NCBI RefSeq assembly: GCF_001854695.1
Contig: NZ_MAXA01000212.1
Span: 42,540 to 76,070, forward strand
Origin: Parafrankia soli
GTDB taxonomy: Bacteria; Actinomycetota; Actinomycetes; Frankiales; Frankiaceae
Direction: 5' to 3'
DNA: 33,531 nt
Positions within the stretch are counted from its first letter, which is position 1, and each line of letters begins with the position of its first letter. This document shows positions 1 to 33,531 of this stretch, piece by piece. Both the position numbers and the translations under genes were made by a program. Below the pieces are notes generated by a model. The model ran no database searches. It saw only the letters and a list, made by a program, of their open reading frames with translations, and had not been told where the DNA came from.

Positions 1-67
1 CCCTCGGCCGTGCCGCGGTGTGTGTGCCGCACCGGCCTGGGCATGCCGTAGCGAGGAGGTGGTGCCC

Positions 68-1303
68 ATGGCGCGTCCGGCGTCGCCACTGGGCCCACCG
101 ATCGAGGTCGTGGAACCGGACCCCGCGGTGGCCGACCTGCTCGGGGTGCTGCGCCGCCACCTCGGCATGGATCTCGCCTGGCTGGGCCGGGTCGAGGGCA
201 ACCTGCTGGTGCTACAGGTCGTCAACGGCGACGCGGCCGGTTTCGGCATCGCGCCGGGCAGCACGATCCGCCGCGAGGCGGCCCTTTACACTCAGGTACT
301 CGCCCACGATCAGCCGGTCATCATCCCCGACACCCACCGCGACCCGCGGACCGTCGGCGCGGGCACCGTCCGGGTACTGGGTATCGGGGCGTACGTGGCC
401 ACGCCGGTCTACGACAACGACAACGACATCTACGGCATCCTCGGCTGCCTCGCGCACCAGCCCCGCCCGGAGCTGCGCGAACGCGACGGCCGGTTCCTCA
501 GCCTGCTGGCCGCGTTCCTCAGCGACGCCGTCATCGACCTGCACCGGGTGTGGGAGACGCGCAGCCGGGTCTCCCGGGTGATCAACGACCTCATCGACGC
601 CGGTGGCCCGCAGATCGTCTTCCAGCCGGTGGTCGACCTCTCCGATGGCGGCGTGGTGGGAGTCGAGGCGCTGTCACGCTTCCCGGGATCGACCGACGAC
701 CCGGAGGGTTGGTACGCCGTCGCCAGCAGCGTCGGGCTCGGCACGGACCTCGAGCTGACGGCCATCCGGCGCGCACTGACCGTGATGTCCGAGCTGCCCC
801 GCTCGGTCACCCTCGCCGTGAACGCCTCACCGGCCACCATCACCTCCGGTCTGGTCGGCCTGCTGGCCCCGTTCCCGGCCTGCGAACGACTGATCGTCGA
901 GATCACCGAGCACGAGTACTTCAGCGCCGACCCGGTGGTCATGCGCGGCATCCACGCGCTGCGCGCGCTCGGCGCCCAGATCGCGGTGGACGACATCGGC
1001 ACCGGCTACGCCGGCCTCGAACAGCTCATCCACCTGCGGCCCGAGATCGTGAAACTCGACTATCTGATCACTCACGGGATGGACGGCGACCCCGCCCGCC
1101 GCGCCGTCGCCGCCGCCATCGTGGACGTCGCCGCGGAGATCGGCGGCTGCGTGATCGCCGAGGGCATCGAGAACACCGCCGAGCTGCGGGTCGCCATCGA
1201 CGCCGGCATCGACTTCGGCCAGGGCTACCTGCTCGGCGCACCCGCCCGCACCGCACGCGCCGCCTGCGCCCCGGCCGTCGCACTCGCCAACTACCCCGGC
1301 TGA
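68..1303 (+). CDS. GAF-EAL cyclic-di-GMP phosphodiesterase
   Basis: A 411-residue cytoplasmic protein predicted to hydrolyse the second messenger c-di-GMP. Residues about 18-155 resemble a GAF sensor domain; residues about 175-400 are an EAL domain. The EAL signature is at residues 200-202. The usual catalytic set is present: NASP, the Glu of ITEHE, the DDIGTG pair, the Lys of VKLD, AEGIEN and the Gln of GQGY. An active enzyme is therefore expected. No GGDEF domain and no membrane helix are seen. The ATG at 68 is chosen because a GAGGAGG ribosome site lies about 8 nt upstream; the frame stays open further upstream without one. The GAF domain presumably gates activity by binding a small ligand, which cannot be named from sequence. 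It faces a small minus-strand ORF and overlaps its end by 13 nt. The family assignment is secure; the ligand and the cellular output are unknown. Confidence 0.93.
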   Translation: MARPASPLGPPIEVVEPDPAVADLLGVLRRHLGMDLAWLGRVEGNLLVLQVVNGDAAGFGIAPGSTIRREAALYTQVLAHDQPVIIPDTHRDPRTVGAGTVRVLGIGAYVATPVYDNDNDIYGILGCLAHQPRPELRERDGRFLSLLAAFLSDAVIDLHRVWETRSRVSRVINDLIDAGGPQIVFQPVVDLSDGGVVGVEALSRFPGSTDDPEGWYAVASSVGLGTDLELTAIRRALTVMSELPRSVTLAVNASPATITSGLVGLLAPFPACERLIVEITEHEYFSADPVVMRGIHALRALGAQIAVDDIGTGYAGLEQLIHLRPEIVKLDYLITHGMDGDPARRAVAAAIVDVAAEIGGCVIAEGIENTAELRVAIDAGIDFGQGYLLGAPARTARAACAPAVALANYPG

Positions 1304-1584
1304 CCCCCGCACGACGGGGCGCGAGCCGACGTACGGGGCCGGTGTTCCGGTGTTCCGCGGAACACCGGGTCCGGTTCAGGGGTGGCCGGTCTCCGGAGGT
1401 TGTCGGTGAAGAGGTCGAAGCCGCGGCTGAGGCCGCCGGGAGCCGACCAGGACAGGTGCGGCAGGATCCGGACGCGGGCGTCATGGCGCAGCGGATGGTC
1501 GGCCGGCAGCGGTTCGGGGTCCGTGACGTCCAGACTGTCGAAGTTCCAGGAGAGTTGGGGCTGCTCCGACGTGGATTCGGTCAT
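1291..1584 (-). CDS. small orphan protein, 97 aa
   Basis: I do not recognise this protein. The ATG at 1584 has a good GGAGGAG site about 8 nt upstream, which supports translation, whereas the frame open above it has none. The N-terminal 60 residues are acidic to neutral with aromatic patches (QLSWNFDSLDV, PHLSWSAPGG, RGFDLFTDNL). The last 30 residues are Pro/Arg-rich and encoded over a perfect palindrome, so the true folded part may be short. No signal peptide or membrane segment is present. Its end overlaps the convergent EAL gene by 13 nt. A leader-peptide-like role (FDSLDV loosely recalls FxLD leaders) was considered, but no modifying enzyme is nearby and the core lacks Cys/Ser/Thr enrichment. 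Confidence 0.55.
   Translation of the reverse strand: MTESTSEQPQLSWNFDSLDVTDPEPLPADHPLRHDARVRILPHLSWSAPGGLSRGFDLFTDNLRRPATPEPDPVFRGTPEHRPRTSARAPSCGGQPG
1347..1368. repeat. perfect 22-bp palindrome
   Basis: CCGGTGTTCCG is followed directly by its exact reverse complement, 11 bp per arm with no loop, between the 3' end of the EAL gene and inside the tail of the convergent small ORF. The left half-site CCGGTGTTCCG overlaps a further copy of its first bases at 1340-1350. It could be a bidirectional transcription terminator without a T-run or a protein-binding site. Confidence 0.6.
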
Positions 1585-1723
1585 CGTCAGGCTCCTCCGG
1601 CCGTTCCGTGCCTCGCACGACGGCGGCGCGCGACGACGGGGTGTCGGGATGGTGGGTCCAGGCAATCTGGACACCGGTCCTGGCGCATGCTGCCTGCTGG
1701 CCGGGGGGTGGGGCAGTCGAATG

Positions 1724-1788
1724 GGAAAAGTCGTGTTGACTTTCCGGGTTCTCCCCTATTCCAACGTCGACCTCGGCGGTTACCGCCG
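1724..1788. promoter_or_regulatory. two inverted repeats between TetR and the small ORF
   Basis: GGAAAAGTC (1724-1732) and GACTTTCC (1738-1745) form a short hairpin with one bulged A. CGGCGGT-T-ACCGCCG at 1774-1788 is a perfect 7-bp inverted repeat just 3' of the minus-strand TetR stop at 1797. The second is placed to terminate the TetR transcript; the first lies about 140 nt upstream of the 97-aa ORF and may be part of its control region. Neither has been tied to a known binding motif. Confidence 0.35.
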
Positions 1789-1796
1789 GCGGGGAA

Positions 1797-2741
1797 TCAG
1801 GCCGCGGCGGCGTCTGGTGGCAGGGTGGCGGCGATGCCGGACAGCAGCCAGTCGAGGCCCTGCTCGAAGGCCCGGTCCGCATGCCCGCCCGAGAGCGTGA
1901 GCGGTTCGGTCAGCACCTCGGCGAGCGCCGGGTGCTGTCCACTCGCCGCGAGCTGGTGCAGATGCTCGACGACGGCCTGCCAGCGCGGTTCGGCCGGCAG
2001 GCCGGGCACCGCGCGATCGACCGCGGGCGCTCCCGTGCCACGGTCGCGCTCGTCCCCGCCGCCACCCGCCCGCGCCGGGGCCCGGTCCTGCTCCGCGGCC
2101 AGGCGACGCTCAGGGGCCAGGTTCTGGTCTGGGGCCGAACTGCGCTCTGGGGCCGGGCCGTCGGCGGCGCACGCCTGTTGGCCCTCGCGCTTGCGCGCGG
2201 AGACCTCCCCGAGGATGTGCCCGATCACGAACGTGTCCACGGCCCGCAGGATTTCAATCCTGCGGCTGGTCTCCACCCGCAGGCCGGCGAGGGCCTCGAA
2301 CGACTGCTCGATGTGTCGCACGGCGTTCGGGCCGATGTTTCCGCGTTTCACGACGGACCGCAGCATCCACGTATGGCGCAGGCCCACTTCCCGGCTGCGG
2401 GCAGCGATGGCCCGCATCGCCGCCCGCCAGTCCGTGGGCAGCGCCTCGGTCAGGACGGCCTCCCCGGCGACCCGGTCGGTCATGAGGTCGAGCAGGTCGT
2501 CCTTGCTCGGGACGTGGGTGTAGAGGCTCATCGGCCGGGCGTCGAGCACGGCCGCGACCCGGCGGATGGAGACCGCGTCGAGCCCTTCGCGGTCGGCGAT
2601 GTCGATGGCGGCTCCGACGATCGCCGCGCGGGTCAGCCCGGGTCCGGGCGGCGCCGGCGGACTTTCCCACAGCGGGCCGAGTGCCGCACCAGGCCCGGTT
2701 CCCCCGCTCGCGGCGCGAGGTTCCGGCTGCCGGTCATCCAC
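1797..2741 (-). CDS. TetR-family regulator with long disordered insert
   Basis: A 314-residue transcriptional regulator, about 100 residues longer than a usual TetR protein. The N-terminal 35 residues are Pro/Gly-rich. The DNA-binding helix-turn-helix follows at about 37-85, with DAVSIRRVAAVLDARPMSLY and THVPSKDDLLD. The effector-binding region resembles the tetracycline-repressor C-terminal class. Between residues about 205 and 255 there is a low-complexity stretch with degenerate APERS/APDQN/APERR units and a Gly run, which splits the C-terminal domain. The downstream C-terminal part (WQAVVEHLHQL onward) again looks like TetR core, so the insert is probably a surface loop. It is the last of the minus-strand TetR/hydrolase cluster and follows another TetR gene by 92 nt. 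The ligand and targets are not deducible. Confidence 0.85.
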   Translation of the reverse strand: MDDRQPEPRAASGGTGPGAALGPLWESPPAPPGPGLTRAAIVGAAIDIADREGLDAVSIRRVAAVLDARPMSLYTHVPSKDDLLDLMTDRVAGEAVLTEALPTDWRAAMRAIAARSREVGLRHTWMLRSVVKRGNIGPNAVRHIEQSFEALAGLRVETSRRIEILRAVDTFVIGHILGEVSARKREGQQACAADGPAPERSSAPDQNLAPERRLAAEQDRAPARAGGGGDERDRGTGAPAVDRAVPGLPAEPRWQAVVEHLHQLAASGQHPALAEVLTEPLTLSGGHADRAFEQGLDWLLSGIAATLPPDAAAA

Positions 2742-2779
2742 CCGTCCAACACTAGCCGCGCGCGGCTTCGATCAGGTGC

Positions 2780-2792
2780 GACGTGAAACGTC
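2780..2792. promoter_or_regulatory. possible TetR operator half-palindrome
   Basis: GACGT-gaa-ACGTC is a 5-bp perfect inverted repeat 39 nt upstream of the minus-strand TetR start at 2741, in the 92-nt gap after the preceding TetR gene. The position suits autoregulation, but the arms are short enough to arise by chance in GC-rich DNA. Confidence 0.25.
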
Positions 2793-2833
2793 TGCCACGA
2801 TGGCTTCCACTCCTCGGAGCGAGGGATGGCGCA

Positions 2834-3472
2834 TCATTCGCTGGCGCCGGCCCCGCCCAGGACGACGGTGTCGATGACGGTGAGGGCATCGCTGATCGTC
2901 GCCGCCAGGTCTCCGCCGAGCAGATACCAGCGGGTCTGTGCGACGAGGATGATCGCACCCGCGGCGACTGCGAGCATCGCGGGCTCCAGGTCGTCGGGCG
3001 CCTTACCCAGCCGCATGCCAAGGAACTCGGCGAGGACGCCGTTGAACTCCAGGATGCTCACACCGAGCATCACCCGGGTGGCGTAGAGGCTGGCCTCCAC
3101 GACCTGGACCCACCGGGCGACCTCGGCCGAGTCCTCGGCGGCGACGACGTCCTGGACGGCCTGGCGGACCGAACGCATCGGCGCCTCGTCCGCAGGTCGG
3201 GTCGCCAGGGCGGTTGCGACGGCCTGTGCCCGGCGCCGGAGGACGGCCCGCAGGACATCGTCCTTGGCCGGGAAGTAGCGGTAGAACGTGCGGACGGAGA
3301 TCCTCGCGGCGGCCGCGATGTCGTCGACCGTCACCACGTCGAATCCGCGGAGCTCGAACAACTGGAGAGCGGCTGACTCGACGGCCCGGGCCGCGGCTTC
3401 CAGCCGGTCGGCCCGGGCCTGTCGCACACTCGGCGATGTCCGGTACGGCCGCTTTGCGCCGTCCCCAGCCAC
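2834..3472 (-). CDS. TetR-family regulator downstream of the CocE-type hydrolase
   Basis: A 212-residue TetR-type repressor. The helix-turn-helix lies at about residues 35-65: VTVDDIAAAARISVRTFYRYF followed by PAKDDVL, very typical of the family. The GTG at 3472 is preferred because an AGGAGG-GGGA ribosome site precedes it; the ATG at 3547 would add a 25-residue Trp/Arg-rich tail with no ribosome site. It lies 91 nt downstream of the secreted hydrolase gene on the same strand, so it may be cotranscribed with it or use its own promoter in the gap, where an inverted repeat at 3500-3519 could be its operator. Control of the neighbouring exported hydrolases is a reasonable inference but is not shown by the sequence. 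Confidence 0.87.
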   Translation of the reverse strand: MAGDGAKRPYRTSPSVRQARADRLEAAARAVESAALQLFELRGFDVVTVDDIAAAARISVRTFYRYFPAKDDVLRAVLRRRAQAVATALATRPADEAPMRSVRQAVQDVVAAEDSAEVARWVQVVEASLYATRVMLGVSILEFNGVLAEFLGMRLGKAPDDLEPAMLAVAAGAIILVAQTRWYLLGGDLAATISDALTVIDTVVLGGAGASE

Positions 3473-3499
3473 TCCCCCTCCTGCCCGTGCGCCCGTGAC

Positions 3500-3519
3500 G
3501 GTGGATCGGACCGTCCACC
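3500..3519. promoter_or_regulatory. inverted repeat upstream of TetR
   Basis: GGTGGA-8 nt-TCCACC sits 28 nt upstream of the TetR start at 3472; an inner CGGT/ACCG pair shares the same axis. Spacing and position fit a TetR autoregulatory operator. Confidence 0.35.
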
Positions 3520-3563
3520 ACCAGGCTAGGCGCCGGGCAGGCCCCACAGGCTCAGGGTCAGGG

Positions 3564-5231
3564 TCAGGCGACGGTCGGAAGGGTCAGGGCGGAGCCGCCG
3601 ACGCCGGTGGCGACGGTGACGTCGACCGGGGTCGGATTCTGGGTGAGCATCGTCGAGACGCCGCCGGAGACGCGCACGGCGATGCGGTGGCCGGCCCCGA
3701 ACTGCCAGTCGTCCGGCCGGATCGGAACGGTGAGGGTGACGGGTGCCCCGGTCGGCACCGGGGTGGGCACGACGCTCGAGATCCGGTGGCTGGCCCGGAG
3801 GAAGCCGTTGTTGACCAGCGTCTCGGTACCGTCAGGTCCGACGTCGAGCAGTTCGACGTAGAGGTTGGCGTCCGGGCCGGACAGCCTCGCCCGCAGCGTG
3901 AGCGTCGGGCGGCCGAACAGCGCCGTCGGTGCGGTGAGCGCGCTGGTCTGGAAGAGGACGGACCCCCCGGCGGTCGACGGATCCTGCGGCTGGTGGAACG
4001 TCCTGGTTCCGGCCGTCGGGCTGGCCGCTCCCAGCGAGCCGTCCGGGTTGAGGGTGAACGCTCGCGTGGTGGTGCCGGTCGGCCGGTAGCCGATGATCTC
4101 CCGCCATCCCGCTGAGGTCGTGCCGGGGCTGGCGCCGGCGTAACTGACCAGCGTCGGCCGGGGCGGGATCGGGACGTTGGGAATCCGCATCACCCAGTGG
4201 TCGAACCAGGCGAGTGTGATCCCCGGGGAGAGTCCTTCGGAGTTGCAGACCCGCCCGCAGCTCGGATACCGCAGCGGGGCCTGGTGCGGCCACTGGCCGT
4301 AGATGGCCCACGTGCGGCCGAGGGCACCTTCGATGTTGGTGAACTGGCCGGAGCGGAAGTACTGGTCGACCCAGCCGCCCATCGCGAAAATCGGGACGTT
4401 GATCGCATGATGACGGCCGACGAACGATCGTGACTGCCAGTAGTCGTCGTAGGTGGGGTGCGCGCGGTTGGCCGCGTACTCGGCCTCGGCGTTGATCGCT
4501 CCGCCGCTGATCAGCTGAGCGGTGTCGGGCCAGTTGTCGATGCTGCCGCCCTCTGTGGTCTTGATGCCACCCGGATAGATGACGTCGCTGTAGAGGTCGG
4601 CCGGGGACTGCAGCGGGGCGATGGCGACCAGGTGCGGAGGCTGGTTGATGGCGGCGGCGTAGGTCGTGTCACCGCCGTAGCTCTCGCCGGTCATTCCGAT
4701 CCGGCCGTTCGAGAAGGGCTGGACGGCCAGCCATTCGACCAGGTCGCGGGCATCCTTGCCGTCCTGGGGCGACATGGCGTGCTGCCAGGTGCCCCCTGAT
4801 CCGCCGGTCCCCCGCAGGTTGCAGACCAGGGCGTTATAGCCGTGGGTCGCGAAATAGGTGGCCTCGCTGGCGACGTAGCTCGCCCGTAATGCCGTATACG
4901 GAGTGAACTCGACGACCAGGCCGGGGAAGGTACCCACGGCCGGCGCACCGTTGGTCGCCGGCCGGACCAGGGTGCAGCTGAGCGGGGTGCCGTCCCGGGC
5001 CGGAACTGTGGTCTCGGTGGAGACGGTCTGATAGGTGGCCGGACGGTCGTAGTTCCACCAGGCCTGTGTGTCCGCCGATAAAGGCCGGGCGAGGACGGGC
5101 GTGGGCGGGGATGTCGACGGGGCGGCGATACCGGCCGTTGCGGACAAAGCCGATGCGGACAAAGATGCGGCGACCGCCAGAGCGGCGACCGGAGCGAAGC
5201 GGCGGATGAACGTTGGCGCACATCTGGCCAT
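3564..5231 (-). CDS. secreted CocE/NonD-type alpha/beta hydrolase (S15 family)
   Basis: A 555-residue exported hydrolase of the X-Pro dipeptidyl-peptidase/cocaine-esterase group. Residues 1-37 form a signal peptide: Arg-rich start, Ala/Val/Leu core, ATAGIAAPS cleavage region. The alpha/beta-hydrolase core has the nucleophile elbow GESYGG with Ser184. An Asp in MGGWVDQYF (about residue 285) and a His in YGQWPHQAP (about 315) complete the expected triad. An oxyanion-type NLRGTGGSGG motif is also present. The C-terminal third matches the beta-jelly-roll domain of the family. The ATG at 5231 has AAGGAG 5 nt upstream and puts the signal peptide at the N-terminus; the frame is open to 5246. The substrate (proline peptides or acyl esters) cannot be decided. 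It lies between the M28-like lipoprotein gene and a TetR gene on the same strand. Confidence 0.93.
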   Translation of the reverse strand: MARCAPTFIRRFAPVAALAVAASLSASALSATAGIAAPSTSPPTPVLARPLSADTQAWWNYDRPATYQTVSTETTVPARDGTPLSCTLVRPATNGAPAVGTFPGLVVEFTPYTALRASYVASEATYFATHGYNALVCNLRGTGGSGGTWQHAMSPQDGKDARDLVEWLAVQPFSNGRIGMTGESYGGDTTYAAAINQPPHLVAIAPLQSPADLYSDVIYPGGIKTTEGGSIDNWPDTAQLISGGAINAEAEYAANRAHPTYDDYWQSRSFVGRHHAINVPIFAMGGWVDQYFRSGQFTNIEGALGRTWAIYGQWPHQAPLRYPSCGRVCNSEGLSPGITLAWFDHWVMRIPNVPIPPRPTLVSYAGASPGTTSAGWREIIGYRPTGTTTRAFTLNPDGSLGAASPTAGTRTFHQPQDPSTAGGSVLFQTSALTAPTALFGRPTLTLRARLSGPDANLYVELLDVGPDGTETLVNNGFLRASHRISSVVPTPVPTGAPVTLTVPIRPDDWQFGAGHRIAVRVSGGVSTMLTQNPTPVDVTVATGVGGSALTLPTVA

Positions 5232-5371
5232 GAGGCTCCTTCCCAATCAGACGGCAGATGCTGCCATACAATTTGAAGAAGGTCACGACGGTCCTCAATT
5301 CCGCATACCGGATTCGACGGTCAGCATCCTGTTCTGGTCGCCGCTACAGCTGGTATCGACTGCCTCCGTAC

Positions 5372-7078
5372 TCAGGCCGGCGTGGTGCCGGGCAGCCCGG
5401 TGACCCGGGGCAGTTCGGCGATCGGGGGCAGCTCGGTCATCCGGGCGAGCAGCCGGGCCAGGAAGAGCGTCTGGCGATGCAGTAGGTCCCGGTCCAGCTT
5501 GTCGAGGTTGTCGCCCGGGGTGACCTGCAACAGGTAGGCCGGCCCGGTGATCATCGCGATGGTGGGGATGCCGAGTCGGTAGGCGAAGGTCCCCTCGCCG
5601 TAGAGGCCGTCCTGGAACGGCTTCTGGATGCCGGTGCGGGCCAGGTCGCTGTGGCGGACCTCGTCGGTGGCCAGCCGGCGCAGGGTCTCGCTGTTGCCCA
5701 CCGCGACGGCGACCGGCTCGGTGCGGCCGGTGGCGCGGTAGGGGCCGGTGCCGCCGTCGTCGTCCCAGGCCATGGCGCCGAGGTGTTCGACGGCGAGCGC
5801 CATGTCGATCCCCGCCGTGATGTCGGGGTGCTCGCGCAGCCACTCGTCCGGCTTCACGGTCGCCGTCTCGGCGGTCATGTGGCTCGGAGAGAACATGAAC
5901 AGCAGGTCGCGGCGGCGGGTGGCGGCCGGGAACCGGCTGAAGTACTCGGCGAGCGCGAGCAGCGCCGGGCCGCCGTTCTCCTCGAGCGCGTTCTGCCCGT
6001 CGGTGTGGGTGGCGACGAGGACGGTTCGTGGGTCCTGGCGCGGCCCGGCTCCTGGCAGGCGGGCCAGCAGGTAGTCGACGGTGGTGCGGCTCCGGTCGGC
6101 GTCCAGGACGAGGGTGGCGCGCACCGGCCCGCGGGCGAGCAGGCCGCGCAGGAGGGCGCCCTGCTCCCGGTCGACCCGCAGCGCCGGGAGGTCGGCGTGC
6201 TCCTGCTGGTGCGGGGTGTACTGCCCGGCGGCGAGGGCGGGTGACATGTCGGAGACCTCGATCATGCCGACGGCGCCGTGGGCGCGGGCGGTGGACAGGC
6301 CCGGCGCCGGCGGGACCCCCAGCCAGACCCGGGAGTAGTCCTCCGCCGCGAACTCGGCGCGGGCCTCGGGCGGGTGGACGTCGTACGCCAGGTCGGCGAG
6401 CACCGAGGCACGCAGCCGGGCCACCGGGGCGTCGACCAGCACGATCGCCCCGGACGGCGACCCCGCGCCCGGGACGCCCGGGGCATCCGGGGCTCCCAGA
6501 GCACCCGGGCCGCTCGCGGCGCCCGCCAGGCCGGCGCCGGCGGCCTGGTAGTCGGCTTCGGCGCCGGCGCCCAGGTCGACCAGCGGTCCCTCGACACCGG
6601 CCGGGCCGGTCTCCCCCGAGTACGGCCGGTAGTAGGCGACAGGCACCGACCGGGTCGCGCCGGTGGCGTCGGTGACCCGCAGCGACCAGGACCGCGCGAG
6701 CCACTGCGACAGCGGGGTCGGATGACGGGTCACCTCGAGGCCGTAGTCGCGCAGCTGTCGCTCGAGGTCGTCGATGTGGTGCCGGTGCGCCGCCGAGCCG
6801 GTGAACCGCGGTCCCGCCGCGGTCATCCGCTCGACCCAGCCCCAGAGCGTGTCGACGTCCACCAGGTCGGTGGCGGCGATCGGGCCCGGCGTGCCGGTGG
6901 CGAAGGGCCGGGGCGCGGCGGTGGCCGACGGGGCGCCGCCCGGATCGGGCGCCGGGCCGTCGCAGCCCGCCGCCCCGGTGCCGGCGACCGCGGCGAGCCC
7001 GCCGGAGGCCGCCAGCCGCAGCGTCGCGTCGAGGAATCCCCGCCGGCTGGCCGGCTGCCGCCCGTCCCGCGTCGTCAT
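5372..7078 (-). CDS. Tat-type lipoprotein with M28-like peptidase fold
   Basis: A 568-residue protein exported as a lipoprotein. SRRGFL near residue 11 is a twin-arginine motif, followed by a hydrophobic stretch and a GAAGC lipobox with Cys39. The middle resembles a PA-type insert followed by an M28 aminopeptidase-like domain. The zinc-site region reads HTDG then LEENGG where classical M28 enzymes have HxD and a DDN/ADN ligand. The usual EE pair is replaced by SPSHM, an EHLGA motif follows DMALAV, and the usual late His before DNLDKLD is absent. Metal binding may therefore use a different residue set, or the domain may be non-catalytic. A Gly/Ala/Pro-rich loop of about 30 residues is inserted near residue 175. 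It is 140 nt upstream of the CocE-type gene on the same strand; both products act outside the membrane, so joint peptide or ester breakdown is plausible. Confidence 0.8.
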   Translation of the reverse strand: MTTRDGRQPASRRGFLDATLRLAASGGLAAVAGTGAAGCDGPAPDPGGAPSATAAPRPFATGTPGPIAATDLVDVDTLWGWVERMTAAGPRFTGSAAHRHHIDDLERQLRDYGLEVTRHPTPLSQWLARSWSLRVTDATGATRSVPVAYYRPYSGETGPAGVEGPLVDLGAGAEADYQAAGAGLAGAASGPGALGAPDAPGVPGAGSPSGAIVLVDAPVARLRASVLADLAYDVHPPEARAEFAAEDYSRVWLGVPPAPGLSTARAHGAVGMIEVSDMSPALAAGQYTPHQQEHADLPALRVDREQGALLRGLLARGPVRATLVLDADRSRTTVDYLLARLPGAGPRQDPRTVLVATHTDGQNALEENGGPALLALAEYFSRFPAATRRRDLLFMFSPSHMTAETATVKPDEWLREHPDITAGIDMALAVEHLGAMAWDDDGGTGPYRATGRTEPVAVAVGNSETLRRLATDEVRHSDLARTGIQKPFQDGLYGEGTFAYRLGIPTIAMITGPAYLLQVTPGDNLDKLDRDLLHRQTLFLARLLARMTELPPIAELPRVTGLPGTTPA

Positions 7079-7152
7079 GGCCCTGGATCATGGCAGGTGC
7101 GCGGCCACCCGTCGCCACCTGACGGCTACCCGCGCGACACGGCGTGGTTCGG

Positions 7153-7767
7153 TCAGGAGGTGCGGGTCGGCTGCGCGAGGGCGGCGGCCGGGGACATCAG
7201 GTCACCGACGGCGGCGCGCAGCATCCGGCCGAGGTCGGCGTCCGGGACGGCGGCGAGCACCTCACCGCCGAGCACGAACCCGCCGGCGATCGCGCCGAGG
7301 GCGCACATCAGCCGCACCCGCAGCTCCACCGGGACGGTCTCGTCGGTGAGGATCCGCTGGAACCGCTCCTGCAGGTCGGCGTGGTCGGCGTCGTGGCTGT
7401 GGCTGTGCAGCCGCTCGAGCGCGCTGTGGTTGCGGATGTGGAACAGGAACAGCGACCGGTTCGCCAGCATGGTGTTGACGACGAGGTCGAGCAGCTGCGG
7501 CCAGCGCTCCGGGCGGGCCAGATCCGCCTCGAGGTCGTCGAAGCCCGCCCGGCCGAGATCGTGCAGACGCAGGTGCAGGGCGAGCAGGATGTCGTCCTTG
7601 CTCGAGAAGTGGTAGTAGAGCGCCGCCTTCGTGAAGTTCATCCGCTCCGCGATCTCGCGCAGCGACACCGCTTCGTACCCGGCGGTGCTGAACAGCTCCA
7701 GGGCCACGTCGAGGATCCGTTCCCGGGTGCTCTTCTCCCCTTCGGTGGGCGCGGGCGGTCTGGGCAT
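7153..7767 (-). CDS. TetR-family repressor of the adjacent DrrAB exporter (probable)
   Basis: A 204-residue TetR regulator. The helix-turn-helix spans about residues 30-60 ([20 protein letters not shown], then HFSSKDDIL). The C-terminal ligand-binding domain contains a His/Asp-rich segment ([11 protein letters not shown]) of unknown meaning. It is divergent from the ABC exporter genes, and two copies of an 18-bp TTACCT...AGGTAA palindrome fill the 101-nt gap. That arrangement is the standard one for a drug-responsive repressor controlling itself and an efflux pump; that part is inference. The start at 7767 has only a weak ribosome site (AGG about 9 nt upstream). A gap of 74 nt separates its stop from the lipoprotein gene downstream. 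Confidence 0.92.
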
Positions 7768-7801
7768 GATCTCAACCTACTTGACGACCTGACACGACGT
7801 T

Positions 7802-7845
7802 ACTTACCTTGCGACAGGTAAGTCAGCTTACCTGCTGGCAGGTAA
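7802..7845. promoter_or_regulatory. tandem TetR operators, TTACCT-type palindromes
   Basis: Site 1, 7802-7823: ACTTACCT-6 nt-AGGTAAGT, with 8-bp arms. Site 2, 7828-7845: TTACCTGC-2 nt-GCAGGTAA, with 8-bp arms. The two sites share the TTACCT/AGGTAA halves in an 18-bp frame and their centres are 24 bp apart, which is a little over two helical turns. They lie 34 nt from the tetR start and 23 nt from the exporter start, so binding would block both directions. Confidence 0.8.
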
Positions 7846-7868
7846 ATATTCGGCGGGACGGAGCCCGG

Positions 7869-8807
7869 ATGGACCAGATCATGATCGAGGCGACGGACCT
7901 CGCGAAACGCTACGGCGACACCCAGGCGCTGGCCGGGGTCGACCTGAGCGTCCCCGCGGGAACGATCCTCGGCGTCCTCGGCCCGAACGGGGCGGGCAAG
8001 AGCACCGCCGTGCGGATCCTGACGACGCTGGCCCGGCCGGACGCCGGTCACGCCCGCGTCGCCGGCTACGACGTCGTCACCCAGGCCGGCGAGGTCCGCC
8101 GACGCATCGGCGTGACCGCGCAGGACGCCACCGTCGACGAGGCGCTGACCGGCCGGCAGAACCTGCGGATGGTCGCCGAGCTCAGCGGCCTGCGCCGCGG
8201 CGCGGCCGCCACCCGCGCCGACGAGCTGCTGGAGCGGTTCGAGCTGGCCGGCGCCGCCGACCGCGTGGTGAAGGGCTACTCGGGCGGGATGCGCCGGCGC
8301 CTCGACCTCGCCGCCAGCCTGGTCGCCCACCCGGCCGTGCTGTTCCTCGACGAGCCGACCACCGGGCTGGACCCGACGAGCCGGGCGCGGATGTGGGACG
8401 TCGTGCGCGACCTCGTCGCGGCCGGCACGACGATCCTGCTGACCACCCAGTACCTGGAGGAGGCCGACGCGCTCGCCGACCGCATCGTGGTGATCGACCA
8501 CGGCCGGGTCGTCGCCCGCGGCACCGCCGGTGAGCTGAAGGCGGCGACCGGCGGGCACCGGCTGGAAGTCACGCTGAGCGCCCCGCACGACGGCGCGCTC
8601 CCCGCGTTGGCGCCTCTCGTCGAGGGCCGGGTGGACGTGGACGCGGGCGGGCGGCGGCTGCGGGCCGGGGTGCGCAGCGGCTCCGGGGTGGCGACCGAGG
8701 TCATCCGGGCCCTCGACGGGGTGGGCGCGCTCGTCGACGACGTCGTCGTGCACGCCCCGTCCCTCGACGACGTCTTCTTCGCGCTCACCGGCCAGGGAGT
8801 GTCCTGA
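7869..8807 (+). CDS. DrrA-type ABC exporter ATP-binding protein
   Basis: A 312-residue ATPase of the daunorubicin-resistance (DrrA/CcmA-like) class that powers drug or lipid export with the membrane protein encoded next. Walker A is GPNGAGKST at about 39-47, the signature is YSGGMRRRLDLA, Walker B is AVLFLDEPTTGLDP, and the switch region has LLTTQYLEEAD. The C-terminal 90 residues match the DrrA regulatory tail. The ATG at 7869 is chosen with GGAG about 7 nt upstream; the upstream open frame runs through the operators. The stop overlaps the next start (TGATG), indicating translational coupling. Regulation is probably by the divergent TetR protein. The exported substrate is unknown. Confidence 0.95.
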   Translation: MDQIMIEATDLAKRYGDTQALAGVDLSVPAGTILGVLGPNGAGKSTAVRILTTLARPDAGHARVAGYDVVTQAGEVRRRIGVTAQDATVDEALTGRQNLRMVAELSGLRRGAAATRADELLERFELAGAADRVVKGYSGGMRRRLDLAASLVAHPAVLFLDEPTTGLDPTSRARMWDVVRDLVAAGTTILLTTQYLEEADALADRIVVIDHGRVVARGTAGELKAATGGHRLEVTLSAPHDGALPALAPLVEGRVDVDAGGRRLRAGVRSGSGVATEVIRALDGVGALVDDVVVHAPSLDDVFFALTGQGVS

Positions 8808-9679
8808 TGTCCCAGCTCACCGTCGCGACCGGCACCCCCACGCCGATCGCCCCCACGGCGCCCGCGGCGCCCGCGCGGTCGGGCTCGATCGGCCAGGCGG
8901 TGCGCGACGTCGTCGTGCTGACCCGCCGCAACCTCGTCCACGTCGCCCGGGAACCTCTGCAACTGTCCGACGTGACCATCCAGCCGGTGCTGTTCACGCT
9001 GCTGTTCGTGTACGTGCTCAGCGGCGGCGTGGCCGTCGGAGGCGGGGACTACAAGCAGTTCGCCATCGCCGGGCTGATCTCGCTGAACCTCACGACCGCC
9101 TCGATCGGGACGGCGGTCGGCCTGAGCACGGATCTGGGCAGCGGCGCCGTCGACCGGTTCCGCACCCTGCCGATCTGGCGGGCCGCCGTCCTCGTCGGCC
9201 GGTCGCTGTCCGACCTGCTCTCGTCGCTGGTGTGCATGTCGATCGTCGTGCTCACCGGGCTGGCGATCGGCTGGCGGCCGCACACCTCGCCGGCCCGGTT
9301 CGCGGCGGCGTTCGCGATCCCGCTGCTGTTCGCCTACGCGCTGGCCTGGGCGACGGCGTGCCTGGGCATGGTCAGTGACGGCCCGGAGAGCGCGCAGGGG
9401 ATCGGGCTGGTGGTGTTGTTCCCGCTCGCGTTCGTCTCCAACGCGATGGTGCCCACGGCCGGCATGCCGGCCGCGGTGCGGGCGATCGCCGAGTGGAACC
9501 CGGTCAGCGCGGTGACGGCGGCCGCGCGGGACCTGTTCGGCAATCCGAACCCCTCGGCCACCGCGGACGCCTGGCCGATGCAGCACCCGGTGGTCGCCGC
9601 CGTGCTCTGGTCGGTGGGGATCGTCGCGGTGTGCGCGCCGCTGGCGGTCGCCCTCTACCGGCGCCGCACGACCGACTGA
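8807..9679 (+). CDS. DrrB-type ABC-2 transporter permease
   Basis: A 290-residue inner-membrane protein, the permease half of the exporter. After a Pro/Ala-rich cytoplasmic N-terminus come about six hydrophobic helices, beginning near residue 65 (VTIQPVLFTLLFVYVLSGGV). The ABC-2 signature region is DGPESAQGIGLVVLFPLAFVSN, followed by TAGMPAAVRAIAEWNPVSA, a stretch strongly conserved in DrrB proteins. Length and topology are normal for the family. The ATG shares bases with the ATPase stop codon, so the two products are made together. The operon ends before the inverted repeat at 9701-9752, which can act as its terminator. Confidence 0.95.
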   Translation: MSQLTVATGTPTPIAPTAPAAPARSGSIGQAVRDVVVLTRRNLVHVAREPLQLSDVTIQPVLFTLLFVYVLSGGVAVGGGDYKQFAIAGLISLNLTTASIGTAVGLSTDLGSGAVDRFRTLPIWRAAVLVGRSLSDLLSSLVCMSIVVLTGLAIGWRPHTSPARFAAAFAIPLLFAYALAWATACLGMVSDGPESAQGIGLVVLFPLAFVSNAMVPTAGMPAAVRAIAEWNPVSAVTAAARDLFGNPNPSATADAWPMQHPVVAAVLWSVGIVAVCAPLAVALYRRRTTD

Positions 9680-9700
9680 ACGCACCCGCAGCCGCAGCCA

Positions 9701-9752
9701 TTCGTCAACTCTAGGTTGACGCTCCGAGGAGCGTCAACCTAGAGTTGACGAA
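9701..9752. promoter_or_regulatory. perfect 25-bp inverted repeat overlapping a start codon
   Basis: Left arm 9701-9725 and right arm 9728-9752 are exact reverse complements separated by GA. The right arm ends on the A of the ATG at 9752. Each arm is itself a smaller palindrome, CGTCAAC-5 nt-GTTGACG, so the element holds two opposed copies of one 19-bp site. It can terminate the exporter operon as a hairpin and also act as an operator for the Clp_N gene. In the transcript it would bury the ribosome-binding region. Confidence 0.8.
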
Positions 9753-10510
9753 TGACGAACCCGAGCCCCGTCCCCATCAGCAACCCCGTCCGCCTCGACG
9801 ACCTCATCGCGGCGATCAAGACGGCGCACTCGGACGCCCTCGACCAGCTCACCGACGCCGTCATGGTCGCCGACCACCTCGGCGAGGTGGCCGACCACCT
9901 CATCGGCCACTTCGTCGACCAGGCCCGCCGCTCCGGCGCATCCTGGACGGAGATCGGCGCCAGCATGGGCGTGACGAAGCAGGCCGCCCAGAAGCGCTTC
10001 GTACCCAAGGGGCCCGGCGAGCCGTCCAGCCTCGACCCGTCACAGGGGTTCGGCCGCTACACCCCGCGGGCCCGCAACAGCATCGTCGCCGCCCAGAACG
10101 AGACCCGGGCGGCGGGCAACGCCGAGATCACCCCCGGCCACCTGATCCTCGGTCTGCTCGCCGACCCGGAGGGCCTCGGCCCGGCCGCCATCGCCGCCCA
10201 GGGTGTCTCCCTCGACGCCGTCCGCCAGGCGGTGACCGCGGCCCTGCCCCCGCGGGTGGACGACCTTCCCGCTCTGATCCCGTTCGACGGGCCGTCCAAG
10301 AAGGCCCTGGAGCTCACCTTCCGGGAGGCGCTGCGGCTGGGGCACAACTACGTCGGCACCGAACACATCCTGCTGGCGCTGCTGGAGCTGGAGGACGGCA
10401 CCGGCCCGCTCACCGCCCTGGGGATCAGCAAGACCGCGGCCGAGACCTACCTCGCCGAGGTCCTCTCCCTGATCACCGGCGGCCAGGACTCCGGTGTGTC
10501 CCCGTCCTGA
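9752..10510 (+). CDS. HTH-Clp_N domain protein
   Basis: A 252-residue protein without an ATPase domain. Residues 64-83 (SWTEIGASMGVTKQ, then AAQKRF) form a convincing helix-turn-helix of sigma-region-4/MerR-like spacing. Residues about 95-170 and 175-245 are two copies of the Clp N-terminal repeat, with PGHLILGLL and VGTEHILLALLE as the matching signatures. Clp_N domains bind substrates or adaptors in ClpA/B/C; here they are coupled to DNA binding instead of to an unfoldase, so a stress-sensing regulator is a plausible reading. The ATG has no Shine-Dalgarno in the usual place because the inverted repeat occupies it; the transcript may be leaderless. The palindromes suggest autoregulation. It is convergent with the kinase operon, 48 nt away. 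Confidence 0.88.
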   Translation: MTNPSPVPISNPVRLDDLIAAIKTAHSDALDQLTDAVMVADHLGEVADHLIGHFVDQARRSGASWTEIGASMGVTKQAAQKRFVPKGPGEPSSLDPSQGFGRYTPRARNSIVAAQNETRAAGNAEITPGHLILGLLADPEGLGPAAIAAQGVSLDAVRQAVTAALPPRVDDLPALIPFDGPSKKALELTFREALRLGHNYVGTEHILLALLELEDGTGPLTALGISKTAAETYLAEVLSLITGGQDSGVSPS

Positions 10511-10558
10511 CCTGGCGACGGCCCGGGGACTCGCGCTCTCACGCTCGCGGCGCCACGG

Positions 10559-12829
10559 TCACTCGTGAATCGTGGTGATGATCCCGTCGAGGCCGACCCG
10601 TCGGATGGTCGTGCCGGTCTCGTTCACGTACAGGACGCCCGCGGCGTCGACCGTGATGCGGCGGGGAAACCAGAGCCGGGCCTTCGCGGCGGGGCCGCCG
10701 TCGCCGTCCGAGCCGAGCTCGCCGGTGCCGGCGACGGTGGTGATGGTCCCGCCGGGGTCGACCCGCCGCACCCGGTTGCCGAGGGACTCGACGACGTACA
10801 GACCGCCCGCCGGGTCGAACGCGAGGACAGAGGCATCGACGGACAGGCTCAGGGCGGCGGCGGTCGCCGGGCCGCCGTCCCCGCTGTCGCCCTCCCGGCC
10901 GCCGCCGGCCAGGGTGCGCACGGCGCCGTCCGGGCCGAGCACCTGGATCCGGTCGGCGGAGTAGTCGGCGATGTAGACCTGTCCGTCGCGTACCTCCAGG
11001 TCACCGATGTTGGCCGCGACGACGGGCACGTCCTCCTCGCCCTCCGGGGGCGCCTCGGTGGATCCCGGCTCCTGCGTGCGGGCGACGACGTGCAGGATGC
11101 CGTCGCGGTCGACCCGGTAGATCCGGCCCGCGCCGTAGAGGTAGAGGTCGCCGTCCGTGTCGACGGCTATCGGGCCTGAGATGAAGGAGAGCGAGACCTC
11201 GGTTGCCGGCTCGCCCTCCCGGGCGAGGCGCGTCCCGCCACCCACCACCGTCGTGATCACCCCGTCGCGGCCGATCCTCCTGATCTTGCCGTTCGAGTCC
11301 TCGCCGAGATAGACGGTGCCGGCGCCGTCGACCGCGACGGCGTCGAGCCCACGCAGGCGTGCCTGGACGGCGGGGCCCCCGTCACCGTCCGACCCCTGCG
11401 CACCGGTGCCCGCGACGACGGACACCTTCCCGTCCAAACCCAGCCGCAACAGCCGGGTGCCGCCGTCCTCGACGACGTAGAAGCCGCCGGACGGCGCGGC
11501 GGCCCAGGCGGCGATGCTGTCGATCGTCGCGGGCGCGGGAGTCCGCGGCGGGGCGGTCGGGGTGACGGGGACGGCGACCTGGTCGTCGGAGCCCGCACCG
11601 CCGCCGACGAGCACGACCACTCCGGTGACGGCCAGGGCGACCGCGGCCACCCCGGCGGCCACGGCGGCGGTGACGCGCCGCCCGCCCCACCCGGCGGTAC
11701 GCCGGCGCGGGCCGTACGGGGTGCCCTCGAACAGGTTCCGCCCCGGCGGCCCGGAGGCGCCGCCGGAACCCGCGGAGCCCCCCGGACCGGGCCCACCCGG
11801 CGCGACCGGAACCGCCACCGGACCGGACGTCACCGCCAGGTCAGCCGCCCCCGGTGAGCCCGGCGGGCCGGGTTCGCCGGGTGGGCTCACCGGACCGGAG
11901 GGTCCGGGCGGGACGGACCGTCCCGCGGCCGGGGTGAAGCGGCGGACGGTGCCGGTGCCACCGGGCGGATCCGGTGCGTCCGTGGTCTCGGTGCGCCGGA
12001 CGATCAGCCCGCTGCGCGCCAGCCAGTCCGGGCCGAACAGACCGAGGGCCGCCTCCGCCAGGGCGCGGGCCAGCTCGTGCGCGCCGGGCTGGCGGGCGGC
12101 GGGATCCTTGGCCAGCGCACGCAGGATGATGTCGCTCACCACCGGCGGCACGCCGGGCGGCGCGGGCGGGTCGACCTCGCACTGATGGCGCAGCAGCTGC
12201 GCGACCCCCAGCCCGGGGTCGAACATGGGCCGGCCCGCGGCCAGCTCGTAGAGGACGGCGCCGAGCGCGTAGAGGTCCGCGGGCGGCCCGACCGGCGCAC
12301 CGGTGATCTGCTCGGGCGCCATGTACTTCGGGGTACCGACGGCGCGGCTGACCGTACCCGCCCCACCCTCGACGATCTTCCCGATGCCGAAGTCGGTGAG
12401 CTTGGGCTGCCCGGCGTCGGTGAACAGGATGTTGTCCGGCTTGATGTCACGGTGCAGCACGCCATGGGCGTGCGCGTGGGCGAGCGCGTCGGCGACGGCC
12501 ACCCCGACGGCGAGGGCCGCCTCGGCCCGCAGGCGGTGCTGGGCGAGGCTGCCGCCCCCCAACTTCTCCATGATCAGCAGGCACAGGTCGTCCTGGGCGA
12601 CGTAGTCGTAGATGCGGACGATGTGCGGGTGGTCGAGGCGGCTGAGCATCCGCGCCTCGGCCCGGAAGTCGTCCGCGAGCGCCGCCACCAGGATCTTGAT
12701 CGCGACAGGGCGGTCGAGATCCTGGTGGTGCCCGGCGATGACCAGGCCGAACGAGCCCGAGCCGAGCTGGTCGCCGAGGATGTAGCGGGGCAGCGCGTGG
12801 GCGATCCGCGCGCGGTCGACGGCGGGCAC
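10559..12829 (-). CDS. PknD-like Ser/Thr kinase with degenerate NHL propeller (third of three)
   Basis: A 756-residue receptor kinase. The cytoplasmic kinase domain is at 16-275: glycine loop LGSGSFG, Lys45 in VAIKIL, Glu58, HRDIKPDN, DFG, MAPEQ, all catalytic residues intact. A collagen-like Gly/Pro juxtamembrane region (about 285-375) and one membrane helix (about 385-409) follow. The exported C-terminus forms about six NHL-like repeats (IYRVDRDG, VYIADYSADRI, LYVVESLGNRVRRV). Only three repeats keep a GDGGPA turn, and one carries an acidic insert (PPEGEEDV). The GTG at 12829 is chosen by alignment with the other two kinases, whose N-termini read VVDRARVA and VIDRARVA; the ATG at 12940 lies inside the previous gene. 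The start is 8 nt after the preceding stop, so it is translationally coupled. The ligand is unknown. Confidence 0.93.
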   Translation of the reverse strand: MPAVDRARIAHALPRYILGDQLGSGSFGLVIAGHHQDLDRPVAIKILVAALADDFRAEARMLSRLDHPHIVRIYDYVAQDDLCLLIMEKLGGGSLAQHRLRAEAALAVGVAVADALAHAHAHGVLHRDIKPDNILFTDAGQPKLTDFGIGKIVEGGAGTVSRAVGTPKYMAPEQITGAPVGPPADLYALGAVLYELAAGRPMFDPGLGVAQLLRHQCEVDPPAPPGVPPVVSDIILRALAKDPAARQPGAHELARALAEAALGLFGPDWLARSGLIVRRTETTDAPDPPGGTGTVRRFTPAAGRSVPPGPSGPVSPPGEPGPPGSPGAADLAVTSGPVAVPVAPGGPGPGGSAGSGGASGPPGRNLFEGTPYGPRRRTAGWGGRRVTAAVAAGVAAVALAVTGVVVLVGGGAGSDDQVAVPVTPTAPPRTPAPATIDSIAAWAAAPSGGFYVVEDGGTRLLRLGLDGKVSVVAGTGAQGSDGDGGPAVQARLRGLDAVAVDGAGTVYLGEDSNGKIRRIGRDGVITTVVGGGTRLAREGEPATEVSLSFISGPIAVDTDGDLYLYGAGRIYRVDRDGILHVVARTQEPGSTEAPPEGEEDVPVVAANIGDLEVRDGQVYIADYSADRIQVLGPDGAVRTLAGGGREGDSGDGGPATAAALSLSVDASVLAFDPAGGLYVVESLGNRVRRVDPGGTITTVAGTGELGSDGDGGPAAKARLWFPRRITVDAAGVLYVNETGTTIRRVGLDGIITTIHE

Positions 12830-12837
12830 GCCGGACC

Positions 12838-15156
12838 CTAGGCCGCGGTGCCCGCGACCGCGGGCGTCGCAGCTGTCGCGGGCGGGACGGGTCCGGCGGG
12901 CGCCGGGGACGCGCCGGGGGCCGGTGAGGACGTCGGGCACGGCGCGGCGGCGCAGCTGCCCGGCGGGAGGCGTACGGCTCGCACCCGGCTGTCGATACCG
13001 TCGGCGATGTAGAGGTTCCCGAGCTGGTCGAGAGCGAGTCCGCCCGGGTACACCAGCTCGGCGGCGGTCGCCGGGCCGCCGTTGCCGGAGTACTTCGACA
13101 CCCCCGTACCGGCGATCGTGGTGATGGTCCCGTCGGGGGCGATGCGGCGGACCCGGTTGCTCCCCGGGTCGGAGAGGTAGACGTTGCCCGCAGCGTCGAC
13201 GACGAGGTCGGCGCCGACCGCGTTGATCTGCGCCTGGTCGGCCGGGCCGCCGTCACCGGAGTACCCCGTCTTTCCCGTCCCGGCCAGCGTGCTGATCGTC
13301 CCGTCCCCGGCGATGCGGCGCACCCGGTGGTTGTCCTGGTCGGCGACATAGAGGCTGCCGTCGGGGCCGCGGGCCAGCGCGCTCGGATAGCTGAACCGGG
13401 CGGACGTGGCCGGGCCGCCGTCACCGCCGAAGCCCTCCGCGCCGGTGCCCGCGATCGTGGTGATGATCCCGTCCAGGCCGATGCGGCGGACCCGGTTGTT
13501 CTCACCGTCCGCGATCAGCAGACTCCCGTCGGTCTCCATCAGCACGGTGTTGGGGTAGTTGAGCTTCGCGTTCACCGCGGGTAGGCCGTCGCCCGAGTAG
13601 GCCAGGCCGTCCTCGCTCACCTCACCGGCGAAACCGAACTCGTCCTGCCCCGCGATCGTGGTGATGATCCCGTCCCGGCCGATGCGGCGGACCCGGTGGT
13701 TCCGCGTGTCGGCGACGTACAGGGTTCCGTCGGGGGCGACCGCGACACTGGTCGGCTCGTCGAGCTGCGCCTCGGTGGCCGGGCCGCCGTCGCCGGAGAA
13801 GCCGTCCGCCCCGGTGCCGGCGACCGTGGTGATCGTGCCGGCCCGGTCGACGCGGCGGATCCGGTGGTTGTCGGTGTCGGCGACGTAGACGTAGCCGCGC
13901 GGGGCGTCGATGGTCAGATCGCTGGCCCGGTCGAACTCCGCCTGTACGGCGGGACCGCCGTCGCCGGAGAAGCCGTCCGAGCCGGCCCCGAACACGGTGG
14001 TGATCGTGCCCGTGGCCAGCTCCGGCTGCCAGGCCGGCGGCGGCGCGGGCGGCGCCGGGGGCGCGGGCTCGGGCTGGCCCCACACCGCCCAGCCGACCCC
14101 GCCACCGGCGACGAGGGCGAGGAGGACAGCCAGCGCCGTCACCGCGAGCGGCACCCGGCCGCCGGATCCGCCGCCGGCGAGCAGCACCGCGGGCAGCCGG
14201 GAACGCACCCGTCCGGCCGGGCCCGGGCCGCCGGCACCGCGCCACGGATGGTCGTCGGCCCGCGGGGCCCGCCCGAACCTGCGGGTGGTGATCTGGCGGA
14301 CGTCGTCGGCGAGGTGGATCGGGATGCCGGCGCGGTCGAGCCAGTGCCGCCCGAACACGGCGGTGGCGGCGCGGGCCAGATCGATCGCGAACGCCCGGGC
14401 GCTGGGATGGCGGTCCTCGGGCCGCTTGGCCAGGCTGCGCATCAGCACGGCGGCCAGCGGAGCCGGAACCCCCGGCGGCGGGGGCGGGACGACCTCGGTG
14501 TGATGGCGCAGCAGCACCGGCAGCGGCAGCGACGGCGGGGCCAGTGACGCGCCGGTGAACAGCTCGTAGAGGACGACGCCGAGCGCGTACAGGTCGGTGG
14601 CCGGGCTGAGCCGGTCGCCGGTGATCTGCTCGGGGGCCATGTAGCGGGGGGTGCCCACCACCCGGCTCGCCGTCGACGCCGACCCCTCGAACACCTTCGA
14701 GATACCGAAGTCGGTGATCTTCGGCTGGCCGGCGTCGGTGAACAGGATGTTCGCCGGTTTGATGTCGCGGTGCAGCACGCCGTGGGCGTGCGCGTGGGCG
14801 AGCGCGTCGGCGACGGCGAGGCCGACCGCGCAGGCGGCCTCGGGGCGCATCACCCGGTGCGTCAGCGTCCCGCCGGGCAGCATCTCCATCACCAGCAGAC
14901 ACAGGTCACCGCGGGTGACGTAGTCGTAGGTCCGCACGATGTGCGGGTGGTCGAGCCTGCTGAGCAGCCGGGCCTCGGTGCGGAAGTCCGCCGCCGCCTC
15001 GGCCGCTCCGCTGGAGAGCACCTTGACCGCGACCCGCCGGTCGAGCTCCTGGTGGTAGCCGGCGAGGACGAGCCCGAAGGCACCCGACCCCAGCTCACCG
15101 CCGATCCCGTAGCCCGGGAGCGCGGCGGCGACACGCGCGCGGTCGACGACTGGCAC
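12838..15156 (-). CDS. PknD-like Ser/Thr kinase with six NHL repeats (second of three)
   Basis: A 772-residue membrane receptor kinase. The kinase domain spans about 16-275: LGSGAFG loop, Lys45 in VAVKVL, Glu61 in helix C, Asp131 in [11 protein letters not shown] at 149-151, MAPEQ, all intact. A membrane helix lies at about 336-359. The extracellular part from about 385 to 725 has six NHL repeats with the pattern [36 protein letters not shown]. The third repeat carries a longer turn ([17 protein letters not shown]). A Pro/Ala-rich tail with two Cys closes the protein. The GTG at 15156 has an excellent GGAGGGGAG site; the open frame continues to 16443 but that part is antiparallel to nothing native and overlaps the first kinase. 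NHL propellers bind ligands or surface partners and are known as the sensor of mycobacterial PknD. Confidence 0.95.
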
Positions 15157-16250
15157 GGCTCCCCTCCGTCCTGGTCTGGTCGTCCGGTCTGTCGGTTGTC
15201 CGGCTGTCTGGTCCGCTGGTTCTCGTTCCGGCACCGGGACGGCCGGCGGCTCCGGTGCTACCCGGAGCCGGTCAGCTCCACGTGGAGCACCCGGTTGTGC
15301 CGCCGGTCGGCGACGAAGACGTCCCCGGTGGGATCGAGCGCGACCGGCCCATCGGGACTCATCTCGTCCGGGTCGACGGACTCGTCCCGGCCCGGGTGGG
15401 CGGTGCCCGCGACGGTGGTGATGATCCCGGACGGGTCGACCCGCCGGATACGCCGGTTGGTCCGGTCGGTGATGAAGATGGCGCCCCGCGCGTCGACGGC
15501 GACCCCGCGCGGGGAACGCAGCGTGGCGCGGGTAGCCGGCCCGCCGTCGCCGGAATAGCCGGGCAGGCCGGTGCCGGCGACGGTCTCGATCACCCCGTCC
15601 AGCCCGATCCGGCGGATCCGGTTGTTGCCGGAGTCGGCGATGTAGAGCCGGCCGGGACGGTCCATCGCCACACTGATCGGGAACGTCAGCAGGGCGTCGA
15701 CCGCCGGGCCGCCGTCGCCGAACGCGCCCTCGCCGTCCCCGCCGGCCACGGTCTGGATGATCCCGTCGGTGCCGACCCGCCGGATCCGGTTGTTGCCGCT
15801 GTCGGCGATGTAGATGTTGCCGGTCGGGTCGGCCACGACCCCGCCGGGGTACCAGAGGCTGGCCTCGGTCGCGGGGCCGCCGTCGCCGCCGGGCCCGCGG
15901 TCGTCGCCACCGGCCACGGTGGTGATGATCCCGGCCGGGTCGACGCGGCGGATCCGCTGGTTGAACGTGTCCGCGATCAGGATGTTGCCGGTCGAGTCGA
16001 GCGCCACCGCCGCCGGCTGACGCAGCTGCGCCTGGGTGGCGGGCCCGCCGTCGCCGGAGAAGCCCGCCTCGCCGGTCCCGGCGATCGTGGTGATCGTCCC
16101 GTCCGCCGTGATCCGCCGGACCCGGTTGTTGTCGAAGTCGGCGACGTAGATGTTGCCGGCCCAGTCCGCGACCATCCCGAACGGGCCGTTGAGCGCCGCC
16201 GAGCCGGCGGGGCCGCCGTCGCCGGAGAACGCCGCCTCGCCCGTCCCGGC
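12990..16250 (-). repeat. NHL-coding DNA repeats, about 165-175 nt period
   Basis: The propeller regions of the second and first kinases show repeated DNA such as GCCGGGCCGCCGTCGCCGGA at about one blade interval (near 13070, 13240, 13410, 13785, 13950, then 15540, 15700, 15870, 16040, 16215). Each copy encodes the SGDGGPA turn, antisense as printed. The kinase-coding part of the second gene interrupts the series at roughly 14050-15250. The similarity between blades and between genes makes recombination and copy-number change likely. Confidence 0.7.
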
Positions 16251-17819
16251 CACCGTGACCACCGGGTACGGCGGTGGCGGCGGCAGCGGTCCCGGCCGTT
16301 CCGGCGCCGCCGCCGTACCCGGACCACTCAGCGGGCTGGCCGGAGCGGCACCGGTGACCGCCTGCTCGTCGCCGGTGACCCGCGGGACGACCAGCGCGGC
16401 CACGACCGCCAGCACCGCCGCGACCGCGGCGCCGACAATCCACACCCGCCGCCGGGACGCCCGCCGGCCGGCCGGTCCCTCAGGCCCGCCGGGGCCGGCG
16501 CCGGGTGCTCTGCCAGGCGTGGCGCCGGGGGTGGCCCACGGTCCGCCGGGATGGTGGCCGGCAGCCTGGTGGCCGGGGCCGCCACCGGCCGGCTCGCCTG
16601 ACGCCGCAGGCGGGAACGCGCCGGGCGGGCCGACAGGCACGGGCTCCGGAAGCAGGGAGGTCACCGGCGGCAGCGGCGGGTCCAGCCTCGTGGTCCGCCC
16701 CGCCGGATCGTCCTCGGCCCCTGTGCTGGCTCCGGCACCTCCGGGGCCGCAGCCAGGTGTGCCGCCGGTGCCGGTGCCGGTGGCGGTGGCGCCCGGCGGT
16801 CCCAGCGCCGGGTGGGGCCCCGACCCCTGCTCGCGCAGCCCGTCACTGACCGCCAGCGGGACGTCCGCCCGCGCCAGCCAGTCGCCGCCGTACCCCAGCC
16901 GCGCGGCCGCGGCGAGATCCATGGCGAACTGCCCGGCGGTGCGGTGCCGCTCCCCCGGCGCCTTCGCCAGCGCTCTGGCCAGCACCGCCGCCATCGGTGG
17001 CGGAACGCCCGGCGGCGGAGCCGGGACGACCTCGCAGTGATGGCGTAACAGGTCGGGCGCGGTCAGGCCGGCACCGAACAGCGGCGTCCCGACCAGCAGC
17101 TCGTACAGGGTCGCGGCCAGCGCGTAGATGTCCGTCGCGGGCCCCAGGCGGCCCCCGGTCACCTGCTCGGGTGCCATGTACTGGGCGGTTCCGACGACCC
17201 CGCCGGCGGTCAGCGGCGTCCCGTCGACGAGCCCGACCACGCCCAGGTCCGTCAGTTTCGGCCGGCCGTCCGCGGTGAAAAGGATGTTGGCGGGTTTGAC
17301 ATCGCGGTGCAGGACGCCGGCGGCGTGGGCATGCATCAGCGCGTCGGCGGCGGCGAGCACGACCGCGCACGCGGCCTGCGGGGTCAGGCTCTGGCTGGCC
17401 AGCGTCCCGCCGGGCAGCAGTTCGGTCACCAGCAGCCGCAGCCCGTCGGCGGGGACGATGTCGAGCAGCTGGCACAGGTGTGGATGATCGAGCTGGGTGA
17501 GGATCCGGGCGTCCTGGTCACCGTCCGGGGCCGGCGGCGGACCGGCACCGGGATCCGACCCGAGCACGACGGTGCCCGCGGACGCCCCGCTGGGGCCGTC
17601 ACCGTCGGCCACGCCCAGGTCGAGGATCTTGACGGCCACGTCCGTTGCGGCGCCGTCGCCCGCCGCGTCGCCTCCCGCCTGGTCCAGGCCAGGCGCGCCG
17701 GGGCCGGGTGCGAGTCGACGCCCGGCGATCACCAGACCGAACGCGCCCGCGCCCAGCTCGCGGCCGAGCACGTACCCCGGCAGTGCCGTGGCCACCCGAG
17801 CCCGGTCGATGACCGACAC
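15258..17819 (-). CDS. atypical PknD-like kinase with six NHL repeats (first of three)
   Basis: An 853-residue protein, first of the operon. The kinase fold is clear (LGAGAFG, Lys64 in VAVKIL, HRDVKPAN at 171-178, MAPEQ), but three features depart from its siblings. An insert of about 25 residues splits beta-2 and beta-3, and another of about 35 follows the Lys. The helix-C Glu is replaced by Asp103 in DQDARIL. DFG reads DLG (191-193). Activity may be reduced or regulated differently. A Pro/Gly-rich linker runs from 330 to 455, a membrane helix lies at 459-480, and six NHL repeats fill 519-853 with well-kept [14 protein letters not shown] and NIYIADSGNNRIRRV elements. The GTG at 17819 has AGGAGG about 8 nt upstream. 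A 101-nt gap separates it from the second kinase, so a shared transcript is likely. Confidence 0.93.
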   Translation of the reverse strand: MSVIDRARVATALPGYVLGRELGAGAFGLVIAGRRLAPGPGAPGLDQAGGDAAGDGAATDVAVKILDLGVADGDGPSGASAGTVVLGSDPGAGPPPAPDGDQDARILTQLDHPHLCQLLDIVPADGLRLLVTELLPGGTLASQSLTPQAACAVVLAAADALMHAHAAGVLHRDVKPANILFTADGRPKLTDLGVVGLVDGTPLTAGGVVGTAQYMAPEQVTGGRLGPATDIYALAATLYELLVGTPLFGAGLTAPDLLRHHCEVVPAPPPGVPPPMAAVLARALAKAPGERHRTAGQFAMDLAAAARLGYGGDWLARADVPLAVSDGLREQGSGPHPALGPPGATATGTGTGGTPGCGPGGAGASTGAEDDPAGRTTRLDPPLPPVTSLLPEPVPVGPPGAFPPAASGEPAGGGPGHQAAGHHPGGPWATPGATPGRAPGAGPGGPEGPAGRRASRRRVWIVGAAVAAVLAVVAALVVPRVTGDEQAVTGAAPASPLSGPGTAAAPERPGPLPPPPPYPVVTVAGTGEAAFSGDGGPAGSAALNGPFGMVADWAGNIYVADFDNNRVRRITADGTITTIAGTGEAGFSGDGGPATQAQLRQPAAVALDSTGNILIADTFNQRIRRVDPAGIITTVAGGDDRGPGGDGGPATEASLWYPGGVVADPTGNIYIADSGNNRIRRVGTDGIIQTVAGGDGEGAFGDGGPAVDALLTFPISVAMDRPGRLYIADSGNNRIRRIGLDGVIETVAGTGLPGYSGDGGPATRATLRSPRGVAVDARGAIFITDRTNRRIRRVDPSGIITTVAGTAHPGRDESVDPDEMSPDGPVALDPTGDVFVADRRHNRVLHVELTGSG

Positions 17820-18726
17820 AGACCGACCTCCTGGTCGCCGCCCCGCGGAACGATGGTGCGCGAGACACGCCCGCTATCACCATCCGTGCCCCTTTTCGGG
17901 CACCCCTAGAGTGCCGGATGGTAGCAAAGCGCGATCGGTCCCGGTCCGGCAGTGATACGCCCACCCGGGCCCTAACACGACCGACGCATGACCGGCTTCG
18001 ACCCCACCGCAGCACTCTGACCTGCGGTAACGCAGCGAACGAGATGCCCGGCGGCTGCGGCACCCGCCCCGACTCGCCGGACCGACCGGTACCCGCTGAC
18101 GGCTATCCGACAACGAGGCCAGGAGCCGGCCTCCGGCGCGGGCGGCCCTCACGCCGTAGTGGACGACCCTGACACCCGGCGCCGTCCCATCAACGAGATC
18201 TGCCTGGTCCGGGACGACTTCCTCGTCGCGGACCTGTGTCACGCCGACCTCGAAGGCGCCTGGCTGGAAGGCGTGCAGGGGACCACATCCACGTGCTGAC
18301 CCGACATCGCCCTGCCAGACATCGACCCGGGTCACCCCAGCCAATCCCCTGTACGCCCCCGATGTCATTCATGGCTGGCGCGACGACAATCGCACTCCGT
18401 GACGTCATCACTGGTGGAGGTGCGAAAACCATTTTCGCATATGTTCGCGGTGAGCTCGTCGCGCCATCCATTCCCGACGGAGATCAAATACCTCTCAGTA
18501 GAACAGCAAGATCATCAGTCGGAGGCGCAGGCCGTCAACGGCGTTGACTATCTTGGGTTTGGGATGGCGGGCCACGTTCGAGGGGCGGGACCGGGCATAG
18601 GGACGCCCGGCACCCGGAGGAGACACTTCGACGACCGGGCCTTCGCGGCGCCCGGCTGGTTGTGGTTGCTGGTGGCGTTGGCGCGATCGGGTTCGGTTCG
18701 GCGCCTGACCAGATAGGTTGCTGCGC
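17820..18726. other. 907-bp region without a convincing gene
   Basis: It lies between the kinase operon and the carbonic anhydrase. GTGCCC-6 nt-GGGCAC at 17886-17903, 67 nt upstream of the first kinase, may be a regulatory palindrome. GCGAAAA-3 nt-TTTTCGC at 18422-18438 is another perfect short inverted repeat. A 46-codon frame at 18159-18299 (GTG start) has plausible codon use and a short ADLCHADLEGAWLEG stretch recalling pentapeptide repeats; it may be a gene remnant. A 105-codon frame at 18399-18716 ends just before the carbonic anhydrase but has no recognisable content. I see no RNA gene. The region looks like decayed coding sequence. Confidence 0.5.
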
Positions 18727-19368
18727 GTGCCCGATTTCAATCTCGCTGCTTCCTCGCCCGCTGAGGCGTTCGCGGTTCTGAGGGAAGGCAACGCGCGCTT
18801 CGTGCGCGGTGAACGGCTGCACCCGAACCAGGATGCTGACCGTCGATCGGCTGTGGCGCCGAGACAGCATCCGTTCGCCGTGCTGTTCGGATGTTCTGAT
18901 TCCCGCCTGGCAGCTGAGATCATCTTCGACCGGGGGTTGGGGGATCTCTTCGTGGTGAGGACCGCCGGTCACGTCGCCGGGCCTGAGGTTCTGGGCAGCA
19001 TCGAGTACGGCGTCAGCGTGCTCGGCGCGCCACTCGTCGTCGTTCTCGGCCACGATTCGTGTGGCGCTGTCACCGCGGCGTCCGAGGCAGATCGTGACGG
19101 GACCGCGCCTGCGGGCTATCTCGGGGACGTGGTCGAGCGGGTGATGCCGAGTGTGTTGTCGGCGCGGGCGGCCGGACACACTGACATCGACGCGTTCGTG
19201 CGCACGCATATCCGGCGGACGGTCGACGGCCTGGTCGGCCGGTCAGTCCTGCTCGCGGCCGAGGTCGCCGCAGGACGATGTGCGGTAGTCGGTCTGTCCT
19301 ACCGGCTCGCTGAGGGCACCGTCGGCGTTGTCACCAGCCACGGGCCTGTACCCGCAGCCACCCGATGA
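18727..19368 (+). CDS. beta-class carbonic anhydrase
   Basis: A 213-residue zinc enzyme interconverting CO2 and bicarbonate, cytoplasmic. Zinc ligands are Cys56 in GCSDSR and His109/Cys112 in GHDSCGAV; the Asp58-Arg60 dyad is present. The flanking motifs DLFVVRTAG and SIEYGVSVLGAPLVVVLGH are standard for the bacterial beta class. Length is normal. The GTG at 18727 is preferred (VPDFNLAAS); a TTG at 18718 is the alternative, and neither has a strong ribosome site. It stands alone, with gene-poor DNA on both sides; its link to surrounding genes is not evident. Confidence 0.95.
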   Translation: MPDFNLAASSPAEAFAVLREGNARFVRGERLHPNQDADRRSAVAPRQHPFAVLFGCSDSRLAAEIIFDRGLGDLFVVRTAGHVAGPEVLGSIEYGVSVLGAPLVVVLGHDSCGAVTAASEADRDGTAPAGYLGDVVERVMPSVLSARAAGHTDIDAFVRTHIRRTVDGLVGRSVLLAAEVAAGRCAVVGLSYRLAEGTVGVVTSHGPVPAATR

Positions 19369-19579
19369 CCTGCGCCGGCGCCCACCGGCTGCCTCACTGT
19401 GGACCACACCGGCGACCGGCCTCGCCGAGTCGCGGCCCTACCTGTCAAGATGGTTCGAGCCAGGGATGTCGGTACATGCCTCACCAGAACCTACCTCGAT
19501 GATTGATGGATCGTACGGGGCCCGCACTCACGGCTCTATCCACTAAAGCGCGAGACCGTCCTTTAGCCGCCCAGATTCC
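19369..19579. other. intergenic spacer after carbonic anhydrase
   Basis: A 211-bp stretch with no supported gene. GC content begins to drop toward its right end, marking the left edge of the lower-GC patch that extends to about 21.25 kb. No tRNA-like cloverleaf or attachment-site repeat was recognised. Confidence 0.4.
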
Positions 19580-20038
19580 CTACCCGTGTCCGTAGTAGTT
19601 TGCTCGCTTGTCCACCAAGAGGCGAACGACCGATTCGGCGATCGATAACGAAGGGTCCTTTCGAAGGCTCCGATATTCATCCAGGCGTAGAGTTTTACCA
19701 TTCTTGAGCGATAGAACGGAAATTCGCCAGGGAAGAACTTCGCCCGCATCGACGATGGAGGTGGAATTTATTTCGGACCAGGAGAATTTCCTGGTGTTTT
19801 GGATTCTTCGAAGTGAAATCCCCACATCTCCCACCACGATTCGAAGGCGAATTAGTCTCACAATCAAGAGGGTGCTCAGTGTCGCTATAGCTCCGCTGAA
19901 GATGCGGCCACCTACGCCTCCCACCTCGTCAGCGGAAACTACCAGTCCGCTTAGGCCGATCACTCCAAAGGCCATTGCTGGCACTGTCATCGCCCAACTA
20001 TAGAGGCGGGGTCGCAGTACTATCCCGTCAGCAGCCAT
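19580..20038 (-). CDS. small membrane protein with PH-like domain
   Basis: A 152-residue protein with two hydrophobic helices at about 12-33 (WAMTVPAMAFGVIGLSGLVV) and 45-62 (IFSGAIATLSTLLIVRLI), then a soluble part of about 85 residues whose beta-rich pattern (VVGDVGISLRRIQNTRKFSW, DEYRSLRKD) resembles bacterial PH domains. Such proteins sit at the membrane; their roles are mostly unknown. The ATG at 20038 has GAAGGA about 9 nt upstream; the frame is open to 20119. Codon use is less GC-biased than in the neighbouring genes, suggesting transfer. The neighbourhood is insertion-sequence debris. PH-like is a fold-level judgement only. Confidence 0.6.
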   Translation of the reverse strand: MAADGIVLRPRLYSWAMTVPAMAFGVIGLSGLVVSADEVGGVGGRIFSGAIATLSTLLIVRLIRLRIVVGDVGISLRRIQNTRKFSWSEINSTSIVDAGEVLPWRISVLSLKNGKTLRLDEYRSLRKDPSLSIAESVVRLLVDKRANYYGHG

Positions 20039-20225
20039 AGCAGCATTCCTTCGATCAGGGTGCGTAGTAGCGACGGTCCCGCCACCGAGCGAAACCACTG
20101 GTAAAATTTGCGGCCCCACTCAGTCCGCCTCCCGCTTTCAGAATCCCTTCGTATGCCGGCAGAGGATGGGGAGTAGGGCAGGCCGAAGCGGTCGGCGCGC
20201 CTATTTCGTAAAGTGCTATTCTTCC

Positions 20226-20665
20226 ATGGATAACGTCGCCTTATGGACCCTCGCCGACAAAACATCACCCGCTCTCACCGAAAATCTAATCGCCGCCACC
20301 CGAGACAAATGGACGCACCGAGACCGCGTCGTCAAGGCCACCGAGGCCCGCGCCGGCCTCGACCTCCCCCACGCCGTCCAGGCCGTCCAGATCACCCGCC
20401 GACGGCGGCCCCACACCGGCGGACCCGAGAGGACGACCTCGCCCGCGGCCACTGGACCATCGAGAACCAGTTGCACTGGATCCGCGACGTCGCCTTCGAC
20501 GAGGACGACCACCGCGCCAGCACCGGCAACGCCCCTCAGGTCATGGCCAGCCTCCGCAACCTGACGATCAGCATCCTGCGCCTGACCGGCGCCACCAACA
20601 TCGCCCAGGCACCATGCCCCCACGCCCGCCAACTCGAACGACCACTTCAGGCAATCATGAAACCT
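20226..20665 (+). pseudogene. ISAs1-family transposase remnant
   Basis: Two frames together give the C-terminal half of an ISAs1 (H-repeat-type) DDE transposase. The first frame has VVKATEARAGLDLPHAVQAV and QITRRRR to about 20410. The second frame continues with DLARGHWTIENQLHW, IRDVAFDEDDHRAS and GNAPQVMASLRNLTISILRL, then TGATNIAQA and ARQLERPLQAIM. Compared with the family, the segment between RRRR and LARGHW is shortened and the frame changes there, so there is an internal deletion plus frameshift. The N-terminal half with the first catalytic Asp is missing. Not functional. Confidence 0.8.
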
Positions 20666-20830
20666 GAATTACTAGCCCGCAGCCTTGCCGGAGCCCTGCC
20701 CCCGGCCGGCACGGTGCTCCTCAGCATTGATGAGAGAACCGGGATCAGGCGAAGACCCGCAGATCCTGCTGCCACCCGACCGCGGCGCACGCCAGGAGTC
20801 CGAGTACGGACGAAAAAGATCCGTTCAACC
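20658..20830 (+). pseudogene. probable IS630-type transposase fragment
   Basis: Directly after the ISAs1 remnant, the frame reads LPPAGTVLLSIDERTGIRRR, which resembles the second catalytic-Asp block of IS630-like transposases (DEKTGIQAR). A following stretch matches the expected RRARREFEY region only if the frame is shifted (RGARQESEYGR). About 50 codons remain. Assignment rests on a short motif and is tentative. Confidence 0.42.
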
Positions 20831-20852
20831 AGATTCCCATTCAACAGCGATC

Positions 20853-21059
20853 TCAAGATCCTGAAAACCACTCTTCTATCCGGCGTTCATTCTCGGCCCA
20901 AATATCCCAACCCTCACCCGGGTCACCCGGCGGATTCTCCGAGACGTAGATATGCCAACCAGCTCCGGTCCTGTCTTTTTCTATGTAGATATAACGGCCA
21001 CCATACTCTCCGACTACAACCCTTCCAGCCACACCCGTTCGCCACAATGGAATCGACAC
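20853..21059 (-). CDS. small acidic protein, possible immunity protein
   Basis: A 68-residue protein with a GTG start at 21059 and a clear GAGGAG ribosome site 5 nt upstream. It has the composition of a small folded domain: aromatic and acidic, with GGRYIYIEKD, GWHIYVSENPPGD, and GWDIWAENERRIEEWFSG. There is no signal peptide or membrane helix. It starts 17 nt after the stop of a truncated ORF on the same strand, a spacing typical of toxin-immunity pairs in which a small acidic protein follows the toxin tail. I do not recognise a named family. The immunity role is inferred from size, acidity, composition and position. Confidence 0.6.
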   Translation of the reverse strand: MSIPLWRTGVAGRVVVGEYGGRYIYIEKDRTGAGWHIYVSENPPGDPGEGWDIWAENERRIEEWFSGS

Positions 21060-21076
21060 AGAAACTCCTCGTCTCC

Positions 21077-21247
21077 CTACTGTAGATCCGAGCCAGGGTC
21101 GAATCCGAAGATGACCGTTGTGACGCCACCTTCCACTCGACTTCCCGCGTCGCTCAAAATTACTCCAGACTCCGCCGTACGGGTTCCTCGCAGGACTCCT
21201 GTTACGAAGGCCCTATACGCCGTGACCGCGCCCCTGCCACTGAGATA
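21077..21247 (-). pseudogene. truncated ORF tail upstream of the small acidic protein
   Basis: About 55 codons (GRGAVTAYRAFVTGVL, then SGVILSDAGSRVEGG, ending FGFDPGSDLQ) with no native start. The 5' part of the open frame beyond 21247 is antisense to an unrelated coiled-coil-like fragment on the plus strand (LQRLYQENARLHRALLRR), so a recombination junction is inferred near 21247. Its stop at 21077 is 17 nt from the next start. It may be the C-terminal end of a large polymorphic-type toxin, but the family is not recognised. Confidence 0.33.
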
Positions 21248-21380
21248 AAGGAGGCAGCAGGCTGAACTACAACGGCTGTACCAGGAGAACGCCCGCCTGC
21301 ATAGAGCGCTGCTGCGGCGGGGAGACACCGCTCCCGCGCCGAGGCCCTCCACGTCGTGCCGGCCGGCGGCCGGCGGCGGT

Positions 21381-22016
21381 TCAGTGCGCGACGGTTACCG
21401 CTCGGCGGTGGAGGTCGCGGCGGTCGAGCACGTCCAGCAGGGCCATGGCCAGGTCGGAATAGGTGATGCTGCGGGCCCTCGGCAGCGGCGCCTCCGTGGC
21501 GACGCGGTAGGAGCCGGTCCCGGGGCGGGCGATCAGGCGGGGCGGGCGCACCGAGATCCAGTCGGCGTCACTGGTCCGCAGGATGTCCTCCATCCGCCGC
21601 ATGTCGGCGTAGGCCTCGCCGAAGAAACGGTCGAGTACCGGCATCATCAGCCGCCGTTCCAGGAAGGGCAGTTCGCCGCGCGGCCCCGCCGGGGTCGCGG
21701 AGATCACGGCGATGGTGCCCGCGCCGCCGGCCCGCATCGCCGCGAGCAGGTTGCGGACGCCGGTGGAGTACACCGTCGTCGGTTCCCTGCCGGCCGCCGC
21801 GCCCAGCGCCGAGACGACGGCTTCGACGCCGGCGAGCGCTGGGAGGAGGGTGTCCCGGTCGAGCACGTCCGCGGCGGCGACCTGCAGGTTGTCGTGCCGG
21901 GCCGGCACCGCCTCGGGCCGGCGTGCCACGGCCGTCACCCGATGGCCGCGGGCCAGTGCCTGCTCCACGACCAGGGCTCCGGTCCGCCCGGTCGCCCCCA
22001 CCACGGCGATCTTCAT
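21381..22016 (-). CDS. NAD(P)-binding SDR-like (atypical) reductase
   Basis: A 211-residue Rossmann-fold protein of the NAD(P)H-binding/NmrA-like atypical SDR group. The dinucleotide motif GATGRTG begins at residue 7. An Arg-Arg pair after beta-2 (VARRPEA) suggests NADP preference. The YxxxK pair of classical SDRs is not in its usual place, so it may be a redox sensor or quinone/flavin-type reductase rather than a standard dehydrogenase. The ATG at 22016 has GGGGAG about 8 nt upstream and places the motif at the N-terminus; a GTG at 22025 is the alternative. It is divergent from a MarR regulator, with a long palindrome between, and is its probable target. Confidence 0.9.
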   Translation of the reverse strand: MKIAVVGATGRTGALVVEQALARGHRVTAVARRPEAVPARHDNLQVAAADVLDRDTLLPALAGVEAVVSALGAAAGREPTTVYSTGVRNLLAAMRAGGAGTIAVISATPAGPRGELPFLERRLMMPVLDRFFGEAYADMRRMEDILRTSDADWISVRPPRLIARPGTGSYRVATEAPLPRARSITYSDLAMALLDVLDRRDLHRRAVTVAH

Positions 22017-22061
22017 CTCAGCCACTCCCCACCTCGATCACACAGAATCGGCGTCAAACGC

Positions 22062-22102
22062 CCGTCCAGTGATTGTCACCTTAGATGACAATCACTGGAC
22101 GG
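22062..22102. promoter_or_regulatory. 41-bp palindromic operator of the MarR/SDR pair
   Basis: Arms 22062-22078 and 22086-22102 are exact reverse complements (17 bp), with a 7-nt spacer. The inner halves contain TTGTCA and TGACAA, a common MarR-type half-site. The right arm ends 14 nt before the MarR start and the left arm begins 45 nt from the SDR start, so bound repressor would cover both promoters. Confidence 0.8.
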
Positions 22103-22116
22103 TACACTTCCGACTC

Positions 22117-22626
22117 GTGAGCGACGTCCCGGCGGCCCCCTACTCCGCGTCCCTGCCCTTCCTGCTGTCCCAGGTCGGCGCCCGCACGGCGCAGGAGTTC
22201 GCCGACCGGCTGGCGCCGCTCGGCGTCTCACCGCGAGCGTTCGGTGTGCTCAGCAACCTGACCACCGCGGCCGCGGGCCGGACCCAGCAGCAGCTCGCGG
22301 ACGCGCTGGGCATGCACCGCAACAACATGGTCGGGTTGATCGACGAGATGGAGGAGGCGGGCTGGGTCCGGCGGCGGCGCAGCGCACAGGACCGGAGGGC
22401 CTTCGAGATCGACCTGACGCCGGCCGGCACGGCGCTCCTGGAGCAGGTCGCGGAGATGCTCCCACCACTGGAGGGCGAGATCGCCCGCGATCTGACCGCC
22501 GACGAGCGGCGGGTGTTCGTCGGCCTGCTGCGCCGGGTGGCCGCGACGCTGGAGCTGCACCCGGGGATCCATCCGCACCTGGGAGCCCGGCCCCGTTCCA
22601 CCTGTGCGACGCCCGAGGATTCCTAG
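22117..22626 (+). CDS. MarR-family regulator
   Basis: A 169-residue winged-helix repressor. The DNA-recognition region reads GRTQQQLADALGMHRNNMVG followed by LIDEMEEAGWVRRRR and the wing DRRAFEIDLTPAG, a textbook MarR pattern. The protein probably dimerises through its terminal helices. The GTG at 22117 is chosen because it lies just after the operator and gives a normal length; the frame is open far upstream but that stretch is antisense to the SDR gene. No clear ribosome site is present. It likely represses itself and the divergent SDR gene until an aromatic or oxidising ligand binds; the ligand type is inferred from the family. Confidence 0.92.
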   Translation: MSDVPAAPYSASLPFLLSQVGARTAQEFADRLAPLGVSPRAFGVLSNLTTAAAGRTQQQLADALGMHRNNMVGLIDEMEEAGWVRRRRSAQDRRAFEIDLTPAGTALLEQVAEMLPPLEGEIARDLTADERRVFVGLLRRVAATLELHPGIHPHLGARPRSTCATPEDS

Positions 22627-22642
22627 GCCGATCACCGGCCGC

Positions 22643-22684
22643 CGGTATACCGATGGGCGGCACAGTCGACGGTATGATCGCGGG
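22643..22684 (+). promoter_or_regulatory. padR promoter with palindrome; leaderless start
   Basis: CGGTATACCG at 22643-22652 is a perfect 10-bp palindrome, and CGGTAT recurs at 22670-22675. TATGAT at 22673-22678 is a good -10 element only 6 nt before the GTG at 22685, so transcription would begin at or next to the start codon. No Shine-Dalgarno is present, in agreement with a leaderless mRNA. The palindrome may be the PadR autoregulatory site. Confidence 0.5.
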
Positions 22685-23014
22685 GTGTCCGCCTCCGTCC
22701 CGCTGCGGGAACCGACGTTTCTCATTCTCGCCGCGCTGGGGCCCGGGCCGCTGCACGGCTACGGGGTGATCAAGGCCGTCGAGGAGATGTCCCAGGGGCG
22801 CGTCCGGCTCCGCGCGGGCACCCTGTACGGCGCGCTCGAACGCCTGGAGGCTGACGGGCTCGTCGCCTTCGACGGTGAGGTGTCGGACGGCGGCCCGCCA
22901 CGCCGCAACTACCGGCTGACCGACACCGGTGCCGACCTGCTTGCTCAGGAGGCCGCGAGGCTGCGGGCGAACGCCGACCTGGCCGTGGCCCGGCTCGGGT
23001 TGCGCGGCACGTGA
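22685..23014 (+). CDS. PadR-family regulator
   Basis: A 109-residue winged-helix regulator of the short PadR type. Typical stretches are TFLILAALGPGPLHGYGV, IKAVEEMSQG, VRLRAGTLYGALERLEADGL and PPRRNYRLTDTG. Its stop overlaps the GTG of the next gene (GTGA), so the two are translationally coupled. PadR plus membrane protein is a frequent actinobacterial arrangement in which the regulator controls the operon. The GTG at 22685 is selected because the -10 element fits a leaderless start; the open frame above it has no native features. Confidence 0.92.
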   Translation: MSASVPLREPTFLILAALGPGPLHGYGVIKAVEEMSQGRVRLRAGTLYGALERLEADGLVAFDGEVSDGGPPRRNYRLTDTGADLLAQEAARLRANADLAVARLGLRGT

Positions 23015-24006
23015 CGGCGTCCACCCCCGGCCCGCTGGGACGCTGGAGCGACGGCCGGCTCGCCGCGTCGACGCGGTGGCTCGCCGCCCGCCTCGAGGGT
23101 GTGGACCCCGCGTTCACCCACGACGTGGCGCTCACCGTCGCGGAGGTCGGTGCCACCCGCGGCCGGCGCGCCCACCTCGGCGAGCTCGGGTCGCTCGCCG
23201 CGCTGGCGCTGCGCCTGCGCGCACGGGCCCGCGCCGGACCGGGGCCTGTCGACATCTGGCGCGGCGGCCTGTACCTCGGCGCGGTGGTGTTACTGCTCGT
23301 CATGACGGTGGATGTCTGGACCGCACAGTTCGGCGGCGCGACGCCCCGGATCACCCCCGCTCTCCTGATTGGTCCGGTTCCCGGGTGGTGGACCGCCGTG
23401 GCGGGGGTGAGCGGGGCGGTAGGCGTCGGACTGGGATACAGCGGGCGGCGGGCCGGCGCACTGACGGCAACCGCGCTCACGGTCCTGGTCACGATCACAG
23501 CCAGTCTGACCGCCGCGAACAGCGGCGGGTACGGGGATCTCGGCTGGCTTTCCGGCCTCGGCGTGGTCTTCCTGGGCCTGCTGCTGGGCCGTCCGGCGCA
23601 AAGGCCGGCGGCAGCGGCCGGGCCCTCCGTGCGGCGCTGGCCGCGGTCCGCGCGCCGGGCCGGCATCGCCGCGACCTACGCCGCCGGCCCGCTGCTCGCA
23701 CTCGCCGCGACCTGCACCGTGGGAGAGGCGGCACCGGTCGCGCTCCGCCTCGGCCTGACCGTCCTGCTGCCCGCCTTGTGCGTCCTGCTCGGCGGGCAGG
23801 ATCCACGGCTGGCGGCCGCCGCGGCCGTCGTGTGGTTCGGCCGGCTCGCGCTGGGTGCGCTCGGGGAGCTCGGCGACGCCCTGCGGGCCGTGGCGCTCGA
23901 CCGTGACGGGCTGCTCCTGCTGCGCTGGCTGCTGATGGCGGCGGGAGTGGCGATCGCGGTGGCGGTGACCGGCAGTGGAAGCCGCCGCCTCACCGAACTG
24001 CACTGA
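23011..24006 (+). CDS. multi-pass membrane protein coupled to PadR
   Basis: A 331-residue protein of unknown function. The N-terminal 75 residues are soluble with Arg/Ala-rich helices (VAEVGATRGRRAHLGELGSL). About eight hydrophobic segments follow, starting at about 90 (GGLYLGAVVLLLVMTVDVW) and ending at about 320 (LLMAAGVAIAVAVTG). The GTG start overlaps the padR stop by 4 nt. Similar soluble-then-membrane proteins downstream of PadR genes are common in actinomycetes, usually as the regulated partner. No catalytic motif or transporter signature is visible. Confidence 0.8.
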   Translation: MTASTPGPLGRWSDGRLAASTRWLAARLEGVDPAFTHDVALTVAEVGATRGRRAHLGELGSLAALALRLRARARAGPGPVDIWRGGLYLGAVVLLLVMTVDVWTAQFGGATPRITPALLIGPVPGWWTAVAGVSGAVGVGLGYSGRRAGALTATALTVLVTITASLTAANSGGYGDLGWLSGLGVVFLGLLLGRPAQRPAAAAGPSVRRWPRSARRAGIAATYAAGPLLALAATCTVGEAAPVALRLGLTVLLPALCVLLGGQDPRLAAAAAVVWFGRLALGALGELGDALRAVALDRDGLLLLRWLLMAAGVAIAVAVTGSGSRRLTELH

Positions 24007-24175
24007 AACTCACTGACCCGCACTGACCCGCACCGAACCGCGCCTCCAGCGGGGCGGCCAGCTGTCCCGTTGCCCACTAGTACGCCTACCGTTATATTGG
24101 CGATCAGAGTACCGGCTACCGATATAGACAGGGTCGGTGGCCGGGGCGACACTCCCCGCCGTTCGGAGGACGACC

Positions 24176-24853
24176 ATGAGCACCGACCGAGACACCCCAC
24201 CCAGCCCGCCCGCTGTCGAGCCACGAACCCGGCTCGCGGCCGCGGCGGCGAGCATCGCGGGCGGCGCCGCCGTCCTGCTCGACGCGCCGGTGGACATCGC
24301 CGGCAGCGAGAACGCCGTGCTGAACACCGCCGGGGTCGCCGCGCCCGTCCTCGCGGTGCTCGCCGTCGCCGGCATCACCGCCTGCCTGCGCAGGCCGGGT
24401 CCCCTCGCCGGGCCGGGCAACCGGCTGCTCGACCTGGGCGCGCTGGCGAACATCGTCGGGCTGGTGCTGCTGACCGGTATCGAGTTCTCCCGGGTGTACG
24501 TGCTGTTCCCCCTGGATGAGCCCGTCCGCGACGCGCTCGCGGACTCCGCCCCGACGATGCCGGCCGTGTACACCGCCGGGATCCTCTACGTCGCCGGCAG
24601 CATGCTGTTCGCCACGGCGCTCGTCCGTGAACGGTTCGTCCCCGTCGCGAGCTGGCTCCTCCTGCTGATGGCCCTGCCCGGCACACTGGTGGACGTCCTT
24701 CCGCTCGCCTTGGTGGCCGTCTTCCAGGCCGTGGCCGGAGCCGCGTTCGTCCTGGTCGGCGTCCACCTGCTGCGGGCGGACCGCGACCGCGCCGGCCTCG
24801 GTGACCACGGCACGGGTGCGGGCGTGGGGAAGGCGACGGTGGTTACGGGATGA
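24176..24853 (+). CDS. six-helix membrane protein, DUF-type
   Basis: A 225-residue integral membrane protein with a Pro-rich N-terminus and about six hydrophobic helices (for example AAVLLDAPVDIAG onward, GVAAPVLAVLAVAGITACL, LANIVGLVLLTGIEF, SWLLLLMALPGTLVDVLPL). No enzyme motif is seen. The ATG at 24176 has GGAGGA 5 nt upstream; the frame is open to 24137. It converges on the MmyB-type regulator, and the two coding ends overlap by 11 nt. Role unknown. Confidence 0.8.
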   Translation: MSTDRDTPPSPPAVEPRTRLAAAAASIAGGAAVLLDAPVDIAGSENAVLNTAGVAAPVLAVLAVAGITACLRRPGPLAGPGNRLLDLGALANIVGLVLLTGIEFSRVYVLFPLDEPVRDALADSAPTMPAVYTAGILYVAGSMLFATALVRERFVPVASWLLLLMALPGTLVDVLPLALVAVFQAVAGAAFVLVGVHLLRADRDRAGLGDHGTGAGVGKATVVTG

Positions 24854-25796
24854 GGTGCTGGCTGCCAGGAGTCGTGGCGAGGTGATGGCTGCCGGGAGTC
24901 GTTGCGCAGGGGTGCTCGCCGACGGCCGTGGCCGTGGCCGTGGCCGTGGCCGTGGCCGTGGCGACGGTGAGGCTGGCGAGCAGGGTGAGCCGTTCGGCGC
25001 TCGCCGAGCCCGGCTCGGGGGAGAGCACGAGCAGCCGCAGGCCCGAGTCGTCCTGCACGCGCAGCACCTCCTCGGCGAGGACGAGGTCGCCCACCAGCGG
25101 GTGCCGGTACTCGCGGACGGCGTGCCCGCAGTCACGCACCTGGTGGCGGGCCCAGTTCACCGCGAATTCCGGGCTGTTCACACACAGCTCGCCGATGAGG
25201 GTGGTGAGCTGCTGGTCGTCGGGATACTGACCGGAGGCCAGCCGCAGGTAGCGGACGACCTCATCGACCTTGCGCCGCCAGTTCACATAAAGATCACGGA
25301 TGTGGGGGTCCAGCAGGATGAGGCGGGCCATGTTCGGCTGGGTCGCGCAGCGGTTCGGCGCCGCGAAGTCCAGGTGTGGCGCGAGCAGGGCGTGCGCGAG
25401 CCGGTTCCAGGCCAGGACGTCGGTCCGCCGTCCGATGACGAGCGCCGGCACGTCGCGCACCGCGTCCAGCAGCAGCCGCACGCCCGGGCGGACCTTCTCC
25501 GGCCGGGCGGTACGCCGGGCGACGCGCGCCGGGCGGGCCAGGGTGCGCAGGTGGGCGTGCTCGTCGTCGCCGAGCAGCAGCACCCGGGCGAGCGCGTCCA
25601 GGACCGCGTCGGACGCGTTGCGACTCTGCCCCTGTTCCAGCCGGGTGTAGTAGGTGACACTCACCCCGGCGAGCTGGGCCAGCTCCTCGCGCCGCAGGCC
25701 CGGGACGCGGCGGCGGTCACCCGGGCGGGTCAGGCCGACGTCCGCGGGTGTGATCTGGTTGCGCCGCGAACGGAGAAACTCCCCCAGCTCGGTCAT
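24843..25796 (-). CDS. MmyB-type XRE-family regulator
   Basis: A 317-residue regulator. The XRE helix-turn-helix is at about 20-65 (RRVPGLRREELAQLAGVSVT, then YYTRLEQGQS), followed by the MmyB ligand-binding domain (PALVIGRRTDVLAWN, LLDPHIRDLYVNWR, CVNSPEFAVNWARHQV). That domain is PAS-like and binds fatty-acid-type ligands in studied members. The last 45 residues are unusual: an Ala-Thr repeat (seven AT units) coded by a hexanucleotide repeat, then a duplicated ATTPGSHHL/ATTPGSQHL ending. MmyB proteins usually stop just before this point, so the tail is an extension. The ATG at 25796 gives the usual MTELGEFLRSRR start; an in-frame ATG at 25805 is the alternative. It is divergent from the MFS exporter, its likely target. 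Confidence 0.92.
   Translation of the reverse strand: MTELGEFLRSRRNQITPADVGLTRPGDRRRVPGLRREELAQLAGVSVTYYTRLEQGQSRNASDAVLDALARVLLLGDDEHAHLRTLARPARVARRTARPEKVRPGVRLLLDAVRDVPALVIGRRTDVLAWNRLAHALLAPHLDFAAPNRCATQPNMARLILLDPHIRDLYVNWRRKVDEVVRYLRLASGQYPDDQQLTTLIGELCVNSPEFAVNWARHQVRDCGHAVREYRHPLVGDLVLAEEVLRVQDDSGLRLLVLSPEPGSASAERLTLLASLTVATATATATATATAVGEHPCATTPGSHHLATTPGSQHLIP
24925..24960. repeat. hexanucleotide tandem repeat, six GCCGTG units
   Basis: Six exact GCCGTG copies within the regulator's coding region, antisense as printed, encoding the Ala-Thr run. Six-base steps preserve the reading frame, so slippage would change the tail length without breaking the gene. Confidence 0.85.
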
Positions 25797-25846
25797 GCTC
25801 GGCATTGTCACGCCGCGCGGCGCGCGAGTCGACGGGGCGAGGGTGA

Positions 25847-25924
25847 CCCTGCCAGTGCCAGGAACCACCAGGACCGGGTTCCGCAGCCGGGCTATTCCCG
25901 GTGGTCGTCACCCTGGCGGTGCCA
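25847..25924. promoter_or_regulatory. divergent control region with direct repeats
   Basis: The 209-nt gap between the regulator (25796) and the exporter (26006) holds a 14-nt direct repeat, CCCTGCCAGTGCCA at 25847-25860 and CCCTGGCGGTGCCA at 25911-25924 (12 of 14 identical, 64 bp apart), and a small CCGGG-ctatt-CCCGG inverted repeat between them. These are candidate binding sites for the MmyB-type regulator. Confidence 0.35.
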
Positions 25925-26005
25925 TCCACGCCGTGGGCAGGACCCGTGGGGGTGGCAACGGCGGGGGCGTGGCTAGGGCCGCCGACGTCCAGAATCGTGC
26001 GGGGC

Positions 26006-27604
26006 ATGACAGATTCGATGCCCGCGGCGATCTCGGAGCGGGCCTCCGTCGGCACGCCGGACGCGACCGACCCGGCCGGCGTCGCCGTGCCGGCCCCGAG
26101 GCACCCCGCGGCGGCCGAGCAGCCAGCCGCTGGGCAGCCCGTTGCCGGGCGGCCCGTCGCTGGGGATCCACCGCCAGCGGTACCCGACCGGATGACTCCG
26201 CGGCAGCGGCTGGCGCTCGTGCTGCTGCTGGGGACGCAGTTCATGCTCGCGATCGACTTCTCGATCCTCAATGTGGCCCTGCCGTCGATCGGGGCGGGGG
26301 TCGGGCTCGGTGAGGGTGACCTGCAGTGGATCGCGACCACGTTCGCGCTGCCCTCCGCGGGGTTCACCCTGCTGTTCGCGCGGGTCGCCGACCTGGCCGG
26401 GCGGCGCCGGATGTTCCTCACCGGCCTGGTGCTGCTGATCGTGGCGTCCCTGCTCGGCGGGCTCGCCCAGGGGCCGACCGTGCTGCTGCTCGCCCGCGTC
26501 GGCCAGGGCCTCGCGGCCGCGATCGCCATCCCGGCCGCGCTGTCCCTGCTGGTCACGACTTTCCCGGAGGGCCCCGTCCGGCAGCGTGCGCTCAGCCTCA
26601 ACGGTGCGCTGCTGCCGGCCGGCTTCACCGTGGGCGCGCTGGTGGGCGGGCTGCTGACCGGCTATCTCAGCTGGCGCTGGGCCTTCCTCGTCAACGTTCC
26701 GGTGGCGCTGGCGATCCTGCTCGCCGCGCCGCGGGTCGTCCCCGGTGGCCGCGCGGACGTCCGCCGGCGGCTCGACGTCCCCGGTGCGCTGACCGTCACC
26801 GCCGGGCTGGTCGCCTTCGTCTACGGCATCTCCAGCGGCGGTGAGGACGGCTGGGGCCGGCCGTCGGTGTGGATCGCGGTGGCCGCGGGGCTCGTCCTGC
26901 TCGGCGCCTTCTGGCGGATAGAGGCGACCAGCCCGCATCCGCTGGCCTCGCTGGAGGTGCTGCGGCTGCGCCACGTCGGATGGGGCAACCTCGGCGGGTT
27001 GGTCGTCTTCGCGATGGGCAGTTCGATCGTGTTCCTGATGACGCTGTACCTGCAGCGGGTCCTCGGCTACTCGGCGGTGACGACCGGGCTGATCTTCGGG
27101 CTGCCCGGGGCGGCCGCGTTCGTGGCCGGACTGGTGGCACCGCGCGTCCTGGCCGTCGTGGAACCGCGCCGCACCCTGGTGTTCGGGCTGCTCGTCCAGG
27201 GCCTGTCCGCGCTGTCCCTGGCCTTCGTCGGGCTGGACCGCAGCTCGCTGTCGCTCGTGCTGGCGGCCTCCGTCGTCGGATTCTTCGGCCACGCCAGCGG
27301 GCTCGTCGCCTACCTGGTGACGGCGACCTCCGGGCTACCCGACACCCAGCAGGGCCTGGCCACCGGCCTGACGACGATGACCCAGCAGGTGGCACTCACA
27401 CTGGGCATACCGATCATGAGCGCGGTGGCGACCGCCCGGACGTCCGCGCTCACCGCGGGTGGCGACCACTCGGCGCGGGAGGCGACGCTGGGCGGCATCC
27501 AGACCGCGCTGGTCGTGAACGGGCTCGTCACGATCGCCCTGGCCGCGCTGATCGCGGCCTTCCTGCTCCGCCGCCGCCCGGACCGCCGGACGGCCATGGT
27601 GTAG
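26006..27604 (+). CDS. MFS exporter, DHA2 (14-TM) drug:H+ antiporter
   Basis: A 532-residue exporter of the EmrB/QacA class. A Pro/Ala-rich cytoplasmic N-terminus of about 60 residues precedes the first helix (LALVLLLGTQFMLAIDFSIL), which carries the family's charged motif D1. Motif A is RVADLAGRRRMF, and motif C-like residues lie in LLPAGFTVGALVGGLL. The SWRWAFLVNVP signature is typical of DHA2 transporters. About 14 helices are counted. The ATG at 26006 is chosen over an upstream frame that crosses the control region; ATG at 26018 is an alternative and no strong ribosome site is present. It is divergent from the MmyB-type regulator and followed by a strong hairpin. Confidence 0.92.
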   Translation: MTDSMPAAISERASVGTPDATDPAGVAVPAPRHPAAAEQPAAGQPVAGRPVAGDPPPAVPDRMTPRQRLALVLLLGTQFMLAIDFSILNVALPSIGAGVGLGEGDLQWIATTFALPSAGFTLLFARVADLAGRRRMFLTGLVLLIVASLLGGLAQGPTVLLLARVGQGLAAAIAIPAALSLLVTTFPEGPVRQRALSLNGALLPAGFTVGALVGGLLTGYLSWRWAFLVNVPVALAILLAAPRVVPGGRADVRRRLDVPGALTVTAGLVAFVYGISSGGEDGWGRPSVWIAVAAGLVLLGAFWRIEATSPHPLASLEVLRLRHVGWGNLGGLVVFAMGSSIVFLMTLYLQRVLGYSAVTTGLIFGLPGAAAFVAGLVAPRVLAVVEPRRTLVFGLLVQGLSALSLAFVGLDRSSLSLVLAASVVGFFGHASGLVAYLVTATSGLPDTQQGLATGLTTMTQQVALTLGIPIMSAVATARTSALTAGGDHSAREATLGGIQTALVVNGLVTIALAALIAAFLLRRRPDRRTAMV

Positions 27605-27647
27605 CCGCACCCCATGCCCGAACTGATGACGGCCGTTCCAGCAGAAC

Positions 27648-27689
27648 CGTGGCGGGTGAGTGGGTCCATGGACTCACTCACCCGCCACG
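27648..27689. terminator. strong hairpin after the MFS gene
   Basis: A 42-nt inverted repeat with 21-nt arms meeting at CCA/TGG and a single G:T pairing, 43 nt after the exporter stop. No T-run follows, which is usual for actinobacterial terminators. Confidence 0.75.
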
Positions 27690-27814
27690 CTTTCCCGGGT
27701 ACGCCCGGTTTCGGTGAGGTCTGTCGGCGGGCCCGGGGGTCCGCACGCCGGTGATGTGGTGGGCCGATCGGGGGTCCGGGCAACAGGGGGACGCGGCGGC
27801 AAGCACCATGGGGT

Positions 27815-28018
27815 ATGGCCAAACGCGCTCTCCCGCCCCGCGTCCCCGCGTTGATCGGTGACGGCACGGAGTTCGACTCGAAGGAGTTCCTACGGATGTC
27901 GGTCGACGAGGCGGGCAAGGTCGCCTACGCGCAGGCTCTCGCGCTGGTGGCGATCGAGTCCAACGCGAAGCACCTGCAGCACCTGCCCCTGATCGAGGGC
28001 AACCTGGAAGTGCCCTGA
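27815..28018 (+). CDS. small conserved-looking protein, 67 aa
   Basis: A short protein (MAKRALPPRVPALIGDG start, then EFLRMSVDEAGKVAYAQALA and NAKHLQHLPLIEGNLEVP). It lacks a signal peptide, membrane helix or Cys, and I do not recognise it. The codon bias is that of a real gene. It starts 211 nt after the MFS stop, past the terminator, and ends 25 nt before the Nudix gene, so it may be cotranscribed with it. Ribosome site is weak. Confidence 0.6.
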   Translation: MAKRALPPRVPALIGDGTEFDSKEFLRMSVDEAGKVAYAQALALVAIESNAKHLQHLPLIEGNLEVP

Positions 28019-28043
28019 ACCCACGTCCACGTTCCCGACGCTG

Positions 28044-28535
28044 ATGACCGTGCTGGCCCAGGACGACGGGGGAAACGTCCTGTTGGCGTTCCAGCGGGTG
28101 GCCGAGCAGCAAGCCACGGGCGTCGCCCCGCTGCCGCTTGCGCTGGTGGCGCTGTGGAGGGGCGACGACCTCCTGCTGGTCCGCGACCGCCGCCGGGAGT
28201 GCTGGGAGCTGCCCGGCGGCACGATCGAGCCCGGGGAGACACCCCGGCAGGCAGCCGTCCGCGAGCTGCGCGAGGAGTCCGGGTACGAGGCCGAGGCGCT
28301 CGTGTTCGCGGGCCTCGCGCACTTCGGCCTGGCCGCCCCGTCCCGGGCCGCCCCGTCCCGGACGGAGTACGCCGCGGTCTTCACGGGACGGGCCGGTGCC
28401 TCCCACCCGTTCACACCCGACGCGGAGATCGCCACGATCACCTGGTGGGACGGCACCCGCCCGCTTCCCGGCCGGGTACAGGTCATGGACGTCGCCCTCG
28501 CCCGCCTGAGTCGAACCGCCCCGCCGCCGCGTTGA
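28044..28535 (+). CDS. Nudix hydrolase
   Basis: A 163-residue cytoplasmic pyrophosphohydrolase. The Nudix box is complete: Gly59, five residues, Glu65, seven residues, REL-R-EE-S-G at 73-80, so the Mg-binding Glu residues are present. The core ALVALWRGDDLLLVRDRR before the box and EIATITWWDG after it are normal for the fold. The substrate (a nucleoside diphosphate derivative) is not deducible. No strong ribosome site precedes the ATG; it follows the 67-aa gene by 25 nt. A duplicated APSRA segment lies near residue 100. Confidence 0.92.
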   Translation: MTVLAQDDGGNVLLAFQRVAEQQATGVAPLPLALVALWRGDDLLLVRDRRRECWELPGGTIEPGETPRQAAVRELREESGYEAEALVFAGLAHFGLAAPSRAAPSRTEYAAVFTGRAGASHPFTPDAEIATITWWDGTRPLPGRVQVMDVALARLSRTAPPPR

Positions 28536-28621
28536 GAGCCTGCTCCGGCCGGCGGTGCTGGCGGTGAGAATCGGCGAGGCGGCGGTCAGTCGGGTCGACG
28601 CGTGGGAGCCGAGGAGGAACT

Positions 28622-29236
28622 GTGGGCGTGCGGTTGGCGGACGAGGGCAGGGATCTTCTTCACCGGACGGCGGCGCGCCACGTCGGGGACGACGCCGGGG
28701 ACGACCTCGTCCCCGGCCTGGTCGCCCTCGTCGCGGCCGGGGACGACGTGCACGTGGAGGCGCTGGGCACCCTCGCCGTCGGCGGCGCCCCGATGGCGCG
28801 GGACACCATGTTCCGGATCTCCTCGACGACCAAGCCGATGACGGCCGCGGTGACGATGACCCTGGTCGACGACGGGCTGGTGGACCTCGACGAGCCGGTC
28901 GACCGGCTGCTTCCGGAGCTGGCAGGACGGCGGGTGCTGTGCCATCCGGACGGCCCGCTCGACGACACCGTCCCGGCGCGGCGGCCGATCACGGCGCGGG
29001 ACCTGCTGACGTTCACCTTCGGGTTCGGCCTCTCCGGGGAGATGTTCACCGCGCGGCACCGTGGCCCGTCGTCGAGGCGGCCGACCGGCTACGGCTGGCC
29101 ACGTTCGGACCGCCCGACCCGGCGACGCCGCCGGGAGCTGACCGTGATCGTGCTGACCCAGCGCATGTTCGGTGACTCGGGCCTCCCCGACGTCCACGCT
29201 GAGATCCGCCGGGCCGCCCGCGCCGCGCTCGCCTGA
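28622..29236 (+). pseudogene. beta-lactamase-type serine hydrolase, internally deleted
   Basis: The first 140 codons are a normal start of a class-C beta-lactamase-related serine hydrolase, with the SxxK motif at STTK (FRISSTTKPMTAA) and a good GGAGG site before the GTG at 28622. After LTFTFGFGLSGEMFTA (about 29055) the expected sequence moves to another frame (PWPVVEAADRLRLATFGPP). It then stops near 29130, and the original frame resumes with a C-terminal piece, RELTVIVLTQRMFGDSGLP. The middle, with the YxN motif and most of the domain, is missing; such enzymes are usually near 390 residues against 204 codons here. The continuous open frame hides the damage. Not expected to be active. Confidence 0.75.
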
Positions 29237-29447
29237 GCTGTCGCGCCCCGCGGACCCCCTCCCCGGAGCCGGACGCGGCCGCCTCGCAGCGCGCCTGTCA
29301 GCCATCCGTAGCCTGAGGACGTCCGCCACAGCTCGTGATCGTCGCTTCGCGGCTCCCGCTGGGTAGCCTGGCCGCGGACCGTGTGACCGCCCACCACCAT
29401 GTCCGGTGCCGGTGGGGGCGGACCGACCGCGAAGGCGAGGGACGTCT

Positions 29448-29957
29448 GTGGCCCCGTTCGACCCCCCGCACAACTCCGCCGCTCTCGAGGGGGCCGCCTT
29501 TGACAGGGCCGCTTTCGAGGCGGCAGTCGAGCTGGGGCGTGCGGAGAGCGGGCTGGCCGTGATCTCCACCAGCCGCGCCGACGGGAGCATCCAGGCCTCT
29601 GTGGTGAACGCCGCGTTCATACCCCATCCGCTGCCGCCCGATCCGCGGAAGCCCGCGCCGGTCGTGGCCTTCGTGACCTACGGTCGGACGAAGCTGGCCA
29701 ACCTGCGCCGCCGCCCGCGGGTCAGCGCGACGTTCCGGTCCGGGTGGCGGTGGGCCACCGTGGAGGGCACGGCGGAGATCGTCGGGCCCGACGACCCCCA
29801 CGATCAGGTCGACGCGGAGCGTCTCCGGCTGCTGCTGCGGGAGATCTTCACCGCCGCCGGTGGCACCCACGACGACTGGGACACCTACGACCGGGTGATG
29901 GCCGAACAGCGCCGCGCCGCCGTGCTCATCCACCCGACCAGGGCCTACAGCCCCTGA
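29448..29957 (+). CDS. PPOX-class F420- or FMN-dependent oxidoreductase
   Basis: A 169-residue split-barrel flavin/F420 enzyme. Features are LAVISTSRADGSIQASVVNAA near the N-terminus, FVTYGRTKLANLRRRPRVS for cofactor phosphate contacts, and GWRWATVEGTAEIVG in the barrel. The C-terminal half continues with the usual helical segment to RAAVLIHPTRAYS. The group uses F420 in actinobacteria more often than FMN; which applies cannot be settled here. The GTG at 29448 has GAGGGA about 5 nt upstream; an in-frame ATG at 29406 would add 14 residues without a ribosome site. It is convergent with the threonine aldolase gene, 16 nt away. The substrate is unknown. Confidence 0.9.
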   Translation: MAPFDPPHNSAALEGAAFDRAAFEAAVELGRAESGLAVISTSRADGSIQASVVNAAFIPHPLPPDPRKPAPVVAFVTYGRTKLANLRRRPRVSATFRSGWRWATVEGTAEIVGPDDPHDQVDAERLRLLLREIFTAAGGTHDDWDTYDRVMAEQRRAAVLIHPTRAYSP

Positions 29958-29973
29958 CACCTCGGCGCCGCGG

Positions 29974-31059
29974 TCAGGAACCGGCTGGTGGCAGGGCGTT
30001 CAGCAGCGGGGCGAGGACGTCCCCGGCCCGGCGGATCGCGGTGTCGTCGGCGTCGAGGTGGGTGACGATCCGGATCGTCGTCGGACCGGCCAGGCCGACG
30101 AGCACACCGCCGTCCGCCGCCTGCGCGCAGAAGGCGGCCGCGTCCGGGACGTCGACGAGCACCATGTTGGTCTCGGTGCGCTCCGGGTGGACCCGCCGCG
30201 GTGCCGCGTCGGCGAGGGTCGCGGCCAGCGCGGCGGCGTGGCGGTGGTCGTCGGCGAGGCGGTCGAGGTGGTGCCGCAGCGCGTACAGGCCGGCGGCGGC
30301 GAGCACCCCGGCCTGGCGCATCCCGCCGCCGAGCCGCTTGCGCCACTCGCGGGCCCGCTCGACGTGCTCGGCGCCGCCGACGACGAGGGAGCCGACCGGG
30401 GCGCCGAGGCCCTTCGAGAGGCAGACCGACAGCGTCCCGAAGATCTCGCCGAGGCGGCGCGGCGGGACGTCGAGCGCCACCGCCGCGTTCCAGAGGCGGG
30501 CGCCGTCGCAGTGCAGGACCACCCCGGCATCCTCGGTGATCAGCCGCAGCCGGTCGAGCCGCTCCAGGGGCCACACCCGACCACCGGCCCGGGCCCGGGT
30601 GTTCTCCACCGCGAGCACGCTCGTCCGGACCATGTTGTAGTTGTGCGCGACCGGGAACGCGCGCAGCTGGGCCGCGATGTCGGCCGGGTCGAGCGTGTCT
30701 GCGAGGCCGCTGAGGGTCCGGGTCTGCACGCCGCCGAGGGCGGCGAGCCCGCCGAGCTCGTAGGTGACGATGTGCGCGTCGGTGTCGGCGACGACCTCGG
30801 TGCCCACCGGGGCGCCGGCGCGCAGGGCACAGAAGTTGCCCATGGTGCCGCTCGGCACGAACAGCGCGGCCTCGTGCCCGAGCAGCGCGGCGGCCTGCTC
30901 CTCGAGCTCGCGGACGGTCGGGTCCTCGCGGTAGACGTCGTCGCCGACCTCCGCCTCCGCCATCGCGCGGCGCATGCCGGGCGTGGGCCGGGTGACGGTG
31001 TCGCTGCGCAGGTCGACGGGCAGGCCGGCGGGCCGTGTTCGCGGGGGCTGGACGCTCAC
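29974..31059 (-). CDS. ltaE: low-specificity L-threonine aldolase
   Basis: A 361-residue PLP enzyme of fold type I that cleaves L-threonine/allo-threonine to glycine and acetaldehyde. The PLP Lys is K216 in CLSKGLGAPVG. HCDGARLWN (Asp185) holds the cofactor ring, and DLRSDTVTRPTPGMR is the N-terminal signature. Length is normal. The GTG at 31059 lies directly against a GGGAGG, so spacing is poor; no better start is seen because DLRSDTV must be kept. The gene stands alone, 73 nt downstream of the cupredoxin stop on the same strand. A related beta-eliminating lyase activity is possible, but the motif set favours threonine aldolase. Confidence 0.93.
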   Translation of the reverse strand: MSVQPPRTRPAGLPVDLRSDTVTRPTPGMRRAMAEAEVGDDVYREDPTVRELEEQAAALLGHEAALFVPSGTMGNFCALRAGAPVGTEVVADTDAHIVTYELGGLAALGGVQTRTLSGLADTLDPADIAAQLRAFPVAHNYNMVRTSVLAVENTRARAGGRVWPLERLDRLRLITEDAGVVLHCDGARLWNAAVALDVPPRRLGEIFGTLSVCLSKGLGAPVGSLVVGGAEHVERAREWRKRLGGGMRQAGVLAAAGLYALRHHLDRLADDHRHAAALAATLADAAPRRVHPERTETNMVLVDVPDAAAFCAQAADGGVLVGLAGPTTIRIVTHLDADDTAIRRAGDVLAPLLNALPPAGS

Positions 31060-31091
31060 CCTCCCGACGTTAGCCCGGCGCCGCCCCGGAC

Positions 31092-31121
31092 GCGGACCAC
31101 GACCAGGCGGACCACGACCAG
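31092..31121. repeat. 15-nt tandem duplication
   Basis: GCGGACCACGACCAG occurs twice in a row in the spacer between the cupredoxin and threonine aldolase genes. It is probably a slippage duplication; no function is evident. Confidence 0.7.
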
Positions 31122-31132
31122 GCGGGGCGAGG

Positions 31133-31618
31133 TCAGGTCACGGTGATCTCCGTGGACATGCCCCGCGACTCGTGGTTGCCGACGGGGCAGTACAGCTTGT
31201 ACGTGCCCGGGCTGAGGGTGACGGTGAGTCCCTCGGACTGGCCCGGCCCGAGGTCCGCTGTCTCCGAGCCGCTCACGCCCGGTCCCTCGGTCTCCAGGGC
31301 GTGGATCGCCTGGCCGTCGTTCGTGGTGACGAACGTGTAGGTGCCCGCGGTGAAGGTGTCCTGGGAGAGCTTGAGCGCGAACTCGGTCGCGGTGACCGTG
31401 ACGGTCGTGCCGGTCGCCGTCGGCGCCGTCGGGGCGCCTGCTCCCGCGGTCGCGCCCGCGCTCGGCGCACCGGTCCACGGCGCGGTCGTGGCCGCGGCGG
31501 GCTGGGAGGCCGCCGGCGCGGCGGCGGTGTCGTCGCCGCCCCCGCAGGCGGCGGTGAGGGCGAGCAGCATGACGCCGGTCGCCAGTGCGGCCGCGGTACG
31601 TGTATGCGGACGGTGCAT
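31133..31618 (-). CDS. cupredoxin-like copper lipoprotein
   Basis: A 161-residue exported lipoprotein. Its signal peptide (RTAAALATGVMLLALTAAC) ends in an LTAAC lipobox at Cys25. A low-complexity Ala/Thr/Pro linker follows (about 30-68). The C-terminal 90 residues form a plastocyanin-like beta sandwich with a type-1 copper site: His in AIHALE, then Cys, His and Met in YCPVGNHESRGM. It probably carries electrons or copper at the outer membrane face. The ATG at 31618 has AGGAG about 9 nt upstream; the much longer open frame above is antisense to the sigma-factor remnant. It is divergent from that remnant, which may once have controlled it. Confidence 0.9.
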   Translation of the reverse strand: MHRPHTRTAAALATGVMLLALTAACGGGDDTAAAPAASQPAAATTAPWTGAPSAGATAGAGAPTAPTATGTTVTVTATEFALKLSQDTFTAGTYTFVTTNDGQAIHALETEGPGVSGSETADLGPGQSEGLTVTLSPGTYKLYCPVGNHESRGMSTEITVT

Positions 31619-31787
31619 CACATGTTCTCCTGTCTCTCGGAAGGGCCAGCGCCTCGGAAGGGCCGGGAACCGGTGCGGACGTGAGATGTCACGCGGCACG
31701 GGCCGTCCCGGTTCACCGTGACCGCTGTCACCCGTCCGACAGCGCGGCCGCTGAACCGAACAGCCGTTCTGCCCGTGAAGGGGGGAT

Positions 31788-32098
31788 GTGGGACTGCGCC
31801 GCGGCGGCCGGCCCGGGGTGGACGACCCCGGGGCCGTGTTCGTGCGTGCCGTGCACGCCGAGCACGGGGCGGCACTGCTCGCCTTCACCACCCGGCTGAC
31901 CGGTGACCGCGGCCGGGCCGAGGACGTCGTGCAGGAGACGATGCTGCGGGCCTGGCGGCAGGCGCCGAAGCTCGGCGCGGACGACCGGCCGCTGCGCCCG
32001 TGGCTGTTCACCGTCGCGGCCCGGATCGTCGTGGACGAGCAGCGCGCCTGCCGGGCCCGCCCGGCCGAACTGCCCGGCGACGACCTGGCGTCGCTGCC
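31788..32098 (+). pseudogene. ECF sigma factor, region 4 deleted
   Basis: From a GTG at 31788 (preceded by GGGGGG) comes a good ECF sigma region 2: GAALLAFTTRLTGDRGRAED, then VVQETMLRAWRQAP and PLRPWLFTVAARIVVDEQRA. It is followed by the start of the linker (PAELPGDDLASLP). Region 4, which binds the -35 element, is absent. At about 32098 the sequence runs into the membrane helix of an anti-sigma factor in another frame. About 100 of an expected 170-190 codons remain. Confidence 0.8.
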
Positions 32099-32502
32099 CG
32101 CCGGCGGCGCGCGCTGGCCGCCGCGGCGCTGGCCGCCGTCGTCGCCGGCGGGTCGATCACGGGCACCGTGGCGCTGACATCCTCGCCGGACGGGCCGGCG
32201 GGCCGGCTGGTGTCGGCGGCGGACGCGACCACCCGCGTGTGGGCGGAGGTCTGGGTGGCCGACGTCCCTCCGGCGCGGGCTTCACCATCCGGCTGTGGGG
32301 CGTGCGGCCGGGAACGACCTGCGCCCTGGTCGCCGTGTCCGAGGACGGCAGCAGCGACACCGCGGCGACCTGGACCGCCGACTACCGCGGCGCGGTCGAC
32401 GTACACGGGACGTCCGCCATCCCGGCAGGACGGCTCGTACGTGTCGTGGTGGTCAGCGGCACCGGCGAGGACCTGCTCACCGTCCCGGTCCGCACCACCT
32501 GA
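32099..32502 (+). pseudogene. anti-sigma factor remnant
   Basis: One frame gives RRRRALAAAALAAVVAGGS, a membrane helix, and then RLVSAADATTRVWAEVWVAD, typical of the extracytoplasmic part of zf-HC2/RskA-like anti-sigma factors. Near 32267 a base is missing, and the next frame continues with GAGFTIRLWGVRPGTTCALV through LVRVVVVSGTGEDLLTVPV to a stop at 32502. The cytoplasmic zinc-binding domain that would hold the sigma factor is deleted. This and the sigma remnant appear to be joined by one deletion. Confidence 0.72.
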
Positions 32503-32640
32503 ACCACCGCGAAGGGCCTCGAGGGCACGATTAGCGCGCGGAATTGCGCGATTGCCGTCCGGAGCCGTGGCTGAGAATTCCCGGAAACAGCCCGACAATG
32601 GATGCGAGATACTCCGGGAGATCTCCGAAGGAGTCCACCC

Positions 32641-33531
32641 ATGGCCGTCACCACGGCACCAACCGACATCCACACCGGCAATACCCCGAGCAGCGATTCC
32701 CGAACCGACGGATCCGGCGCCGGCGACGCCCTCGCCGGCGAGTCCCACAGCTTCGACGCCTTCCTGCACTACGAGCGCCTCCAGTGGAAGGTCTCCGACG
32801 TCGGCCTGGAGAACATCCGGCACGACCTCGTCCGGCCCGAGGACATCGCCACCGCCAAGGGCGTCGTGCTCGGCGAGGCGACGTCCCTGCCCGGCCTGCA
32901 CGGCTTTCTCAGCGAGTTCGCGGACGACTACGACTGCTCGGCCTTCGTGGCCATCTGGGCCTACCAGGAGCTGCAGCACCACTTCGGTTTCCGGGCGTGG
33001 CTGCGCGCCGTCGGCGTGCACATCGAGCAGGCCAAGGTCGAGGCGCTGCGGGAGCCCTACGAGCCGGGGGTCACGCCGAGCGCCACACTGGCCACGAACG
33101 TGATCAGCGAGATCACCGTCAACACGGTCTACCGGGCGATGGCGGCCTGGGTGCAGGAACCCGTCCTGGCCGACCTGTACCTGCGCGCCAGCCGGGACGA
33201 GGCCGGGCACGCCCGCGAGTTCCTCTACTACCTGAAGCGGCGGCTGGCGACGCATCCCGAGGAGCTGCCGTCCGTCCTGGAACGCATCCACTTCTATGTG
33301 ACGTCGTCGCGGCTGAGCCACCCGGTCGGCGTCTACAAGCACCAGCGCGTCGAGGAGCTGCGCGGCCACGAGACGGTTGACGACGTGATCGACGTCTACC
33401 TGCGGATCTCGCCGCCGGACGCCCAGGAGAAGCTGCTGGCGAAGCTGCGCCGGGCGATCGGCTCGGCGGTCGGCGTGCCGCTGCACAGCACCGGCGACAT
33501 CCGCCGGGCGCTCGCCGCGTCGCTGGGCTGA
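32641..33531 (+). CDS. ferritin-like di-iron protein, acyl-ACP desaturase type
   Basis: A 296-residue protein with the four-helix-bundle di-iron ligand pattern. Glu79 lies on an early helix, Glu110-x-x-His113 in YQELQHH, Glu157 in ISEITVN, and Glu187-x-x-His190 in RDEAGH. The order and spacing fit soluble acyl-carrier-protein desaturases and related di-iron oxygenases. The N-terminal 35 residues look disordered. The ATG at 32641 has GAAGGAG 6 nt upstream; an in-frame start at 32602 has none. The stop is the last codon of the window, so the gene is complete but its downstream context is not visible. No ferredoxin or reductase is adjacent. An AurF-like N-oxygenase is the main alternative. Confidence 0.85.
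   Translation: MAVTTAPTDIHTGNTPSSDSRTDGSGAGDALAGESHSFDAFLHYERLQWKVSDVGLENIRHDLVRPEDIATAKGVVLGEATSLPGLHGFLSEFADDYDCSAFVAIWAYQELQHHFGFRAWLRAVGVHIEQAKVEALREPYEPGVTPSATLATNVISEITVNTVYRAMAAWVQEPVLADLYLRASRDEAGHAREFLYYLKRRLATHPEELPSVLERIHFYVTSSRLSHPVGVYKHQRVEELRGHETVDDVIDVYLRISPPDAQEKLLAKLRRAIGSAVGVPLHSTGDIRRALAASLG

Follow-up and report, generated by a model that had tools for sequence, protein, structure and literature searches.

A conserved trio of tandem NHL-propeller receptor kinases in Frankiaceae, one with an eroding kinase domain

We identified three consecutive receptor kinase genes (K1, K2 and K3) in a stretch of 33,531 nucleotides from Parafrankia soli (Frankiaceae, genus g1), which is called the window in its entirety below. 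The trio is a real, old and conserved unit and is more structured than the original prediction had described, since it combines one eroding with two intact receptor kinases. With a probability of about one half, we read it as a three-paralogue receptor set in which the K1 of genera g1 and g6 serves as a pseudokinase-like co-receptor beside active K2 and K3.

The three genes lie head to tail on the minus strand, and each starts with GTG. Open reading frames, Pfam matches and transmembrane (TM) segments bear out the tandem kinase-TM-NHL genes first proposed from the letters, including the gaps of 101 and 8 nt. The same gene order is seen again in 15 loci, so the layout is more than chance. The features of the trio in window coordinates are as follows.

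15258..17819, minus strand: K1, receptor with eroded kinase domain, TM segment and NHL propeller, 853 aa (Pfam, kinase alignment, hydropathy)
17827..17832, minus strand: K1 Shine-Dalgarno sequence AGGAGG (read directly)
16875..17819, minus strand: K1 kinase-like domain (alignment of 43 trio kinases)
16386..16442, minus strand: K1 transmembrane segment (hydropathy 2.78; five K/R before, one after)
15261..16262, minus strand: K1 NHL propeller, six repeats (Pfam, structure model, Foldseek)
15157..15257, minus strand: K1-K2 intergenic region, 101 nt, holding the K2 Shine-Dalgarno sequence GGAGGGG (15161-15167)
12838..15156, minus strand: K2, receptor kinase with intact catalytic motifs, TM segment and NHL propeller, 772 aa
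14338..15156, minus strand: K2 kinase domain, the best conserved of the three
14092..14148, minus strand: K2 transmembrane segment (hydropathy/charge)
12964..14010, minus strand: K2 NHL propeller, six repeats (Pfam and repeats)
12830..12837, minus strand: K2-K3 gap, 8 nt
10559..12829, minus strand: K3, receptor kinase with intact catalytic motifs, TM segment and fast-evolving propeller, 756 aa
12020..12829, minus strand: K3 kinase domain (Pfam, kinase alignment)
11606..11662, minus strand: K3 transmembrane segment (hydropathy/charge)
10562..11524, minus strand: K3 NHL-type propeller, six blades in the model (Pfam TEN_NHL, AlphaFold2 model, Foldseek)

The features of PknD-type architecture, namely an N-terminal Hanks kinase, a single TM segment and an NHL propeller ectodomain, are present in all three proteins. 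Pfam Pkinase matches have E values of 2e-29 (K1), 1e-48 (K2) and 3e-47 (K3), and each protein has one hydrophobic TM segment whose kinase-proximal flank is positively charged. K1 and K2 give strong NHL/TEN_NHL matches; the K3 propeller matches TEN_NHL at 77.9 bits, and the short NHL model at 19.4, just below the cut-off of 20. The six blades were counted from repeats in K1 and K2 and from the model in K3. AlphaFold2 models of the K1 and K3 ectodomains (mean pLDDT 89.9 and 89.8) both match NHL propellers in Foldseek, and the top solved match is 9ifo, a bacterial teneurin-like protein with 53% identity to K1 and 38% to K3.

Reports of NHL kinases go back to 2005, for M. tuberculosis and Deinococcus (PMC1262709). 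M. tuberculosis PknD (Mbk) has the same order of kinase, TM segment and extracellular six-bladed NHL propeller (PMC1262709, PMC3601408), and by architecture the trio is grouped with PknD-type receptors. However, here three paralogues stand in a row, one of them with an eroded kinase, and they belong to a different kinase subfamily that is confined to Frankiaceae at the threshold used (E 1e-65): at this value the K2 kinase subfamily was found in 13/13 family genomes sampled and in 0/135 others of the class.

The trio is likely one operon, judging from the shared strand, the short gaps and a scan of the trio in which no promoter- or terminator-like match was found, although sigma-70 scans are weak at 73% G+C and this last result is therefore uninformative. 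Between K1 and K2, loci of g1 and g6 have 52-192 nt (mostly 77-133) and those of g5 have 13-42 nt. The K2-K3 gap is 8-18 nt in g1 and g6 (11 nt in genome G005, where the K3 start was set by the conserved start) and 34 or -1 nt in g5.

The genes occur in order at 15 loci in 14/35 Frankiaceae genomes, spread over all six genomes of g1, 3/13 of g5 and 5/8 of g6 (one genome, G050, carries the trio twice). The trio is thus conserved as a unit across related genomes of three genera rather than being confined to a single strain. It was not found in g2, g3, g4 and g7 among the 35 family genomes searched. Contig ends cut 4/15 trio loci, and some absences may reflect draft assemblies. The trio is not essential to the family: other receptors suffice in 8/13 genomes of the g6, g5 and g2 style without it. 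Because the neighbouring genes differ between g1, g5 and g6 and none is common to the genera, the unit is the trio alone. We also looked for a conserved partner gene from which the pathway could be named and rejected the idea, as a Clp_N-domain gene and an ABC-2 transporter are present downstream only in part of g1. In the window, the Clp_N-domain gene (9752-10510) converges on K3 and adjoins an ABC-2 transporter pair; it also lies beside the trio in genomes G003, G004 and G005.

Several other features of the surroundings were observed. In three congeners the genes that immediately follow the trio appear by eye to encode secreted repeat proteins of RCC1 type (...ARAWGxNxxGQLGNG...; L073 10905-12125, L074 6301-7488 and L076 4290-6937), which could be ligands or partners. 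Upstream of K1, positions 17900-21300 of the window have a G+C content of 0.62-0.66 compared to about 0.73 and carry neither genes with a coding pattern nor clear Pfam matches. In four congeners K1 is adjoined by a gene beginning MCRLLGLTSAP..., which we take to be class II amidotransferase-like, and by a threonine-aldolase-like gene (Beta_elim_lyase). The aldolase-like gene of the window lies at 29974-31059, 12 kb from K1, indicating that some 11 kb have been inserted or rearranged upstream of K1. The second of the two trios in G050 (Frankia sp. AgB1.9; L124 and L125) has HRG for HRD in K1 and long branches throughout.

The trio arose locally. The 43 trio kinases group together in the kinase tree as a single clade (100/96) that excludes the pair locus described below and NHL-less relatives; this argues against independent origins of the three genes. 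The propellers sort by position in a quick tree with SH-aLRT supports only: those of position 1, of position 2 and of position 3 make up separate clades, each spanning g1, g5 and g6 (99, 99 and 93). None of these positional groupings is rejected by the kinase data (p-AU 0.80 for position 1, 0.49 for position 2 and 0.75 for position 3), and for positions 1 and 3 the trees constrained to them score above the free tree. One kinase clade together with positional propeller clades indicates a local triplication that predates g1, g5 and g6. The original prediction had based the triplication on shared N-termini (xVDRARVA). This motif does not serve as proof, as kinases without an NHL domain in the same genome (C114, C180 and C289) carry it too; it is a hallmark of the subfamily.

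Nor are NHL kinases single in this family, as they had been supposed normally to be: a second tandem set, a pair, is conserved in it. This pair (L093 5610-10690, on G000:C224) consists of two catalytically intact NHL kinases, is present in g1, g2, g5 and g6, and forms two clades of its own. The 8.03 Mb genome of the window has 71 Pkinase matches, and its NHL kinases comprise the trio, the tandem pair on C224, one gene on C169 and a fragment on C91.

As expected, the three NHL kinases are paralogues. They are not equivalent, however, as the catalytic centre of K1 is degenerate in g1 and g6. Catalytic motifs were compared in the aligned kinase domains of the 43 trio kinases and the pair kinases, with 11 readable K1 copies in g1 and g6 and two in g5. 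They are intact in 15/15 copies each of K2 and K3 and in both g5 copies of K1. In the K1 of g1 and g6 the Phe of DFG is lost in 11/11 copies (DLG or DVG) and the alphaC Glu in 10/11, compared to 0/74 and 1/74 of the other trio and pair kinases. The beta3 Lys, the HRD Asp or the DFG Asp is lost in 5/11, versus 0/74 of the others (Fisher 1e-5; the rows are not independent): the beta3 Lys is replaced by Arg in 3/11 and the catalytic Asp by Gly in 2/11. Two further copies have lost the HRD Arg (HLD, HAD) and keep the catalytic Asp. The DFG Asp is kept in all K1 copies and the beta3 Lys in 8/11.

The lesions differ from lineage to lineage, as would be expected if catalysis were no longer required of K1. 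Assembly or sequencing error was rejected as their source, given that they recur in separate species and the frames are open. No complete K1 copy has a frameshift or truncation, and the K1 gene is present in every trio. The orthologues in g5 are intact, so a dead K1 is not a requirement of the trio.

In the K1 of the window, the alphaC Glu is replaced by Asp and DFG by DLG, and inserts between beta2 and beta3 and between beta3 and alphaC enlarge the N-lobe. DLG by itself is no proof of lost catalysis. Because the beta3 Lys, the HRD Asp and the DFG Asp are all retained, this protein may still bind ATP or be active. Retention of these residues, like the intact K1 of g5, speaks for an alternative in which the genes encode three independent PknD-type neighbours, each homodimeric with its own ligand, K1 is fast-evolving but active, and the cluster is kept only by operon inheritance. 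We consider this unlikely, as nearly half of the g1 and g6 copies are without an essential catalytic residue and yet the gene has been kept in every trio.

Pairwise Nei-Gojobori dN/dS in g1 and g6, which is biased in G+C-rich codons, is 0.05-0.28 for the K2 kinase, the strongest constraint of the three, 0.13-0.42 for the kinase-like domain of K1 and 0.14-0.48 for the K3 kinase. Purifying selection on K1 at a level like that on the K3 kinase would suit independent receptors, as would the divergence of the three propellers into separate clades. The divergence of K1 is nevertheless concentrated in its ATP-binding N-lobe: within g1, N-lobe and C-lobe identities are 62/82% in K1, 89/88% in K2 and 79/77% in K3. 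The K1 C-lobe retains 82-83% identity within genera, equal to or above that of K3, and between genera its alphaF-alphaG region shows the same degree of conservation as that of the active kinases. A relaxed N-lobe and a constrained C-lobe fit a domain that may be kept for docking rather than for catalysis.

The constraint on the C-lobe and on alphaF-alphaG also argues against plain decay of the K1 kinase domain, whereby K1 would take no part in signalling and only its membrane-anchored propeller would matter, as a surface adhesin or a decoy. Motif losses that vary among lineages are compatible with decay, and so is the K1 propeller, which is the better conserved ectodomain (93-95% between genomes G000 and G003). 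However, open frames in every complete copy and the dN/dS of the kinase-like domain make this explanation improbable.

In the co-receptor reading that we prefer, three single-pass receptors of PknD architecture arose by local triplication before g1, g5 and g6 split, and they are probably co-transcribed. From K2 and K3 we expect Ser/Thr kinase activity, with signalling set off when a ligand promotes the pairing of their kinase domains. For PknD and PknB it is established that the kinase is activated by dimerisation through the N-lobe and that front-to-front contacts are used to phosphorylate the activation loop (PMC3601408). In the K1 of g1 and g6, erosion affects the ATP-binding N-lobe and the catalytic motifs, while purifying selection still acts on the fold, the C-lobe and the ectodomain; catalytic erosion with a retained fold and ectodomain means that the job for which K1 is kept is most likely non-catalytic. 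Its ectodomain would bind an extracellular ligand or surface partner, and its C-lobe would dock K2, K3 or both as an allosteric partner or a phosphorylated scaffold. Both the loss of K1 activity and its contact with K2 or K3 are what we infer from these patterns.

Precedents exist for both roles. MviN is a phosphorylated bacterial pseudokinase partner in a complex (PMC3601408, PMC12599244), and HER3 is an impaired receptor that activates a paralogue (EGFR) through its C-lobe (PMC13259870). Like K1, HER3 belongs to a small group of paralogous receptors in which it is the impaired one, and it retains its C-lobe (PMC13259870). In contrast, it belongs to a tyrosine kinase family and has an unrelated ectodomain; the analogy is one of working only. 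A stronger version of the co-receptor reading, in which a dead-kinase NHL receptor detects the ligand and thereby turns on its two active paralogues from the same operon in a HER3/HER2-like complex, with the step from active to dead visible among genera (g5 intact, g1 and g6 eroded), is tentative, and we consider it rather doubtful.

Seven families are distinguished in a 2025 review of bacterial pseudokinases, in which neither NHL repeats nor propellers come up (PMC12599244). MviN (ActPs3), ActPs2 and the DYD pseudokinases resemble K1 in being actinobacterial and membrane-linked and in having lost the beta3 Lys and/or the alphaC Glu, and ActPs2 shares the insert between beta3 and alphaC (PMC12599244). 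Unlike them, K1 has the DFG Asp in every copy and the beta3 Lys in most, bears an NHL ectodomain, adjoins two intact paralogues and nests within a clade of intact kinases. Assignment to the DYD family (DYD motif, beta3 Arg, no alphaC Glu; PMC12599244) was rejected, as DLG or DVG is found in 11/11 copies and beta3 Arg in three. Assignment to ActPs2 (beta3 Arg, HRN, DFG deletion, 250-residue activation-loop insert; PMC12599244) was likewise rejected: HRD is mostly kept, DxG is kept and there is no such insert.

The K3 propeller is the fastest part of the trio: its dN/dS is 0.27-0.77, 60-codon windows come near 1, and dS is raised. The 9ifo protein, from Bacillus inaquosorum (PMC13018210), shares the TEN_NHL propeller sequence family with K1. 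However, K1 lacks the YD shell and FN plug and is fused to a kinase instead. Propellers of the K1 sequence type occur widely in other phyla, where no kinase is attached; a pattern scan of contigs returned mostly NHL proteins of other phyla, with a kinase fusion in 1/80, the Frankia sp. AgB1.9 locus. It is quite improbable that the trio is a cell-cell recognition set, whose propellers bind one another or their counterparts on neighbouring hyphae, with K3 giving specificity and the kinases reporting contact: among solved structures the teneurin-like NHL domain comes closest to the K1 propeller, animal teneurins are adhesion receptors and the K3 ectodomain evolves fast, but propellers of this type are common as secreted domains in many phyla, which makes the teneurin match unspecific, and the raised dS of the K3 propeller means that recombination may contribute.

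To our knowledge, the kinases of Frankia-family bacteria, relatives of plant-associated hyphal bacteria, have no known ligands. A search of the open-access literature gave no paper that treats NHL receptor pseudokinases or the NHL-repeat kinases of Frankia, and bacterial pseudokinases are largely uncharacterised (PMC12599244). The erosion of the first receptor's kinase suggests a bacterial counterpart of animal receptors that use a catalytically dead partner. The trio provides a natural series, in which the same receptor is intact in one genus (g5) and eroded in two (g1 and g6), always beside two intact paralogues. This series opens to direct testing both how a receptor pseudokinase originates and whether receptor kinases of bacteria assemble into mixed complexes.
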